A stretch of DNA of 64,000 nucleotides from Anaeromyxobacter dehalogenans 2CP-1 (GTDB lineage: Bacteria; Myxococcota; Myxococcia; Myxococcales; Anaeromyxobacteraceae). This document shows positions 1 through 64,000 of this stretch, in pieces. Below the pieces are notes generated by a model. It was not told the DNA's origin and did not search any database. It saw nothing but the letters and a program-made list of their open reading frames with translations. The DNA lies in assembly GCF_000022145.1 (NCBI RefSeq), contig NC_011891.1:2368001-2432000 (forward strand), in the 5' to 3' direction. How positions within the stretch are numbered: the first letter of the stretch is position 1; each line of letters starts with the position of its first letter. A program made the translations under genes and the position numbers.

Positions 1-579
1 TACGCCATCCGCCGCATCCTGTTCTCGCCGCTCGCGCCCGACACCATCGTGGACGACTTCGTCATCCCGGTGCGGATCGCGGCCCGTGGGTGGGAGGTGC
101 CGTTCGAGCCGGAGGCGGTCGCGTTCGAGGAGACCACCGAGGACGCCGGGCACGAGTTCGGGCGGCGCGCGCGCATCGGCGCGGGCAACTGGCAGGCGCT
201 GGCGCGCGTGCCGGAGCTGCTCGACCCGCGCACCGGCTTCCTGTGCTTCGCGTTCGTCTCGCACAAGCTGCTGCGGTGGTCCGCGCCGTTCCTGCTCGCC
301 GCGGCGGCGGTGGCGAACGGCCTGCTCGCCGCCGCGCCCGGCGCGTGGGGCTACCGGGCGCTGCTGCTCGCCCAGGCCGCGTTCTACGGGCTCGCGCTGG
401 CGGGCCGGCACGGCGCGGCCGGCCTGCGGGGGCCGGTGCGCCGGCTCGCCTCGCTGGCGCACTACTTCGTCGCCATGAACGCCGCGCTGGCGGTGGGGCT
501 GTGGCGGTTCCTGCGCCGCAGCCAGCGCGCCGCCTGGCAGCGCACCGAGCGCGCCGGCCCGAGCATCCCGGCCGCCTGA
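1..579 (+). CDS. Membrane glycosyltransferase, family 2 (C-terminal part)
   Basis: The reading frame is open from base 1, so the start lies outside the window and only the last 192 residues are visible. The fragment has the end of a processive GT2 domain: an acidic TTEDAG stretch followed by RRARIGAGNWQAL, which resembles the basic Q-containing segment after the catalytic domain in hyaluronan or cellulose synthase-like enzymes. About three hydrophobic membrane segments follow (roughly bases 265-345, 355-410 and 460-510). A role in transferring sugars from nucleotide donors to an envelope or exported polysaccharide is inferred from the family. The N-terminal D,D motifs cannot be checked. Confidence 0.75.
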   Translation, partial: YAIRRILFSPLAPDTIVDDFVIPVRIAARGWEVPFEPEAVAFEETTEDAGHEFGRRARIGAGNWQALARVPELLDPRTGFLCFAFVSHKLLRWSAPFLLAAAAVANGLLAAAPGAWGYRALLLAQAAFYGLALAGRHGAAGLRGPVRRLASLAHYFVAMNAALAVGLWRFLRRSQRAAWQRTERAGPSIPAA

Positions 580-686
580 CGGCCGGGCGCGGTCGGGTCG
601 TCCTCTGCTCGGGCTCGAGGGGCGCTCGGCGAGTCGTCGGCGGTCCGGCTCGCCCCAAGGCCATCCCGCCTCGACGCGCGGGCCGG

Positions 687-715
687 GTGACAGGCGGTCC
701 CGGCGGCGCTACACA
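687..715 (+). promoter_or_regulatory. Putative sigma-70 promoter of the amidohydrolase gene
   Basis: GTGACA (687-692), 17-nt spacer, TACACA (710-715), 39 nt upstream of the ATG at 754. Pattern match only. Confidence 0.45.
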
Positions 716-753
716 GCCCCGTGCGCCCCCGAGCGGCGCGCGCCGGGGGCTCC

Positions 754-2364
754 ATGGACGATCTGCTGGTGATCGGCACGCTGCACACGCTCGACCCCGC
801 GCGGCCGCGCGCCCGGGCCGCGCTCGTGCGCGACGGTCGGTTCGTGTGCGTGGGCGAGGCGGCCGAGTGCGCCGCGCGCGCGGCCCCGGGTGCGCGCCGC
901 ATCGAGCTGGGCGGCGGCAGCGCCGTGCCGGGCCTGGTGGACGCGCACGGGCACGTGCTCGGTCTCGCCCGCGCGCGGCGGGAGGTCCGCTGCGAGGGGG
1001 CGGCGAGCGCCGAGGCCTGCGCGGCGCGGGTGGCGGAGCGCGCCCGCGCCACGCCGCCCGGGCGCTGGATCCGGGGCCGCGGCTGGGACCAGAACCGCTG
1101 GCCCGGGGGCGGATTTCCGGACGCGGCGGCCCTCACGCGCGCGGCGCCGGATCACCCCGTGGTGCTGTTCCGCGTGGACGGGCACGCCTGCTGGGTCAAC
1201 GCCGCCGCGCTCGCGGCCGCGGGCATCGGGCCGGCCACGGTGGATCCACCGGGCGGACGCATCCTCCGCGACGCCGCGGGCCGGCCGACCGGCGTGCTGG
1301 TGGACGCCGCCATGGACCTCGTCATCGCGCGGCTGCCGCGGCCCGGCCCGGCGGAGCTGGAGGAGCTGCTGCTCGCCGGGCTGGAGGAGCTGGCGCGGCT
1401 CGGGCTCACCGGCGTGCACGACGCCGGGGTCGAGCCGGACGTCCTCGACGCCTACCGTCGCCTGGCCGAGGCGGGCCGGCTGCCGCTGCGCGTGTACGCC
1501 ATGATCGACGGGCTGGCGCCGCGCCCGGTGCTGGACGCGGAGCTGGCCCGGTGGCGCGGGACGCCGGAGCTGGGCGGCCGGCTCGAGGTGCGGGCGGTGA
1601 AGCTGTTCGCCGACGGCGCGCTGGGCAGCCGCGGCGCGGCGCTGCTCGAGGACTACGCCGACGACCCGGGGAACCGCGGGCTGCTGCTCACCGCGCCCGA
1701 GGAGCTGCGGGCGCGCCTCGACGCCGTGGTCCGGGCCGGCCTGCAGCCCGCGGTGCACGCCATCGGCGACCGGGCCGTGCGCGAGGTCCTCCGCGCGTTC
1801 CGGGGCGCCGGCCCCACGCTCCGGGCGCTGCGCCCGCGCATCGAGCACCTCCAGATCGTCCAGCCGTCGGACCTGCCGCTCCTCGCCGACACCGGCGCGG
1901 TGGCCTCGATGCAGCCCGTCCACGCCACCAGCGACGCGGGCTGGGTGCCGGCGCGGCTGGGGGAGGGGCCGGGGCGCCTCCGCGGCGCCTACGCCTGGCG
2001 CAGCGTGGCCGGGGCCGGCGCGGTGCTGGCGTTCGGCTCGGACTTCCCCATCGAGTCGCCCGACCCGCGCGCCGGGCTGTACGCCGCCGAGGCGCGCCGC
2101 GGGCCGGACGGCGCGCCCTTCCAGCCGCAGGAGGCGGTCTCGCGGGAGGTGGCGCTCCGGGCGTTCACCGCCGGGGCCGCCTGGGCCGCGTTCGCCGAGG
2201 GGCGCCGCGGCATGATCCGCGAGGGCATGGACGCCGACCTCACCGCGTTCGACGCCGACGTGCTCGCTGTCCCGGCGGAGGCGCTGCCGGGGCTGGGCGT
2301 GGTCGCGACGCTGGTGGGCGGGCAGGTGGTGGCAGGAGCGGTCGCCGGCGCTCAGAGCGCGTGA
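754..2364 (+). CDS. YtcJ-like metal-dependent amidohydrolase
   Basis: A 536-residue enzyme of the amidohydrolase superfamily, YtcJ/N-substituted formamide deformylase branch. Visible motifs are the metal-binding HGH (residues 65-67), VKLFADGALGSRG (about 283-295, the lysine region), HAIGDRA (about 335-341), RIEHLQ and the late metal aspartate in GSDFPIESPDP (about 428). The family hydrolyses C-N bonds of amides or formamides; the substrate cannot be told from sequence. The ATG at 754 is preferred over the upstream GTG at 721 because it has a G-rich Shine-Dalgarno-like stretch and matches the usual short family N-terminus. No signal peptide is seen, so it is probably cytoplasmic. It converges with the lipoprotein gene at 2516. 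Confidence 0.85.
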   Translation: MDDLLVIGTLHTLDPARPRARAALVRDGRFVCVGEAAECAARAAPGARRIELGGGSAVPGLVDAHGHVLGLARARREVRCEGAASAEACAARVAERARATPPGRWIRGRGWDQNRWPGGGFPDAAALTRAAPDHPVVLFRVDGHACWVNAAALAAAGIGPATVDPPGGRILRDAAGRPTGVLVDAAMDLVIARLPRPGPAELEELLLAGLEELARLGLTGVHDAGVEPDVLDAYRRLAEAGRLPLRVYAMIDGLAPRPVLDAELARWRGTPELGGRLEVRAVKLFADGALGSRGAALLEDYADDPGNRGLLLTAPEELRARLDAVVRAGLQPAVHAIGDRAVREVLRAFRGAGPTLRALRPRIEHLQIVQPSDLPLLADTGAVASMQPVHATSDAGWVPARLGEGPGRLRGAYAWRSVAGAGAVLAFGSDFPIESPDPRAGLYAAEARRGPDGAPFQPQEAVSREVALRAFTAGAAWAAFAEGRRGMIREGMDADLTAFDADVLAVPAEALPGLGVVATLVGGQVVAGAVAGAQSA

Positions 2365-2521
2365 ATCCATCCCCGGACCGAGCCAGGCGGTCGAGCCGCG
2401 AGCAGCGCGAGGCGCGACGACCGAGCATGCCCGTCGGCATGTGAGGGAGGAGCAACGACGCGATGCGACGCGGATCGGCCGCCGCGGCGACGGGAGGGGA
2501 TGGGTTCACGTGCTCTCAGAG
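2351..2521. repeat. Long imperfect palindrome between convergent genes
   Basis: Outer arms of about 22 bp (2353-2374 and 2496-2517) match with two mismatches in opposite orientation. A small central hairpin (CATGCC 2426-2431, GGCATG 2436-2441) sits at the symmetry centre, and parts of the stretch between also pair (GGCGG.CGA.CCGCG against its counterpart near 2465-2490). The arms run into the 3' ends of both flanking genes and include their stop codons. It could be a bidirectional RNA hairpin or terminator, or a MITE/REP-type element. There is no T-tract, so a classic terminator is not obvious. Confidence 0.6.
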
Positions 2522-3181
2522 TAGCCGGGCGTAGCCCACCAGGAGCCGTCCGGCGGGGAGCCGGCCGCCGCCGACCACCAGCAGGTCGTTCACGGTGCGA
2601 CCGTCCTCGCCCTTCAGCTTCCAGGCCTTGCCGAGGTTCACGCGGAACCGCGCCACGCCGTGCTCCGTCAGGTGGAGCACCACGGCGGTGCCGTCCCCGG
2701 CCGCGGACTCGACCAATCCCACGTGCTCGACCGGCCCGCCGGGACGGTCGGCCAGGAACGCCAGATCGCCGGCCGCAGGCGCCCAGCGCCGGGCGGCGCC
2801 GCGGTCGCGGGCCAGGGCGTGGAGCTCCCGCGGGTCGGCCTCCGCCGGGAGCGGCGCGCCGGCCTGGGCGTAGGCGGCGCGGACCAGCGCGGCGCAGCGG
2901 TCGCCGTACCGGACGCCGTCCACCGCGATCTCGCGGGCGCCCACCAGGCGCGCCGCGGTGCCCACCGCCCGCTCCACCGCGAGCGCGCGCGGCAGCGGGC
3001 GGGTGACGGCGCTGGCGCGGACCGGGGCGACACCTCGAGCCGGGCCGGCATCCGGTTCACGGATGCCGGCCCGGCCCTGGGCGGGCGGGGGCAGGGGGTT
3101 GTCGCGGGCGGCGCGCATCGGGCCCGCGCAGGCGGCCAGCAGGCCGGCCAGCGCGACGGGCAGCGTGCGCAGCGGCGACAT
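2516..3181 (-). CDS. NlpC/P60- or CHAP-like lipoprotein
   Basis: A 221-residue protein with a lipoprotein signal (hydrophobic run ending LLAAC, lipid-modified Cys18) and a C-terminal domain (about 70-221) with the arrangement of a papain-fold cell-wall amidase: Cys96 in YGDRCAALVRAAYAQAG and His153 in VEHVGLVE. Enzymes of this type cleave peptidoglycan stem peptides or related amides. The usual D-C-S/G motif is replaced by D-R-C-A, so activity is not certain. It would be anchored to a membrane by its lipid. The gene stands alone, convergent with the amidohydrolase and divergent from the helicase gene. Confidence 0.6.
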   Translation of the reverse strand: MSPLRTLPVALAGLLAACAGPMRAARDNPLPPPAQGRAGIREPDAGPARGVAPVRASAVTRPLPRALAVERAVGTAARLVGAREIAVDGVRYGDRCAALVRAAYAQAGAPLPAEADPRELHALARDRGAARRWAPAAGDLAFLADRPGGPVEHVGLVESAAGDGTAVVLHLTEHGVARFRVNLGKAWKLKGEDGRTVNDLLVVGGGRLPAGRLLVGYARLL

Positions 3182-3276
3182 CGGGGTGGGATGCTAAGCG
3201 GCGGGGTGAGCGCCTCCAACTTTTCGGCCGCAATTGACGCATCGTGAAGTCGTCGCCCGCGGAAGCGACCGCCGGT

Positions 3277-3305
3277 TTGACCCGGCCGATATCGCCTGCT
3301 AGGTT
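3277..3305 (+). promoter_or_regulatory. Sigma-70 promoter of the UvrD-type helicase
   Basis: TTGACC (3277-3282), 17-nt spacer, TAGGTT (3300-3305), followed by GCCTGC. The grpE and ftsH promoters share this TAGnTT-GCCTGC layout. The first ATG follows at 3321. Confidence 0.65.
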
Positions 3306-3320
3306 GCCTGCCCTGAACGC

Positions 3321-5501
3321 ATGTCCCGGCATTACCAGCTCAAGGCGGCCTCCCCGCCCGCCCGCGCGCTCAACTACCAGGGGCTGCTCAACGACCAGCA
3401 GATCGCCGTGGTCGAGGCGGGCGACGGCCCGATCCTGGTGATCGCCGGCGCGGGCTCCGGGAAGACGCGCACGCTCACCTGGCGCGTGGCGCGGCTGGTC
3501 GCCGATGGCGTCGCGCCGGAGGGCATCCTCCTCCTCACGTTCACCAACAAGGCGGCGCGCGAGATGCTCCGCCGCGTGGAGGAGGTCTGCCGGGTGGACA
3601 CCCGCCGCATCTCCGGCGGCACGTTTCACCACGTGGCGCACGAGGTGCTGCGCGAGCACGCCGCGGAGCTGGGGTACCAGCGCGGCTACTCGATCCTCGA
3701 TCGCGAGGACTCGCGCGACGTGATGACCGCCGCCATCGCGGAGTGCGGGCTCGCGGTGGGCGCGCGCCGCTTCCCGAAGGCGGACGTGCTCATCGACCTC
3801 GTCTCGATGGCGGTGAACACCCAGACGCCGCTCGCCGACGTCCTCGCCGACCGGCGCCCGCAGTTCGTGCCGCTGACCGACGACGTGCTGCGGGTGGCCC
3901 GCCGCTACGCGGAGCGCAAGCACGCGCTCAACGCGATGGACTTCGACGACCTGCTGCTCAACTGGAAGATCCTGCTCGCCGAGCGCGAGCACGTCCGCCG
4001 CGCGCTGGCCGGGCGCTACCGGCACGTGCTGGTGGACGAGTACCAGGACACGAACCGGCTGCAGGGCGACGTGGTGGATCTCATCGCCGCCGAGCACCGG
4101 AACCTGTGCGTGGTGGGCGACGACGCGCAGAGCATCTACTCGTTCCGCGGGGCGCACTTCGCGAACATCCTCGAGTTCGAGAAGCGCTACCCGGACGCGC
4201 GGCGCTTCGACCTCACCGTCAACTACCGCTCCACCCCGCAGATCCTCTCGCTCGCGAACGCGTCCATCGCCGCGAACGTCCGCCAGTTCAAGAAGGAGCT
4301 GTCGAGCGTCCGGCGCGACGGGACGCTGCCCGCGGTGGTGCCGTGCCGCGACGTGCAGCAGCAGGCGGCGTTCGTGGCGCAGCGGGTGCTGGAGCTGCGC
4401 GACGAGGGCATCCCGCTCCCCGAGATCGCGGTGCTGTACCGGGCGCACCACCACTCGATGGAGATCCAGTTCGAGCTGGCGCGCCGCGGGATCCCGTTCG
4501 TCGTCCGCAGCGGGGTCCGCTTCTTCGAGGCCGCGCACGTGAAGGACGTGCTCGCCCACCTGCGCTTCGCGCGGAACCCGGGCGACGAGCTGGCGCTGAA
4601 GCGCTGCCTCAAGATCACCCCCGGCGTCGGCACCGCCACCGCCGACGCGGTGTGGAGCGCGTTCTCGCTGCGGCGCAGCCGCGGGCGCGGCACGCTGGAC
4701 GAGCTGCTCGCGCCCGACGTCGCCTCGCACGTCCCGGCCAAGGGGCGCGCCGGCTACACCCGGCTCGCCCAGCTCCTGCGCGCGCTGGGCCGCCCGCCCA
4801 CCTCCGACCTGCCGGGCGAGGCCATCGAGAAGGTGCTGGACGGCGGCTACGAGGAGTACCTGCGGGCCGAGTTCCTGAACGCCGATCAGCGCGTCGAGGA
4901 CGTCCAGCAGCTCGCGCAGTACGCGCGCGGCTACGAGGACACCGAGGCGTTCCTCTCCGAGATCGCGCTGCTCACCGAGATCTCGGCCGAGACCGTGTCG
5001 GAGGGCGGCGAGCCGGACGAGAAGATGATCCTCTCGTCGGTGCACCAGGCGAAGGGCCTCGAGTGGCGGGCGGTCTTCGTGGTGTGGCTCGCCGACGGTC
5101 GCTTCCCGTCGGCGCAGGCGCTGAAGGACACCGACGGCGAGGAGGAGGAGCGGCGGCTGTTCTACGTCGCCTCGACGCGCGCGAAGGACGAGCTGTACCT
5201 GACGTACCCGGTGGTCGCCGCGCCGCGAGACCGCGAGCGGGTGGTCATGAAGGCCTCGCGCTTCCTCGAGGAGCTGCCCGCCGAGCCGGAGCTGTTCGAG
5301 CGCTGGCAGCTCGACGATCCCGGCCTCCCGGCGGCGCTGGGCGCGGCGCCGCCGCCGGCGGCCGGGCTCCCGCCGCGCGATCCGAGCGTCGTCCCCGCGC
5401 TGTTCGGCGAGCCTGCGCCGAGGCGCGGGCCCGCCGACGTCGTCGCGCCGGTGGAGGCGGACGGCGGGGACCCGGGCGGCGGCGACGACGTGCCGTTCTA
5501 G
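3321..5501 (+). CDS. UvrD/PcrA-family ATP-dependent DNA helicase
   Basis: A 726-residue superfamily 1A helicase. Motifs in order: Q-motif LNDQQIAVV, Walker A GAGSGKT (43-49), TFTNKAAREM (Ia), Walker B VDEYQDTN (about 238-245), GDDAQSIYSFRGA (III), LTVNYRST (IV), SSVHQAKGLEW (V, about 572-582) and FYVASTRAKDELYL (VI). Such proteins unwind DNA 3' to 5' in nucleotide excision repair, mismatch repair or replication restart; which role applies cannot be told. The C-terminal 100 residues are proline- and glycine-rich and poorly conserved, ending DDVPF as many UvrD/PcrA tails do. It is monocistronic or leads into the hsp70 gene 72 nt downstream. Confidence 0.92.
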   Translation: MSRHYQLKAASPPARALNYQGLLNDQQIAVVEAGDGPILVIAGAGSGKTRTLTWRVARLVADGVAPEGILLLTFTNKAAREMLRRVEEVCRVDTRRISGGTFHHVAHEVLREHAAELGYQRGYSILDREDSRDVMTAAIAECGLAVGARRFPKADVLIDLVSMAVNTQTPLADVLADRRPQFVPLTDDVLRVARRYAERKHALNAMDFDDLLLNWKILLAEREHVRRALAGRYRHVLVDEYQDTNRLQGDVVDLIAAEHRNLCVVGDDAQSIYSFRGAHFANILEFEKRYPDARRFDLTVNYRSTPQILSLANASIAANVRQFKKELSSVRRDGTLPAVVPCRDVQQQAAFVAQRVLELRDEGIPLPEIAVLYRAHHHSMEIQFELARRGIPFVVRSGVRFFEAAHVKDVLAHLRFARNPGDELALKRCLKITPGVGTATADAVWSAFSLRRSRGRGTLDELLAPDVASHVPAKGRAGYTRLAQLLRALGRPPTSDLPGEAIEKVLDGGYEEYLRAEFLNADQRVEDVQQLAQYARGYEDTEAFLSEIALLTEISAETVSEGGEPDEKMILSSVHQAKGLEWRAVFVVWLADGRFPSAQALKDTDGEEEERRLFYVASTRAKDELYLTYPVVAAPRDRERVVMKASRFLEELPAEPELFERWQLDDPGLPAALGAAPPPAAGLPPRDPSVVPALFGEPAPRRGPADVVAPVEADGGDPGGGDDVPF

Positions 5502-5573
5502 GGCGGCGGCGAGTCCGGGGCGGGTCGCGCTCCGGGTTCGGGTGTCGCCGGTTCCGTGCTAGGTTTCGGGGCC

Positions 5574-7196
5574 ATGGCAGGCGCGCGGGAAAAGCCCATC
5601 ATCGGCATCGACCTCGGCACGACCAACGCGTGCGTCGCGTACGTGCGGAACCGGATCCCAAAGGTCGTCCCGACCGACCGCGGCAACTTGATCCTGCCCA
5701 CCGTGGTGGCGCTGAGCGAGAAGGGCGACGTGCTGGTGGGCGGGGTGGCCAAGGACCAGCTCGTCACGAACCCCAAGAACACCATCTACGGCGCGAAGCG
5801 GCTCATCGGCCGCAAGTGGAACTCCAAGGTCGTGCAGGAGCTGCGCAACTACTACTCGTACGACATCGTGGAGGGGCCGAGCGGCGAGGCGGCGGTGCTG
5901 CTCGGCGGGCAGGTCCACACGCTCCCGCAGATCAGCGCGCTGGTGCTCGCGCACATCCGCACCATCGCCGAGGCGTTCCTGCAGAAGGAGCTGGCCGGGG
6001 CGATCATCTCGGTGCCGGCCTACTACTCCGACGCCCAGCGCCAGGCGGTGCGCGAGGCGGGGCGCATCGCCGGGTTCGAGGTGAAGCGCATCGTCAACGA
6101 GCCCACCGCGGCGGCGCTCGCGTACGGCTTCTCGCGCGGGCTCGATCAGAAGGTGCTGGTCTACGATCTCGGCGGCGGCACGTTCGACGTCTCGGTGCTG
6201 CAGCTCTCCGGCAACGTCTTCGAGGTGCTCGCCACCGGCGGCGACACGTTCCTGGGCGGCGTGGACTTCGACAACCGGATCATCGACTACGTGCTCGAGG
6301 ACTTCTGGCGCCAGCACAAGATCGACCTGGCGCAGTCGCCCATCGCGATGCAGCGGGTGAAGAAGGGCGCGGAGTCCGCCAAGATCGACCTGTCCCTCAT
6401 CCCCAACGTCGTCATCGACCTGCCCTTCATCGAGGAGCGCAAGGGGCGGCCGCTCGACGTGCGGATGCCGCTCTCGCGCCAGCAGCTCAACGAGCTGACG
6501 CTCGACCTGGTCGAGCGCACGTTCGAGATCTGCGACCAGGTGATGGAGGAGAAGGGGCTGCGCCCGCAGGACATCGACGAGATCATCCTGGTCGGCGGGC
6601 AGAGCCGCATGCCGCTCGTGCAGCAGAAGATCCAGGAGCACTTCGGCAAGCCGCCGCGCAAGGGCGTCCACCCCGACGAGTGCGTGGCGCTCGGCGCGGC
6701 GCTGCTCGGCGACTCGCTCGACCAGATCGACTCGGTGACGCTGGTGGACGTGCTCTCCATGCCCATCGGCATCGCCACCCCGACCGGCCACTTCCGCAAG
6801 GTGCTCGAGAAGAACACGCCCATCCCGGCGAGCAAGAGCTTCCGCCTGCCGCCGCCGCGCGAGCCCGGGCAGCCCATCGAGATCGACATCTACCAGGGCG
6901 ACTCCGACTTCCTGGTGGACCACGAGTTCCTCGGCTCGATCCGCCTCCCGGCCGCGGCCACCGGCCGGCGCATCGACTTCAAGCTCGACGAGGAGTGCCT
7001 GCTGAAGGTGAGCTTCGACGATCCGGTCAAGGGCATGACCGAGATCGGCCTCGCCACCCGCGACACCCCCGAGGCCATGAAGCGCGCGCTGGCCGAGGAG
7101 GCGCGGCGCCGCCAGGCGGCCGGCGAGCAGGCCGCGGCCGCCGCGGCGGGCGAGGAGCGGCGCGGCGGGTTGTTCGGCTGGCTGAAGCGAGGCTGA
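5574..7196 (+). CDS. Hsp70-family chaperone
   Basis: A 540-residue Hsp70 with the complete actin-like ATPase: GIDLGTTNA (11-19), the proline switch region [11 protein letters not shown], phosphate-2 loop DLGGGTFD (198-205) and the adenosine loop [11 protein letters not shown]. The substrate-binding beta domain is present but the C-terminal lid is short and the tail is FGWLKRG with no DnaK-type acidic terminus, so this is a DnaK paralogue (length about 100 residues below DnaK) rather than the housekeeping chaperone. ATG 5574 is chosen over ATG 5556 because IGIDLGTT then lies at the usual distance. Two small genes follow at 3 and 9 nt spacing, suggesting an operon of linked function. Confidence 0.9.
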
Positions 7197-7199
7197 CGG

Positions 7200-7610
7200 A
7201 TGCGGTTCGGCTCGCGCGAGTGGATCGACGCGCTGGTGGCCGCGCTGAACGCGCAGCCCGGGCTCGGCACCGCGCTGCGCGGGCTGGGCACCACCGCGGC
7301 GGTGGTGGTGGAGGCGGATCCGCCCGCCTGGCCGGGCACGGTCGCCGCCTGGGCCGAGCAGCGGGGCGGGCGCATCGCGCGGTGGCGGCTGCTCGCCGAC
7401 GAGGACGAGCTCCTCGAGCTCGAGCCGGATTACGTCATCCGGGCGCCGTACCGGACGGTGAAGGCCATCCTGCGCGGCGCGGACGCGGTGCAGGCGGCGC
7501 TGTCCGGGCGCGTGAAGGTCGAGGGCGACCTCGAGGCGCTCATCCGCCGCGCGCAGCACCGCGGGGTGGTGGACGCGGCGCTCGCGGCGGTGCAGACGGA
7601 GCTACCGTAG
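7200..7610 (+). CDS. Small SCP2-like (sterol carrier fold) protein
   Basis: 136 residues, starting 3 nt after the hsp70 stop. The pattern of SREWIDALVAALN at the N-terminus, a central beta-rich part, and a late G-x-V-x-V-E-G-D-L-E-A-L segment resembles the SCP2 lipid-binding fold, in which a hydrophobic cavity holds lipids or acyl chains. The match is by eye and remote. No signal peptide or membrane segment is seen. Its operon position suggests it works with the Hsp70 paralogue, which is inference from spacing only. Confidence 0.6.
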   Translation: MRFGSREWIDALVAALNAQPGLGTALRGLGTTAAVVVEADPPAWPGTVAAWAEQRGGRIARWRLLADEDELLELEPDYVIRAPYRTVKAILRGADAVQAALSGRVKVEGDLEALIRRAQHRGVVDAALAAVQTELP

Positions 7611-7619
7611 GGAGGGCGC

Positions 7620-7955
7620 ATGGCACGGGAAGGGAAGGGCATCGCCGGCTCGCTCCTCGACGCCGGGACCAGGCTGGTGGCGCGGGCGGCCGAGACCGTC
7701 ATCAAGGACCCGCGCGGCCAGGAGGCGGTGGCGCGCGCGGTCGGCCTGGCCCAGCGCGGCCGGAAGCAGGTCGAGGCGATCCAGGAGCGGGTGATGGCCG
7801 CCGCCGGGATCCCCGGCCGGCAGGACTACCAGGACCTCGCGAAGCAACTCGCCCGCATCAAGCGCAAGGCGCGCGAGCTCTCCGAGAAGCTCCAGGAATC
7901 CGGGCGCGGCGGCGGCGGCGCGCCGCCCGGCAGCCCCGGCGACGGCTCGCGCTGA
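7620..7955 (+). CDS. Small helical protein of unknown function
   Basis: 111 residues, 9 nt after the previous stop, with the GGAGGG Shine-Dalgarno of a coupled gene. The protein is predicted helical: an alanine-rich first half and a basic amphipathic segment (DLAKQLARIKRKARELSEKL) that could form a coiled coil, then a glycine/proline-rich disordered tail. The shape recalls phasin-like or granule-associated proteins, but I see no diagnostic motif and do not assign a function. Last gene of the hsp70 cluster; the tRNA-Val promoter begins 5 nt downstream. Confidence 0.6.
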   Translation: MAREGKGIAGSLLDAGTRLVARAAETVIKDPRGQEAVARAVGLAQRGRKQVEAIQERVMAAAGIPGRQDYQDLAKQLARIKRKARELSEKLQESGRGGGGAPPGSPGDGSR

Positions 7956-7960
7956 TCCCG

Positions 7961-7989
7961 TTGACACTCCCGGGGACCGACGGCATACT
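7961..7989 (+). promoter_or_regulatory. Promoter of tRNA-Val
   Basis: TTGACA (7961-7966), 17-nt spacer, CATACT (7984-7989), then a GC-rich discriminator TCGCCGCC typical of stable-RNA promoters. The mature tRNA begins at 8009. Confidence 0.75.
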
Positions 7990-8008
7990 TCGCCGCCTCG
8001 CAACACCA

Positions 8009-8080
8009 GGGCGCTTGGCTCAGCGGTAGAGCACTGCCTTCACACGGCAGGGGTCGCAGGTTCGAACCCTGCAGCGCCCA
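8009..8080 (+). tRNA. tRNA-Val, anticodon CAC
   Basis: 72 nt cloverleaf: acceptor GGGCGCT (8009-8015) pairs with AGCGCCC (8073-8079), discriminator A8080; anticodon stem CTGCC/GGCAG encloses loop TTCACAC with CAC at 8041-8043, reading GUG valine codons; the T-arm contains GGTTCGAACCC. CCA is not encoded. The 3' part (8061-8080) also forms the left end of the attachment core of the element that follows, and the integrase reading frame on the other strand ends inside the anticodon loop (8040-8042). Confidence 0.97.
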
Positions 8081-9389
8081 CATTCAGCACCGAGGTTGTG
8101 AACAGGCCCAAGCCCGCAAGGCGTCGGGCCTTTTCCATTTCCGGGTCCGCGGCTGCAGGTGCGACTGCGATCCCCCCTGCGACCTCCCCATCGGTATCGT
8201 TTCGCGTGACCCCCGGCGTCGCCGGCGAGGGCGCCTCGAGCTCGATCGCGAGCACCGCCCGGCACAGCGCCGGCCAGACCTTCTCCAGGCGCGTGTAGAC
8301 GTCCTTAGCCTCGCGCGGCGACGGGTGCGTGATGAGGTCCAGGTCCGCCCGCTGCGCGCCGCCGGCGATGGCGAGGGACCGGAACGTCGCCCGCGTCTCG
8401 TAGTGGCTGCGGCCGGGCGGGAGGCCCAGGCGCTCGGTGTCTGCCTTCCATCGCTTGTTGCTGTGGCCGTTCGTCCGCACCCCGCCGCCTCCACGCGGCA
8501 CGACCAGGTCGTCAGGGGTGGGGTCTCGGCCCTGGAACCTCCTCCAGCCCTCGGCGTACCAGCTCCGGAGCAGCTCCCGGAGCAGCGGGTGGACCGGGAC
8601 CACCTTCTCGACGTCCGTCTTCGTGCTCTTCTCGGTGCTGTTCCGGCTGTTGATGGCCGTCCCGACGTGCAGCCGCCAGAGCGGCTCGGCGGTGGTGTCG
8701 AGGTCGCGCCAGCGGCGCGCCGCGACCTCGCCCGGGCGCATCCCGGTGAGGAGATCGAGCGCGTACATCACCCGGCGGTCCTCGCCGATCCGCTCGTCGT
8801 GGATGAGCTGCCAGACCTCGCCGGGTTCGAGGCCGCCCTGGTTGCGCTTTCCGCCCTTCTTGTCGCGCTTCGCCGGGAGGTCGCGCTTCGGCCGCCAGGT
8901 GCAGGGGTTCACCTGGATGTGGTCGACGTCCACCGCCTCCTGCAGGAGCCGCTTCACCGTGCCGGCGACGTGGTGGACGTACCGCGGCGACAGCAGCTCG
9001 CCGGTGTTCTCGGTGCGGCGGGAGGGGAGGGAGCGGACCCACTCCAGCATGCGCGCCCGGGTGAGCTCCGCGAGCGGGATGGCGCCGAGGTCCGGGAAGG
9101 CGTGGTAGGTGAGCTGCGCCTCCTCGTTCGCGACCGAGATCACGCCACGCTTCTTCCGCTCGGCGATCCAGGCCTCGCCCCAGGCGCGGAACGTCAGCGC
9201 GCCCGGCCGCGGCGCCGCGGCGGCCGGCCCGCGCAGCTCCTCGAGGAGGACGTCGAGGAACCGCTGCGCCTGCTCCTCCTCGCCGACGCTGAACCCGGTC
9301 GCCTTCGGCCGCTTCGTCCCGTCGGCGAGCACGAGCACCGCCTCGAGCTTCCGGCCGCGCGGGCGGATGTAGCCGCGGATCTCGCTCAT
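8040..9389 (-). CDS. Tyrosine recombinase (integrase), integrated-state form
   Basis: 449-residue site-specific recombinase. The N-terminal part (1-200) has a SAM-like core-binding domain; the catalytic domain shows Arg218 in LLTGMRPGEV, the H-x-x-x-R-like HYETRATFRS, ITHPSPREAKD and the nucleophile Tyr365 in DVYTRL. It would cut and join the 21-bp core in tRNA-Val. ATG 9389 overlaps the preceding gene's stop (ATGA) and has GGAGGG upstream. The frame continues about 80 residues past the nucleophile, crosses the attachment core as codons 437-443, and ends six codons later with PATPAV inside the tRNA gene. In the excised circle the same frame would continue for 107 other residues (19675 down to 19352). 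Confidence 0.92.
   Translation of the reverse strand: MSEIRGYIRPRGRKLEAVLVLADGTKRPKATGFSVGEEEQAQRFLDVLLEELRGPAAAAPRPGALTFRAWGEAWIAERKKRGVISVANEEAQLTYHAFPDLGAIPLAELTRARMLEWVRSLPSRRTENTGELLSPRYVHHVAGTVKRLLQEAVDVDHIQVNPCTWRPKRDLPAKRDKKGGKRNQGGLEPGEVWQLIHDERIGEDRRVMYALDLLTGMRPGEVAARRWRDLDTTAEPLWRLHVGTAINSRNSTEKSTKTDVEKVVPVHPLLRELLRSWYAEGWRRFQGRDPTPDDLVVPRGGGGVRTNGHSNKRWKADTERLGLPPGRSHYETRATFRSLAIAGGAQRADLDLITHPSPREAKDVYTRLEKVWPALCRAVLAIELEAPSPATPGVTRNDTDGEVAGGIAVAPAAADPEMEKARRLAGLGLFTTSVLNVGAAGFEPATPAV
8061..8081. other. attL: left attachment core in the tRNA-Val 3' end
   Basis: A 21-bp sequence from TTCGAACC to GCGCCCAC is repeated perfectly at 19676-19696. It covers the T-loop, T-stem and acceptor 3' strand of the tRNA. 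On the minus strand it is also seven in-frame codons (V-G-A-A-G-F-E) of the integrase gene. Confidence 0.92.
8104..8135 (+). terminator. Element-supplied terminator downstream of tRNA-Val
   Basis: AGGCCC (8104-8109) pairs with GGGCCT (8126-8131) around an inner GCCCGCAAGGC stem, followed by a T-tract (TTTTCC). It replaces the tRNA's native terminator, which integration displaced to 19702. On the opposite strand the same bases encode the integrase tail. Confidence 0.6.
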
Positions 9390-9838
9390 GCCGCCCTCCG
9401 CCTGGCGAGGCCCAGCTGCGCGTTGGACGGCTCCTCGCCGGGGCGGGCGCGGTACCACCCGCGGCTCCGCGCGATGCGGATGAGGTCGAAGGCGACGCAC
9501 TGGCCAGCGTCGAAGCTCGCGCTCCCGTAGGTGCCATCCTCGGCGAGGAGGTTCGCGCTGGGCGAGCAGGCGATGATCAGGTGCGCGTCCGCCGCGGTCG
9601 CGATGTGCTCGGCCGCGATCTCGTCGATGACGCGCTCGATGGGCACGCGGTACTCCCAGTCCATCCGCGCGTTGGCCTCATCCCGGAGGGCTGAGTACGC
9701 CTCGTCGAACCCGTGGAGCTCGCCGCTCCGGAACCTGTCCTGGTAGACCCTCTCGGCGAGGGCTTCGACCCAGCGCGCGTACCGATCGCGTAGGTAGAGG
9801 AGGTCGGCGCGGCGGCCCTTCTTCGTGACGGCGGTCAT
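9386..9838 (-). CDS. Element protein of unknown function (150 aa)
   Basis: 150 residues, basic N-terminus then mostly helical, with motifs RDRYARWVEALAERVY and a later alternating segment HLIIACSPSANLLAEDG. No family recognised. It ends LARRRAA with its own Shine-Dalgarno-like codons (AGG CGG AGG GCG GCA TGA), so that the stop overlaps the integrase ATG. This makes it likely that integrase translation depends on translation of this gene. Start ATG 9838 overlaps the stop of the preceding gene in the same way. Confidence 0.7.
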   Translation of the reverse strand: MTAVTKKGRRADLLYLRDRYARWVEALAERVYQDRFRSGELHGFDEAYSALRDEANARMDWEYRVPIERVIDEIAAEHIATAADAHLIIACSPSANLLAEDGTYGSASFDAGQCVAFDLIRIARSRGWYRARPGEEPSNAQLGLARRRAA

Positions 9839-10083
9839 GCTGCCCTCCGCGCCGCGCGCGCGGCGGCGGCCTGGCGCCGCACGTTCTCCTTGATGACGGG
9901 CAGCATGTGCTCCGTCCACTCGACCATGACGCCTGCCTTGTGCGCCGCCGCGATAGCCGGGACCGGCTCGCGGTCCTTGGCCGCCGCGTCGAGCGCGTCC
10001 GCCTGCCGTCGCAGCGCGTCCGCGGCCCGCCGGGCGTGGTCGCGCGCGATATCCTTCCTGAGCCTCGATCCGGTGCGGTTCAT
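9835..10083 (-). CDS. Element protein of unknown function (82 aa)
   Basis: 82 residues, strongly basic and alanine-rich, almost entirely helical by composition (repeated DHARRAADALRRQADALDAA type heptads), with a short hydrophobic part near HKAGVMVEWTEHMLPVI. No family recognised. It starts at ATG 10083 overlapping the upstream stop and ends ARRAA, again carrying an embedded GGAGGGC before the next ATG. Third of five coupled genes ending with the integrase. Confidence 0.65.
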   Translation of the reverse strand: MNRTGSRLRKDIARDHARRAADALRRQADALDAAAKDREPVPAIAAAHKAGVMVEWTEHMLPVIKENVRRQAAAARAARRAA

Positions 10084-10529
10084 GCTGCCCTCCTGGTGTC
10101 GCCGCGGCTGAGCTCGGCGACGACCCCCGCCATCACGTGCGCGAGCGCCTCCGCGGTGCGCGCGCTGTGCGCGACCACGTGCTCCGGCTCGCGCCGCCAC
10201 AGCTTCGCGCCGATCTTGTCGGCAGCCGACTGATCGCCCTCTGGCAGAAAGAGGCCGTTCAGGTACAGGCGGACGAGCTCGCTGCGGTGATGCGCCTGCG
10301 CGAGCCACGGCTCCCCTCGCGGCCCCGTGGTGAGGGCTCCAGCCTCGATGGACGCGAGCGCCCGCCGCCTCGCAGCATCGTCGAGTCCGGGCCTGGCGGG
10401 CATGCGCATCACGGCCAGCATCTTCCGCTCGACCGCGCCGGCGAGTTCGGCGAATGCCTGCGCCGTCTGCTCGGCGTTCGCGAGGATCTCCGCATCCCGC
10501 TGTGCGCGGGTGGTCTTGGTCGCCTTCAT
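10080..10529 (-). CDS. Element protein of unknown function (149 aa)
   Basis: 149 residues, helical, starting MKATKTTRAQRDAEILANAEQ; contains a segment WLAQAHHRSELVRLYLNGLFLP that could pack as a small helical domain. No family recognised. ATG 10529 overlaps the previous stop (10526-10528) and the C-terminus TRRAA contains the Shine-Dalgarno of the next gene. Second gene of the integrase transcript. Confidence 0.65.
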   Translation of the reverse strand: MKATKTTRAQRDAEILANAEQTAQAFAELAGAVERKMLAVMRMPARPGLDDAARRRALASIEAGALTTGPRGEPWLAQAHHRSELVRLYLNGLFLPEGDQSAADKIGAKLWRREPEHVVAHSARTAEALAHVMAGVVAELSRGDTRRAA

Positions 10530-10675
10530 GCTGCCTTCCTGGTCTCCTGCGCCGCCGCCGGCGCCTCGGGCGCGGGCTGCGGGTTGGTGGTGGGGTTGCC
10601 GCTCAGAATCTCCGCCGTGCCCCAGCGCCGGCGGGCCTCCTCGAGCTTCGGCTGCTTCTTCGACTCGTTCGCCAT
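10526..10675 (-). CDS. Element small protein (49 aa), first gene of the integrase operon
   Basis: 49 residues, MANESKKQPKLEEARRRWGT..., charged N-terminal helix and a proline/alanine-rich tail ending TRKAA. GGAGG lies 5-10 nt before ATG 10675, and a good promoter lies about 50 nt upstream. No function recognised; a small DNA-binding or transcript-leading peptide is possible. The tail codons form the Shine-Dalgarno for the overlapping next gene. Confidence 0.55.
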   Translation of the reverse strand: MANESKKQPKLEEARRRWGTAEILSGNPTTNPQPAPEAPAAAQETRKAA

Positions 10676-10724
10676 CGTGCCTCCGTCCGGCCGCAGGTAC
10701 CTTCTCTGCAACCCGTGTAGCGCA

Positions 10725-10753
10725 AGATAGCCGGATATTAACTTAGACTGCAA
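10725..10753 (-). promoter_or_regulatory. Promoter of the integrase operon
   Basis: On the minus strand TTGCAG (10753-10748), 17-nt spacer, CTATCT (10730-10725), in a conspicuous AT-rich patch (10721-10752) within GC-rich DNA. It would drive the five genes from 10675 down to the integrase, independent of the genes to the right. Confidence 0.6.
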
Positions 10754-10782
10754 GTCCTCCCTGCCGGGGTCACGCCCAAGCG

Positions 10783-11298
10783 CTACTCGTCGAGCCACCC
10801 GCCGTCCTCGAGACGCTCGCGGATCACCCGGTGGACTCGGCTCATTACCCGCCGCACGTCCGCCTCCTCGCGCCCCGCCTCCTCCGCGATCCACGCGTAC
10901 GCCCGGCCCAGCGCGTAGTGCTCGGCCAGCCAGCGGGCGACCGGCGCGGCCTCGCCTCTCGAGCGCGCGTCCCGCTCGGCCTCCCCGACCGCGAACGCGA
11001 CCGCCGCGAACTGCTCGTCGCCGACGGCGCGCCGCACGGGGTCGTCGCCGATCCTCCCGTTCGCCGGCTCGAGACGGGCCGGGCGCGGCGTCGAGCGGCG
11101 GCGGAGCTGGCGGAAGTACCACCCCAGCGCGTCGCCGGCGCCCGACCACGCGCGGCGCCCGGTGTGCTTCTCCCGGATGCGCCGGATCGCGCTCTGCAGC
11201 ATCGCGGCCGCGAGCTGCGCGCGCTCGATCTCGACGCGGCAGGTCTGCCGGTGCTCGGCCTGGCCGCAGGTGCAGCGCGGGTCGGCGGTGGCGGTCAT
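10783..11298 (-). CDS. Element protein with N-terminal Cys cluster (171 aa)
   Basis: 171 residues. The N-terminus has CTCGQAEHRQTC, a possible zinc site (Cys9, Cys11, His17, Cys20). The middle is basic and helical (IRRIREKHTGRRAW), and the C-terminal 70 residues (WLAEHYALGRAYAWIAEEAG, then EEADVRRVMSRVHRVIRERL) look like a helix-turn-helix or small nucleic-acid-binding domain. No family assigned. ATG 11298 overlaps the upstream stop (ATGA). It is the last gene of the long right-hand operon, before the separate integrase promoter. Confidence 0.65.
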   Translation of the reverse strand: MTATADPRCTCGQAEHRQTCRVEIERAQLAAAMLQSAIRRIREKHTGRRAWSGAGDALGWYFRQLRRRSTPRPARLEPANGRIGDDPVRRAVGDEQFAAVAFAVGEAERDARSRGEAAPVARWLAEHYALGRAYAWIAEEAGREEADVRRVMSRVHRVIRERLEDGGWLDE

Positions 11299-11936
11299 AT
11301 CCGGGCCCTCCGCGCCAGCCGCGCGACGTACTCCGCGAACCCCTCGAACCGCGCGGCCTCGGCCCTCGCCGCGCTTCCTTCGGGGAGGCGCTCCTCGACG
11401 AGCCGCGCCTCCTCGACGAGCTCCTCGAGGCGGTCTCGGAGCTGCGTCCGCGCCCACTCGCGCCGGGCGCGCCTGTCCGCCTTGCGCTCCCGCTCGGCAG
11501 CGTCGGCCCGGCGCCGCTCGACATCTGCAGCGCGGCGCTCGGTCTCCTCGCGGTAGCGCTGCTCCGCGAGCAGCGTCTGCAGCACCAGCCCCACCGCGTT
11601 CGCGCTGCGGGGGTCGAGCTGGCGCGCGAGGGTGGCCCTGCCCACGTCGCGGAGCGCGCCGAGCACGTCCTCGCGCGTCTCGAGCTTCGCCCACGCGGGC
11701 GGCGCCGACGCGGGGCGGCGCGCGATGGTGCCCGGCGCAGCGTGGCCGTCGAGGGCCTGTGCGGGCAGCACCTCGACCACGGGCCGGAGCGCGAGCATGC
11801 GATGCTGGCCGCCTCGGCGGCGCGCCTCGCGGGCCTGCCGCGTCGTCGCTGGCGCGTGCCAGAAGCACCGCCGCGAGCCGCGCATCGCGTCGGCACCGCA
11901 GCGCTTGCCCCTGGCGTTGCGGGCGGTGCACTTCAC
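11295..11936 (-). CDS. Element protein with zinc-finger-like N-terminus (213 aa)
   Basis: 213 residues starting at GTG 11936, which overlaps the upstream stop. The first 30 residues, CTARNARGKRCGADAMRGSR and then RCFWHAP, form a Cys/Cys/Cys/His arrangement seen in small zinc ribbons of phage-associated proteins. From about residue 120 to 200 there is a long charged helix (EERYREETERR-type heptads, mainly R/E/A) that should form a coiled coil. DNA or RNA binding is plausible, but no family function can be named. Confidence 0.7.
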   Translation of the reverse strand: MKCTARNARGKRCGADAMRGSRRCFWHAPATTRQAREARRRGGQHRMLALRPVVEVLPAQALDGHAAPGTIARRPASAPPAWAKLETREDVLGALRDVGRATLARQLDPRSANAVGLVLQTLLAEQRYREETERRAADVERRRADAAERERKADRRARREWARTQLRDRLEELVEEARLVEERLPEGSAARAEAARFEGFAEYVARLARRARI

Positions 11937-12163
11937 CGCCGACCCCGCCGACCCTTACCTTGCACGGGGGGACGGGGGCGCGCGTCCACGTCGGCCGGGT
12001 CTTCCCACGCGGGGAAGTCGAACCCGAGGGCGCGGGCCGCCTCCTCGAGCTTCTCGGAGGCCCGCTCCAGGTCCTCGGCCGTCATCTGCTCGCGCCGCGC
12101 GAGGATCTCCTCGATCTGCGCGTGCAGCTGCTTCACCTTCGGGTAGTCGACGCGTCGTGCCAC
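11933..12163 (-). CDS. Element small charged protein (76 aa)
   Basis: 76 residues from GTG 12163 (GGAG Shine-Dalgarno 7 nt upstream). MARRVDYPKVKQLHAQIEEIL and the following ASEKLEEAARAL form a helical hairpin-like charged segment, with a proline/arginine-rich tail. Its stop overlaps the next gene's GTG (GTGA). Unknown function. Confidence 0.6.
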   Translation of the reverse strand: MARRVDYPKVKQLHAQIEEILARREQMTAEDLERASEKLEEAARALGFDFPAWEDPADVDARPRPPVQGKGRRGRR

Positions 12164-12232
12164 GGTTCATCTCCAGGTAGAGCGCTCCGCCGCAGGCTTG
12201 GGACCTGTGGTCTTCCGCCGCCGCGGCGCCCT

Positions 12233-12781
12233 TCACCTGCAGCGGCGGTCCGTCGGGTCGATGATCCCCGACGCGATGAGGGCCCTGCGCCGCAGCTCCC
12301 CGGGCGTCGGCTCGCCGGCGAAGCCGGGGCCGTACATCATCGTGTCCCAGCCGGTGGTGGTCGGTGGCGCCCTCCAGGCCGCCTCCCACGCTGCCCACGC
12401 GGCGCTGCCCGCCTGCGCAGCCGTCTTCGCCGCAGCGAGGTCCTCGAGGCTCTGCTCGTAGCCCCTCCGGCGCCGCATCTCGTCGGCGAGCAGGTCCGCC
12501 TCCCGGACCTCGCTCGTTGAGAGGTCGAAGCGCCGCGCGACCTTGTGCGGCGGCTCCCCGGCCTCGAGCGAGCGGGCCGCCAGCGCGACCGCCTCCGAGC
12601 TGGGCGGCGCGGAGCGAGCCCACGACTCCACCCGCGAGCGAGCGCACTGCGCGCCCACCCGCGCCCTGAGGAAGACGATTTGCGGAGACGGGTTCGGCGT
12701 CCCGCTGCGGAGCTCCCTCAGCTCGTCGCTGGTGAGCGGCGCCAGGTCGTCTTCCGTCAGGGTCGGCGGGAGGGTCGGCAT
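12233..12781 (-). CDS. Element HTH protein, possible small-terminase-like (182 aa)
   Basis: 182 residues. Central part ALAARSLEAGEPPHKVARRF followed by DLSTSEVREADLLADEM reads as a helix-turn-helix. The C-terminal part WDTMMYGPGFAGEPTPGELR is compact and acidic. Size, HTH and position among virion-like or replication-like genes would fit a small terminase subunit or a regulator, but this is speculation from layout; no diagnostic motif is present. Start ATG 12781 has GAGG upstream. Confidence 0.65.
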   Translation of the reverse strand: MPTLPPTLTEDDLAPLTSDELRELRSGTPNPSPQIVFLRARVGAQCARSRVESWARSAPPSSEAVALAARSLEAGEPPHKVARRFDLSTSEVREADLLADEMRRRRGYEQSLEDLAAAKTAAQAGSAAWAAWEAAWRAPPTTTGWDTMMYGPGFAGEPTPGELRRRALIASGIIDPTDRRCR

Positions 12782-12788
12782 GGCGGCC

Positions 12789-13046
12789 TCAGCCCACGTG
12801 CGTCCGCGCCTCGGCGGCGCGGGCGTCGAACTCGTCGAGCGCGCGCTGCTTCGAGGCGGCGCTCGCGGCCGCGGCGGCGGCGGCGCGGGCGGTCTCGGCG
12901 TCGATCTCGGCCTGGGTGGCGAGGCGCCCGCCCTTGGCGACGTGCGCGGCTGCGGCCTCGTCGCTCACCTGGACGGCGACGTAGCCGGTGGGGACGCCGG
13001 TGGCGACGCCGCCGGCGTACTGCGGAGCTGCGATGAATGCGGCCAT
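12789..13046 (-). CDS. Element small protein (85 aa)
   Basis: 85 residues, with a hydrophobic/glycine-rich N-terminus (MAAFIAAPQYAGGVATGVPTG) and an alanine-rich helical second half. The first half could be a short beta-hairpin like those in phage head- or tail-associated small proteins, but nothing diagnostic is present. AGGAAAGGA lies 7 nt before ATG 13046. Confidence 0.55.
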   Translation of the reverse strand: MAAFIAAPQYAGGVATGVPTGYVAVQVSDEAAAAHVAKGGRLATQAEIDAETARAAAAAAASAASKQRALDEFDARAAEARTHVG

Positions 13047-13078
13047 CTATCTGTCCTTTCCTGCGCTGGGGGACTGCT

Positions 13079-13555
13079 TCAGGCGCTCCGGTTCGCGTTG
13101 GGGAACCTGCGCGCGGACTCCTCGGCCGCGGCCTGCTGCTTCTGCTGCTCGGCCTCGATCGCCTTGAACTCCCCGAGCTCGCGATCGGCGCGCTCGATGT
13201 CGGAGTCGACGTTGGGGAGGCGCTCGACCTGGCCGGCGAGCTGCTGGCGCATCGTCTCGAGCTGCCGCTCGTTGTCGCGCCACGCGCGGACCTTGCGGAC
13301 CGTCGCGTGGTCGGGGTGCGTCTTGTCGAGGCTCCGGCCGGAGTGGAAGCCCACCGTCTGGACCTCCTCGGCCGTCGGCGCCATCGCGGCGGTGGCCGCC
13401 TCGAGGTCCGCGACCTGCTTCGCGAACGCGGCGTGCGCCAGGTGGACGCGCTGCGCCCGCATCCGGGCGTGGGCGGCGCGCGCGCGCGGGTGGTTCGGGT
13501 TCATCGCCGAGAACTGCACCTCTTCCGCGGTGACCTGGTACTTCGACGTGCTCAT
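13079..13555 (-). CDS. Element helical protein (158 aa)
   Basis: 158 residues, largely alpha-helical with heptad character between 85 and 145 (WRDNERQLETMRQQLAGQVE, then ADRELGEFKAIEAEQQKQQA). Starts at ATG 13555 with AAGGAAGGA 5 nt upstream. It follows the 568-aa gene at 58 nt spacing. A coiled-coil scaffold or chaperone role would suit its composition, but no family is recognised. Confidence 0.6.
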   Translation of the reverse strand: MSTSKYQVTAEEVQFSAMNPNHPRARAAHARMRAQRVHLAHAAFAKQVADLEAATAAMAPTAEEVQTVGFHSGRSLDKTHPDHATVRKVRAWRDNERQLETMRQQLAGQVERLPNVDSDIERADRELGEFKAIEAEQQKQQAAAEESARRFPNANRSA

Positions 13556-13613
13556 CCGATCCTTCCTTTCGTGCCCTCGCGGGCGGGTTGGTGCTGCAGG
13601 TTGTCTGACTGCG

Positions 13614-15320
13614 TCAGCGCGCGAAGCGGCCGGCGAACGAGCAGCCGAGGTCGAGAACGCCGATGGGCGAACCCTGGTACGTGCTCGCGGACTCGAGCTG
13701 GTGGCGCACCGGCATCTCTTCCTGCTCCTCGTAGCGCTCGGGCAGGTTCGTCGGGTACGAGACGAGCTGCGACTCGAAGCGCACGCTGGGCGCGTCCTTC
13801 TCCGGGCGGGCGAACCACGACACGCCCGCCCAGTGCACGAAGCCGACGGTGCCCATCCGCCAGTCCTGCGGCGGGTTCGTCACCGCGTACGGCTGGAACC
13901 TGGTGATGGCCGCGAACTCCACCATCCGCTCGAACGCCCATTGCCTCGAGGACGTGACCGGGTCGTACGCGCCATCGCCGGTCGGGAGCCGCCGCACCAT
14001 CCGCAGCCCCGCCACCGCGAGGTCATCGCCTCGCGGCGTGAGCGGGCCGGTGTAGACGTCGGGCCCGAGGTAATCGGCGTCGGGTGCGGCCCAGCCACCC
14101 GGACCGATCCCGGTGTGCAGGCAGTCGCAGACCGTCTGGCGCCGGCGGTAGCGGTACGCCCACAGGATGCCCTGCCAGCACTGCAGGAGGTCCTGGGCCC
14201 TGATCACGTTGCGCGAGACGATCGGGCCCGGCAGCGCGGGCGGGTTGAACGCGTCGCCGTACGTCTCGCCTGCGGGCATCCCCATCTCGACGTGCGACGG
14301 GTACTGCTCCCAGCACGAAACGGAGGCGAGGAAGAAGCCGTTGTCGCCTGGCGGCTGGTACACCCTGATCCGGAGCTCCACCTCGAACCCGCCGAGCCGC
14401 GCGGAGTGGTTGATCGGGAGGGTGTACGTGAGCCATCCGTATGCGCTCGGGCTCGCTTGCGCCTCGAGAGCGAGGAACGTCTCGCCGGCCGTGTAGAGCT
14501 CCGCCACCACCGTGGCCGCCGCGCCGACGTGCTTCACGAGGGTCTTCACGGTGAGCATCGCGGTCCCGGGTGACACCCAGATCCGGTAGCGCGCGACGAC
14601 CTGGTCATTGATCCCGCCTGCGACGTACCAGGGCGTGTAGCTCTTGTTCACCACCGGCCGCGGCGCCCGCGCCGAGAGCAGGTTGCAGTTCAGCGTCATC
14701 GCGCTGAGCGCGTCCGGCGAGAGCGGTTCTCCCGGCGCGAACGCCGCCGAGCTCATCGGCTGGATGGCCGAGGGCACGTCCGCGTAGCGCGCACTCGTCC
14801 ACGTCGACGGGTCCCACCAGCCGCTCAGCGAGTGGATGGTGATCCCGCACCCGAGGCGGGGGATCAGCGAGACCGTGACGGTATCGAACTCCGGCATGCC
14901 GATCGGCAGCGACCCTGACACCCACCCCGTCCCGCCGGGCACGGAGTCGGCGTTGAACTCGAGGTCCGTGACGTTTCCCGAGCCGGAGCGGAGGCGCACC
15001 ACTGCGCCCGTCGCCGGAAGGGTGACCGTCGCGTACACGCGGATCGCGAGCGCCGCGAGCGGCGCCTGCGCGGGGGGTACGATGAACGTGCCGATCACCA
15101 CCTCCGTCAGACCCGCCGGCGCCGTGTTGACGGGCGGGCGGATCCCGCCGGTCAGGTCCACGATCTTCGGGTCGCAGGGCGTCCAGGTGAGGTCGTAGTG
15201 CCGGGCGTGGTCGGCCCATCGCGCGAGCTTGCGGACGAGCTGCGCGAGCACCGGGCGGCTGGCGTGCGTCTCGGCAGCGGCGAACACCGGGCGGGCGTTG
15301 GCGATCATGTTGGTGCTCAT
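13614..15320 (-). CDS. 568-aa element protein of unknown function, beta-rich
   Basis: The largest gene of the element after none of the usual phage families could be matched. After a short helical N-terminus (about 1-40) the protein is dominated by alternating hydrophobic/Thr/Gly segments, and two stretches (about 65-200 and 225-350) each look like a beta-sandwich or jelly-roll unit. The last 200 residues are richer in Trp, Tyr and Cys (WAYRYRRRQTVCDCLHTGIG). Such composition is typical of exported or virion-surface proteins such as decoration or receptor-binding proteins. No signal peptide is visible. ATG 15320 overlaps the upstream stop, so it is translated coupled to the 115-aa protein. 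Confidence 0.75.
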   Translation of the reverse strand: MSTNMIANARPVFAAAETHASRPVLAQLVRKLARWADHARHYDLTWTPCDPKIVDLTGGIRPPVNTAPAGLTEVVIGTFIVPPAQAPLAALAIRVYATVTLPATGAVVRLRSGSGNVTDLEFNADSVPGGTGWVSGSLPIGMPEFDTVTVSLIPRLGCGITIHSLSGWWDPSTWTSARYADVPSAIQPMSSAAFAPGEPLSPDALSAMTLNCNLLSARAPRPVVNKSYTPWYVAGGINDQVVARYRIWVSPGTAMLTVKTLVKHVGAAATVVAELYTAGETFLALEAQASPSAYGWLTYTLPINHSARLGGFEVELRIRVYQPPGDNGFFLASVSCWEQYPSHVEMGMPAGETYGDAFNPPALPGPIVSRNVIRAQDLLQCWQGILWAYRYRRRQTVCDCLHTGIGPGGWAAPDADYLGPDVYTGPLTPRGDDLAVAGLRMVRRLPTGDGAYDPVTSSRQWAFERMVEFAAITRFQPYAVTNPPQDWRMGTVGFVHWAGVSWFARPEKDAPSVRFESQLVSYPTNLPERYEEQEEMPVRHQLESASTYQGSPIGVLDLGCSFAGRFAR

Positions 15321-15664
15321 CGTGCGACGCCCCTTCCTGCGGCGGCCACCGCTGCCGACGCCCTCCGAACGACGACGTCCCCGACCTGCGCCTCGACGGT
15401 CCCGGCCGCGGCCGCGATCGTGAGGCTCGCCGCTGAGTGCGCGACGACTGTCCCGACGCAGCGGGTGGTGCTGTGGTCCGGCGAGCAGATGCGCACCGGA
15501 TCGCCCACCTTGAAGTGCAGCGCGTCCTCGGGCTGGTCCTCGCCGGTGAAGGCCCGACGGAGCGTGGTCACGCACGCGGTCGAGCGCCCCGACGCCGGCT
15601 CCGCCACCCGCGCCGACGGCGCGATCGTGTTGGCCTCGTCGAAGGTGGTGGTCTCACCGGCCAT
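15317..15664 (-). CDS. Element beta-rich small protein (115 aa)
   Basis: 115 residues, MAGETTTFDEANTIAPSARV..., with an SH3-like or beta-barrel feel in DALHFKVGDPVRIC and GTVEAQVGDVVVRR. Because it is coupled by ATGA overlap to the 568-aa protein, the two may form a complex; a head-tail-connector-like or plug role is one possibility. ATG 15664 is preferred to the upstream ATG 15679 because a GAGG element lies 8 nt before it. Confidence 0.6.
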   Translation of the reverse strand: MAGETTTFDEANTIAPSARVAEPASGRSTACVTTLRRAFTGEDQPEDALHFKVGDPVRICSPDHSTTRCVGTVVAHSAASLTIAAAAGTVEAQVGDVVVRRASAAVAAAGRGVAR

Positions 15665-15950
15665 GGGGCACCTCGGCATGCGCCGGGCGGGCGCGCTGCA
15701 GGTCGGAGGTCTGCGGCAGCGGCCGCGCGGCGGTCGGGTCGGACGCGATCGAGCGGTGGCCGAACGGCGGCCACAGGTCGATCCCGCCGTCCTCGCGCAC
15801 GCGGAGCTGCTCGCCGTGCAGGCCGACGATCACGGTCCCGGGCTGCGCGAGAGCGAGGTCCTCGAGGCGGAAGGCGCGGCGGGCGCGCGGATCGAGCGCC
15901 ACCGGCCGGGAGTCGTTGCCTGTGTAGACGTCTGCATTGCTAGACCGCAT
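15654..15950 (-). CDS. Element small protein (98 aa)
   Basis: 98 residues with a strong GAGGAGGA Shine-Dalgarno before ATG 15950; the start overlaps the end of the replication-type gene by 11 nt and the end overlaps the next gene by 11 nt. A central LEDLALAQPGTVIVGLHGEQ segment followed by VREDGGIDLWPPFG suggests a small beta domain. Function unknown. Confidence 0.55.
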   Translation of the reverse strand: MRSSNADVYTGNDSRPVALDPRARRAFRLEDLALAQPGTVIVGLHGEQLRVREDGGIDLWPPFGHRSIASDPTAARPLPQTSDLQRARPAHAEVPHGR

Positions 15951-16869
15951 CTGCGATTCCTCCTCGTTGCGGGTCGCCCCCTGCCATGGACGCGGCCTGC
16001 GCCTCGCGGCGCTCACCGCCTTGCCGTGGCTCGCCGGGCGCTCGGCTGCGCTCGTTGCACGCCACGGTTTCCAGCCATCCCGGGAGCGCTGCGAGCGAGC
16101 GGATCGGTCCGCTCCTCCGGGCCGCCATCTCGTCGGCGATCTGCAGCGCGGCTTCCGTCGCAACGCGCAGCCCGAGCCGCGCCACCTGCTCCGCGAGCGG
16201 CGCCGTGCCGGTTCGTCCGCAGCCGCCGAGGCGCTCCTCGGGACCGAGCCGCCCCCGGGAGCGCTCGTGCACCTCGAGCGCGGTGCGGAGCTGCTCCAAG
16301 TCCGCGCCCATCGCTCGCGCCGGCCGGCCGCCGCCGGACGCCGCCCGCGCCCGCGCGGGCCGGCCGGCAGGTGTTTCAGGTGCGGGTTCAGGGGTTCCTT
16401 CTTGGATGGGTGCGGCCGAGGGTGCGGCCGAGGTCGCGGCCTGGGTCGCGGCGGAGGTGGCGCCCGAGGTTGCGGGAGAGGTGGCGGCCTCGCCGTCGGG
16501 CCACAGAATTCCGCCCCACTTTCGGAAGTCTACGAGCGTCGGCGAGGTGGCGGCCGGGGTGGCGGACCGCGCGCGGCTGAGGTCGCAGATCCCGACGCGG
16601 GCGAGGGTGCGGAGGGCCCTGCGGGCAGCGTCCTCCGAGATGCCCAGCGCGGCGCCGATCCCGGCGTAGCTGACGAGGACCTGCCCGCGCTCCACGCGGA
16701 GCACGCGGCCGTCCGGGAGACGAACGTCACTGCCGCCCGCCTTGAACTCCGCCAGGTACAGCAACGCCGCGAGGACGTGCATGTTCACGGGCGGCCTGGC
16801 GTTCAGCGCGAGGGCCATCAGTTCGTTCGGCCAGGCGGTGAAACCGCCGCGGGCGCGGAAGCCGAGCAC
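15940..16869 (-). CDS. Winged-helix replication-type protein
   Basis: 309 residues from GTG 16869. The N-terminal 100 residues show the pattern of a phage or plasmid replication-associated winged helix: VERGQVLVSYAGIGAALGIS then EDAARRALRTLARVGICDL, followed by the VDFRKWG motif. Residues about 118-155 are a low-complexity run of A-A/T-T/S units (ATSPATSGATSAATQAATSA), a feature also common after this domain in other replication proteins. The C-terminal region is alanine/arginine-rich. It probably binds the element's origin or recruits a host helicase; no ATPase motif is present, so it is not itself a helicase. Confidence 0.7.
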   Translation of the reverse strand: MLGFRARGGFTAWPNELMALALNARPPVNMHVLAALLYLAEFKAGGSDVRLPDGRVLRVERGQVLVSYAGIGAALGISEDAARRALRTLARVGICDLSRARSATPAATSPTLVDFRKWGGILWPDGEAATSPATSGATSAATQAATSAAPSAAPIQEGTPEPAPETPAGRPARARAASGGGRPARAMGADLEQLRTALEVHERSRGRLGPEERLGGCGRTGTAPLAEQVARLGLRVATEAALQIADEMAARRSGPIRSLAALPGWLETVACNERSRAPGEPRQGGERREAQAASMAGGDPQRGGIADAV

Positions 16870-17289
16870 CTAACGGCGCCCCCCGTGCTTCAAGTCCGCC
16901 GCGATGCGCCGCGCGCGGGCCTCCGCCAGGTCGACCGCGCCCGCGGGCTGCTTCCGCTGCTCGCCGGCGAGGAGGGCCCGAAGTTCGGGCATGATCACGC
17001 GACCGCGGTGGCCGCGCGAGAGGCGCCCGGTGCCCTGCCAGCGAGCCAGGGTCGCGGGCGACAGGCCGACGGCGCGCGCAGCTGCCCGCCGCGGCAGCGT
17101 CTCGGGCTCTCCGGCCGTGCGGTCGCCGAGGACCTCGCGCACCACACCGCGGACGAGCTGCTCGAGCTCGCCGCGCTTCAGCTCGAGCAGCTCCTGCCGG
17201 ATGAGGCCGGCGACGACGGCGACGGCCGCCTCGAGGGGCGAGGGGGCGCAGGCTGGCGCTCTGGGGCGCGGCTCCAGGTCGTCGGTCAC
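16870..17289 (-). CDS. HTH DNA-binding element protein (139 aa)
   Basis: 139 residues starting at GTG 17289, which overlaps the stop of the XRE gene (GTGA). The C-terminal half has an HTH, LPRRAAARAVGLSPATLARW, followed by a wing-like GRLSRGHRGRVIMP as in MerR/excisionase-type proteins. The N-terminal half is a charged helix (LIRQELLELKRGELEQLVRG) suited to dimerisation. Coupling to the XRE gene suggests that both are part of the element's control region. Confidence 0.7.
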   Translation of the reverse strand: MTDDLEPRPRAPACAPSPLEAAVAVVAGLIRQELLELKRGELEQLVRGVVREVLGDRTAGEPETLPRRAAARAVGLSPATLARWQGTGRLSRGHRGRVIMPELRALLAGEQRKQPAGAVDLAEARARRIAADLKHGGRR

Positions 17290-17483
17290 CGCGCCAGCTC
17301 CTCGGCGCGCAGCCCGAGCGCTCCCGCGATCTTCTCGAGGGTCGCGGCCGACAGCCGCCTCCCGGCTTCGCCCTGCTGGATCGTCGCGTAGTGGACGCCG
17401 GCGGCTTGCGCCAAGCCGAGCTGCGTGAGTCGCGCGCGCTGCCGCGCCGCGCGGATCGGGTTCGTGTTCTCCGTGGTCGCCAT
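17286..17483 (-). CDS. XRE-family repressor-like protein (65 aa)
   Basis: 65 residues, essentially one helix-turn-helix domain: RARLTQLGLAQAAGVHYATI then LSAATLEKIAGALGLRAEEL, the classic Cro/C1 fold. ATG 17483 has GGAGG 8 nt upstream; longer in-frame starts lack this. An imperfect palindrome (17496-17513) covers the ribosome-binding region and is a likely autoregulatory operator. Candidate master regulator of excision or lysogeny of the element. Confidence 0.85.
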   Translation of the reverse strand: MATTENTNPIRAARQRARLTQLGLAQAAGVHYATIQQGEAGRRLSAATLEKIAGALGLRAEELAR

Positions 17484-17495
17484 CGGTCTCGCCTC

Positions 17496-17513
17496 CGTAC
17501 GCTTCTGCATACG
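17496..17513. promoter_or_regulatory. Candidate operator of the XRE gene
   Basis: CGTACGC-TTCT-GCATACG: 7-bp arms with one mismatch and a 4-nt centre, 13 nt upstream of ATG 17483. Confidence 0.45.
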
Positions 17514-17590
17514 GGACGAGTTTCGACGGCAAGCTCGAACGGCCTCCACTCCAGGCAGCACCGCCCGGAAGAAACCGGGGGGTAAGACCT

Positions 17591-18358
17591 CTAGGTTTCC
17601 CCCTCGCCGCCGGCCGCCTCGACTTCGCGCCACCAGGTCGCCTGCTCCTCCAGCCGGATCGCCAGCTCCAGCTCAGCGGTCCAGCGCGTGTCGTCGGAAG
17701 CGAGCTCGTGCCAGGGGGCTAGGATCGGCACCGGCTCGCCGACCTCGCGGGCGATCTCGGGCGTGATGAAGGACGCGTACATCTCGATGTTCAGAGTCTC
17801 CAGCCGGTCCGCCGGCAGGTTCCGAAGGCAGTCCTTCACCAGGCGCGCGCCGTTCTTGGCGGCATGCGGCGCGAACGCCTCGGAGCCGACCGCAAAGCGG
17901 GCGAGCCGATAGACGACCCGTCGAACCTCGGCCCGCTGCAGCTCCGCCGTGGTGAACAGGGATGCGAGCCGTAGGATCGCTGCGTACGCGCGGTCGCGCC
18001 CGGGCCGCCCTCCCGGCGTGCTGACAAAATGGCGTGCGAGCAGCTCGGCTTGCTCGACCGACAAGCCGCCACGGAGGAGCGCGAGGCAGCAGCGGTGGTA
18101 GAGCGTCTCGGCCTGCTCCCGGCTCCGGGGGGACGGCAGCCACTCCGCCGGGTTCGTGAGCAGCCACTCGACATGGTCGGTGCGGAGCGTCAACCCTGCT
18201 GCAGTCGCCTCGGCGGCGAGCTCCCCCGCACGTTTCCGACGTTCCGCAGCCGCCCGCTTCTCGGCGACCACCGCGGCCCGCTTGGCCGCGCGCGCCCGAC
18301 CGACGTCCTCGTACTCGCGTTCGCGGGCGTCCGATCGTGATGCTACCGTCTTCCGCAT
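17591..18358 (-). CDS. Element protein of unknown function (255 aa)
   Basis: 255 residues, with a basic alanine-rich coiled first 55 residues and a compact helical domain containing two Cys in LYHRCCLALLRGGLSVEQAE and a later NGARLVKDCLRNLPADRLET. No family recognised. ATG 18358 is chosen because GGGAGGG precedes it; ATG 18388 has no ribosome-binding site. About 107 nt separate its end from the XRE start, room for a promoter of the XRE transcript. Confidence 0.65.
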   Translation of the reverse strand: MRKTVASRSDAREREYEDVGRARAAKRAAVVAEKRAAAERRKRAGELAAEATAAGLTLRTDHVEWLLTNPAEWLPSPRSREQAETLYHRCCLALLRGGLSVEQAELLARHFVSTPGGRPGRDRAYAAILRLASLFTTAELQRAEVRRVVYRLARFAVGSEAFAPHAAKNGARLVKDCLRNLPADRLETLNIEMYASFITPEIAREVGEPVPILAPWHELASDDTRWTAELELAIRLEEQATWWREVEAAGGEGET

Positions 18359-18424
18359 CGGCTCGGCCCTCCCACGCCGGTCGATCACGGGGGCGGCCGC
18401 TGGCAGGCGGCGCGCCCCCGCTTC

Positions 18425-18643
18425 CTACGCGGCCCTCACCAGCGACAGCGATCGCTCCCGCTCGCGGCGCAGGTACGCGAGCACCTCGGCCTCGGGTAGG
18501 CAGACCTTCCCCCCGACGCGCTGCCCGCCGAGCAGCTCGCCGGCGCGGATCCGGCGCGCCACGGTCTTCTTCGACACGCCGAGGCGGCGGGCGACGGCGG
18601 CCATCGGCAGCAGCGGGCCCTTCGTCCCGGGCTCCGGCGTCAT
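18425..18643 (-). CDS. Excisionase/MerR-type HTH protein (72 aa)
   Basis: 72 residues. LPMAAVARRLGVSKKTVARR followed by IRAGELLGGQRVGGKVCLPE is a clear winged HTH of the AlpA/excisionase/MerR-like class, which in phages and satellites bends DNA at att sites or activates excision. ATG 18643 overlaps the upstream stop (ATGA). Likely the element's recombination directionality factor, by family and size; not proven. Confidence 0.8.
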   Translation of the reverse strand: MTPEPGTKGPLLPMAAVARRLGVSKKTVARRIRAGELLGGQRVGGKVCLPEAEVLAYLRRERERSLSLVRAA

Positions 18644-18855
18644 CGGCGCCCCATCCAGCCGTCGAGGATCTCGCGCAGCACCGCCGACTTGTCCGGCCGG
18701 GCAGTCTCCGCCTCGGCGGCGCGCCGCAGGGCCTCTGCGGTGAGCGCCTTGTCCTGGCGCTCCTCGAGCCGGAAGAGCACCGGCTTGAATCCCTTGAAGT
18801 CGCTGCGGCGCTGCCGCTTCGGCTCCGCCTCGGTCTTCTGCGGCTTCTTCCTCAT
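18640..18855 (-). CDS. Element small basic protein (71 aa)
   Basis: 71 residues, MRKKPQKTEAEPKRQRR..., basic N-terminus then an amphipathic segment (FKPVLFRLEERQDKALTAEA) ending EILDGWMGRR. Resembles a ribbon-helix-helix or ParG-like small DNA-binding protein in size and charge only. GGGAGG lies 5 nt before ATG 18855; an upstream ATG at 18888 has none. First gene of the long leftward operon. Confidence 0.6.
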   Translation of the reverse strand: MRKKPQKTEAEPKRQRRSDFKGFKPVLFRLEERQDKALTAEALRRAAEAETARPDKSAVLREILDGWMGRR

Positions 18856-18924
18856 GCACGCCTCCCGGCACCACTCTCCCAGACGCATATCAAGCTAGCA
18901 CGCTGGGGTGACGTGCGCTCCGGG

Positions 18925-18953
18925 TTGACGCAGCGTGCGAGACACGGTAGCCG
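18925..18953 (+). promoter_or_regulatory. Promoter of the element lipoprotein gene
   Basis: TTGACG (18925-18930), 17-nt spacer, TAGCCG (18948-18953), 28 nt before ATG 18981. It reads opposite to the rest of the element. Confidence 0.5.
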
Positions 18954-18980
18954 TCGAGGCCTCCAGCAAGGGGGATCCAG

Positions 18981-19343
18981 ATGCCTCGTCTGCGCGCGCT
19001 CGCCGTCGCCACCGTGGTCGCCGTCACCAGCTCGGGCTGCATCGCGCTCGGCTCGTCGATGGGGCTCGACATGGACAGCTCCATCGGCTCCAAGCCGTAC
19101 ATGGGCGAGAGCTTCAACGCGCTCTCCGAGCCGGAGCAGGACGGGTTCCGCCGGTGCCGGCCGCAGACGTACCGGGCGATGTGCGGCACCGACGAGAACC
19201 AGGTGTTCGCGAGCCTGTGCGTCAAGGAGCGCGGCGAGGAGTACGCCGGCCTGGAGGACGCCCGCGCGCGGAAGCTGTGGCTGCTGAAGCAGGGCTGCCC
19301 GCTCTCCATGGTCGACCCGGCCGCGGCGCTCGGCGAGCGCTGA
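18981..19343 (+). CDS. Element-borne lipoprotein (moron-like), 120 aa
   Basis: 120 residues with a lipoprotein signal (hydrophobic run ending TSSGC, Cys20). The mature part has five further Cys (in RRCRPQTYRAMCG, SLCVK, QGCP) suggesting disulfides in the periplasm. No family recognised. It is the only rightward gene inside the element and has its own promoter, like a phage moron expressed in the integrated state. Small lipoproteins of phages can block superinfection at the envelope, which is one hypothesis. Confidence 0.75.
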   Translation: MPRLRALAVATVVAVTSSGCIALGSSMGLDMDSSIGSKPYMGESFNALSEPEQDGFRRCRPQTYRAMCGTDENQVFASLCVKERGEEYAGLEDARARKLWLLKQGCPLSMVDPAAALGER

Positions 19344-19351
19344 CGCGCGGC

Positions 19352-19696
19352 TCACGACCGCCCGCCGGCGACGACCCTCAGGCCGCCCGGCGCGGTCGCC
19401 TCGAGGACGCGGAGGGCGTCGGCGAGCAGGACCCGCGCCCGCGCCTGATCGTCGCCCAGGAGGGCCCGCGCGGCCTCCAGCGCGGCCGCCGCAGCGAAGG
19501 CCGGCGCGCCGGAGGGGAGGGCGCCGCCATCCGCGGCGACGCACGGGGCAGGGTCACAGGGCGCGCTCGGTGAGTGCGGCTGCGCGCACATGTCGACTGC
19601 CGGCGCTGCCGGATGAGTGCCGATGCGAGCCCCGGTGAGCGCGGGTGAGCACGTCTGAGCGGTTCTCCGTGCAGCTTCGAACCCTGCAGCGCCCAC
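19352..19696 (-). pseudogene. Stranded 3' segment of the integrase gene
   Basis: Reading leftward from the attR core, the seven codons V-G-A-A-G-F-E are followed in the same frame by 107 codons and a stop at 19352. In the integrated state this piece has no proper start. Joining core to core, as excision does, fuses it in frame to the integrase at 8061-9389 to give 550 residues. The segment has a Cys-containing linker (TCSPALTG, MCAQPHS, CDPAPC) and a helical end (LEAARALLGDDQARARVLLA). It converges with the lipoprotein gene. Confidence 0.8.
19676..19696. other. attR: right attachment core
   Basis: Perfect 21-bp copy of 8061-8081; the 5 bases before it (GCAGC versus GCAGG) also match at four positions. 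Immediately to its right begins the displaced native terminator of tRNA-Val. Confidence 0.92.
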
Positions 19697-19701
19697 TCCG
19701 A

Positions 19702-19753
19702 GACGGGCCGGAAGCTCCGGGAGAGATCCCCGAGGTCTGGCCCGTTTCTCTTT
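19702..19753 (+). terminator. Original tRNA-Val terminator, displaced by integration
   Basis: GACGGGCC (19702-19709) pairs with GGCCCGTT (19739-19746) around an inner GGAAGCTCC stem, then TTTCTCTTT. Excision would put it directly after the tRNA. Confidence 0.7.
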
Positions 19754-19876
19754 GGCGCGCGGCGACGTCGCCGCTCCTCGCGTGAGTCGTACCACACGCT
19801 GAGCGAAGGGCCGCGCCCAGGCGGCCGACGCGCGCCGGCGGCGCGGGCGAGGGGGGGCGCGTGCTAACCTCGCGCC

Positions 19877-19990
19877 GTGCCCTCCGTTCGCAAGATCCTG
19901 CTCGCCGCGATGCTGTTCGCCCTCGGCTATCTGACGATGCAGGCCACGCGCTGCGAGTCGCGGTCTTCCGGCGCGCCCGTCGCGCGGTAG
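19877..19990 (+). CDS. Possible 37-aa membrane peptide
   Basis: GTG 19877: one hydrophobic helix (KILLAAMLFALGYLTMQ) followed by a short polar tail with one Cys. There is no clear ribosome-binding site. Otherwise the stretch 19754-20136 shows nothing I can support. Confidence 0.25.
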   Translation: MPSVRKILLAAMLFALGYLTMQATRCESRSSGAPVAR

Positions 19991-20136
19991 GACCCGCGGC
20001 TCGCGCGGCGTGCCCGTCCCTCGCGGCTGCCGGTGAGGCCGGAGGACCGGTGGCGCACACGCGCGCAGCTTCGCCGACCCCGGCGCCGCCCCGCGCGCGG
20101 GCTCGGCCGCGCGAGGAAGCACGCTACACTGAGGGG

Positions 20137-20661
20137 ATGACCCGAACCCTCGCCGCCGCCGCCCTCGCCCTCGCCGCCTGCGGTCGCCTCGACCAGGTGG
20201 ACATCACGCGCTCCGCGTCGGTGAACGTCCCCGGTGTCCCCGGTGCGCCCGCCGGCTCGATCCCGGCGATCCAGGCGCTCGACATCGGCGGGGGCGACCA
20301 GCTCCGCGCCGAGGGCATCGACCCGGGCGACGTGGACTCGGCCAAGCTCCGCCGGCTCAGCCTGGAGGTGACCGCCGGCGCCAGCCTGGAGGCCTGGGTG
20401 GACTCGGTCTCGATCTACGTCGAGACGGCCGGCCAGCCGCGGATCCTGCTCGCCTCGAGGTCGGGGATCTCGGCGCTGCCTGCGGGCACCACCCTGGTGG
20501 ACCTCGACGTGAACCCGGGCGTGGACCTGAAGCCGTACCTGACCGCGGCCTCGGCGCCGCTCACCGTGGAGGCGACCGGCAGCGCGCCGGACGTGAACAC
20601 CACGGTGAAGGTCACGGCGAGCATCCGGGTGGACGTCAACGTGAGCGGGCTGCTGAACTGA
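20137..20661 (+). CDS. Lipoprotein of unknown function (174 aa)
   Basis: 174 residues with a lipoprotein signal (MTRTLAAAALALAACG, Cys15). The mature protein alternates beta-strand-like segments (SLEVTAGASLEAWVDSVSIY, TTVKVTASIRVDVNVSG) and probably folds as a beta-sandwich. GAGGGG precedes the ATG closely. Not part of the element; stands alone. No family recognised. Confidence 0.75.
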   Translation: MTRTLAAAALALAACGRLDQVDITRSASVNVPGVPGAPAGSIPAIQALDIGGGDQLRAEGIDPGDVDSAKLRRLSLEVTAGASLEAWVDSVSIYVETAGQPRILLASRSGISALPAGTTLVDLDVNPGVDLKPYLTAASAPLTVEATGSAPDVNTTVKVTASIRVDVNVSGLLN

Positions 20662-20817
20662 CCCTGACCGCGTCTCGCGCGGGGCAGGCCGCCCCGATCG
20701 ACGACGCCTGCTCGCGCGCGTCCCCGGACTCGTGCGAAGATGCGCGCTGATGACCGGCTCACCCGCGACCGTTCCACCGGCGACACCGGCCCCGGCGCGC
20801 CAGCAGGAGGCGCTCCG

Positions 20818-21648
20818 GTGAGGCTGGGCTGGCTCGGTGCGTTCCCGCTGCTGGCGCTCGCGATCCACGTGGCGGTGGTGGCGGCGCTCGGGCCGACCGA
20901 CCAGGTCTGGTGGTCCCTGCAGGTGGGCTGGCAGGTGATCGGCGCGGCCGGATGCATGGCGGCGGCGCTCGCCTTCCGGCCCGGCGACCTGCTCTGGAAG
21001 GCCTGGGCATGCACGGGCGGTTCCCTGGCGCTGCCCACGCTGGTGCGGTTCATGAACGGCCCGGCCCGGAGCTGGGATCTCGTGCCGGCCCTGTCGGATC
21101 CATGGGTCCGCCTCGGCATCCTGGTCGCCATCAACGCGTTCTCGGTGGCGGGCGCGGTCCTCTTCCTGGCCGCCTTCCGCCGCACCGCGACCGGGCTCGG
21201 GCTCACCGACCGGCGCAGCGTCCGCACCAGCGCGGCGACGGTGATCGGCGCCCTGGTGATCGGGATCCCGGTGCTCGCGCTCGATCTGCGCGACGCCCTG
21301 GGCGGTGGCCTGTCCTCGGACGCGCTGGCCGCCGCGGTGTCGGTGACCGGCGACATGATCTGCTTCTCCGCGGTGGGCCCGCTGGCGCTGGTGGCGCGCG
21401 GCCTCGTCGGCGGGGCGCTGCAGCGCACCTGGACGCTGCTCGCGGTCTACAACCTCGGGTGGCTGTTCTACGATCTGACCACCACGACGGCGCGCATCAC
21501 CGGCCACGTGGACGGCGGGACGCTGGTCGCGGAGGCGGTCCTGTGCGTGGCCTGCGTGGTGGTCGGCTCGGCCGGGTTCGCGCAGCGGATCGCGCTGCGC
21601 GACGTCTCGCGCCGGGCCGCGGAGCGCGCGTCGTCGCTGGCCGCCTGA
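20818..21648 (+). CDS. Polytopic membrane protein of unknown function
   Basis: 276 residues with seven or eight hydrophobic segments (for example GAFPLLALAIHVAVVAAL, AATVIGALVIGIPVLAL and LVAEAVLCVACVVVGSAGFA). GTG 20818 is chosen because AGGAGG lies 7 nt before it and the N-terminus then enters the membrane directly; an ATG at 20740 would add 26 polar residues. The topology recalls 7TM sensor or YhhN-like modules, without any motif to settle it. Ends 3 nt before the convergent kinase gene. Confidence 0.7.
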   Translation: MRLGWLGAFPLLALAIHVAVVAALGPTDQVWWSLQVGWQVIGAAGCMAAALAFRPGDLLWKAWACTGGSLALPTLVRFMNGPARSWDLVPALSDPWVRLGILVAINAFSVAGAVLFLAAFRRTATGLGLTDRRSVRTSAATVIGALVIGIPVLALDLRDALGGGLSSDALAAAVSVTGDMICFSAVGPLALVARGLVGGALQRTWTLLAVYNLGWLFYDLTTTTARITGHVDGGTLVAEAVLCVACVVVGSAGFAQRIALRDVSRRAAERASSLAA

Positions 21649-21651
21649 CGT

Positions 21652-23634
21652 CTAGGCCTGCTCGCTGCCGCCGCGCGGCTTCCTCGGAAGCCAGACCGTG
21701 AAGGTGGTCCCGTCCTCCTCGGAGGAGTGGACCTCCACGCGGCCTCCGTGTGCGTCGGCGATGCGCTCCACGATGAAGAGGCCCAGGCCCACGCTCCTCC
21801 CGGTCGGATCCGGCGCGGCCCGGCCGCCCGCCTCGAAGATCGTCCGGACGGTCTCGGCGGGGATGGGAGTGCCCTGGTTGTGCACCGAGAGCCGGACCTC
21901 TCCGTCCTCGGCGGCGATCCGGACCGCGACCGGCGTGCCGCGCGCTCCGTACTTGAGCGCGTTCGTCACCAGGTTCCCGATCACCTGCGCGATGCGGTCC
22001 GGGTCCCACTGTCCGTGCGTGTCGCCCGAGGCCTCCACCGAGATCGGGCGGTCGGGGTACGACGGCTCCAGCTCGTCCACCACCTGCTGGGCCACCTGGC
22101 GCAGGTCGGCCGGGCGGGGCTGGACGGGGATGCCGCCGCCGAGGCGCGCGCGGGTGAGGTCGAGCAGGTCGCGGATGAGCCGGGCGGCGCGCTCCGCGGC
22201 GGAGCGGATGCGCGCGATCGACGCGACGTTCCGGTCGGAGAGGTCCTCGCGCGCGAGCAGCGACGACGCGCCCAGCAGGATCGCGTTCAGCGGGTTGCGC
22301 AGGTCGTGCGAGACGATCCCGATGAGCTGCTGCTCGAACGCCTGGGCCTGCCGGAGCCGCTGCTCGTCGCGCATGCGCCGGGTGGCGTCGCGGAAGAACA
22401 CCGCCACGCCGCCGTCGGTCACCGGGTACGCCGCCACCGCGGTCCACATGTCGAGCGGCTCGAAGTACGCCTCGAACTCGCTGGGCACGCGCTCGTTCAT
22501 GACCCGGTGGTACTCGACCCAGTACGCCGACTCCGGCCGCGCCAGCTCCGGCCAGACCTCCCAGAACACCCGGCCCAGCGTGGTGTCCCGGCTGCGCTGC
22601 GAGAGCCGCTCCTGGTTCCGGTTCACCCGGACGATCCGCCAGGCGCGATCCAGCTCCAGGAACGCGTCGCCCAGCTCGAGCAGCTCGTCGGCGTGCCGCA
22701 GGCGCTCCAGCGCGGTCTGGGCGTCGGTGACGTCGAGGCCGATCGACACGATGGCAGGATCCTCGGGCGCGCTCGCGCCCGCGAGCGCGAACGTCACCGT
22801 GTGGAACGTCCTCAGGCCGCGCGGGGTGTCGAGCGTCTCGCGCTGCTCCACGGTGGTGCCGCGCCCGGCGCGCGCGTCCGCCCCCGCCAGGCGGCGGGCC
22901 ACCGCCGGCGGGAGGACGTCCTCGAACCGGCGGCCCAGCAGCTCCGCCTGGGGTCGCCCGAGCGCCTCGGCCGCGAAGCGGTTCACGAACCGGAACCGTC
23001 CCTCCCGGTCGCGCAGCACCAGGGCCGCGGGCGCGTGATCGGCGACCGCCCGCAGCCGCGCGTCCGCGCGCCGGGAGGCGCCCTCGCGCGCCTGGACGAA
23101 CCGGCGCACCGACTCGGCGATGGCGGCCTTGAGCGCGGCCTCGAGCACGCGCAGGTCGGCGATCTCCGGCCGGAGCCCCTGCTCCTCGGCGAGCTCCAGG
23201 ATCACGTCGCTGACGACGCCGTACTCCCAGACGAGCTGCACCACGTCCACCGGCATGGCCGCGCGCTGCTCTCCGTGCTCGGTCGCGACCGCCGCCACCC
23301 GCGGCGGCTCGGCCGGCGCGCGCGGCGCGGGCCCGTGGCGCAGCGCGTCGACCAGGGCGTCCAGGAGGGCCGGGAAGGAGTCGAGCAGCTGCGGATCGGG
23401 CATCCGCGACTCGCGCAGCTCCCGGCGGGCGCGCTCCATGAAGCGGCGACCGAGCTCCTCCCGGCGCGCTTCGATCAGGTCGGCAAGGGGTGAGGGCGCG
23501 CGCGGCACGGTCCGCTGGAGGATGCGGCAGCCGGAGACGCGCGGCAGCGCCGCCGCCTCATGCGGGCACCCCGGTCCCCTCCGGAGAGCGGAGCCCGAGC
23601 GGGAAGCCATCGAGGCCGGGCGCACCATCTCCAT
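21652..23634 (-). CDS. PAS-domain sensor histidine kinase with RsbR-type N-terminus
   Basis: Up to 660 residues, no membrane segment. Order: a helical domain (about 45-190; LGRRFMERARRELRE, PVDVVQLVWEYGVVSDVILE) like the RsbR/RsbU N-terminal sensor, PAS (about 200-330), second PAS (about 340-430), HisKA with phospho-acceptor His439 in SHDLRNPLNA, and HATPase (NLVTNALKYG, GLGLFIVERI). A cytoplasmic sensor probably signalling to an unlinked regulator, since no response regulator is adjacent. The start is uncertain: ATG 23634 (GTGGAG upstream) overlaps the STAS gene by 77 nt, GTG 23508 would avoid overlap. The STAS gene just upstream is probably co-transcribed. Confidence 0.85.
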   Translation of the reverse strand: MEMVRPASMASRSGSALRRGPGCPHEAAALPRVSGCRILQRTVPRAPSPLADLIEARREELGRRFMERARRELRESRMPDPQLLDSFPALLDALVDALRHGPAPRAPAEPPRVAAVATEHGEQRAAMPVDVVQLVWEYGVVSDVILELAEEQGLRPEIADLRVLEAALKAAIAESVRRFVQAREGASRRADARLRAVADHAPAALVLRDREGRFRFVNRFAAEALGRPQAELLGRRFEDVLPPAVARRLAGADARAGRGTTVEQRETLDTPRGLRTFHTVTFALAGASAPEDPAIVSIGLDVTDAQTALERLRHADELLELGDAFLELDRAWRIVRVNRNQERLSQRSRDTTLGRVFWEVWPELARPESAYWVEYHRVMNERVPSEFEAYFEPLDMWTAVAAYPVTDGGVAVFFRDATRRMRDEQRLRQAQAFEQQLIGIVSHDLRNPLNAILLGASSLLAREDLSDRNVASIARIRSAAERAARLIRDLLDLTRARLGGGIPVQPRPADLRQVAQQVVDELEPSYPDRPISVEASGDTHGQWDPDRIAQVIGNLVTNALKYGARGTPVAVRIAAEDGEVRLSVHNQGTPIPAETVRTIFEAGGRAAPDPTGRSVGLGLFIVERIADAHGGRVEVHSSEEDGTTFTVWLPRKPRGGSEQA

Positions 23635-23947
23635 CCGGCTCCACGACCGTGGGCCCGCTCTCCTCCAGGTCGAGGCCGAACGCCGAGAGCAGCCGCGCCT
23701 GTTCGCGCGTGCCCGCCCGGAAGCGCACGCGCTTCTCGCGCCGGTGCTCGCGCACCCATCCCGCGAGGACGCACGCCGCGAACTCGCACGCCTCCTCGGC
23801 GTGCGTGAGGTCGATCACGAACGCGTCCGCAGCGGATTCGTCCATCTGGACCCGGAGCGCCCACGCGGAGGCGCCGTCGAACGCGCCGTACACCGTGAGC
23901 ACCTCCGCCGCCCCATCCGACCGCCGAACGATCGCCGCTCCCGTCAT
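23558..23947 (-). CDS. STAS-domain protein (129 aa)
   Basis: 129 residues resembling anti-sigma-factor antagonists: a central strand-helix pattern around AFVIDLTHAEEACEFAACVL and a later RVRFRAGTREQARLLSAFGL. The conserved phosphorylatable Ser/Thr is not obvious at the DLS position (DLT here). Because it overlaps a kinase with an RsbR-like N-terminal domain, the pair may form a small partner-switch or stressosome-like input; this is inference. Confidence 0.7.
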   Translation of the reverse strand: MTGAAIVRRSDGAAEVLTVYGAFDGASAWALRVQMDESAADAFVIDLTHAEEACEFAACVLAGWVREHRREKRVRFRAGTREQARLLSAFGLDLEESGPTVVEPDGDGAPGLDGFPLGLRSPEGTGVPA

Positions 23948-23998
23948 CGCGCACCGAAATTAGGCACGATCGTCGGGAGGGGATGGGGAATTTTCACT

Positions 23999-24676
23999 AT
24001 GATGGCGGACGTGCCAGAACACCGCCGGATGGCGATCCTGTTCGATCTGGACGGGACGCTCGTCGACACCGTTCCGTTCATCCTCGCCTCCGTGCGCCAC
24101 GCCTTCGACGGGTACGGGAGCTGCCCGACCGACGCCGAGTGGATCGCCGGGATCGGGACGCCGCTCCGCACCCAGCTCGCCTCGTTCGCCCGCTGCGCCG
24201 AGGACGTCGAGCCCTTGCTCGCGCGCTACCGCTCCTTCTGGATCGCGGAGCACGATCGCTGGACGCGCTGCTTCCCCTCGGCGCGCGAGACGGTGCTGAC
24301 GCTCGCGGGCCGGGGCCATCCCCTCGGCGTGGTGACGGCGAAGACCGAGGAGGGCGCCTACCGCACGCTCCGCCACGTGGGGCTGCTCGAGCGGATGGGG
24401 GCCGTGATCGGGGCGGACAGCTGCGCCCGCTCGAAGCCCGACCCCGAGCCGGTGCGGCTCGCGCTGGCGCGGCTGGGCGTCGGCGCGGACGAGGCGGTGA
24501 TGGTGGGCGACTCGCCGCACGACCTGGCGGCCGGCCGGGCGGCGGGCGTGCGGACGGTGGCCGCGCTGTGGGGCGCCTGCACGCCCTCGGTGCTCCGCGC
24601 CGCCTCCCCCGACCACCTCCTCGAGGACATCGCGGCCCTGCCGGCGCTGCTCGAGGCCATCACCCAGGGTGCATGA
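23999..24676 (+). CDS. HAD-superfamily phosphatase, phosphoglycolate-phosphatase-like
   Basis: 225 residues. Motif I DLDGTLVDT supplies the nucleophilic Asp, motif II is in VVTAKTEE, the lysine in SKPDPEPV and motif IV in VMVGDSPHDLAAGRAAG. A helical cap lies after motif I, as in Gph/PpaX enzymes that hydrolyse phosphoglycolate or pyrophosphate. The start could be ATG 23999, 24002 or 24029; the last places MAILFDLDGT in the usual position, and TATGAT at 23998-24003 could even be a -10 box. Confidence 0.88.
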   Translation: MMADVPEHRRMAILFDLDGTLVDTVPFILASVRHAFDGYGSCPTDAEWIAGIGTPLRTQLASFARCAEDVEPLLARYRSFWIAEHDRWTRCFPSARETVLTLAGRGHPLGVVTAKTEEGAYRTLRHVGLLERMGAVIGADSCARSKPDPEPVRLALARLGVGADEAVMVGDSPHDLAAGRAAGVRTVAALWGACTPSVLRAASPDHLLEDIAALPALLEAITQGA

Positions 24677-24716
24677 GGCGGCGCGCCCGCGCCGTTCCGT
24701 GATAGGAGTCGCGAGC

Positions 24717-25550
24717 ATGCGCGTCGGATACCTCGGCCCCCCGGGCACCTTCAGCGAGGAGGCGGTCGCGCGCTGCGAGGCGGTCCGCGGCGCGGAGGCG
24801 GTGCCGTTCCCCACCTTCGCGGACGCGCACGAGGCGCTGCTGCGCGGGGAGCTCGACGCCGCGCTGCTGCCCATCGAGAACTCGATCGAGGGCGCGGTGA
24901 GCGCGGTGCTCGACCTGCTGGTGCACCGGCCCGGCGCCCGCATCCGGGCCGAGCTGCTGCTGCAGGTCCGCCAGCACCTGCTGGCCCGGCCCGGCACGCG
25001 GCTGGAGCAGGTGCGGCGCGTGCTCTCGCACCCGCAGCCGCTCGGGCAGTGCGCCCGCTTCCTGAGGGCGCGGCTGCCCGCGGCGGCGCTCGAGCCGGCG
25101 CTCTCGACCGCGGAGGCCGCGCGCAAGGTGGCCGCCGGCGAGCCGGACGCGGCGGCGCTCGGCCCGCGCCGCGCCGCCGAGCGCTACGGCCTGGAGGTGC
25201 TGGCGGAGAACGTCCAGGACTCCGACGAGAACGTGACGCGGTTCGTGCTGCTGGCGCGCGAGGACGCCCCGCCGAGCGGCGCCGACCGGACCAGCATCGC
25301 CTTCACGCTCGATCGCGACCGGCCGGGCGGGCTGTACGAGGTGATGGGCGAGTTCGCCCGCCGCGGGATCAACCTGTCCAAGATCGAGAGCCGGCCCACC
25401 AAGCAGGCCATGGGCCACTACGTGTTCTACCTGGACTTCGAGGGGCACCGCGCGGACCCCGCCGGCGCGAGCGCGCTCGAGGGCGTGCGCGAGCAGGTGC
25501 ACGAGCTGCACCTCCTGGGCTCGTACCCGCGCACCGGCGCGCCGGTCTAG
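24717..25550 (+). CDS. pheA: Prephenate dehydratase
   Basis: 277 residues. Catalytic PDT domain with GYLGPPGTFSEEA at the N-terminus, the substrate loop LLPIENSIEGAV and the conserved TRF at 174-176; then an ACT domain with ESRP (224-227) that binds phenylalanine for feedback inhibition. It converts prephenate to phenylpyruvate in phenylalanine synthesis, without a fused chorismate mutase. Its stop codon overlaps the stop of the convergent homocysteine methyltransferase gene (shared CTAG). Confidence 0.95.
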   Translation: MRVGYLGPPGTFSEEAVARCEAVRGAEAVPFPTFADAHEALLRGELDAALLPIENSIEGAVSAVLDLLVHRPGARIRAELLLQVRQHLLARPGTRLEQVRRVLSHPQPLGQCARFLRARLPAAALEPALSTAEAARKVAAGEPDAAALGPRRAAERYGLEVLAENVQDSDENVTRFVLLAREDAPPSGADRTSIAFTLDRDRPGGLYEVMGEFARRGINLSKIESRPTKQAMGHYVFYLDFEGHRADPAGASALEGVREQVHELHLLGSYPRTGAPV

Positions 25551-26407
25551 CCGGCCCGGGCGGCCGCGAGCAGCCGCCGGAGCGCCGCGAGGTGCCCGGG
25601 CCCGGCGCCGCAGCAGCCTCCGGCGACCCCCAGGCCCGCATGGACGGCGGGGCGGAGCGCCTCCGCGAACGCGTCCGGCCCGAGCACCTCGCCGGGCAGC
25701 CCGGGGCTTGGCTTCGCCACGAACCGCACCGCCAGCCGCCGCGCGGCCCAGGCGGCGAGCGCGGCGAGCGCCGGTCCCGGCGGCACGCAGTTCACCCCCG
25801 CCGCCGCGGCGCCGGCGTCCGCGACCGCCTCCAGGAGCTCCTCGGCCGGCGTGCCGTCCGGCGCCGCGAGCCGGCCGGCCGCCTCGCGCAGCGCGAACGT
25901 CACCACCACCGGAAGGCCGGTGGCGCGCGCGGCGTCGAGCGCGAGCCGCGCCTCGGCGAGGTCCCACTGCGACTCCGCCCACAGCAGATCCGCGCCGGCC
26001 GCCGCGAGCGCGCCGGCGGCCCGCGCGTACCGGGCGCGCACCGCCGCGCCGTCGGGGGGCGGGCGTCCGGGGCCGTACAGCGCGGTGGGCCCGAGGTCGC
26101 CGGCCACGCGCGCGCCGGGGGCGGCCCGGCGCGCGAGGCGCACCGCGGCGGCGCAGAGCGCGCCGACCCGGTCCGGCGGGACGAGCGGGTCGAGGCGCGG
26201 ACCGGCCGCGTTGAACGTGCAGGTGAGCACCACCTCGGCGCCCGCCGCCGCGTGGGCGGCGTGGACCGCGGCGACCGCCTCCGGCCGCTCCAGCACCCAG
26301 GCCTCGGGCAGCGTGCCGGCGGGGAGGCCGCCGGCGAGGAGCGCGGTGCCCATGGCCCCGTCGAGCAGGGTGGGGCCGTCGAACGGGCGCGGCGAGGCGG
26401 GCGTCAT
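25547..26407 (-). CDS. Homocysteine S-methyltransferase-family protein
   Basis: 286 residues with LLDGAMGTALL at the start and the three zinc-ligand cysteines typical of the family: one in AGVNCVPPG and two in AGGCCGAGPGH near residue 265. The family transfers a methyl group to homocysteine from S-methylmethionine, betaine or folate; the donor cannot be deduced. Start ATG 26407 overlaps the patatin gene's stop (ATGA), so it is coupled to that gene although no metabolic link is evident. Confidence 0.88.
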   Translation of the reverse strand: MTPASPRPFDGPTLLDGAMGTALLAGGLPAGTLPEAWVLERPEAVAAVHAAHAAAGAEVVLTCTFNAAGPRLDPLVPPDRVGALCAAAVRLARRAAPGARVAGDLGPTALYGPGRPPPDGAAVRARYARAAGALAAAGADLLWAESQWDLAEARLALDAARATGLPVVVTFALREAAGRLAAPDGTPAEELLEAVADAGAAAAGVNCVPPGPALAALAAWAARRLAVRFVAKPSPGLPGEVLGPDAFAEALRPAVHAGLGVAGGCCGAGPGHLAALRRLLAAARAG

Positions 26408-27663
26408 GCGGTGCGCGCGCCGGCGGCGACGGGCTCGGCGAAGAAGGCGAGCAGGGCGTCGCGGCGCTGCCGCGCGTCGGCGTGGCCGAGCGCGATGAGC
26501 TCGTCGGCGAACTCGCCGTCGAACAGGAGGAAGCTGGCGAGGTCGGCGGCGCCGTCCGCGGCGGCCTCCACGTCGGCGGCGGCCCGCCGCAGCAGGCGCG
26601 CCGCCAGCGTGCCGGGGCGCAGGTGCCGCACCCGCCGGATGGCGTGCTCGTGCGCGAGCCGGCCGATGTCGCGGGACGGCCGGATCACCAGCTCGCGCAC
26701 CCGGCGGAACGGCGCGGCCAGCTCGCGCGCGGAGAGCGCGGCGAGCTGCTCGGCGAAGCCCGGGCCGAACACCTGCTCGGCGCGGTCCATCATCGCGTTC
26801 ACGTGGCGGAGGCGATCGATGTCGTAGTCGGCGTGGTCGAGCAGCAGGGCGTTGAGCAGCCGCCCGAGCTGCGCCGCGGTGGTGGGCGCCTCCTCGGGGT
26901 GGAGCCGCGGCGCGCGGTCCGCCTCGCGCCCCTCGGCGCGGAGCGCGATCACGAGCACGCGGTCGGCGCCGAGGCGGAGCGCGGGCGCGAGCGGGGTGTT
27001 CTGGCGGACGCTGCCGTCCACGAACCAGGAGTCCTCGATGCGGACCGGGCGGAACAGCAGCGGGATCGCGCCCGAGGCGAGCGCGTGGGCGGGCCCGATG
27101 GCGCAGCCGCGGGCCTCGACGAGCGGGTCGCGGCTCCACGCCGGCAGCTCGCGCATGCTCTCCACGAACACGACCGCGCGGCCGGTGCCGAGGTCGGTGG
27201 CGCTCACGGTGAGCGCGCCGACGTGGCCGTCGCGCACGTTGCGGTGGAGGCGCGCCCAGTCGATCCGGTCGTGGACCAGGCGCGCCAGCGCCTCGGGGAA
27301 CACGAAGTCGGAGAGGCGCCAGCTCAGGTGGCGCATCCGCGTGGCGCGGAGCTGGCGGACCACGTAGCCGGGCAGGGCGGCGAGGTTGAGGGCGCTCCAG
27401 TGGAACACCTGCTCCAGCTTGAGGCTGCGCCAGGCGGCGGCCAGCGCGGCCCCCTGCCGCTCCGGGACGTCCGCGGTCGACGCCATCACGCAGGCGTTCA
27501 CCGCGCCGATGCTCGTCCCGGAGAGGACGTCGAAGCGCGGCTGGCGGCCGAGCTCGGGCGCGAGCTCCTCGCGCAGGTAGCGGACCACGCCGGCCTCGTA
27601 GGCGCCGCGGGCCCCGCCGCCGGACAGCACCAGCGCGGTGCGCCCCCCGTCCGCGGCCGTCAC
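26404..27663 (-). CDS. Patatin-like phospholipase
   Basis: 419 residues from GTG 27663, overlapping the upstream stop (GTGA). Oxyanion motif SGGGARGAYEAG (14-25), nucleophile Ser51 in GTSIG and catalytic Asp216 in DGS make the complete patatin Ser-Asp dyad. The C-terminal third (LVIRPSRDIGRLAHEHA and an alanine-rich helical part) matches bacterial RssA-like patatins of this length. It should hydrolyse acyl chains of phospholipids; no signal peptide, so cytoplasmic or injected. Confidence 0.9.
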   Translation of the reverse strand: MTAADGGRTALVLSGGGARGAYEAGVVRYLREELAPELGRQPRFDVLSGTSIGAVNACVMASTADVPERQGAALAAAWRSLKLEQVFHWSALNLAALPGYVVRQLRATRMRHLSWRLSDFVFPEALARLVHDRIDWARLHRNVRDGHVGALTVSATDLGTGRAVVFVESMRELPAWSRDPLVEARGCAIGPAHALASGAIPLLFRPVRIEDSWFVDGSVRQNTPLAPALRLGADRVLVIALRAEGREADRAPRLHPEEAPTTAAQLGRLLNALLLDHADYDIDRLRHVNAMMDRAEQVFGPGFAEQLAALSARELAAPFRRVRELVIRPSRDIGRLAHEHAIRRVRHLRPGTLAARLLRRAAADVEAAADGAADLASFLLFDGEFADELIALGHADARQRRDALLAFFAEPVAAGARTA

Positions 27664-29042
27664 AGCCGGACCTCCTCGAGGTGCGAGGGGACGAGCGCGG
27701 CCCAGCCCAGCTCGTCCATGCGCGCCTTCGCCGCCGCGAGCGCGGTGGGCTCGCCGTGCACCAGGAACGTCCGGCGCGGCTGCGCCGGCAGCGTGGCGAG
27801 CCAGCGCCGGATCTCCGCCTCGTCGGCGTGCGCCGAGAACCCGCCCAGCGTCGCGACGCGCGCCTTCACCGGCACGTCCTCGCCGTGGATGCGCAGCGTC
27901 TCGGCGCCGTTCTGCAGGCGCCAGCCGCGGGTGCCGCCGGCCTGGAAGCCCACCAGCAGGACCGTGTTGCGCGGGTCGGGGAGCCGGCGCGCCAGGTGGT
28001 GGAGCACGCGCCCGCCGGTGGCCATGCCCGAGGCCGACAGGATGATGCACGGGCCGCGCACGTCGTTGATGGCCTTCGACTGGTCCGGGCTGCGGCAGAA
28101 CGTCAGCTTCGCGGGCCGGAGCGGCTCCTCCCCGGCGGCGATGCGCCGGACCGTCTCGTCGTCGTGATCCTCGCGGTGCGCGAGGTAGATCGGGGTCGCG
28201 TCCACCGCCATGGGCGAGTCCACGAACACCGGGATGGCCGGGATCTCGCGGCGGTCCTCCAGCTCACGCAGCGTGAACAGGATCTCCTGCGTGCGCCCCA
28301 CCGCGAACGCCGGCACCACCAGCGCGCCGCCGGAGCGGACCACGGCGTGGACCTCGGCCGCGAGCGCGGCGGCGGGCGAGGCCGCCTCGTGGCGCCGGCC
28401 GGCGTAGGTGCTCTCCAGCACCAGCGCGTCGGCGGCGGGGCCGGGCTCGGGGTCCGAGAGGATGGGGGCGCCGTAGCGGCCCAGATCCCCGCTGAACAGG
28501 ATCCGCGCCCCGCGCGCGCCCCCGACGCTCAGCTCCACCAGCGCGCTGCCCAGGATGTGCCCGGCGCGGTGGAAGCGGATGGTCACGCCGGGCGCGATCT
28601 GGCGGGGCTCGCCGTACCGGAGCGGCGCCAGCCGGGGCAGCACGTCCTGCGCGTCCTGCTCGGTGTAGAGCGGGAGGGCGGGCGCATGCTTCGAGTAGCC
28701 CTTCCGGTTCGCGTAGCGGGCCTCCTCTTCCTGGAGCCTCCCCGAGTCGGGGAGGAGCAGGCCGGCCAGGTCGCGGGTGGCCGGGGTGCAGTGGACCGGC
28801 CCGCGGAAGCCCTGGCGCGCCAGCAGCGGCAGCGCCCCGCTGTGGTCCACGTGCGCGTGCGTCAGGACCACCGCCGTCAGGTCTCGGGGGGAGACCGGCC
28901 AGGGGGCGCGGTTGCGGAGGCGCAGCTCCTTGTGGCCCTGGAACAGGCCCGCGTCGACCAGGATCCGGACCGAGCCGGTCTCCACCAGGAACCGTGAGCC
29001 CGTCACCGTGCCGGCCGCGCCGAGGAAGCGGATGGACGTCAT
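27660..29042 (-). CDS. Beta-CASP metallo-beta-lactamase RNase-like protein
   Basis: 460 residues. Metallo-beta-lactamase motifs THAHVDHSG (61-69), GHILGSA and FSGDLGR bind two zincs; a beta-CASP insert follows (ESTYAGR, PAFAVGRTQE, SASGMATGGR) and the late histidines lie in GGFSAHAD and LVHGEP. Proteins like this (Ysh1/CPSF73-related, bacterial YSH1 family) are RNA endo- or exonucleases. First gene of a three-gene overlapping set with the patatin and methyltransferase genes. Confidence 0.9.
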   Translation of the reverse strand: MTSIRFLGAAGTVTGSRFLVETGSVRILVDAGLFQGHKELRLRNRAPWPVSPRDLTAVVLTHAHVDHSGALPLLARQGFRGPVHCTPATRDLAGLLLPDSGRLQEEEARYANRKGYSKHAPALPLYTEQDAQDVLPRLAPLRYGEPRQIAPGVTIRFHRAGHILGSALVELSVGGARGARILFSGDLGRYGAPILSDPEPGPAADALVLESTYAGRRHEAASPAAALAAEVHAVVRSGGALVVPAFAVGRTQEILFTLRELEDRREIPAIPVFVDSPMAVDATPIYLAHREDHDDETVRRIAAGEEPLRPAKLTFCRSPDQSKAINDVRGPCIILSASGMATGGRVLHHLARRLPDPRNTVLLVGFQAGGTRGWRLQNGAETLRIHGEDVPVKARVATLGGFSAHADEAEIRRWLATLPAQPRRTFLVHGEPTALAAAKARMDELGWAALVPSHLEEVRL

Positions 29043-29133
29043 CGTGAGCGAATTCTACAATCCCTGGACGCGCGCGGCGCGGCCCTCCCGCGCGCGGTGG
29101 GCACCACGGGACCGCAGACGGAGCGTTCACGAC

Positions 29134-29523
29134 ATGCGCCGGAAGATCCGCGTGGTGGGAGCGATGATCGAGCAGGACGCGCGCTACCTCATCACCCAGC
29201 GCCCGCCCACCGCCTCGCTGCCGCTGCTGTGGGAGTTCCCCGGCGGGCGCGTCGAGGCGGGCGAGACCGATCCCGCCGCGCTGGCGCGCGAGCTCGCGGA
29301 GGAGATGGGCATCGGCGTCGAGGTCGGCGGCCGCGTGATCCACGTGGAGCACGCGTACGAGGCCTACGACATCGACTTCTGCGTCTACCGCTGCCGCCTG
29401 GTCCGCGGCCCCATCCAGCACATCCGGGTGCACGACCACCGCTGGGTCCGGCCCGACGAGCTCGATCAGTACGAGTTCCCGCCGGCCGACGAGAAGAGCA
29501 TCGCGAAGCTGCTCGGCCTGTAG
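29134..29523 (+). CDS. NUDIX hydrolase, MutT-like
   Basis: 129 residues with a complete Nudix box GGRVEAGETDPAALARELAE followed by EMGI, preceded by LLWEFPGG as in MutT-type pyrophosphatases that clear oxidised or non-canonical nucleoside triphosphates (8-oxo-dGTP type). The WEFPGG and late RWVRPDEL segments fit the MutT/8-oxo branch. Short, cytoplasmic, separate from ftsH by 178 nt. Confidence 0.9.
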   Translation: MRRKIRVVGAMIEQDARYLITQRPPTASLPLLWEFPGGRVEAGETDPAALARELAEEMGIGVEVGGRVIHVEHAYEAYDIDFCVYRCRLVRGPIQHIRVHDHRWVRPDELDQYEFPPADEKSIAKLLGL

Positions 29524-29648
29524 GGCCGGCCCGCCCCGGCCGTCCGCGCCGCGCAGCCCGCATGGGCGCGCAGGCTCCCGCTCCGCCTGACCCGACCGCA
29601 GGCCCCCACCGGCGAGCAGCCTGCCGGGGCCTTCCGCGCTTACCCGGA

Positions 29649-29676
29649 TTGCCCGATCCCCGGACGTGCGCAGATT
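29649..29676 (+). promoter_or_regulatory. Putative ftsH promoter
   Basis: TTGCCC (29649-29654), 16-nt spacer, CAGATT (29671-29676), then GCCTGC as in the helicase and grpE promoters. Confidence 0.5.
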
Positions 29677-29701
29677 GCCTGCGAAGGGGGCAGGAGGCTC
29701 G

Positions 29702-31822
29702 GTGTCCGCAGACGAGAAGAAGGGCCACGGGCAGCGCAGCGAGCGGGGGCGCGGGCCTGGCGGTCCTGGCACCCAGCCCCGGATCCCGCTGGCCTCGCCG
29801 GCGGCGTGGCTGGTCCTCATCGCGCTCGCCATCTTCCTGTTCCGCGCGTTCCAGGACGTGGGCGTGCGGCGCATCCCATACTCTCAGTTCAAGGAGATGG
29901 TGCGCCAGAGCGCGTTCGAGCGCGTCGTGATCGGGCCGGACTGGGTCCGCGGCGTGCCGAAGCCGGTGGAGGCCGGGGCGGCGCAGGGCGGCGGCGCACA
30001 GCCGCAGCAGCAGGCGCAGGGCGAGGGCGAGCGCAACGGCCAGGCGCTGCCCTACGTCGCGACCCGCATCCCGGGAGGCGGCGACGACCTGGTGCAGGCG
30101 GTGGAGAAGGCCGGCGTGCCCTACGACGCGGTGGCCGGAGGCGGCATGGGCGACCTGTTCTGGGTCTGGATCGCGCCGATCGCGATCGGGCTGCTGTTCT
30201 GGGCCTGGGTGATGCGGCGCATGTCCGGGCAGCTCGGGCAGGGGCCGCCGGGGGTGATGGCGTTCGGGAAGTCGCGGGCCCGCATCCACATGGAGCCGGA
30301 CACCGGCGTCACGTTCCAGGACGCGGCCGGCATCGACGAGGCGGTCGAGGAGCTGCAGGAGATCGTCGAGTTCCTGAAGACGCCGGAGAAGTACCGGCGG
30401 CTCGGCGGCCGGATCCCGAAGGGCGTGCTGCTGGTCGGGCCTCCCGGCACCGGCAAGACGCTGCTCGCGCGCGCCACCGCGGGCGAGGCCGGCGTGCCGT
30501 TCTTCTCGCTCTCCGGCTCGGAGTTCGTGGAGATGTTCGTGGGCGTGGGCGCGGCGCGCGTCCGCGACCTGTTCGCGCAGGCCACGCAGAAGGCGCCCTG
30601 CATCGTGTTCATCGACGAGCTGGACGCGCTCGGCAAGTCGCGCAACGCCGGCATCATGGGCGGGCACGACGAGCGCGAGCAGACGCTGAACCAGCTCCTC
30701 GCCGAGATGGACGGCTTCGACGCGCGCGCCGGCCTCATCATCATGGGCGCCACCAACCGGCCGGAGATCCTCGATCCGGCGCTGCTGCGCCCGGGCCGCT
30801 TCGATCGCCAGGTGCTGGTGGATCGGCCCGACAAGCGCGGCCGCGAGCAGATCCTCCGGATCCACGCACGCAACGTGAAGCTCGGGCCGGACGTGGACCT
30901 CCGCTCGGTGGCCGCGCGCACCCCCGGGTTCGCCGGCGCCGACCTCGCCAACGTGGTGAACGAGGCCGCGCTGCTCGCCGCGCGCCGCAACAAGAACCAC
31001 GTGACCCGCGCCGAGTTCGAGGAGGCCATCGAGCGGGTGGTGGCGGGCCTCGAGAAGAAGAGCCGGCGCATCAACGAGCGCGAGAAGGAGATCGTCGCGT
31101 TCCACGAGGCCGGGCACGCGCTGGTGTCCTGGATGCTGCCGTTCGCGGACCGGGTCTCGAAGGTCTCGATCATCCCGCGCGGCCTGGGGGCGCTGGGCTA
31201 CACGCTCCAGCTCCCGCTCGAGGACCGGTACCTGCTCACCCGCAGCGAGCTGCGCGACCGGATGGCGGGCCTGATGGGCGGGCGCGTCGCCGAGGAGGAG
31301 GTGTTCGGCGAGCCGTCCACCGGCGCGTCGAACGACCTGCAGCACGCCACCGCGGTGGCCCGGATGATGGTGCGCGACTACGGCATGAGCCCGGCGCTCG
31401 GGCCGGTGTCGCTGGGCGACCAGAACGGCCCGAGCTTCCTGGGGGTGAAGGGGTTCGAGACCCGGTCGTACTCCGACCACACCGCGCTGGCGGTCGATCG
31501 CGAGGTCCAGGCGCTGGTGGAGGAGGCGCAGGACCGCGCGCGGACGGTGGTGCGCGAGCACCGCGAGCGGCTCGAGGCGCTCGCGGCGCGCCTGCTCACG
31601 ATCGAGGTGGTCGAGGAGGACGAGATCACGCGCCTGTGGGGACCGAAGGTGGTGCGGCCCGGGACGATCGAGGGGCGCGGCCACGAGGAGTCGCCGCCCG
31701 AGACGCCGAACCGTCCGGTCGCGGCCTCGGCGGACGCGAGCGCGGGCTTCGGGAGGTCGGGGCCGCAGCCGCCGCAGGCGCTCGCGCGCCACGCCGGCGG
31801 CGACCCGGATCCCGAATCGTGA
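29702..31822 (+). CDS. ftsH: ATP-dependent zinc metalloprotease FtsH
   Basis: 706 residues from GTG 29702 (GGAGG 6 nt upstream). Two membrane segments (about 35-55 and 145-165) flank a periplasmic part that carries an unusual Gly/Gln-rich insert ([17 protein letters not shown]). AAA domain: Walker A GPPGTGKT (246-253), [36 protein letters not shown]. Protease domain: zinc motif HEAGH (468-472) and the later Asp in [11 protein letters not shown] hexameric membrane protease that degrades misfolded membrane proteins and regulators. Followed closely by the sigma-1.1-like gene, grpE and the DegP-type protease. Confidence 0.96.
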
Positions 31823-31837
31823 GGAGGCGTCGCGGCG

Positions 31838-32065
31838 GTGAGGCACGGGAGCGAGAGCCACGAGGCGCGCAAGGCGCTCTTCCAGATCGGGATCCGGCGG
31901 GGCAGCCTGACCATCGCCGAGATCGACCGGGCGCTGCCGCCCGGCAGCCTCTCGCCGGCGGAGCGCTGGCTGCTGTTCTACAGCCTGCGCGCGGCCGGGG
32001 TGGACATCCGCGACGAGCGCGGCGAGCAGGTGGACGCGCTGCCCGGCGAGCCCCCACCGCCCTGA
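31838..32065 (+). CDS. Small protein resembling sigma-70 region 1.1 (75 aa)
   Basis: 75 residues from GTG 31838 (GGAGG upstream, 15 nt after ftsH). KALFQIGIRRGSLTIAEIDR followed by ALPPGSLSPAERWLLFYSLR and AAGVDIRDE has the layout of sigma factor region 1.1 (L-x-x-G-x-x-x-G-x-L-T-x-x-E-I...L...GI-x-I), the DNA-mimicking autoinhibitory domain of housekeeping sigma. No other sigma region is attached. It may bind RNA polymerase or simply reuse the fold. Co-transcribed with ftsH by spacing. Confidence 0.7.
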   Translation: MRHGSESHEARKALFQIGIRRGSLTIAEIDRALPPGSLSPAERWLLFYSLRAAGVDIRDERGEQVDALPGEPPPP

Positions 32066-32108
32066 GGGCGGGCGCCGCAGGCTCGGACGCCCCCGGGGCC
32101 TTGCTCGT

Positions 32109-32136
32109 TTGACACGACCTTTCCGCTGGTTAGCTT
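32109..32136 (+). promoter_or_regulatory. Promoter of grpE
   Basis: TTGACA (32109-32114), 16-nt spacer, TAGCTT (32131-32136), then GCCTGC; 20 nt before ATG 32156. No CIRCE or heat-shock sigma consensus seen. Confidence 0.65.
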
Positions 32137-32155
32137 GCCTGCCGGAGGTCGTGAC

Positions 32156-32794
32156 ATGGCAGACGAACGCCGCGACACCTCTGCGCCGGGCGCGGAGGGT
32201 CAGGTGAAGGTGGTGGATCGACGCCGGTTCCGGCAGGACGGGGAGCCCCTCGACCCGGCCGGCGCCGACGCGCCGCCGGAGGAGGCGGGTGGGCCGCCCC
32301 CGGGCGCGGCCGTCGAGGCGCGCCTCGCCGAGCAGGCGGCCCGCATCGACGAGCTGACCCGCGCGTACGCCGCCCTGGTCGAGGACAACAGGGCATTCCG
32401 GCAGCGCCTCGAGCGCGAGCGGACCCGCGTCGTGGACGCCGAGCGGGCCGCGGTGGCGCAGACGCTGCTCGAGGCCACCGACGACCTGGAGCGCGCCCTC
32501 GCGGCCGCGTCCGCGCCCGGTGAGCCCACCGACGAGCGCCTGGCGAACCTGCTGGAGGGCGTGCGTCTTTCACTGAGCGTGCTGCACCGGCGCATCGCCG
32601 CGCTCGGGGCGGAGCGGATCCCGACGCTCGGCCAGCCGTTCGACCCGCACGTGGCCGAGGCGGTGGACACGGTGCCGGTCGGCGACGCGTCGCAGGACGG
32701 CATGGTGGTGCAGGAGATCCGCGCCGGGTATCGCGTCGGCGACCGCGTGCTCCGCCCCGCCAGGGTCCGCGTGGGGAAGGTGGCGCGCGCGTGA
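32156..32794 (+). CDS. grpE: Nucleotide exchange factor GrpE
   Basis: 212 residues: charged disordered N-terminus, a long helix (about 55-105, LTRAYAALVEDNRAFRQRLE), then the four-helix and beta-wing domain with LGQPFDPHVAEAVDTV and the GYRVGDRVLRPARVRVGK signature of GrpE. It releases ADP from DnaK. The usual dnaK/dnaJ neighbours are absent here; the Hsp70 paralogue lies 25 kb away. ATG 32156 has GGAGG upstream. Confidence 0.93.
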   Translation: MADERRDTSAPGAEGQVKVVDRRRFRQDGEPLDPAGADAPPEEAGGPPPGAAVEARLAEQAARIDELTRAYAALVEDNRAFRQRLERERTRVVDAERAAVAQTLLEATDDLERALAAASAPGEPTDERLANLLEGVRLSLSVLHRRIAALGAERIPTLGQPFDPHVAEAVDTVPVGDASQDGMVVQEIRAGYRVGDRVLRPARVRVGKVARA

Positions 32795-32908
32795 TGCCGC
32801 GCCCCACGCCGTGCCCGCCGGGCGCCGGCGCGGGGAATAGAATCCGGGCCCGAGCGTCCTTGGAACGTGACTGACCGTCTCTACATGACCAACCCCAGGA
32901 GAGGGGCC

Positions 32909-34483
<1,575 letters not shown>

Positions 34484-34506
34484 CTCGATCCCTTGCGATC
34501 GTTCCC

Positions 34507-34536
34507 GCGCCGCCCTCCGGATCCGGGGGGCGGCGC
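34507..34536. terminator. Bidirectional hairpin terminator
   Basis: GCGCCGCCCTCCGG (34507-34520) pairs with CCGGGGGGCGGCGC (34523-34536), one G-T pair. It separates the protease gene from the convergent 34550 gene; there is no strong T-tract. Confidence 0.55.
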
Positions 34537-34549
34537 GGCCGTCAGCGGG

Positions 34550-35155
34550 TCAGAACACCTTCGAGGCGATGGGCGCGCCGGTGCGTGCGTCGAGCACGCG
34601 CACCGCGAGGAAGCGCGCGGCCACGCCCTCGTAGCTGCCGGCCTCGCCCTTGCGCTTCAGCTTCCAGGGCTTCTCGGGCCGGAAGACGATCTCGAGCTCG
34701 ATCGCGCCGGTGCGGAACGGGCTCTCGAACTCCATCTCCATCGTGCCGTCGGGCAGCGTGCCCTGGATCGGCAGGAGCCCGACCAGCGGGTGGCCTTGCG
34801 CGTCCTGGCGCAGCGGCGCGCCGTGCGTCAGCGCGACGCCACCGCCGTCCACGAACGGCGTGAGCAGCAGCAGGAACCGGCCGTCGCCGCGCACCTCGGG
34901 CTTCACCAGCGGCGCCGCGTCCTGCACCCGGACCGCGAACGTCTTCCCGTCCGCGCTGCGGCGCGTCGCGGCGACGTTCGCCTCGCAGGTGCGCCGCTCG
35001 TAGACGTCCACGCAGTGGCCCACGTAGCGAACCAGGAACGGCTCGAGCGCGTCGAGCCGCTCGGCGGCGCGCGCGACGGCGTCGAAGTCCGCGGCGCGGG
35101 CGGGGGCCTGCGCGAGCGCGGCGGCCAGGAGGACGGAGCCCAGGAGTGCACGCAT
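34550..35155 (-). CDS. Periplasmic protein of unknown function (201 aa)
   Basis: 201 residues with a signal peptide (MRALLGSVLLAAALAQAPARA). The mature domain has two Cys (HCVDVYERRTCEAN), likely a disulfide, and many short beta segments ending in a KLKRKGEAGSYEGVAARFLA region. No family recognised with confidence. Monocistronic, convergent with the DegP-type gene. Confidence 0.75.
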   Translation of the reverse strand: MRALLGSVLLAAALAQAPARAADFDAVARAAERLDALEPFLVRYVGHCVDVYERRTCEANVAATRRSADGKTFAVRVQDAAPLVKPEVRGDGRFLLLLTPFVDGGGVALTHGAPLRQDAQGHPLVGLLPIQGTLPDGTMEMEFESPFRTGAIELEIVFRPEKPWKLKRKGEAGSYEGVAARFLAVRVLDARTGAPIASKVF

Positions 35156-35306
35156 GTCGATGACCTCGGTGGCGGGGAGGGGGACGGGGGGCGCTGCGGG
35201 CCCGCCGAGGGGTCGCGAGTGTACCGTGTCGAGGGTACCCCGAAGGAACCCAGTGATCCCGCGCAGGTGGGACCCGTAGCGGGGCAGGTGAGCGTAGGTG
35301 CTCTTC

Positions 35307-35335
35307 TTGACTACATCGCCCCACCACCGTAGGCT
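35307..35335 (+). promoter_or_regulatory. Promoter of the PilZ gene
   Basis: TTGACT (35307-35312), 17-nt spacer, TAGGCT (35330-35335); ATG 35360 with GAGGA upstream. Confidence 0.65.
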
Positions 35336-35359
35336 CTGCTCCGTTCCGAGGAGGACGGG

Positions 35360-35731
35360 ATGCTCTGGAGCCGGCGAGAGGCGCGGAAGGTGGTGGCGGC
35401 GGCGGGACCGGATCGGCGCGCGGCGCCGCGGCTCGACAAGGTGTTCCGCGTGTACCTGGAGGGCGAGACCGGCTGCGGCCTGGGGATCGCCCGGAACATC
35501 TCCGAGGGCGGCCTGTTCGTGGAGACCCGCTCGCCCCAGCCGATCGGCTCGCAGGTGCGGATCACGTTCCCGTCCGAGAACGGCGACATGATCGCGGTGG
35601 CGGAGGTGCGGTACGTCTGCCACCTGCTCGGGCGCGGCACGGGCGCGCGGGGTCCGCTCACCATGCGCGGCATGGGCATGCGGTTCCTGTACTTCGAGCT
35701 GGACGCAGCCGTGCCCTCCCTCCTGCAGTGA
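35360..35731 (+). CDS. PilZ-domain protein
   Basis: 123 residues, a single PilZ domain with RRAAPRL (RxxxR type) and NISEGGLFVET (N-x-S-x-x-G), the two motifs that bind cyclic di-GMP, and the late GMGMRFLYFE strand. In myxobacteria such stand-alone PilZ proteins control motility or polysaccharide export. It is followed at 93 nt by the ABC exporter pair. Confidence 0.88.
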   Translation: MLWSRREARKVVAAAGPDRRAAPRLDKVFRVYLEGETGCGLGIARNISEGGLFVETRSPQPIGSQVRITFPSENGDMIAVAEVRYVCHLLGRGTGARGPLTMRGMGMRFLYFELDAAVPSLLQ

Positions 35732-35824
35732 GGCGCGGGGTGCGCGCCCGCGCGCCCCTCCGGTTCACCTTCCGTGGCCGGCGGCGCCTTGCCGCCCCCC
35801 GGTCGCCGTGTTACCCGGACCGGG

Positions 35825-36592
35825 ATGCTCGCCATCGAGACGCACGGGCTCACCCGGCTGTTCGACGGGCGGCCCGCGGTCCAGGATCTCTCGCTCGCCG
35901 TCCCGGCCGGCGCCTTCTACGGCTTCCTCGGGCCCAACGGCGCGGGGAAGAGCACCACCATCAAGATGCTGACCGGCCTGCTCGCGCCCACCTCCGGGCG
36001 GGCCGCCGTGCTGGGGACGGACCTCGCGCGGGATCCGCTCACCGTGAAGCGGCAGGTGGGGGTGGTGCCGGACGGGCTCGGGCTGTTCGAGCGGCTCACC
36101 GGCGCGGAGCAGCTCCGCATCCACGGCCAGCTCTACGGCCTGCCGCGCGCCTAGGCGGCCCGGCGCGCCGACGAGCTGCTCGGGGCGCTCGAGCTCGCGG
36201 ACCAGGCCGGGAAGCTGGTGGGCGAGTACAGCCACGGCATGAAGAAGAAGCTCGCGCTGGGCTGCGCGCTCATCCACGGCCCGCGCCTGCTGTTCCTGGA
36301 CGAGCCGTTCGAGGGCATCGACGCGGTGGCGGTGTCGGGGATCCGCGGCCTGCTGCAGGACCTCGTGGCGCGCGGCGCCATGACGATCTTCCTCACCAGC
36401 CACGTGCTGGAGGTGGTGGAGCGGCTGGTCACGCACGTCGGCATCGTGCGCGAGGGGCGGCTCGTGGCGCAGGGGACGCTGGAGGAGGTGCGCGGCGCGG
36501 CGGAGACGCTCGAGGAGGTCTTCATCCGCACCGTCGGCGAGGAGCGGCCGCGGCCCGGGCTGTCCTGGCTGGGCGAGGGCGGCGCCGCGTGA
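35825..36592 (+). pseudogene. ABC transporter ATP-binding protein, interrupted by in-frame TAG
   Basis: One frame encodes a complete 255-residue ABC ATPase: Walker A GPNGAGKST (about 39-47), Q-loop region VGVVPDG, signature YSHGMKKKLALG, Walker B LLFLDEP and the switch His in LTSHVLEVVE. The codon at 36152-36154, between LPRA and AARRADELL, is TAG. The frame is open on both sides, so a single substitution (for example GAG to TAG) would explain it. The first half alone (109 aa) lacks signature and Walker B. It is therefore a recent nonsense mutation, a sequencing error, or suppressed. The permease start overlaps its end (GTGA). Confidence 0.85.
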
Positions 36593-38211
36593 GCGCGGGC
36601 GGACCGCTGCGCGCGCTGGCCGAGCTCCGGCTGCGGATGCTCTGGCGGCGGCTGCGCGGCGGCTCGGGGGTGCCGGAGCTGGTGGCGCGCATCGCGACCT
36701 TCGCGTTCGCGATCCCGGCCGGCCTGGTCTTCGCCGGCCTCACCGGCGCCGGCGCGTACCAGGCGGCGCGGGCCGGGCCGGGCCTGCGCTCGTCGATCCC
36801 GGTGGCGGCGCTCTACTTCGGCGTGTGGCAGACCTGGATGGCGGTGTCGCTCTCGGTCTCCGACCGCTCGCAGCTCGATCTGCGCCGCTTCCTCGTCTAC
36901 CCGCTGCCGCCGGCCCGGGCCTACGGCTACGGGCTGGCCGCGTCGGTGCTGGGCGACCCGTTCACCTGGTTCTGGTGCCTGCTGCTGGCCGGCGCGTTCG
37001 CGGGCGCCGCGCTGGCGCGGCCGGGCGCGTGGCTGCTGCTGCTCGCGCTGGTGAGCCTCGGCTTCGTGGCGGCGACCGCGGCCATGGCCGCGCTGGTGCA
37101 GGAGCTCCTGGGCCGGCTGCTGCGCGGGCGGCGGGTGCGCGAGCTCGGCATCGCGGCGATCTACCTCGGCCTGGCGTTCCTGCTGCTGTCCTCGAGCGGC
37201 GGTCCGCGGCCCGGCGTGTTCCAGGCCGTCCGCGCGCTGGCCCGGTTCCGCTGGCTCGCCTACCCGGCGGCGCTGGCGAGCGAGGCGGGCGCGGCGCTGT
37301 TCACCGGGCGAAGCGGCGCGGCGCTCCCCTGGATCGCGGCGCTGCTCGTCGCGGGTGCGCTGTCCGGCTGGGCGGCCTACCATCTCGCGCTCGCCGACGC
37401 GCGGTCGGGCGCAGAGGGGTCTGCCGGCGCCGGCGGCGCGGCGCGCCGGGCCGGGCGCGGGTGGCGGCTGCCGGGCCGGCTCGCGCCGCTCCTCGAGAAG
37501 GAGCTGAAGTACCTGGCGCGCCACCCGCTCGTCACCGTGCTCGCGCTCATCGTCCCGGCGCTCTCGGCGTTCTTCGGCTGGAAGGTGGCGCCGCACCTGC
37601 CGGCGGACGCGGGAGAGGTGGTGCGCCTGCTGCCGCTGGTGGGGCTGGCGGTCTACACGCACCTCGCCACCGAGGTGTTCTGGCTGAACGCGTTCGGCGG
37701 CGACCGCGGCGGCGCACGGGCGTGGTTCCTCGCCCCGATCCCGCTGCAGGACGCGCTCGCCGCCAAGAACGCGGCGGTCTACGCGCTCGCCCTGACGCTG
37801 TTCGCCGCGAGCGCGGCCGCCCTGATCGGCACCGCGGGCCCGCCGCCGGCGTGGGCGATCGCGGCCGCGGTGACGCTGCACGCGGGCAGCGCGCCCTGGT
37901 TCCTGGCGGCCGGCAACGTGGTCTCGGTGCTGGTGCCGCGGGCGGCCTCGACCTCGATCCAGCGCGGCGGCAGGCTCTCGCCGCTCACCGCGCTCGCCGG
38001 GATGGCGCTCGTCTCGGCCGTGAGCGCCGTGTTCGCGCTGCCGGTCCTGGCGGCGCTGCGCCTCGAGTCGCCCTGGCTGGTGGTGGCGTCCTGGGCCGCG
38101 CTGGGCGCGCTGGGCTTCTGGCTGTACCGCTGGGCGCTGCCGCGGACCGCGCGCCTGCTGTCGGCGCGGCGCGAGGCGCTGCTCGCGGCGGTGGCGGGGG
38201 ACGAGGAGTGA
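36589..38211 (+). CDS. ABC transporter permease, large membrane subunit
   Basis: 540 residues from GTG 36589, overlapping the ATPase stop. About 10-12 hydrophobic segments (for example LVARIATFAFAIPAGLVFAG, AWLLLLALVSLGFVAATAAM, LTLFAASAAALIGTAG) with a soluble linker near 275-300. Resembles the poorly conserved membrane subunits of ABC-2-like exporters found beside such ATPases. If the ATPase is truly truncated this transporter would be unpowered. Confidence 0.75.
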   Translation: MSAGGPLRALAELRLRMLWRRLRGGSGVPELVARIATFAFAIPAGLVFAGLTGAGAYQAARAGPGLRSSIPVAALYFGVWQTWMAVSLSVSDRSQLDLRRFLVYPLPPARAYGYGLAASVLGDPFTWFWCLLLAGAFAGAALARPGAWLLLLALVSLGFVAATAAMAALVQELLGRLLRGRRVRELGIAAIYLGLAFLLLSSSGGPRPGVFQAVRALARFRWLAYPAALASEAGAALFTGRSGAALPWIAALLVAGALSGWAAYHLALADARSGAEGSAGAGGAARRAGRGWRLPGRLAPLLEKELKYLARHPLVTVLALIVPALSAFFGWKVAPHLPADAGEVVRLLPLVGLAVYTHLATEVFWLNAFGGDRGGARAWFLAPIPLQDALAAKNAAVYALALTLFAASAAALIGTAGPPPAWAIAAAVTLHAGSAPWFLAAGNVVSVLVPRAASTSIQRGGRLSPLTALAGMALVSAVSAVFALPVLAALRLESPWLVVASWAALGALGFWLYRWALPRTARLLSARREALLAAVAGDEE

Positions 38212-38214
38212 CCC

Positions 38215-38247
38215 GCCCGCTCCCGCGGACGCGCCGGGGGAGCGGGC
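38215..38247. terminator. Bidirectional hairpin between convergent genes
   Basis: GCCCGCTCCC (38215-38224) pairs with GGGAGCGGGC (38238-38247), 13-nt loop; no T-tract. Confidence 0.5.
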
Positions 38248-38263
38248 AGGGCGGGGCAGGGCG

Positions 38264-39790
38264 CTACTGCGAGAAGCCTTCCAGCAGGTAGTGCGCCTCG
38301 ATGCGCTTCAGCGCGAGCACCATGGCGGCGGTGCGCACGTCCACCTGCTGGCCGACGCAGTACGGCCGCGAGTCGTAGAGCGGCGTGCGCTGCGGGCGGT
38401 TCAGCGAGATGTCGCGGATGATGGCGTAGTTCTTCTTGATGGCCTGCTCGAGGCGGGCGTTCACCTCGGCCTCCGACCAGTGCTCGAGGCGCTGGTTCTG
38501 CAGCCACTCGTAGTACGAGACGGTCACGCCGCCCGCGTTGCAGATGATGTCGGGGATGACCTCGATCTTGCGCGAGGCGAGCACGCGGTCGCCCTCGCGC
38601 GTGGTCGGGCCGTTCGCGGCCTCGGCCACCAGGCGCACCTTGAGCCGCTCCGCGACCGGGCCGTCGATCTCCTCGCCGAGCGCGGCCGGGATGCAGATGT
38701 CGGCGTCCACGCCCCAGAAGTCGTCCTTGGAGATGGCGGTGCCGCCGGTGAACCCGGCCACCGTCTTCTTCAGGTTCTTCGGGTTCTGGTGGACGTGCTG
38801 GGCCAGCGCATGGACGTCGAGGCCCGCGTCGGCGTGGATGGTGCCGAACGCGTCGTTCACCGCGACGATCTTCGCGCCCATGGCGGCGAGGATCTCGGCC
38901 GCGTTCGAGCCCACGTTGCCGAAGCCCTGCACGATGACGCGCGCGCCCTTCAGGTCGAACTTGTGCTCGCGCGCCCACTCCTCGATGCAGTAGACGACGC
39001 CCTGGCCGGTGGCGCGGACGCGCCCCTCCGAGCCGCCGATGCGCACGTCCTTGCCGGTGACCACGCCGCGGAGGCGGTGGTGCTCGCGCTCACCGTCCGT
39101 GAACTGGCGCATCATCATCGCCATGATCTCGCCGTTGGTGTTCACGTCCGGCGCCGGGATGTCGATGTAGGGCCCGATGAGCCCCTTCATCTTGTAGATG
39201 AAGCGCAGCGTGAGGTGCTCGATCTCCTCCTTCGAGTAGTTGAAGGGGTCGATCTTGATGCCGCCCTTGGCGCCGCCGAACGGGATCTCGGCGATGGCCG
39301 TCTTCCACGTCATGTCGGCCGCGAGCGTCTTGAACAGGTCGAGCGAGACGTCCTTGTGGTAGCGGATGCCGCCCTTGTACGGCCCGCGGACCTGGTTGTG
39401 CTGGATCCGGTACGCCTTGAACTTCTTCGGCCCGCCCTTCTCGATCCGGAAGAAGCCCTTGCCCGGGATGTTCATCACGCCCGAGCGCATGGTGATGTCC
39501 GCCTTGAGCAGCGCGCGGCGGTGCAGCACGTAGTTCCCGTTCGCGAGCGGCTCGAACGCGTCCGCCGCCTTGACGTCAGACGCGGGGAGATCGCGGAACT
39601 TCGCCTGCTCCTCCGGCGACAGCGGGACCAGCCGGTCCCTCGTCTCGACGGTGACGTAGAAGATGTGCTCGAAGTCCGGCTCCTCCAGCTCCATGCGGAC
39701 GCGCGGGTCCATCTTGATGAGGTCCGCGGCCCGGTGAAACGTCTCCATCGCCTCGTCGTAGAAGCTCGTCTTCCCGTTGCGTCCGGCCAT
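38264..39790 (-). CDS. Glu/Leu/Phe/Val dehydrogenase family protein
   Basis: 508 residues. Catalytic lysine region PYKGGIRYH and FGGAKGGIKIDP, later VVTGKDVRIGGSEGRVRATG, Rossmann fold VIVQGFGNVGSNAAEIL and EAANGPTT. This is an NAD(P)-dependent amino-acid dehydrogenase, most likely glutamate to 2-oxoglutarate, with an N-terminal extension of about 80 residues compared with short GDHs. A well-formed promoter lies upstream on the minus strand. Confidence 0.92.
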   Translation of the reverse strand: MAGRNGKTSFYDEAMETFHRAADLIKMDPRVRMELEEPDFEHIFYVTVETRDRLVPLSPEEQAKFRDLPASDVKAADAFEPLANGNYVLHRRALLKADITMRSGVMNIPGKGFFRIEKGGPKKFKAYRIQHNQVRGPYKGGIRYHKDVSLDLFKTLAADMTWKTAIAEIPFGGAKGGIKIDPFNYSKEEIEHLTLRFIYKMKGLIGPYIDIPAPDVNTNGEIMAMMMRQFTDGEREHHRLRGVVTGKDVRIGGSEGRVRATGQGVVYCIEEWAREHKFDLKGARVIVQGFGNVGSNAAEILAAMGAKIVAVNDAFGTIHADAGLDVHALAQHVHQNPKNLKKTVAGFTGGTAISKDDFWGVDADICIPAALGEEIDGPVAERLKVRLVAEAANGPTTREGDRVLASRKIEVIPDIICNAGGVTVSYYEWLQNQRLEHWSEAEVNARLEQAIKKNYAIIRDISLNRPQRTPLYDSRPYCVGQQVDVRTAAMVLALKRIEAHYLLEGFSQ

Positions 39791-39835
39791 GTCGGTGATT
39801 GCCTCGCGTCATGAGGGAGTTCCGAAGGCGGGCGA

Positions 39836-39864
39836 ATGGTAGCCTTCGCTTCCCCGTTAATCAA
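39836..39864 (-). promoter_or_regulatory. Promoter of the glutamate dehydrogenase-like gene
   Basis: On the minus strand TTGATT (39864-39859), 17-nt spacer, TACCAT (39841-39836), then TCGCCCGCC. The rest of the 322-bp gap (39791-40112) shows nothing else I can support. Confidence 0.65.
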
Positions 39865-40112
39865 TGTTCCGTCTTGCCCGAAAACGCCAGTGCTTACGCG
39901 ATGATGTCGTCAAGCGTCGGCTCGCCTGCCAGCCCTGCTCACCCCCGGCGGAGGGACTTTCGGCGCGCGGAATCTAGCAGCCCTCCGCGCCCGATCCTGC
40001 GCCCCTTGTGAAGGGCACCCATGCCGCAGCGCGGCGCGAGCGCCCGCACGGATCGCGAAGGCGCGACGACGTGGCCGGCGCAGGCAGCGCCGGCGGCGCC
40101 TAGGATCGCTCC

Positions 40113-40700
40113 ATGGCCGTGCCCACGCTGGAGACCGCGCGCCTGCTGCTCCGCCCGCTGGAGCTCTCCGACGCCGTGCAGGTCCAGGCGCTGTTCCCGC
40201 GATGGGAGATCGTGCGGTACATGGCCGCCGTCGTCCCGTGGCCGTACCCGCCCGACGGCGCGCTCGCGTTCTTCCGCGACGTGGCGCTGCCCGCGGTGGC
40301 GCGCGGGGAGGCGTGGCACTGGACCATCCGGCGGAAGGAGGCGGCCGGCCGGCTGATCGGCGTGATCAACCTGAACGCCGGGAAGGACGAGCACCGCGGC
40401 TTCTGGATCGGGGTGCCGTGGCAGGGGCGCGGCTACGCGACCGAGGCGTGCGCCGCGGTGACGGCGTACTGGTTCGAGGTGCTCGGGTTCCCGGTGCTCC
40501 GCGTGGGCAAGGCGGCGGCGAACGTGCCGTCGCGGCGCATCTCCGAGCGCTCCGGGATGCGGTGCGTCGGGGTGGAGGAGCGCGCGTTCGTGGCGGGCAG
40601 GCTGCCGGCCGAGGTGTGGGAGCTCACCGCGGCCGAGTGGCGGCGGCGACACCGCGGCCGGGCTCACCGCGCGGGGTCGCGTGGCCGCGGCGGCGCGTGA
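40113..40700 (+). CDS. GNAT N-acetyltransferase, RimJ/RimL-like
   Basis: 195 residues. ETARLLLRPLELSDA start, acetyl-CoA loop around GVPWQGRGYATEACAAV and the later VPSRRISERSGM typical of RimJ/RimL-type enzymes, which acetylate protein N-termini or small amines. The C-terminal 15 residues are arginine/glycine-rich and overlap the 3' end of the convergent GIY-YIG gene by 37 bp. Confidence 0.88.
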   Translation: MAVPTLETARLLLRPLELSDAVQVQALFPRWEIVRYMAAVVPWPYPPDGALAFFRDVALPAVARGEAWHWTIRRKEAAGRLIGVINLNAGKDEHRGFWIGVPWQGRGYATEACAAVTAYWFEVLGFPVLRVGKAAANVPSRRISERSGMRCVGVEERAFVAGRLPAEVWELTAAEWRRRHRGRAHRAGSRGRGGA

Positions 40701-41032
40701 TAGCCGCGCTCGTCCCACGGGCGGAGCCGCTCGATCCACTCCGCCTCCAGCCGCCGCAGCGCGTCGCGCCGCCAGACGAGCCCGTCCTCGTCCTCCTCGA
40801 GCACCTGCAGCACCTCGAGCGCGAACGCCTCCGGCCCGAGCGCGGCCACGTCGGCGCGCAGGCGCGCGTTCGGGTGGGTGCCGCTCGCCAGCGTCAGCCG
40901 GCGCCCGTTCAGCGTCCGCAGGTTGAGCGTGCTCTCGACGAGGATGCGCCCGTCGCGCACGTTGCGGATCTGGTAGACGGCGGCGACCGGCTTCTCCTCG
41001 CGCGCCTGCCGCTTCAGCTCCTTGCGGTTCAT
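40664..41032 (-). CDS. GIY-YIG-like nuclease-family protein
   Basis: 122 residues. AVYQIRNVRDGRILVESTLN has the GIY-(x)n-YIG strand pattern in a degenerate form (YQI and ILVES), then LASGTHPNARLRADVAALGP and EALEVLQ, matching the stand-alone MNRKELKRQ-type family. The catalytic Tyr/Arg set is not obviously complete, so nuclease activity is doubtful. ATG 41032 overlaps the DUF2239 stop (ATGA), so the two are coupled. Confidence 0.75.
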   Translation of the reverse strand: MNRKELKRQAREEKPVAAVYQIRNVRDGRILVESTLNLRTLNGRRLTLASGTHPNARLRADVAALGPEAFALEVLQVLEEDEDGLVWRRDALRRLEAEWIERLRPWDERGYHAPPRPRDPAR

Positions 41033-41613
41033 GCCCCGTCCTCTCCCTGCGATGGCCGCTCCAGGCGCTCGGCCTCCTCCGCCAGCGCGAGCAGGTGCGC
41101 CCGCACGTCCCTGGGCCAGCCCCGCACCACCGCGCGGAGCCGCTGGCCGTCGCGCGCGTACAGCGCGCGCGAGGCCTCCTCGGTGCCGGGCAGGTCGCCG
41201 GCCATCGCCCACATGAACCGGTCTGCGGCCTCGCGCGCCCGGCGCGCGCGGGCCCGGTCCGGCTCGCGCCGGCGCGCCTCGTCCACCAGGCGGCGCAGCG
41301 CCGCCGAGATCCCGCCGGGCTGCCGCTCCAGCCACTCCCAGTGACGCGGCAGGAGCGACACCTCGCGGCTCACCACGCCCAGCCTCGGCCGGCCCGGTCC
41401 CGCGCGCCGCGGCGGCGCGGCGCGGGCCAGCACCTCGTCCACGGTGCCCCGCAGGTCGAAGTCCACCTGCTTGCCGGTGGCGTCGTGGAACGCGAGCGTG
41501 GGCGCGCCGCCGGCGTCGTGGTGCGCCTTCAGCGCGCGCAGCACCTCGCGCAGGGGCCCCGCAGCGATCCGCCGCTCGCGCGCGAACACCGTGTAGCGAT
41601 CCTCGTCCGTCAT
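41029..41613 (-). CDS. DUF2239-family protein
   Basis: 194 residues. The N-terminal half YTVFARERRIAAGPLREVLR with FHDATGKQVDFDLRG is the DUF2239 signature; the middle GRPRLGVVSREVSLLPRHWE then EWLERQPGGISAALRRLVDE is also typical and hints at DNA-linked function. The function of the family is unknown. First gene of the two-gene unit with the GIY-YIG protein. Confidence 0.8.
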   Translation of the reverse strand: MTDEDRYTVFARERRIAAGPLREVLRALKAHHDAGGAPTLAFHDATGKQVDFDLRGTVDEVLARAAPPRRAGPGRPRLGVVSREVSLLPRHWEWLERQPGGISAALRRLVDEARRREPDRARARRAREAADRFMWAMAGDLPGTEEASRALYARDGQRLRAVVRGWPRDVRAHLLALAEEAERLERPSQGEDGA

Positions 41614-41959
41614 CGGCCGCGCTCCGCGCCCGGGGCGGGAATTGCACCCGGGTGAAATCCGGGCAGGGGCTTATCGCGGGCCGCGGCGTGCCGTCAATAT
41701 GACCCGGGTAGAATGTGCGTGACGCTGCGATCCCGCGCGCGGCGGAGGGCCGCCACAGCGCGGGCCTGACGGTGCAGCGGGAACATTGGCGCACCGAAGG
41801 ATCGGTTCGGGGTACCCAAATCGCGGTGCCGCCCATGGGGCTGGGCGCGCAAGGGCGCGAGAGCACGGGGGGCGCGCGCTGGCAGGCGGATTGCTTTCGT
41901 GGCGCGCGCCGCGCGACGACCGCCGCGCGCCCAACTCGAACGCGCATCCGAGAGGATCC
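41614..41959. promoter_or_regulatory. 346-bp control region of the octaheme cytochrome gene
   Basis: Divergent region between the DUF2239 gene and the cytochrome gene. It contains CCCGGGTGAAATCCGGG (41647-41663, short inverted arms), a second CCCGGGT (41703-41709) and a TAGAAT -10-like hexamer (41708-41713). No confident -35. Because a NarX/NarL-type pair follows, NarL-like sites are expected here, but I could not identify a consensus heptamer pair. Confidence 0.35.
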
Positions 41960-43546
41960 ATGCACCCACGCCGCCTCGTGCTCCTCGCCGCTCTCTGCCT
42001 CGCGCCCGCCGCGCTCGCCGCGTCCCGCGCCGCGAAGCCTGCCTCCGCCGCCCGCCCGGCCGCGCTCTCCGCGCGCTCGCAGGCCTGCCTCGATTGCCAC
42101 GCCGACGCGAACGCCGGCATCGTCGAGCAGTGGCACGAGAGCGCCCACGCGAAGCGGGGCGTGGGGTGCCTCGAGTGCCACCAGGCCGCGAAGGGCGAGG
42201 CCGACGCGTTCGAGCACAACGGCGAGCTGGTCGCGACCATCGTCACGCCGCGCGACTGCGCCCGCTGCCACGCCACCGAGAGCGCCGAGTTCGGGAAGAG
42301 CCACCACGCCAAGGCCGGCAACATCCTCGCCTCGCTCGACAACCAGATCGCCGAGACCATCGAGGGCGCGCGCGAGCCGTTCGCGCCGTTCGCGCCGTTC
42401 GCGCCGTCGGCGGCCGGGACCGCGGCCGGCCCGGTGAACGGGCTCGCCAGCGCGCAGGCCGGCTGCCAGCAGTGCCACGGCAACAAGACGGCGCTGAAGG
42501 CGAGGACCGGCGCGCCCATCACGGTGGACGACCTGAAGCCCGGCCCGGACGGCAAGCCCACCCGGCCCGAGGTGCTGGCGCGCGTCCTGCGGGACGCGGA
42601 CGGCAAGCCGGAGTTCGTGGAGGGCACCTGGCCCAACACCGGCATCGGCCGGGTCAACCTCGACGGCTCCCTCGGCTCCTGCGCCGCCTGCCACAGCCGC
42701 CACGACTTCTCCGCGCGGCGCGCGCGCCAGCCGGAGGCCTGCGGCACCTGCCACCTCGGCCCGGACCGCCCGCAGAAGGAGATCTACGAGTCGTCCAAGC
42801 ACGGCGTCGCCTACCGCGACGCGCGCGAGCGGATGAACCTGGACGGCAAGAGCTGGGTGCTCGGCAAGGACTACGCCGCCGCGCCGACCTGCGCCACCTG
42901 CCACATGTCCGCGAACGTGAACGGCGGCAAGGTCACGCACGATCCCGGCGAGCGGCTCTCCTGGACGAACCGCCCACCGGTCTCGCTCCCGATGGACACC
43001 GACGCGGAGCACCGCGTGGTCACCGCGTCCGACCCGGCCCGCCGCGCAGCGGCGGTGACGGACACCGCCGCGCAGAAGCGCGACCGCATGAAGACCGCGT
43101 GCAACGTGTGCCACGCGACCTCCACCGTGGACGCGGCGTACCGTCAGTACGACGACCTCGTCGCGCTCTACAACGAGAAGTTCGCGAGGCCCGGCCAGGC
43201 GCTCATGGACGCGCTGTACGCGCAGGGGATCCTGACCCGCACCCCGTTCGACGAGAAGATCGAGTGGGAGTGGTTCGAGCTGCACCACCACGAGGGCCGC
43301 CGCGCGCGCCACGGCGCCGCCATGATGTCGCCCGACTACGCCCACTGGCACGGGATGTACGAGGTCGCGAAGCGCTTCTACGAGGGCGTGGTCCCGGAGG
43401 CGCGCGCGGCCATCGCGCACGCCGAGGCGGCCGGCCGCAAGACGCAGGCGCGGGCCGCCACCGCGGTGCTCGAGGGGATCCTCGCCCGCCCCGAGCACGC
43501 CTGGTACCTGCAGGAGAAGGCGTCGCGGGTGCAGGCTGCCCCGTAG
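41960..43546 (+). CDS. Octaheme c-type cytochrome, hydroxylamine oxidoreductase family
   Basis: 528 residues with a signal peptide (LVLLAALCLAPAALA). Eight CXXCH haem sites are present: CLDCH (43-47), CLECH, CARCH, CQQCH, CAACH, CGTCH, CATCH and CNVCH, plus the HAO-family tail MMSPDYAHWHGMYEV. The family oxidises hydroxylamine or, in reverse, reduces nitrite/hydroxylamine to ammonia; whether the cross-linking Tyr of true HAO is present cannot be decided by eye. No membrane anchor, so periplasmic. A tandem FAP repeat (about 42377-42410) lies between haems 3 and 4. The NarX/NarL-type genes downstream suggest control by nitrogen oxides. Confidence 0.88.
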   Translation: MHPRRLVLLAALCLAPAALAASRAAKPASAARPAALSARSQACLDCHADANAGIVEQWHESAHAKRGVGCLECHQAAKGEADAFEHNGELVATIVTPRDCARCHATESAEFGKSHHAKAGNILASLDNQIAETIEGAREPFAPFAPFAPSAAGTAAGPVNGLASAQAGCQQCHGNKTALKARTGAPITVDDLKPGPDGKPTRPEVLARVLRDADGKPEFVEGTWPNTGIGRVNLDGSLGSCAACHSRHDFSARRARQPEACGTCHLGPDRPQKEIYESSKHGVAYRDARERMNLDGKSWVLGKDYAAAPTCATCHMSANVNGGKVTHDPGERLSWTNRPPVSLPMDTDAEHRVVTASDPARRAAAVTDTAAQKRDRMKTACNVCHATSTVDAAYRQYDDLVALYNEKFARPGQALMDALYAQGILTRTPFDEKIEWEWFELHHHEGRRARHGAAMMSPDYAHWHGMYEVAKRFYEGVVPEARAAIAHAEAAGRKTQARAATAVLEGILARPEHAWYLQEKASRVQAAP

Positions 43547-43573
43547 GCGCGACGGTCGCGCCCCGTCCTGGCT

Positions 43574-43603
43574 GCCGGCGGCGTCCGCGGGGACGCCGCC
43601 GGC
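43574..43603 (+). terminator. Strong hairpin between cytochrome and sensor kinase genes
   Basis: GCCGGCGGCGTCC (43574-43586) and GGACGCCGCCGGC (43591-43603) form a perfect 13-bp stem with a GCGG loop; no T-tract. It may stabilise the cytochrome mRNA or partly terminate it. Confidence 0.5.
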
Positions 43604-43622
43604 GCGCTAGGGTGATCGCTGC

Positions 43623-45407
43623 ATGCGCAGGCTCCTCGCCGTCCTCGGGACGCTCCGCGGCAGGCTGGTGCTGCTGGTCTGCTTCGCGACGCTGCCCGCG
43701 ATGCTGTTCACGTTCTACGCGGCGAGCGCGGAGCGCACCGCGGTGCTGCGGCGCATCGAGCAGGAGGCGCTCCTGCTCGCGCAGCTCGCCTCGCGCGAGC
43801 ACGGCCACCAGCTCGAGGGCGCGCGCACGCTGCTGCGCCGGCTCGCCGGGCTGCTCCGGGCCGCGCCGGAGGCAGGGGACGCGGCGCGCTGCCCGGAGCT
43901 GCTCCCGGCGCTGCTCGCCGGCTACCCGCAGTTCACCACCATCGGGATCCTCTCGCCGGAGGGCCGGCTCCGCTGCAGCGCCCGGCCCGCGCCGCCCGGG
44001 GTGACCTTCGCCGGCAGCGCGGCGCTCGAGCGCGCGCTCTGGTCCAACGACGTCGAGGTGGGCGAGTACGCCCTCGGCCCGGTGGTGGGGCGCCCGGTGC
44101 TCCACCTCGCCTACGCGGTGCGCGGCGCCGGCGGCGCGCCGTCGGAGGTGCTGTTCGTCGGCCTCGACCTGCAGTGGCTGGAGCAGCTCGCGCACCAGGC
44201 CGAGCTGCCGGCGGGCTACGCGCTCGTGATCGCCGACCGGAACGGCGCCGCGCTCGGCCGCTCCGGCGGCGACGCCTGGCCGGCCAGGGCGGCCCGCGAC
44301 CCCGCGCTGGCGCGGGCGGTCGCGTCGCCGGGGCAGGGCACCGTGACGGAGGCGCCCGCGGCGGACCGCCGGTTCCTGGTGGCGGCCCCGGTGGCGGCGG
44401 TGCCGGGCGTCTCGGTGGTGGCGAGCCTGCCGTACACCCGGGTCGCCGCGCAGGCGAACCGCGCGTTCTACCGGACGGTCGCGGGGCTGGCGCTGCTCAC
44501 GCTGTTCACGATCGGCTGCGTGCTGCTCGCGGCCGAGGTGTCGGTGCTGCGCGTGCTCCGGCACCTGGCCCGCACCGCCCGTCGCTTCGGCGAGGGGGAG
44601 CTCTCGGCCCGCGCCGAGACGCCGGCCGCCCACGGCGAGCTCGCCGAGCTGACGCGGGCGTTCAACGCCATGGCGGACGCGCTCGCCGCGCGCCAGCGCG
44701 AGGCGGCCGAGAGCCAGGGGCGGCTCCGCGCCATGTCGCACCGCCTGGCCGCCGCGCGCGAGGCCGAGGCGGCCGCGATCGCACGCGACCTGCACGACGA
44801 GCTGGGCCAGGTGCTCACCAGCGTGAAGGTGGAGCTCGCGGCGCTGCAGCGGGCGGGCGCGGAGGGCGAGGACCCGGCGGCGCGGCGCGCGCGCGTCGCC
44901 GAGCTCGGGCAGCGGCTCGACGAGGCGGTGGCGTTCGTGCGGCGGGTCTCCTCCGACCTCCGCCCGCCCGTGCTCGACCGGCTCGGCCTCGCCGCCGCGC
45001 TCGAGGGGCTGGTGCGCGACCTCGAGCAGCGCACGCGGCTCGCGGTGATGCTGGACGTGGACCCCTCGGTCGAGCCGGTCGAGTGGCTCCCGGCCGTCAC
45101 GCTGTTCCGGATCGTGCGCGAGGCGCTCACCAACGTGGTGCGCCACGCCGGCGCGACCGAGGTCTGGATCGAGCTGCGCGCCACGCCGGGGGCCCTGGTC
45201 CTGACCGTGCGGGACGACGGCAAGGGCATCGGTCCCTGGGCGGCGGACGACCGGCGCTCGCTCGGGATCCAGGGCATGCAGGAGCGCGCCCTGCTCGTGG
45301 ACGGCACGTTCGAGATCTCCGGGACGCCGGGCGGCGGGACGACCGTCGTGGTAACGATCCCTCGGACGAGGACGGGCGCGACCGATGCTGCGCATCCTGC
45401 TGGCTGA
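43623..45407 (+). CDS. NarX-type membrane sensor histidine kinase
   Basis: 594 residues. Two membrane segments (about 12-32 and 280-305) enclose a periplasmic sensor of Cache type; a HAMP-like linker follows, then HisKA_3 with phospho-acceptor His391 in ARDLHDELGQVLTSVK, and a HATPase domain (NVVRHAG, DDGKGI). This is the NarX/LiaS/UhpB class. It overlaps the response regulator start by 23 nt, so the pair is one unit. Confidence 0.9.
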   Translation: MRRLLAVLGTLRGRLVLLVCFATLPAMLFTFYAASAERTAVLRRIEQEALLLAQLASREHGHQLEGARTLLRRLAGLLRAAPEAGDAARCPELLPALLAGYPQFTTIGILSPEGRLRCSARPAPPGVTFAGSAALERALWSNDVEVGEYALGPVVGRPVLHLAYAVRGAGGAPSEVLFVGLDLQWLEQLAHQAELPAGYALVIADRNGAALGRSGGDAWPARAARDPALARAVASPGQGTVTEAPAADRRFLVAAPVAAVPGVSVVASLPYTRVAAQANRAFYRTVAGLALLTLFTIGCVLLAAEVSVLRVLRHLARTARRFGEGELSARAETPAAHGELAELTRAFNAMADALAARQREAAESQGRLRAMSHRLAAAREAEAAAIARDLHDELGQVLTSVKVELAALQRAGAEGEDPAARRARVAELGQRLDEAVAFVRRVSSDLRPPVLDRLGLAAALEGLVRDLEQRTRLAVMLDVDPSVEPVEWLPAVTLFRIVREALTNVVRHAGATEVWIELRATPGALVLTVRDDGKGIGPWAADDRRSLGIQGMQERALLVDGTFEISGTPGGGTTVVVTIPRTRTGATDAAHPAG

Positions 45408-46017
45408 CGATCACGCGATGTTCCGGTCCGGGCTCCGGCGCATCCTCGAGGCCGAGTTCCCGGGCGCGTCGGTGGGCGAGGCGGCCACCATCGGCGAGCT
45501 CGAGGCGCGGCTCGGGGCGCAGCCGTGCGACGTGCTCGTGCTCGACATCTCCATGGCCGGGCAGAACAGCCTGAACGCGCTCCCCGGGCTGAAGGAGCGC
45601 CACCCGCGGCTCCCGGTGGTGGTGCTGAGCATGTACGGCGACCGCCCGTTCGTGATCCAGGCGCTGCGCGCCGGCGCGTCCGCCTACCTCACCAAGGAGC
45701 GCGCGCCGGAGGAGCTGATCCGCGCCATCCGCAGCGTGCTCGCCGGCCGGCGCTACGTCGGCGACGAGCTCGCCGAGCAGCTGGCCGACCACCTGGCCGG
45801 CGGCGGCACCGGGAGCCCGCACGAGCGCCTCTCGCCGCGCGAGCTGGAGATCTTCCTGCAGCTCGCGGCGGCGCGCTCGGTGTCCGAGATCGCCGAACGG
45901 CTGCAGCTCAGCGTGAAGACCGTCAGCACCTATCGCAGCCGCATCCTCGAGAAGATGGCCCTGCGCTCGAACGCCGAGCTGATGCAGTACGCGGTGCGCC
46001 ACGGGCTGGCCGGGTAG
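45385..46017 (+). CDS. NarL/FixJ-type response regulator
   Basis: 210 residues. Receiver domain with phospho-acceptor Asp54 in VLVLDISMAG and Lys in YLTKERAPE; a LuxR-type HTH follows (LSPRELEIFLQLAAARSVSE, IAERLQLSVKTVSTYRSRIL). Partner of the kinase it overlaps. Likely targets are the cytochrome gene upstream and the transporter gene downstream. Confidence 0.93.
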   Translation: MLRILLADDHAMFRSGLRRILEAEFPGASVGEAATIGELEARLGAQPCDVLVLDISMAGQNSLNALPGLKERHPRLPVVVLSMYGDRPFVIQALRAGASAYLTKERAPEELIRAIRSVLAGRRYVGDELAEQLADHLAGGGTGSPHERLSPRELEIFLQLAAARSVSEIAERLQLSVKTVSTYRSRILEKMALRSNAELMQYAVRHGLAG

Positions 46018-46119
46018 CGCGAGCCCGGACGGGCGTCGGACGGACGCCGACACCGGGCCACCCCGCGTCCTACGCGCGCGTCGGACGCCGGCCGATGCAC
46101 GCGGCGCCGCGCCGTCGGC

Positions 46120-47283
46120 ATGCTGTGGGGCATGGAGACGGCCGTCCGCCCCGCGCCTGCGCCGAACCCGCTGCGCGAGCACCTCGCCGCCGGGCTGAAG
46201 GGGCTTCACCCGGCGTACTTCGCGCTGGTGATGGCCACCGGGATCGTGTCGATCGTCTCCGACCTCCTCGGCCTGCGCGAGGCGGCGACGATCCTGTTCT
46301 GGCTGAACGTCCCCGCCTACGCGGTGCTCTGGGTGCTGGTCGCGGCGCGCGCGCTGCGGTACCCGCGCGCCCTCGCCGCGGACCTCGCCAGCCACCAGCG
46401 CGGGCCCGGGTTCTTCACCTCCGTGGCCGCCACCTGCGTGCTCGGGCTGCAGCTCGTGCTGCTGCGCGGCGACGCGGCCGCGGCCCTGGTCCTGTGGTGG
46501 CTGGGGATGCTGCTCTGGTGCGCCTGCACCTACGCGGTCTTCGTGGTGCTCGCGGTGCGCGACCCCAAGCCGACGCTGGGCGAGGGCATCAACGGCGGGT
46601 GGCTGGTCGCGGTGGTGGCGACGCAGTCGGTGGTGGTGCTCGGCACCCGGGTGCTCGTCCCGCGCCATCCCGGCAGCGAGGCGGTGCTGTTCTTCCTCAC
46701 CTCGCTCTGGCTCTGCGGCGGGATGCTCTACGTCTGGATGATCTCGCTCATCTTCTACCGGTACATGTTCTTCCGCTTCTCGCCGTCCGACCTCATGCCG
46801 CCCTACTGGATCAACATGGGCGCGGTCGCGATCTCGGTGGTGGCGGGGACCTCGCTCGCCGCGCTCGCGCCCGGCTCCGCGCTCCTCGGCGCGCTCCTCC
46901 CGTTCGTGAAGGGGCTGACGCTCATGTTCTGGGCCACCGCCACCTGGTGGATCCCGATGCTGGTCCTGCTCGGGATCTGGCGCCACGGGGGCCGGGCTCG
47001 CATACGGATCGCGTACGACCCGCTGTACTGGGGGCTGGTGTTCCCGCTGGGCATGTACGCCCTGTGCACCTACCGGCTGGGCGAGCTGTTCGCGATGCCG
47101 TGGCTGCCCTGGGTGGCGCGCGCGTTCGCGACGGTCGCGCTGGCCGCGTGGCTGCTCACGGCGCTCGGCCTGGCGGGCCGCCTCCTCCACCTCATCCTCC
47201 TGGCGGTGCGATCGCTCCACGCGGAGCGGGGCGCCGCCGGGCCGCACCCCGGCAGTCTCGAGCGAATGGCGAGGAGATCATGA
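46120..47283 (+). CDS. TDT-family transporter (TehA/SLAC1-like)
   Basis: 387 residues (383 if ATG 46132 is used) with ten membrane segments. PAYFALVMATGIVSIV and the later FPLGMYALCTYRL with a GMYA-type half-signature are characteristic of the tellurite/dicarboxylate/SLAC1 anion channel family, which includes tellurite-resistance, malate and nitrite/anion channels. Its position in an octaheme cytochrome/NarXL-type cluster suggests transport of a small anion such as nitrite, which is inference. Confidence 0.85.
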   Translation: MLWGMETAVRPAPAPNPLREHLAAGLKGLHPAYFALVMATGIVSIVSDLLGLREAATILFWLNVPAYAVLWVLVAARALRYPRALAADLASHQRGPGFFTSVAATCVLGLQLVLLRGDAAAALVLWWLGMLLWCACTYAVFVVLAVRDPKPTLGEGINGGWLVAVVATQSVVVLGTRVLVPRHPGSEAVLFFLTSLWLCGGMLYVWMISLIFYRYMFFRFSPSDLMPPYWINMGAVAISVVAGTSLAALAPGSALLGALLPFVKGLTLMFWATATWWIPMLVLLGIWRHGGRARIRIAYDPLYWGLVFPLGMYALCTYRLGELFAMPWLPWVARAFATVALAAWLLTALGLAGRLLHLILLAVRSLHAERGAAGPHPGSLERMARRS

Positions 47284-47645
47284 ACCGACCCGGCGTCCTC
47301 ACGTCCCCTGGCAGCATCCCGCTCCGGCCGCGGCGGCGCGATCCCTCCGGCGCCGGGTCCGCCCGCGCGCGCGTCGAGGCGCGGCAGCGGATCGGCAAGG
47401 TCCTGGTGGTGGCGGGCTGGATCGTCGCGCTGGTGGGCGTCGGCATCTACTGCGTGGCGAGCTTCGCCGCCGGCGCGGACGCGGACCTCGCGGCGGTCCT
47501 GCTCGACGGCGCCATCCCCGCGGCGCGAGGTGGCCTCGCCGTGGTAGGGGCCGGCACGCTCACCTGGGTGATCGGCTCGATCCTGCACCTGAACGCGTCG
47601 CTCGACGCGGCGGATGCGGAGCGGGACGGGCCGGGCGAGCGCTGA
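47280..47645 (+). CDS. Small membrane protein (121 aa)
   Basis: 121 residues with two hydrophobic segments (VLVVAGWIVALVGVGIYCVA and GGLAVVGAGTLTWVIGSILH). ATG 47280 overlaps the transporter stop (ATGA), so it is coupled to it and may be a partner. No family recognised. A perfect 9-bp hairpin (47651-47669) follows and may end the operon. Confidence 0.65.
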   Translation: MNRPGVLTSPGSIPLRPRRRDPSGAGSARARVEARQRIGKVLVVAGWIVALVGVGIYCVASFAAGADADLAAVLLDGAIPAARGGLAVVGAGTLTWVIGSILHLNASLDAADAERDGPGER

Positions 47646-47752
47646 TCTGCCCGCGGCGCTGCGCCGCGGCGATCCTTGTGGCCGCGGGGGGCCGGCCGTA
47701 CCATGCTGACCCTGCCGCGGCGGCCCGCACCGAGGGCCGCCGGGCAGCACGC

Positions 47753-49548
47753 ATGCACCACGCCGACGCCGACTCCCCCGGGCGCCGCGCCGCCTCCGGC
47801 CAGCACCTGCTCCGCCTCGCGGTCGCGCTGGGCTGCGCGCTCGCGCTCGCCCTCGCCCTGCCAACGGTGGCCGACGACCGCGCCGCGCCGGGAGCCCGCG
47901 CGCCGGCGCGGCAGCGGGTGATCGTCGGCGGCGACCAGAGCTACCCGCCCTACGAGTTCCTGGATCAGCAGGGCAGGCCCGCGGGGTTCAACGTGGATCT
48001 CACCCGCGCCGTGGCGCGCACCGTCGGGCTCGAGGTCGAGTTCCGCCTGGGCCGCTGGGCCGACATGCGGCGCGCGCTCGAGACCGGCGAGATCGACGCA
48101 CTGCAGGGCATGTCCTTCTCGGAGCAGCGCGCCAAGGAGGTCGACTTCACGCCGCCGAGCCTGATCGTCCACCACGCCATCTTCGCGCGGCGCGGCGACC
48201 GGCCGGTCCGATCGCTCGCCGACCTCGCCGGCAAGGAGGTGCTGGTGCTGCGCAGCGGCATCATGCACGACACCCTCCGGCGCGAGCACCCCGACGTGAA
48301 GGTCGTCCCGGCCGACACGCACGCAGACGTGCTGCGGCAGCTCGCGGCGGGCAAGCACGACTACGCGGTGATGGCGAAGCTGCCGGGCCTGTACCTGGTC
48401 CGCGAGATGGGCCTGTCCAACCTGACCGCGATGGACCAGCCGGCGGCGGTGGAGCGCTACGGCTACGCGGTCCGCCGGGGCAACGAGGCGCTCGCGGCGC
48501 GGCTCGCCGAGGGGCTCGCGATCGTGCGCAACACCGGCGAGTACCAGTCCATGTCCGAGGCGTGGCTGGGCGTGCTCGAGCCGCGCGGCCCGACGGTGCA
48601 GCAGGTGCTGCGCTGGGGCGCGTTCGTGCTCGTCCCGCTCGTGCTCCTGCTCGCCACCATGGCGGCGTGGTCCCGCACGCTGCACCGGCAGGTGACGCTC
48701 AGGACCGCGGACCTCACCCGCGAGATCGCCGAGCGCCGGCAGAAGGAGGAGGAGCTGCGCTCGAACCAGCAGCAGCTCCTGCAGGCCGACAAGATGGCGG
48801 CGCTCGGGGTGCTGGTGTCCGGCGTGGCGCACGAGATCAACAACCCGAACGGCCTCATCCTGCTCGACCTGCAGGTCCTCGACGACGTGCTGCGCGACGC
48901 GACGCCCATCCTGGACGCCCACGCGCGCGCGAACGGGGACTACACGCTCGGCAGCCTGCGCTGGTCGCGGCTCCGCGAGGCCATGCCGAGCATGGTGTCG
49001 GACGCGCTCGACGCCTCCCGCCGCGTGAAGCGGATCGTGGAGGACCTGAAGGACTTCGCCCGGCAGGAGTCGCCCGAGCTGCGCGACGGGGTCTCCGTCG
49101 ACGAGGTGGCGCGGACCGCCGCGCGGCTGGTGGAGGCGCTCGTCAAGAAGAGCACCGAGCGGTTCGAGGTGGCGCTGGAGCGCGGGCTGCCGCCGGTCCG
49201 CGGCAACCCGCAGCGGCTGGAGCAGGTCCTCGTGAACCTGCTCGTGAACGCCTGCCAGGCGCTCCCGGGCCGCTCGCACGGGATCCGCCTGCGGACGTTC
49301 CTCGACGCGGGGCGGGGCGCGGTGTGCGTCGAGGTCCGTGACGAGGGGGTGGGGATCGAGGCGCAGCACCTGCCCCGCCTCACCGACCCGTTCTTCACCA
49401 CCAAGCGCGACCGCGGCGGCACCGGGCTCGGCCTGGCGGTCTCCGCGGGCATCGTGAAGGAGCACGGCGGCACGCTCGAGTTCGAGTCGGCGCCGGGGCA
49501 GGGCACCGCGGCGCGAGTGGTCCTGCCCGTCGCCCGCGAGGAGGCCGC

Positions 49549-49552
<4 letters not shown>
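47753..49552 (+). CDS. Histidine kinase with periplasmic SBP_bac_3 sensor
   Basis: 599 residues. A signal/anchor segment, then a family-3 solute-binding-like domain (about 40-270) with VIVGGDQSYPPYEFLDQQGR and GFNVDLTRAVA, a membrane helix (about 290-310), a short coiled coil, HisKA with His360 in GVAHEINNPNG and a HATPase (NLLVNACQAL, GTGLGLAVSAG). SBP_bac_3 domains bind amino acids, so an amino-acid ligand, for example aspartate, is plausible given the aspartase operon 1.7 kb downstream. Coupled (GTGA) to the sigma-54 regulator. ATG 47753 chosen over a longer frame starting 47678. Confidence 0.88.
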
Positions 49553-50985
<1,433 letters not shown>

Positions 50986-51000
50986 GGAGATCCCTCAACC

Positions 51001-51018
51001 CTGTGAGATCCGTCACGG
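51001..51018. promoter_or_regulatory. Candidate upstream activator site
   Basis: CTGTGAGATCCGTCACGG: CnGTGA-N6-TCACnG palindrome, about 150 bp upstream of the sigma-54 promoter, a normal distance for an NtrC-type enhancer. Confidence 0.4.
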
Positions 51019-51164
51019 CGGGCCAACCCCGCCGGATTCCTCGGGGTGCGCCCGCCGCGCGGCGCGCGCGTTTCCTCCGCTCAACCCCCTTCGGCCTGCG
51101 CGGGCGCGCCGCACCCGGAGTCGAACCTGGCGACGGCGCTCGCGTTCCGGCGCGCGCGCCCGCC

Positions 51165-51179
51165 TGGCACCGCGGTTGC
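51165..51179 (+). promoter_or_regulatory. Sigma-54 (-24/-12) promoter of the aspartase operon
   Basis: TGGCAC (51165-51170), 5 nt, TTGC (51176-51179), with exactly 10 nt between the GG and GC doublets, as required. Transcription should begin near 51190, leaving a leader of about 35 nt before ATG 51225. Confidence 0.8.
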
Positions 51180-51224
51180 CAATGGCCTCCTCCGTGAGCC
51201 GCCCGGAGGCGGCGAGGAGACCGC

Positions 51225-52652
51225 ATGACGACGAAGACGAGGCTGGAGCACGACTTCCTGGGCGAGCGCGAGCTCCCGGACGACCGCTACTACGGCGTCC
51301 AGACGCTGCGCGCGCTCGAGAACTTCCCGATCACCGGGGTCGCCATCTCCAGCGTCCCGGAGCTGGTGCGCGCGCTGGCGCAGGTGAAGAAGGCGGCCGC
51401 GCTCGCGAACGGCGAGCTGGGCGTCATCCCGGCCGACGTGTCGCGCGCCATCTGCGCGGCCTGCGACGAGATCGTCGCGGGCGCGCTGCACGACCAGTTC
51501 CCGGTGGACGTCATCCAGGGCGGCGCCGGCACCTCCACCAACATGAACGCGAACGAGGTCATCGCGAACCGCGCGCTCGAGATCCTGGGCAAGCGCAAGG
51601 GCGAGTACCAGTTCGTGCACCCGAACAACCACGTCAACTGCTCGCAGTCCACCAACGACGCCTACCCGACGGCGTTCCGCATCGCGCTCCACGCGAAGCT
51701 CGGCCAGCTCATCGCCGAGCTGCGCCGGCTGCAGCAGGCGTTCGCCGCGAAGGGCCGCGAGTTCGCCGACGTGCTGAAGATGGGGCGCACCCAGCTCCAG
51801 GACGCGGTCCCGATGTCGCTCGGCCAGGAGTTCGACGCGTACGCGACCACGCTCGGCGAGGACGTTCAGCGGCTGGAGGAGGCGCGCGCCCTGGTGCTCG
51901 AGGTCAACATGGGCGCCACCGCCATCGGCACCGGCATCAACGCGCCGCCCCGCTACACCGAGCTCGTCACCCGCCGCCTGCGCGAGATCGTGGGCACGCC
52001 GCTCGTCTCGTCGGAGAACCTCATCGAGGCGACCTGGGACACCGGCGCGTACGTGCAGATCGCGGGCGTGCTGAAGCGCGTCGCGGTGAAGACCTCCAAG
52101 ATCTGCAGCGACCTCCGCCTGCTCTCCTCCGGCCCGCGCACCGGCCTGGGCGAGATCAACCTGCCGCCGCTCCAGCCCGGCTCGTCGATCATGCCGGGCA
52201 AGGTGAACCCGGTGATGCCGGAGGTGGTGAACCAGATCTGCTACTACGCCATCGGCGCCGACCTGACGGTCACGCTGGCGGCCGAGAACGGGCAGCTCGA
52301 GCTGAACGTGATGGAGCCGGTGATCGGCTACGGCCTGTTCACGTCCATCTCGTTCATGGTGAACGGGTTCCGCGTCCTGCGCGAGAAGTGCGTGGACGGG
52401 ATCACCGCGAACCGCGAGCGCTGCCGCGAGCTGGTGGTGAACAGCATCGGCATCGTCACCGCGCTCAACCCCATCATCGGCTACGAGGCCTCGGCGGCGG
52501 TCGCCCGCGAGGCGCTGGTCACGGGCCGCTCGGTGGCCGAGCTGGTGCTGGAGAAGCAGCTGGTCTCGAAGGAGCTGCTCGACGAGGTGCTCTCCACCGA
52601 GAACCTGCTCCGCCCCCGCTACATCAACCCGCGCCTGCAGAAGGTCGCGTAG
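51225..52652 (+). CDS. aspA: Aspartate ammonia-lyase (aspartase)
   Basis: 475 residues. Family motifs [39 protein letters not shown] and the flexible active-site loop [11 protein letters not shown] (319-329). The [17 protein letters not shown] variant with Cys favours aspartase over fumarase C. It converts L-aspartate to fumarate and ammonia; with the antiporter downstream it supplies fumarate or balances succinate exchange in anaerobic respiration. First gene of the sigma-54 operon. Confidence 0.92.
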
Positions 52653-52663
52653 GCGGCGCCGCC

Positions 52664-54025
52664 ATGATCTGGCTCCAGCTCGTGGTGGTCCTCGCCGCCA
52701 TCTTCATCGGCGCCCGGCTCGGCGGCATCGGCCTGGGCGTGATGGGCGGCCTCGGCCTCGGCGTCCTCACCTTCGGCTTCCACCTGCAGCCCACCTCGCC
52801 GCCGATCGACGTGCTCCTCATGATCGCGGCGGTGGTCACCGCCGCCGGCGTGCTGCAGGCGGCCGGCGGGCTCGACTACCTGGTCTCGGTGGCGGAGCGC
52901 ATCCTCCGCAGCAACCCGGACCGGATCACGTTCCTCGGGCCGCTCGTCACGTACGTGTTCACGCTGTTCGCCGGCACCGGCCACGTCGCCTACTCGGTGC
53001 TGCCGGTGATCTCGGAGGTGGCGCGCGAGACCGGGGTCCGCCCGGAGCGCCCCATGTCCATCTCGGTGATCGCCTCGCAGCAGGCCATCACCGCCAGCCC
53101 CATCTCCGCCGCCACCGTGGCGCTGCTGGGCATGCTCTCCACCGGCGCCGCCGGCGCGGCGTTCCACGTCGAGCTCATCGACATCCTGAAGGTCTGCATC
53201 CCGTCCACGCTGCTCGGCGTGCTGGTGGCCGCGTTCGTCGCCAACCGGATGGGCAAGGACCTGGACCAGGATCCCGAGTACCAGGACCGCGTGGCGCGCG
53301 GGCTCGCCGCGCCCGCCGGCCATCAGGCCCTCGCCGGCGCCGACGGCGGCACCCCGGTCCGCGTCGCCGCGCCGGTCACGGCGAAGATCGCGGTGGGGAT
53401 CTTCCTCGCGGCGGCGCTCGCGGTGGTGCTGTTCGGCTCGTTCCCCGGGATGCGCCCGGAGTGGACCACCGCGAGCGGCGTCACCAAGCTCGGCATGCCG
53501 CACACCATCGAGATGGTGATGCTCTCGGCGGCGGCGCTCATGCTGATGGTCTGCCGGGTGGACGTCTCGAAGGTCGCGACCGGCAGCGTGTTCGGGGCCG
53601 GCGTGCAGGCGGTGATCGCCATCTTCGGCATCGCGTGGATGGGCGACACGTTCTTCGCCGGCAACATGGAGGTGCTGGGCGGCAGCATCAAGGGCATGGT
53701 CACCGCCGCGCCCTGGCTGTTCGCGGCCGCGCTGTTCGCGCTCTCCGTGCTGCTCTACAGCCAGGCCGCCACCGTGCGCGCGCTCATGCCGCTCGGGATC
53801 GCCCTCGGCATCCCCGCGCCCGCGCTCATGGCGATGTTCCCGGCGGTGAACGGGTACTTCTTCATCCCCAACTACCCGACCATCGTCGCGGCCATCAACT
53901 TCGACCGCACCGGGACGACGCGCATCGGGCGCTGGGTGCTGAACCACAGCTTCATGGTCCCCGGCCTGATCTCGACGGTGGTCGCGATCGCCACCGGGCT
54001 CGTCATCGTCCGCTTCGTGTTCTGA
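52664..54025 (+). CDS. Anaerobic C4-dicarboxylate antiporter, DcuA/DcuB family
   Basis: 453 residues, about 10-12 membrane segments. GARLGGIGLGVMGGLGLGVL at the N-terminus and ASQQAITASPISAATVAL are typical of Dcu antiporters that exchange aspartate or fumarate for succinate. It starts 11 nt after the aspartase stop. Aspartate uptake fits with the aspartase it follows. Confidence 0.93.
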   Translation: MIWLQLVVVLAAIFIGARLGGIGLGVMGGLGLGVLTFGFHLQPTSPPIDVLLMIAAVVTAAGVLQAAGGLDYLVSVAERILRSNPDRITFLGPLVTYVFTLFAGTGHVAYSVLPVISEVARETGVRPERPMSISVIASQQAITASPISAATVALLGMLSTGAAGAAFHVELIDILKVCIPSTLLGVLVAAFVANRMGKDLDQDPEYQDRVARGLAAPAGHQALAGADGGTPVRVAAPVTAKIAVGIFLAAALAVVLFGSFPGMRPEWTTASGVTKLGMPHTIEMVMLSAAALMLMVCRVDVSKVATGSVFGAGVQAVIAIFGIAWMGDTFFAGNMEVLGGSIKGMVTAAPWLFAAALFALSVLLYSQAATVRALMPLGIALGIPAPALMAMFPAVNGYFFIPNYPTIVAAINFDRTGTTRIGRWVLNHSFMVPGLISTVVAIATGLVIVRFVF

Positions 54026-54062
54026 CCCGCAGCCCGCACCGCCACCTGAGAGAGAGGAAGCC

Positions 54063-55097
54063 ATGAGACCGCTCGTCTCGGCAGCGCTCTTCGCCTGCCT
54101 CGTCGCCGCCCGCCCCGCCGCCGCGGAGCCGCCCGCCATCACGATCTACGGCAAGATGGACGTCGGCTACGCCCACGTGCAGGGCGCGAACGGTGCCGTC
54201 CCGCACCAGACCCCCACCGACCTCGTCGAGTCCGGCCAGCTCTCCGGCAGCCGGCTCGGCTTCAAGGCCACCGAGGACCTCGGCAACGGCATCAGCGCCC
54301 TGTTCCTGGTGGAGACCGGCGTCAGCCTCGACACCGGCAGCTCGACCAGCGCGCAGTTCTGGGGCCGGCAGGCCTACGCCGGCCTGACCGGCGCCTGGGG
54401 GAAGGTCACCGTGGGCCGCCATCAGACCCCCGGCTACTACGTGCAGTGCGACGTCGATCCGTTCGAGATCGGCACCGTCGGCAACATCGAGAACCTGCTC
54501 AAGCGGCAGTCGCGCACCGACAACTCGGTCCAGTACGTCACGCCCACGTTCGCGGGCCTCGAGCTGACCGCGCTCTGGGCCCAGAACCGCGCCGGCCCGG
54601 AGACGGAGGGGAACGGCGACGACACGCCCGGCTTCTCCGGCGGCCTGCGCTGGAAGTACGGCCCGGTGTTCGCCGCGGTCGCCTACTACCAGGACAAGAG
54701 CAAGGTGACCGACGTCATCACCCGCATCGGCAACGCCGGCGCGACCTGGGATCTCGGCGTCGTGAAGCTGCACGCCTCGGGCGGCTTCTACCGCCTGAGC
54801 GACGACACCGCCCAGCAGACCAGCGCGCTCGCCGGCGTCACCGTGCCGGTGCCTGGGATCGGCGGCACCGTCCGCGCGTCCTACTCGCAGATGTGGGAGG
54901 ACGCCGCGGACGCCGCCGGCGCCTCCAAGGTCGCGCTCGGCTACCTCCGCCCGCTGGCGAAGAAGACCGACGTGTACCTGGTCTTCGCGCACATCGAGAA
55001 CGAGCGGAACGGCACGAAGACGTTCGACATCACCGACGCCATCGCGAAGGCGGGCGGGGTGGACGGCGTCTCGGCCGGCCTGCGCTACGCGTTCTAG
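54063..55097 (+). CDS. Outer-membrane porin (16-strand Gram-negative type)
   Basis: 344 residues with a signal peptide ending AAA, then ITIYGKMDVGYAHV and alternating aromatic beta strands up to the terminal aromatic RYAF, the typical C-terminal signature recognised by BamA. A LSGSRLGFKATEDLGNG segment and WGRQAYAGLTGAWGKVTVGR are characteristic of betaproteobacterial-type porins. It probably admits the dicarboxylates used by the operon. Confidence 0.88.
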   Translation: MRPLVSAALFACLVAARPAAAEPPAITIYGKMDVGYAHVQGANGAVPHQTPTDLVESGQLSGSRLGFKATEDLGNGISALFLVETGVSLDTGSSTSAQFWGRQAYAGLTGAWGKVTVGRHQTPGYYVQCDVDPFEIGTVGNIENLLKRQSRTDNSVQYVTPTFAGLELTALWAQNRAGPETEGNGDDTPGFSGGLRWKYGPVFAAVAYYQDKSKVTDVITRIGNAGATWDLGVVKLHASGGFYRLSDDTAQQTSALAGVTVPVPGIGGTVRASYSQMWEDAADAAGASKVALGYLRPLAKKTDVYLVFAHIENERNGTKTFDITDAIAKAGGVDGVSAGLRYAF

Positions 55098-55167
55098 CCG
55101 CGCGAACGGTCGTCCCCGGTCCGCGAGCACCGCCTGTTCCGCCGAGAGGTGGGGCCTCGCAGCGGGG

Positions 55168-55200
55168 GAGGGCGCCTGGATGGTCCAGGCGCCCTCTTTT
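55168..55200. terminator. Rho-independent terminator of the aspartase operon
   Basis: GAGGGCGCCTGGA (55168-55180), TGG loop, TCCAGGCGCCCTC (55184-55196), then TTTT. The cleanest terminator in the window; stem symmetry lets it serve the convergent haemoglobin gene too. Confidence 0.93.
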
Positions 55201-55211
55201 CGTGCGCGGGG

Positions 55212-55613
55212 TCAGATCCGCAGCACCTCGCCCTTCAGCGAGTACAGGATCGCCACCACCTCGCCGCGCTCGGGCGCGCCGATCCCGTTCCGCTCCAGGG
55301 CGAGCACGATGTCGTCGATGGCGGCGACCAGCTCCTGCTCGCTCACGTTCATGCCGGTGTGCACCTCGCGCAGGTCGCGCCCGGTGTACGTCTGCGGGCC
55401 GCCGCTCCCCGACGCGAAGAACTCCACCGTGACCCGCTTCAGCCGCGCCGCCGCGGCCGCCTCGTCACCGCCGAACGCCGCCGCGCCGTGCGCGAGCGCG
55501 CGGCGGAAGCGCGTGCCGATGATCGGGTTCTGCAGGTGGAGCTCGAGGACGTCGTTCACGATCTGGGCGATCTTCTCCTCGCCGCCGAGCCGCTCGTACA
55601 GGGACGCCGCCAT
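55212..55613 (-). CDS. Group 1 truncated haemoglobin
   Basis: 133 residues: SLYERLGGEEKIAQIVNDVL start, FFASGSGGPQTYTGRDL and proximal His85 in REVHTGMNV, all diagnostic of trHbN-type globins. The family binds O2 and NO and commonly detoxifies NO in anaerobic respirers, which fits the nitrogen-oxide-related cluster nearby. ATG 55613 with AGGAG upstream; an in-frame start at 55667 lacks one. Confidence 0.9.
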   Translation of the reverse strand: MAASLYERLGGEEKIAQIVNDVLELHLQNPIIGTRFRRALAHGAAAFGGDEAAAAARLKRVTVEFFASGSGGPQTYTGRDLREVHTGMNVSEQELVAAIDDIVLALERNGIGAPERGEVVAILYSLKGEVLRI

Positions 55614-55730
55614 GGCACGCTCCTTCGCCGGGCACCGCCGGCCGCGGAGTTGTGGTGGGGCGTGCACGGCGAAACCTTGCGCGCGCGTCCGGCAGGCTTG
55701 ATTCGGACGCCGCGCCGGCGACCTCGACGG

Positions 55731-56189
55731 TCACCCTCCGGTGGCCGCGAGCTCCATGTAGGTCTCGGGTTCGCTCAGGGGAGTGAACCCGGACTTGAGA
55801 TACAGCCTCGGATCGTGCGTCACGAGCAGCACGCGGCGCAGGCCTTGCAAGCTCGGTTGCGCGAGGATGCAGCGCATCATCCACGCGCCGAGGCCCTGGC
55901 CGCGGTGCGCCGGGAGGATGAAGTCGTCGGTGATGAACGCGAACGTGGCGCCGTCGGTGACGACGCGCGCGAAGCCGACCTGCCGGTCGCCCTCGTAGAC
56001 ACCGAAGCAGAGCGAACGCTCGACCGCGCGCTCCAGCACCTCGCGCGTCATGCCGAGCGTGTCCCAGAACTCGGTGGACAGGAACCGGTGGACGAGGTCG
56101 AGGTCGAGCCGGTCACGGCGCGTGCTGATCTCATAGCCGCCGCGGCGCAGCTCGGTCCCGCCGGTCGTCGCGCGCGTCGATGGGAGCAT
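55731..56189 (-). CDS. GNAT-family acetyltransferase (152 aa)
   Basis: 152 residues. Acetyl-CoA loop LPAHRGQGLGAWMMRCIL and the preceding VTDGATFAFITDDFI strand identify a GNAT protein of the type often annotated near YjdJ/YkwB. ATG 56189 is chosen for its GAGGAGG 8 nt upstream. Separate from the haemoglobin gene by about 117 nt; substrate unknown. Confidence 0.85.
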   Translation of the reverse strand: MLPSTRATTGGTELRRGGYEISTRRDRLDLDLVHRFLSTEFWDTLGMTREVLERAVERSLCFGVYEGDRQVGFARVVTDGATFAFITDDFILPAHRGQGLGAWMMRCILAQPSLQGLRRVLLVTHDPRLYLKSGFTPLSEPETYMELAATGG

Positions 56190-56338
56190 GGCGTCGCCTC
56201 CTCGATCGCTACCGTCATGTCCGGTCGCCCCCCGGGCAAGCGCCATCCGGGGCGCCCGCTTCCCCATCGTCCCTCCTACGCGTTCCGTGAAGCAGCGCGC
56301 ATCAATACAGAGGCCAGGTCCGCGCCGAGGGGAAAGCC

Positions 56339-56959
56339 ATGAGGGGTTCGATCGCGGTGGCGGTCATCGTGATGCTCGCGTGCGGGGGAGGTGACCCGTC
56401 GCCGCCGGCACCTGGGCCCCAGCCGCAGCCTCAACCTCAACCGGAACCGCAGCCGCAGCCGCAACCGCAACCACAGCCGCCCCAGCCGCAACCGCCGGCG
56501 CCCCAGCCGCAACCGCAGCCGCCGGCGCCACAGCCGGAACCCCAGCCGCCGCCGCCGCAGCCGCCTCCGCCGCAGCCGACGGCGTGCTTCCTCGAGGAGG
56601 GCGGGCACGGCGAGTGGCTGTACCACTTCACCCGCTTCGAGGGCGATTGCGGCGCCGGCACCGATTTCTCGAGCAACATGGCGCCGGGCACGTCCTTCAC
56701 GCCGTGGGGGCCGATCGACAGCTCGCCATACACCAGCTGTGAGACGCTCTCGAACGTCGTCTCGTCCGACCGCTGCCAGAAGAACATCAGCCGGGAGTGC
56801 CTCACCGGCGGCGGAGACGTCACGTTCCACCTGGTCGAGGAGTTCCACCAGGAGTCGGCCACGCGCATCACGTTCACGGTCGACTACCGGCGCGATCCCA
56901 TGGGCGAGCGCGTCATCGGATGCTCCGGCACGTACTACGGGACCATCACGAAGGAGTGA
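56339..56959 (+). CDS. Lipoprotein with Pro-Gln-rich spacer
   Basis: 206 residues: lipoprotein signal (AVAVIVMLACGG, Cys15), then a 60-residue Pro/Gln run (about 20-82) coded by a 6-nt (CAGCCG-like) repeat, then a Cys-rich C-terminal domain with six Cys (TACFLEE, GDCGAG, TSCETL, DRCQKN, RECLTG, GCSGTY). The spacer would hold the domain away from the membrane across the periplasm or cell wall. Similar layout to the 61105 lipoprotein. Function unknown. Confidence 0.75.
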   Translation: MRGSIAVAVIVMLACGGGDPSPPAPGPQPQPQPQPEPQPQPQPQPQPPQPQPPAPQPQPQPPAPQPEPQPPPPQPPPPQPTACFLEEGGHGEWLYHFTRFEGDCGAGTDFSSNMAPGTSFTPWGPIDSSPYTSCETLSNVVSSDRCQKNISRECLTGGGDVTFHLVEEFHQESATRITFTVDYRRDPMGERVIGCSGTYYGTITKE

Positions 56960-57182
56960 CGTGCGGGCGCTCGGCCCGCGCAGCGGGCGGCGCTCGGGTC
57001 GCGGGCGTGATACATTTTACTGTGGTACGAGTCTCCGGCGCTCCGCCCCGCAGCAGCGGCGCAGCGGCCGCTCGGTCCCCCGTCACCAACGAACGAACGC
57101 GCGCGTCCACCCGTCGGCGGGGGCTCGCGGTCATCTCGCCTCTGCGCGGGGTGACGACCTCGCACGCTCAGGAGTCGAGACG

Positions 57183-57452
57183 ATGCGCAAGCCACGCTGG
57201 ATGGACGTGCTCCGGGAGCGGCTCTCGCTGCTCGTGCCGGAGTGGCGCGGGTGGGGGAGGCTCGTCTGGTGCATCCGCCAGCAGCGCGCCCTCGTCGGCT
57301 CGGGCGGAAGGGTCGTGTGGGTTCGGGGGCCGGAGCTGGCGTGGGCGACCTGGGGCGCCCGGCACGGGCTCTTCGCGATCGAGCAGATGGACGGGCTCCC
57401 GTATCTGCAGCCGTCGTCCGCGGCGCCGCACGACGCCGGGCCGGCGCGCTAG
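57183..57452 (+). CDS. Hypothetical protein (89 aa)
   Basis: 89 residues: MRKPRWMDVLRERLSLLVPE then tryptophan-rich segments (RGWGRLVWCIRQQRALVG, ELAWATWGARHG). The amphipathic Trp/Arg content suggests membrane-associated or secreted-effector chemistry, nothing more. There is only a weak ribosome-binding site; TGATAC...TTTACT in the upstream 57007-57025 is the only AT-rich patch. Confidence 0.45.
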   Translation: MRKPRWMDVLRERLSLLVPEWRGWGRLVWCIRQQRALVGSGGRVVWVRGPELAWATWGARHGLFAIEQMDGLPYLQPSSAAPHDAGPAR

Positions 57453-57530
57453 CCGTCGCGGAGCCTGGCGACGCGGGGCGCGATGCGAGCGCCGGGCGTC
57501 GGAGGAGCCCCACGCGAACGGGAGGCGCCG

Positions 57531-57779
57531 TCAGTCCTCGGACTCGTCCGCGCGCGGGCTGCCAGCGTGGGCGGCACGTCGCGCGTCGTCCGCGAGCAGC
57601 CGCAGGCAGGCGGTGCAGGTGACGCGCAGAGGCTGGTGGGGCGGCGCGAGGACGGCGTCGGCGCCGCAGAGCGGCCGGCCGCCCGGCGTCGAGAGCTCGT
57701 GGACGACGCGGGAGGCGCGCTCGGCCACGGCCGGGCGTCGCGGCTGCGCGCCGTGTGACCGGGCCTCGGGCTTGTGCAT
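57531..57779 (-). CDS. Small Cys-containing protein (82 aa)
   Basis: 82 residues from ATG 57779 with GGAGGAG upstream. Central CGADAVLAPPHQPLRVTCTA and CLRLLADDARRAAH give a C-x(n)-C-x2-C pattern that could bind a metal. Ends in acidic DESED. No family recognised. It lies 164 nt downstream of the RES toxin gene on the same strand and might be a third gene of that operon. Confidence 0.5.
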   Translation of the reverse strand: MHKPEARSHGAQPRRPAVAERASRVVHELSTPGGRPLCGADAVLAPPHQPLRVTCTACLRLLADDARRAAHAGSPRADESED

Positions 57780-57943
57780 GAACGCTCCTCCGTGGAGGTG
57801 AGGCGCTCGCGGCCGGCCGTCGCAGCCGTCCGCGTGCCTGCCCGGTGGCGCCGGGCGGAGGCAGAACGTAACCGCGGCGACGGCCGCGCGCCGCGCGGCG
57901 TCGAGCCGGTCGTCGGGCGACGAGGGGGAGCGGGGGCCGGCGC

Positions 57944-58417
57944 CTAGCGGACGAGCCTGGGATCGAACGAGAACGGCTCGGGCGCGCCGTAGGCGATGCG
58001 CGCGGCGTCCGGATGGGCGGGGTTGAGGAGCACGTTCTGCTCGGAGGGGATCACTGCGGAGCGTACCAGCAGGATCGCCGTGCGCCGCTCCGCGATCCAG
58101 CGGTCGCCGAAGGCCGCGAGCGCTGGCGGGGCCGGGCTCCGGCGCCAGCCGCGGACGTAGACGGAGGGCGGGGCGGCCTCGACCTCGAGGTCGTCGGGCC
58201 AGGTGGCGCGGCACGCCGCCAGCGGCGCGCCGGCGAGGAACCGCTGCTCGGCGTGGGTGAGGAGCTCCAGCGCCGCGAGCGAGAGCGTGGCGCTCGCGTA
58301 GGCCACGGCGACGCCCTTCGAGTTCCAGCGGCCGCCGTACAGGCGCGCGCCCTCGCCGGAGAACGCGCGGCGCCCGTCGGGCGCGTGGCGGGCGAAGCTG
58401 ATGCGCCAGGCGTCCAC
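57944..58417 (-). CDS. RES-domain toxin
   Basis: 157 residues from GTG 58417. The RES signature residues are visible: Arg in YGGRWNSKG, Glu in SLAALELLTHAE and Ser in VIPSEQNVLLNP. RES toxins (ParT, MbcT, Res families) degrade NAD+ or modify related targets and arrest growth. The start lies one base after the antitoxin stop, so the genes are translated together. Standard antitoxin-first order. Confidence 0.88.
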   Translation of the reverse strand: MDAWRISFARHAPDGRRAFSGEGARLYGGRWNSKGVAVAYASATLSLAALELLTHAEQRFLAGAPLAACRATWPDDLEVEAAPPSVYVRGWRRSPAPPALAAFGDRWIAERRTAILLVRSAVIPSEQNVLLNPAHPDAARIAYGAPEPFSFDPRLVR

Positions 58418-58418
58418 G

Positions 58419-58949
58419 TCAGGAGAGGACGCCGTGCTCGAGGCGGCCCAGCTCGTCCATGACCGCGGTGAAGCCGTCGGCCGTGTCGAGCAGCGTGATG
58501 GGGATCTCGCCGCCGAGCGAGCGGCAGGGTGCGCGGACCCAGCCGCGACCGTGCGCCTCGCCGAGCAGGTCCTCCGCCTTCGCGAGCACCCGCGCCGCGC
58601 GGACCGCGCGCTCGCTCTCCTCCGGCGTGAGCGGCTCGCCCTTCTCGAGGCGCCGGTGCACGGTCCGGACCGGCAGGCGCAGGCTCGCGGCGAGGTCCTT
58701 CACCGACATGTCCAGTGACGACGCGAGCGTCTGGGTGGACCGGGCCGGCAGGCCGGCGCGGATGAGGCCGGTCCAGCGGAGATCGCCGGGGGCGAGGCGC
58801 GCCTTCCCGGGGCCCTTCGCAGCGGGGCGGGAGCCCTTCGCGGGCGCGGCCGGGCGCGTCGCGCCCGCCTTCCGGCCTGCTGCAACACCGCGGCGCAGGA
58901 GCGCCCGGCCGCCCAGGATCGCGATCGCCTTCGCCTCGCCCTCTGCCAT
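58419..58949 (-). CDS. Xre/MbcA/ParS-type antitoxin (DUF2384)
   Basis: 176 residues. The C-terminal part has the HTH SVKDLAASLRLPVRTVHRRL and the DUF2384 segment ERAVRAARVLAKAEDLLGEA, then GWVRAPCRSLGGEIPITLLD, which normally blocks the RES active site. The first 55 residues are an unusual basic Ala/Lys/Pro extension. The promoter carries a palindromic operator and seems to give a leaderless mRNA beginning at this ATG. Confidence 0.9.
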   Translation of the reverse strand: MAEGEAKAIAILGGRALLRRGVAAGRKAGATRPAAPAKGSRPAAKGPGKARLAPGDLRWTGLIRAGLPARSTQTLASSLDMSVKDLAASLRLPVRTVHRRLEKGEPLTPEESERAVRAARVLAKAEDLLGEAHGRGWVRAPCRSLGGEIPITLLDTADGFTAVMDELGRLEHGVLS

Positions 58950-58955
58950 GTGGCA

Positions 58956-58984
58956 GATATATCGCGCCAGATGGCGCGGTGCCA
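58956..58984 (-). promoter_or_regulatory. Toxin-antitoxin promoter with operator inside the spacer
   Basis: Minus strand: TGGCAC (58984-58979) -35-like, 17-nt spacer, TATATC (58961-58956) -10. The spacer is almost exactly the palindrome CGCGCCA-GA-TGGCGCG (58963-58978). The predicted first base is the A of ATG 58949; no Shine-Dalgarno. Confidence 0.55.
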
Positions 58985-59131
58985 TCCGGCCGTGAGGCAG
59001 CGCCCGGGCGCCTTGCCGGCGTGCCGCAACATCCCGCGCTCGTAGGCGGCTGCACGGGCGCCGCAGGGGCTCCGAGAGATGCCCCGGAACGGGCGGGGCG
59101 GGGCGGCTGCAGGCGACTCTGGCCCGGCCCA

Positions 59132-59653
59132 TCAGGCGGCGCGTGCCTTCCGGCGACGGGAGGGTCTGCGCGCGCGCACCAGGATCGCCGTCGTGAGGCG
59201 GGCGATGCCCTGTCGCGGTAGAGCGCCGACGGCCTCCCGCTCGGTGACCGCGAGCGTGGCGACCGGCGCCCGGGCCGCGACCGAGGCCATCTGCGCGAAG
59301 CCCCGATCCGCCCCGCGACCGCCCATGGTCGCCACGAACGCGACCGGCGGCAGCCGACGGCGCTCGAGCCAGAGGTACGTCCGCACCGGCGAGCTCACCG
59401 ACAGCGCCCAGACCGGTGTCGCGATCACCACCGCGTCGTAGGTGGCGGGGTCGTGCCGCGGGCGCTCCAGCGGCACGAGCACGCCCGCGGCCGCCTCCGC
59501 GCCGCTGCGCAGGAAGCCGAGCACGCCGGCGCGGTCGGTCGGGTCGTGCAGCGCCTCGAGATCCGCGCCGAGCGCGGCCGCGATGGCGCGGGCGATCCGC
59601 CGGGTGTGCCCCGACCGCGAGTAGTAGGCGACGAGCACCTTTGGGCGGTCCAT
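59132..59653 (-). CDS. Flavodoxin-family protein
   Basis: 173 residues. N-terminal VAYYSRSGHTRRIARAIA is an FMN-phosphate loop; ATPVWALSVSSPVRTYL and AFVATMGGRGADR complete the flavodoxin fold. The basic, arginine-rich C-terminus is unusual for an electron carrier. Family roles: electron transfer or quinone/NAD(P)H reduction. Monocistronic. Confidence 0.88.
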   Translation of the reverse strand: MDRPKVLVAYYSRSGHTRRIARAIAAALGADLEALHDPTDRAGVLGFLRSGAEAAAGVLVPLERPRHDPATYDAVVIATPVWALSVSSPVRTYLWLERRRLPPVAFVATMGGRGADRGFAQMASVAARAPVATLAVTEREAVGALPRQGIARLTTAILVRARRPSRRRKARAA

Positions 59654-59768
59654 GGCGATCCCCTCTCTCGCCAGTCTCGCGCGGTGCGCGCGGGCCGCGG
59701 TGCCGCGAACGAGGCGAGGGCGCGGTCGTGAGGGGTGGCCCGAACGGCGGCGGCGGGATGACGCTCGG

Positions 59769-60566
59769 TCAAGCGCTCAGCCCGGACGCGGCGGGCGCCA
59801 GAGCTGCACGTCCGGCGCATCCGGTCATCACCTCGCACCCGTCGCGCGTCACTACCACCGTGTGCTCGAACTGCGCCGAGAGGCTCCCGTCCGCCGTGAC
59901 CACCGTCCACCCGTCGGCGAGCAGCTTCACCTCCGGTCGGCCGAGGTTCACCATCGGCTCGACGGTGATGGCCATCCCGGCCTTCAGCTTCACGCCCTGT
60001 CCCCTCGGGCCGACGTGCATCACGAGCGGCGGGCCGTGCATCGCCTTGCCGATGCCGTGACCGCCGTACTCGCGCACCACGCTGCAGCCGCCGGCGCGCG
60101 CGACCTCCTCGATGGCCGCGCCCACGTCGCCGAGCCGGACGCCGTGGCGCACGACCGCCACCCCGGCCTCGCGGCAGCGGCGGGCGACCTCGACGACGTG
60201 CCGCGCCTCCGCGGAGACCTCGCCGATGCAGAACGTCGCCGAGGTGTCCCCGTGGAAGCCGTCGAGGCGCGTGGTCACGTCCACGTTCACGATGTCGCCG
60301 GGGCGCAGCCGCTCCTCGGCGCGCGGGACGCCGTGGCAGACGACGTCGTTCCGGCTCGTGCAGACCGCCGCAGGAAAGCCGTGGAAGCCGAGCTGGCTCG
60401 GATGGCCGCCCCGCCGCGCGGTGTCCTCGCGCACCCAGGCGTCGATGTCGGCCGTGGAGACGCCCGCCGCGAGCCGCTCGGCCACGTGCGCCAGCGTCGC
60501 CGCCGCGGCCCTGCCCGCATGCCGCGTCCGCTCGATCGCCTGCTCGCCCAGCAATGGGATTGCCAT
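59769..60566 (-). CDS. map: Methionine aminopeptidase
   Basis: 265 residues from ATG 60566. Pita-bread metallopeptidase with His in LGFHGFPA, metal Asp pair in NVDVTTRLDGFHGDTSAT, metal His in YGGHGIGKAMHGPP, then Glu in VEPMVNLG and in QFEHTVVV. Removes initiator methionine. Type I by length. Likely a second copy of an essential housekeeping enzyme, as no ribosomal genes are near. Confidence 0.93.
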   Translation of the reverse strand: MAIPLLGEQAIERTRHAGRAAAATLAHVAERLAAGVSTADIDAWVREDTARRGGHPSQLGFHGFPAAVCTSRNDVVCHGVPRAEERLRPGDIVNVDVTTRLDGFHGDTSATFCIGEVSAEARHVVEVARRCREAGVAVVRHGVRLGDVGAAIEEVARAGGCSVVREYGGHGIGKAMHGPPLVMHVGPRGQGVKLKAGMAITVEPMVNLGRPEVKLLADGWTVVTADGSLSAQFEHTVVVTRDGCEVMTGCAGRAALAPAASGLSA

Positions 60567-60691
60567 GCCGGCAAGGTCCCGCGAGCCGCCGGAGGGGTCC
60601 AATGCCGTCTCGGCATCGGCCCGTGCTTCCGCCGAGGGCCGTGGTCCTCCGGGACCTGACACGCACGCCGGGCTTCGGATAGGTTGCGCCC

Positions 60692-60962
60692 GTGAGCCTC
60701 ACGTATCCAGTCCTTCGTGGCCGTCGCCGAGGAGGGCCACGTCGGCCGCGCCGCCCGGAAGCTGCACCTCACGCAGCCGCCCCTGTCGCGGCACATCCTC
60801 GCGCTCGAGGACGAGCTCGGAACGCGCCTGTTCGAGCGGACGCCGCGCGGGATGATGCTCCTGCCCGCCGGTGAGGTGTTCCTCTCGCACGCACGGCGGA
60901 TCCTCGCGGAGGTGGACGTCGCCATCGCGCGGACGAAGGGGGCTGGGGAGGGCGAGGCGTGA
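60692..60962 (+). pseudogene. LysR-family regulator remnant (HTH only, frameshifted)
   Basis: Reading frame from 60708: IQSFVAVAEEGHVGRAARKL, HLTQPPLSRHILALEDELGT, RLFERTPRGMMLLPAG... is a perfect LysR HTH domain, but it ends with a stop 85 residues in, before any co-inducer domain. The natural start GTG 60692 (M-S-L-T-) is in another frame; about two bases are missing near 60703. Hence N-terminal frameshift plus C-terminal loss. Divergent from map. Confidence 0.75.
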
Positions 60963-61104
60963 AGGCCGCGGTAGGCACCGGCAGCGTACGGGCCATGGCG
61001 ACACGGTGGACGGCGGCGCGGCGAGCGCCAGCCGCGCCGCGAACGCGCACATCGTGGCGCCCGTGCACCCCCTGACGAGACTGCGGGTCTGGTACTCTGT
61101 CGGT

Positions 61105-61527
61105 ATGACTTCTCGGAGAGTGGGCCTGGCGGCGGTGCTGGTGGTGGCGTGCGCGGGCGGGGACCAGCAGCCGTACTACGTCTTCGGCGAGCCGGCGCCG
61201 GACGAGGCCGCGGTGGACCTCTCGTGCGAGACGCCGGTCGAGGTCCTCCGGACGCGCACGTTCGACGACCCGCTCTTCCTCGACACCCACGTCACATGCC
61301 CGCCGGACGCCTTCGGCTGGAGTACGTACGACGAGACCACCGCACCAAGAACGCCCGTCGCGTTCCACTGCGAGTGGCGTTGCGTCGACTACGCCTGTGC
61401 TCCTGGGCAGGACGTGCGGATCGACTTCGGGATGGACGGGCACGTACTCGCCATCGTGAGCGGCGCGAGCGCCTACTGCGCTGGCCCCACCCTGGTCCCG
61501 CCACGTGCGGCCGGCCTCGGCCGCTGA
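61105..61527 (+). CDS. Small Cys-rich lipoprotein (140 aa)
   Basis: 140 residues with a lipoprotein signal (GLAAVLVVACAGG, Cys16) and six Cys in the mature part (SCETPV, VTCPPD, HCEWRC, YACAPG, YCAGP). No family recognised; the pattern is that of a secreted disulfide-bonded domain. It overlaps a decayed hydrolase remnant on the opposite strand. Confidence 0.6.
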   Translation: MTSRRVGLAAVLVVACAGGDQQPYYVFGEPAPDEAAVDLSCETPVEVLRTRTFDDPLFLDTHVTCPPDAFGWSTYDETTAPRTPVAFHCEWRCVDYACAPGQDVRIDFGMDGHVLAIVSGASAYCAGPTLVPPRAAGLGR

Positions 61528-61676
61528 CGGCCGCCCTCGCGCAGCGCGAGCGCGGCGAGGCAGCCGGCGTACGGCGCGCGCGACGAGCCCTCAAGGCCAT
61601 GCAGGAGCACGAAAGCGGTCGCGGCGCATTGGACGGCAGCCGGGCCATCCCCTAGCGCAGGTCCTACAAAGAACAA
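61473..61676 (-). pseudogene. Remnant of a YheT-like alpha/beta hydrolase
   Basis: The short minus-strand frame contains FVLLHGLEGSSRAPYAGCLA followed by ALALREGG, a very good match to the N-terminal HGLEGSSRSxY motif of YheT-family hydrolases, and no further hydrolase sequence (no nucleophile elbow). It lies beside a tRNA gene and overlaps the lipoprotein gene. Fragment length 67 residues. Confidence 0.5.
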
Positions 61677-61708
61677 CGGGCGCCCGGCCGTGAGGCCAAG
61701 CGCCCGTT
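61675..61708 (-). terminator. Terminator of tRNA-Thr
   Basis: AACGGGCGC (61675-61683) and GCGCCCGTT (61700-61708) form a 9-bp stem; reading on the minus strand it is followed by GTTCTTTG. Confidence 0.75.
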
Positions 61709-61717
61709 ATTTCGAAG

Positions 61718-61790
61718 AGCCGACACCCAGACTTGAACTGGGGACCTGCTGATTACGAATCAGCTGCTCTACCAGCTGAGCTATGTCGGC
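61718..61790 (-). tRNA. tRNA-Thr, anticodon CGT
   Basis: 73 nt on the minus strand: acceptor GCCGACA pairs with TGTCGGC, D-arm TAGCTCAGCTGGTAGAGCA, anticodon stem GCTGA/TCAGC around TTCGTAA (CGT, reading ACG), T-arm with CAGTTCAAGTCTG. CCA not encoded. No duplicated 3' end is found elsewhere in the window, so no element is integrated here. Confidence 0.95.
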
Positions 61791-61810
61791 GGCCCTGCTC
61801 AAGCGCGCGT

Positions 61811-61839
61811 TTTCTAGCATCGCCCACGCCGGGCCGCAA
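61811..61839 (-). promoter_or_regulatory. Promoter of tRNA-Thr
   Basis: Minus strand TTGCGG (61839-61834), 17-nt spacer, TAGAAA (61816-61811); the tRNA begins at 61790. Confidence 0.65.
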
Positions 61840-61901
61840 GGGCTCGCAGGCCTGGACCGGGGGCCGTCGCGCGGGGGCGGGGGTGCGCCTAGCTTCCGTC
61901 C

Positions 61902-62240
61902 ATGACCGTGAAGAATCGGCCGGGGGCGGCGAAGCAGGTGCTGGCGCAGCAGCGCGCGGAGGTGCGGCGTTCCGCGCCGGGCAAGCGCTTCGTGGGCGAC
62001 GCGGCGGCCCAGTCGCGGGAGGCCCGCGAGGCCGAGCGCGAGCGGGTGGGGCAGATGGTGGCCGAGAACGCGATCGAGCAGGCGGCCGCGGCCGAGGAGG
62101 AGCGCCTGGAGGAGATCCACCAGGAGGCGCTCTCCGACATCCTCTCCGACCTGGTCCGCGACACCTGGCAGCTCGCCCGCACGCTCGTCTCGGCGCCGTT
62201 CCGCATCGTCCGGGCCATCCGGGCACCGCACCCGGCCTGA
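61902..62240 (+). CDS. Helical hypothetical protein (112 aa)
   Basis: 112 residues, almost wholly alpha-helical with charged heptads (SREAREAERERVGQMVAENA, EEERLEEIHQEALSDILSDL) and a less polar end (TWQLARTLVSAPFRIVRAI). No family recognised. A coiled-coil or membrane-associated accessory protein by appearance only. ATG 61902 lacks a strong ribosome-binding site. Confidence 0.55.
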   Translation: MTVKNRPGAAKQVLAQQRAEVRRSAPGKRFVGDAAAQSREAREAERERVGQMVAENAIEQAAAAEEERLEEIHQEALSDILSDLVRDTWQLARTLVSAPFRIVRAIRAPHPA

Positions 62241-62301
62241 CCCATCCGCGACCTCGCGTCCTTCGCTCGGAGTGTCAGAGGCGCGTGCTACGCCTCGGGC
62301 C

Positions 62302-64000
62302 GTGGACGCGAACGTTCGCCAGCAAAACCAGCAGCTTGACGGCCCGGACGGGCTGGAGGCGCTCGCGGTGCGGGCGTGGGAGCTGGAGGTCCCGCGGCCG
62401 AGCGAGCGGCGGTTCATCCTCCGACCGGAGGCGGCGGAGCTGATCGACGGGCTGCTGGCGCGCGTGGCCCGGGGCGCGGGCGCGCTCGACGTTGCCCTGG
62501 GCGACGGGCTGCGTGCGCTCGAGGCGGGCGGCGGCCCGCTGCGCCTGGGCTACTCGAGCCTGGGCGACTACGCGCGCGAGCGGCTGGGCCTGCCGGAGTC
62601 CACCTCGCGCCGGCTGGCGCGGCTCTCGGCGGGCCTCGGCGAGCGCCCGCTGCTCCACGCGGCGGTGCGCGCGGGCGAGGTGACGCTGCGCAAGGCGCAG
62701 GTGGTCCTGGGCGTCGCCCGGGGGCCGGACGAGGAGCGCTGGGTGGCGCGGGCGCGGGTCGAGACGGTCCGAGCCCTCGCGCTGGCGGTGCGGGACGGGA
62801 CGGGCGGTGATCGCGCGACGCCGGACGACGGGGAGACCAGCGGGCCGCTGGCTCCGCTCGAACTCGAGCTCTCCGACGGGGACCGGTCCGCGCTGCGCGA
62901 GGCGCTCGCGCTGGCGGGGACCATGCTGGGCGCGACGGCGTCGCGGTGGCAGCGCATCGAGGCGCTCTGCCAGGAGTACCTCTCCTCGCACCCGGAGCCG
63001 GAGCGGCTTCGCCTCGAGGACCTCGACCCGGAAGCCGCGGCGGCGGCGCTCGAGGGCGCGCCGCGGGGCCGGGGCAGCGAGTGGTGGGACACGGCCCGGC
63101 TCGCGCTCGAGGAGGAGACGGAGCGCTGGAGCTACCTCGAGAAGCTCGAGCCGCTCGCGGCGCCGGATGTCACCGGCGGGCTCGCGCCGGGCGATCTGCA
63201 CGCCCTGGACGCGCGCCTGCGCGAGCTCGCGGCCATGCGCACGCGCTGGGACGCGCTGGTGGGCCACCTGGGCCTGCTGATGCGGTGCCTGGGGCTCTGG
63301 CGCGAGGCGGGCTTCGCCTCCTTCGGCCACTACTGCGCGGAGCGCCTGGGAATGTCGCTCCGCGCGATCGAGCAGCGCATCGCGCTCGAGCGCCGCCTCC
63401 ACGCGCTGCCGCCGCTCCGCGCGGCGCTGGCGGAGGGACGGGTGAGCTACGGCAAGGCGGTCGTCATCGCGAACGCGGCGGACGAGGACACGGTCGATGC
63501 GTGGATCGCGCGCGCGGAGACCACGCCCTGCGCGGCCCTCCGGCGCAATGCGGAGTCAGCCGAGGACGCGCAGATGTGTTCGCGTCGGGCGTGGAAGGCC
63601 CGGCTGCCCGCTGGGGTGGTCGAGCTGCTCGACGCGGCCTTGGGCGCGGCCCGCCTGGCTGCGGGGAGGCCGGTCCGGGACGGCGAGTGCCTGGGGATCA
63701 TCGCCCGGCACTTCATCGACACCTGGGGTGCTGCGCGGCCGGCGCACGCTGGCGCGGCGGGTCCTGGAACGCGACGGCGGGCTCTGCCTGGTTCCGGGGT
63801 GCACCCGCGCGGCGGACCACGCGCACCACGTGTGGCAGCGTGCGCGGGGCGGGCCGGACGAACCGTGGAACCTCGCCTCGCTCTGCGCGCCCCACCACCT
63901 CGTCGCGATCCACGGGGGCTTCTTGCGCGTGCGCGGGCGGGCGCCGCACGCGCTCGTGTGGAAGTTCCCGGGATCGGAACCGGGACCGGAACCCGGGCCC
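62302..64000 (+). pseudogene. DUF222/HNH-type endonuclease with frameshift, runs off the window
   Basis: GTG 62302 opens a frame with repeated RERLGLPESTSRRLARLSAG / AERLGMSLRAIEQRIALERR segments (two copies of the helical N-terminal domain), through FIDTWG at about 63724. The HNH domain (LERDGGLCLVPGCTRAADHA, HHVWQRARGGPDEPWNLASL, CAPHHLVAIHGG) continues in the +1-shifted frame from about 63728. A one-base excess in the GGGG at 63725-63728 would restore a single frame. HNH residues (HH, N, H) are intact. Such proteins are abundant in myxobacteria and actinobacteria; their role is unclear. Confidence 0.8.

Follow-up and report, generated by a model that had tools for sequence, protein, structure and literature searches.

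A small element in tRNA-Val of Anaeromyxobacter dehalogenans 2CP-1 probably carries attP inside its own integrase gene and would exchange the C-terminus of the enzyme upon integration

Results

An integrated element at a tRNA-Val gene

The window, a stretch of 64,000 nucleotides of the soil myxobacterium Anaeromyxobacter dehalogenans 2CP-1 (NC_011891.1, positions 2,368,001 to 2,432,000), contains on its plus strand a tRNA-Val(CAC) gene (8009–8081; ARAGORN), the target gene, the 3′ end of which is a 21-bp attachment core, TTCGAACCCTGCAGCGCCCAC. This core is present in exactly two copies within the window, at 8061–8081 (attL) and 19676–19696 (attR), with none on the other strand. Extended upstream, the copies agree at 25 of 26 bases, the sole mismatch being g at 8060 and c at 19675. 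The window flanks 7701–8081 and 19697–20100 were joined and used as a query for an empty site. The joined sequence aligned unbroken across the junction with the tRNA-Val locus of Anaeromyxobacter sp. PSR-1 (first 522 bases, 529-nt alignment, 88.8%), where the site is empty; with another Anaeromyxobacter the alignment covered 455 bases (80%). By the PSR-1 alignment the integrated element spans 8082–19675, 11.6 kb core to core. The sister genome G001 carries another element after this tRNA-Val, 12.3 kb long and with the identical 21-bp core at both ends. A comparison of sister strains, suggested by an earlier reading made from the sequence alone (the sequence-only reading), thus found the site empty in PSR-1 and otherwise occupied in G001. 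The sister genomes in the contig scan were those of Anaeromyxobacter soli SG29 and Anaeromyxobacter sp. PSR-1.

The integrase gene, the ORF upstream of it and the two regulator genes described next lie on the minus strand. The left end is occupied by a tyrosine integrase gene (8040–9389), the start of which is overlapped by 4 nt by a 177-aa ORF directly upstream (9386–9919; no Pfam match). Further into the element are an XRE/Cro-type, repressor-like regulator (17286–17633; Pfam HTH_3, E 2.7e-9), for which the tRNA-Val element of G001 has a similar ORF, and an HTH_17, excisionase-like protein (18425–18874; Pfam HTH_17, E 2.3e-7), a candidate directionality factor. Searches with Pfam and PHROGs recognised no structural (virion) genes in the 11.6 kb. 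The element had been described as small and apparently capsid-less; the first part holds, while the second amounts to absence of evidence, because most of the element proteins match nothing. No relatives of the large central protein (13614–15317) were found on viral contigs, and a plasmid search yielded no close relative.

Two forms of the integrase

In its integrated form the integrase (phrog_1 integrase, E 7e-32) has 449 aa. Read from the ATG at 9389, it passes through the core as V-G-A-A-G-F-E, continues with PATPAV and ends at a stop codon (8042–8040) in the tRNA anticodon loop. The candidate catalytic residues R218, K257, R333, H355 and Y365 are invariant in the integrase alignment and all precede the core, so that the catalytic R, K, H-x-x-R, H and Y are contained in one 449-aa ORF. 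Upon virtual excision, in which 9389–8061 was joined to 19675–19352, a single 550-aa ORF was obtained, with a tail of 107 aa encoded by the 107 codons and stop that continue the core frame at the other end (19352–19675, minus strand). The two predicted proteins differ in their C-termini (PATPAV in the 449-aa form, VVAGGRS in the 550-aa form), which are partly hydrophobic. The virtual junction thereby bears out the central claims of the sequence-only reading, namely that attP lies within the integrase gene with the core in frame, and that a 107-residue tail is exchanged on integration for six residues from the tRNA gene; its core positions, both reading frames and the 449- and 550-aa lengths proved exact base for base. 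The proposed relation to Mx8 was likewise recovered, with Mx8 Int being the best match to the window integrase among 50,697 phage records (35.8% over 322 residues, E 4e-39).

The frame beyond the core recurs across elements

At the base composition found here, a frame open for at least 107 codons has a chance of about 0.28, and a second frame is likewise open, for 98 codons. The openness of 107 codons is therefore not significant by itself and was rejected as weak evidence, and a comparative test across elements was made instead. Integrase relatives were drawn from the order and the phylum, among which 12 myxobacterial elements, targeting tRNA-Val, SeC, Glu, Lys and Asp genes as well as tmRNA, had both ends definable. 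Without exception, the integrase reads through the core and its frame runs on for 67–117 codons, as compared to a mean of 38.5 for the two remaining frames (Mann-Whitney p 3.5e-5). A first-order Markov model gives 6e-6 as the chance that all 12 would reach 67 codons or more without a stop, a value that flatters the result since the threshold of 67 was taken from the data and since the elements are relatives of one another. Combining the individual tail lengths by Fisher's method gave p 0.10, and hence it is the uniformity among the elements, rather than any one length, that bears the argument. On sequence grounds, we consider that this comparative evidence, and not openness alone, makes the tail frame real.

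The nearest case is the tRNA-Val element of G001, whose integrase is 65% identical to that of the window and whose virtual junction keeps the frame across VGAAGFE and adds a tail of 82 aa, which, judged by sequence similarity, is related to the window tail. A tRNA-SeC element encodes an integrase about 45% identical, with a tail of 91 aa. The frame in which the core is read varies, tRNA-Glu being translated as GFE in one element and as GIRT in two others. That the frame might fail to be conserved in related strains had been named as a ground for abandoning the idea; it recurs in the sister elements.

The tail-swapping design is not universal among relatives. The integrase stops before the tRNA in three chromosomal relatives (G036, G017:C41 and G137:C56), and the close viral-contig relatives L175 and L176 are without a tail, which indicates that some lineages can dispense with it. 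Core candidates of 13–14 bp in G017:C41 and G192:C70 were discarded as chance.

The tail as a protein

By sequence, the tails fall into those of small elements, which have a short helical hairpin, those of tmRNA prophages (G101, G116) and those of tRNA-Asp prophages (G068, G070). Tails recovered through virtual excision served to build profiles, which were searched against 5161 six-frame ORFs of viral contigs encoding integrase relatives. With the window's tail included, the top two of the 5161 ORFs were the integrase C-termini of L194 and L189 (E 9.7e-9 and 9.5e-4). A seven-tail profile without the window's tail again placed L194 and L189 on top (E 2e-5 and 9.7e-8), the next hit having an E of 0.04. 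Both are IMG/VR contigs with uninterrupted integrases that carry antisense tRNA 3′-end codons in mid-gene, and hence integrase body, att core and tail form one gene there. These uninterrupted homologues bear directly on the concern, raised together with the original proposal, that no homologous tail continuous with an integrase might exist. The relatives on viral contigs came from an alignment-based search, whereas a single-protein search of viral contigs had found nothing.

The window's own tail, which is alanine-rich, ranked first against each of the two sister tails, among 1973 and 1959 ORF pieces from the window. When profiles were run against the window ORFs, it was not found with five tails, and with nine tails it ranked 553 after composition correction and 8 without correction. 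In these sequence comparisons, only the two nearest sister tails allow it to be recognised. The dN/dS evidence on the tails is mixed overall: the distal half has low values in two pairs (0.32 and 0.40), and the closest pair gives near 0.8 for the tail, not below shifted frames. The tail ends vary between elements (GGRS, PHAC, DAHGA, GGVA), with no common short tag. A 63-nt match to the window tail in G001 (L049) lies inside a dehydrogenase-like gene and was set aside as chance.

Predicted structure of the linker and hairpin

An AlphaFold2 model of the L194 integrase (27 sequences; mean pLDDT 83) displays N-terminal, core-binding and catalytic parts of the usual kind and matches lambda Int, Tn1549 Int and Cre. 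The core codons (445–451) are located in a disordered stretch, residues 420–481, after which follow two confident helices, 486–506 and 510–531, forming a hairpin (486–531). The window tail, modelled alone as a 114-residue stretch starting with the core, gave a poor model (pLDDT 52) with helices at residues 64–79 and 84–101; in this low-confidence model they fall where the L194 hairpin does. The corresponding distal part of the tail (19394–19507, minus strand) is related to both sister-element tails. A search by sequence for solved structures found none. Since the core sits in a disordered linker and the catalytic residues precede it, the cut made by integration would fall in a flexible linker, and the enzyme would lose its hairpin. 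In terms of the models, the hairpin would be a detachable module, and its removal by integration would spare the catalytic residues.

The tail stretch as DNA

Within the core-proximal part of the coding tail there are four direct 18-nt repeats (GGTGAGYGCGG-like; 19569–19661, plus strand), candidate arm-type integrase sites, and a 23-bp motif (19644–19666, plus strand) of which 19 of 23 positions are kept in the sister tRNA-Val element. The motif lies 9 bp from the core in the window and 19 bp in the sister element, a shift of about one helical turn that changes its codon phase; every other 350-bp piece that was sampled from the sister element had at least 7 mismatches to it. From its sequence context, the motif looks like an arm-type integrase site kept as DNA and not as protein. 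The tail stretch probably does double duty, as a DNA arm near the core and as a protein module distally. Repeats common to the left and right arms reached p below 0.05 in some elements only, uncorrected for multiple tests.

Discussion

We put at roughly 85% the probability that the locus harbours an 11.6-kb integrative element in tRNA-Val with attP inside its own integrase gene, an architecture of the Mx8 type. On the free circle, the product of the gene would be the 550-aa integrase that integrates at tRNA-Val, in which arm-binding, core-binding and catalytic domains would be followed in this order by a flexible linker, derived from the attP core and flanking DNA, and by the C-terminal helical hairpin. 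Integration would cut the gene in the linker codons, leaving the hairpin coding region and the P′-arm DNA at attR without a start, while at attL the gene would enter the antisense strand of the host tRNA and end six residues beyond the core. Because every catalytic residue precedes the core, the 449-aa form should stay catalytically competent, with its activity or site preference possibly altered as reviewed for Mx8. The likeliest role of the hairpin may be in protein-protein contacts in the integrative complex, and its loss would then disfavour re-integration or alter excision.

Whether the exchange amounts to a functional switch between two integrase forms is, in our analysis, about evenly poised, and the suggestion that the form of the enzyme serves as a 'memory' of the integration state is plausible but unproven. 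We advance only tentatively, as something that might well turn out otherwise, the broader proposal of a myxobacterial integrase family with a detachable hairpin on an attachment-site linker, in which the form of the enzyme records the free or integrated state and sets the direction of recombination. If true, such a state-recording integrase might lessen the need for a separate directionality factor.

To our knowledge, Mx8 is the single well-studied bacterial case of C-terminus exchange. The kind is already known (Mx8 Int/IntP); what is new is the small, non-Mx8 element carrying it, together with sequence-based evidence suggesting that the arrangement, with a linker encoded by attP and a hairpin that can be detached, is found repeatedly among myxobacterial elements. 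The comparison indicates that the exchange occurs in many such elements, over differing tRNA and tmRNA targets and from 10-kb elements to 50-kb prophages. Linker and hairpin constitute a defined module whose removal is directly testable, with the tail-less relatives as natural controls, and this bears on the control of direction by tyrosine integrases.

The strongest competing account is that the tail is a passive by-product: attP and the P′ arm would be packed against the 3′ end of int, and a G+C-rich frame would stay open by chance, without protein function. Open frames of such length are common here (about 28%), the sister element keeps the 23-bp motif near the core as DNA in another codon phase, the dN/dS of the closest pair does not fall below that of shifted frames, and some relatives are missing the tail. 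We nevertheless hold this account to be rather unlikely, as all 12 elements are in frame with a narrow range of tail lengths, similarity at the protein level can be traced in the distal half between elements and to viral integrases that are uninterrupted (E 9.7e-9 and 9.7e-8), and it is in this half that a hairpin is predicted with confidence. It is likeliest to be true of the core-proximal tail, which may serve mainly as a DNA arm site. Somewhat less likely still, in our judgement, is that the swap acts via protein stability, one C-terminus being a degradation signal that renders the integrase level state-dependent. In integration-dependent mycobacteriophage systems the level of integrase depends on the state via a degradation signal, and the available text on Gordonia phages mentions the integration-dependent principle; the two forms studied here do end differently and in partly hydrophobic residues. 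The variable tail ends, however, share no short tag, the helical hairpin being their common feature.

An integration of the 'suicidal' SSV type, whereby int is disrupted, the integrated form is inactive and the element could leave only with help in trans, appears improbable to us. The location of attP within int, which defines that archaeal type (PMC8371274), is shared by the window element. However, in the SSV type the gene is broken into int(N) and int(C) and the catalytic part is severed from the rest, whereas here the catalytic residues stay in one 449-aa ORF and only a C-terminal module is exchanged; for Mx8, too, the available text of a review reports that integration does not inactivate the enzyme (PMC6070905). 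As for the repeat at 19676 being a chance tRNA fragment rather than a true element end, its length of just 21 bp would allow it, but the idea is refuted by the PSR-1 empty site, aligned for 529 nt over the joined flanks, and G001 carries its own element at the identical point, so that we give it practically no credence.

We return to the exchange of C-termini by an integrase with internal attP. Among known systems, Islander-type islands also include integrases extending across attP, and their authors allowed for such cases, naming Mx8 and SSV; in the text available, the overlap alone is noted, and a tail family or a state-dependent form is not described (PMC4383910). For the myxophage Mx9, known here through the available text of one review only, an integrase of similar principle is cited (PMC6070905). 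The same text describes integration of Mx8 as modifying rather than inactivating the integrase, and as a molecular switch. Mx8 Int/IntP (D86464, AF396866) and the window integrase are homologous tyrosine integrases with attP in the coding sequence, a core that is the tRNA 3′ end read antisense, and a tail (about 110 aa in Mx8) lost at integration. In contrast, Mx8 is a 49.5-kb phage using tRNA-Asp, whereas the window element is 11.6 kb, uses tRNA-Val and is without recognised structural genes. No uoi-like gene was recognised at the start of the window integrase in the comparison with Mx8. The window tail appears to belong to another sequence class, with no homology to the Mx8 tail detected; the only tails matching that of Mx8 itself are those of the tRNA-Asp prophages G068 and G070 (shuffle z 13–19).

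Gene content of the integrated elements

In the sister genome G001, integrases of the same family as that of the window element are carried by small elements of 12.3 kb in tRNA-Val (loci L043/L044, G001:C1 about 2046500-2058826) and of 12.8 kb in tRNA-SeC (L045/L049, G001:C1 about 2130928-2143747). Apart from the integrase, these have little in common with the window element, a small XRE regulator being also shared between it and the G001 tRNA-Val element. Near the right end of the tRNA-SeC element lies a RelE/XRE-like pair that looks like a toxin-antitoxin module.

Within the window element, the 177-aa ORF at 9386-9919 overlaps the integrase start by 4 nt, which we read as putative translational coupling. 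Its location is similar to that of uoi in phage Mx8; no similarity between the two was found. The large central protein (13614-15317), which had no match in Pfam, PHROGs or viral contigs, might have a structural role.

The 10-kb tRNA-Glu element L094 of another myxobacterial genome (G038:C6) carries a 494-aa ORF resembling the large subunit of a phage terminase (PRHGKTTL). It also has a 202-aa ORF that looks like a serine recombinase and is present in the tRNA-Lys element of G038 as well. Some small elements such as L094 may be satellites or small phages.

Tail-less integrases and candidate arm-type sites

Integrases of the same family as that of the window element on viral contigs L175, L176, L179, L180 and L193 end at most 29 residues from the matched body and lack the long tail; they represent tail-less controls provided by nature.

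The left arms of the G038, G038:C128, G023, G157 and G001 tRNA-SeC elements contain short tandem repeats with a spacing of about 11-13 bp (e.g. TGTCACACC or GGCGACACC), inside int and no more than 100 bp from the core. Several of the elements have further copies of them in the right arm, in direct or inverted orientation, and the repeats are candidate arm-type sites flanking the core on both sides.
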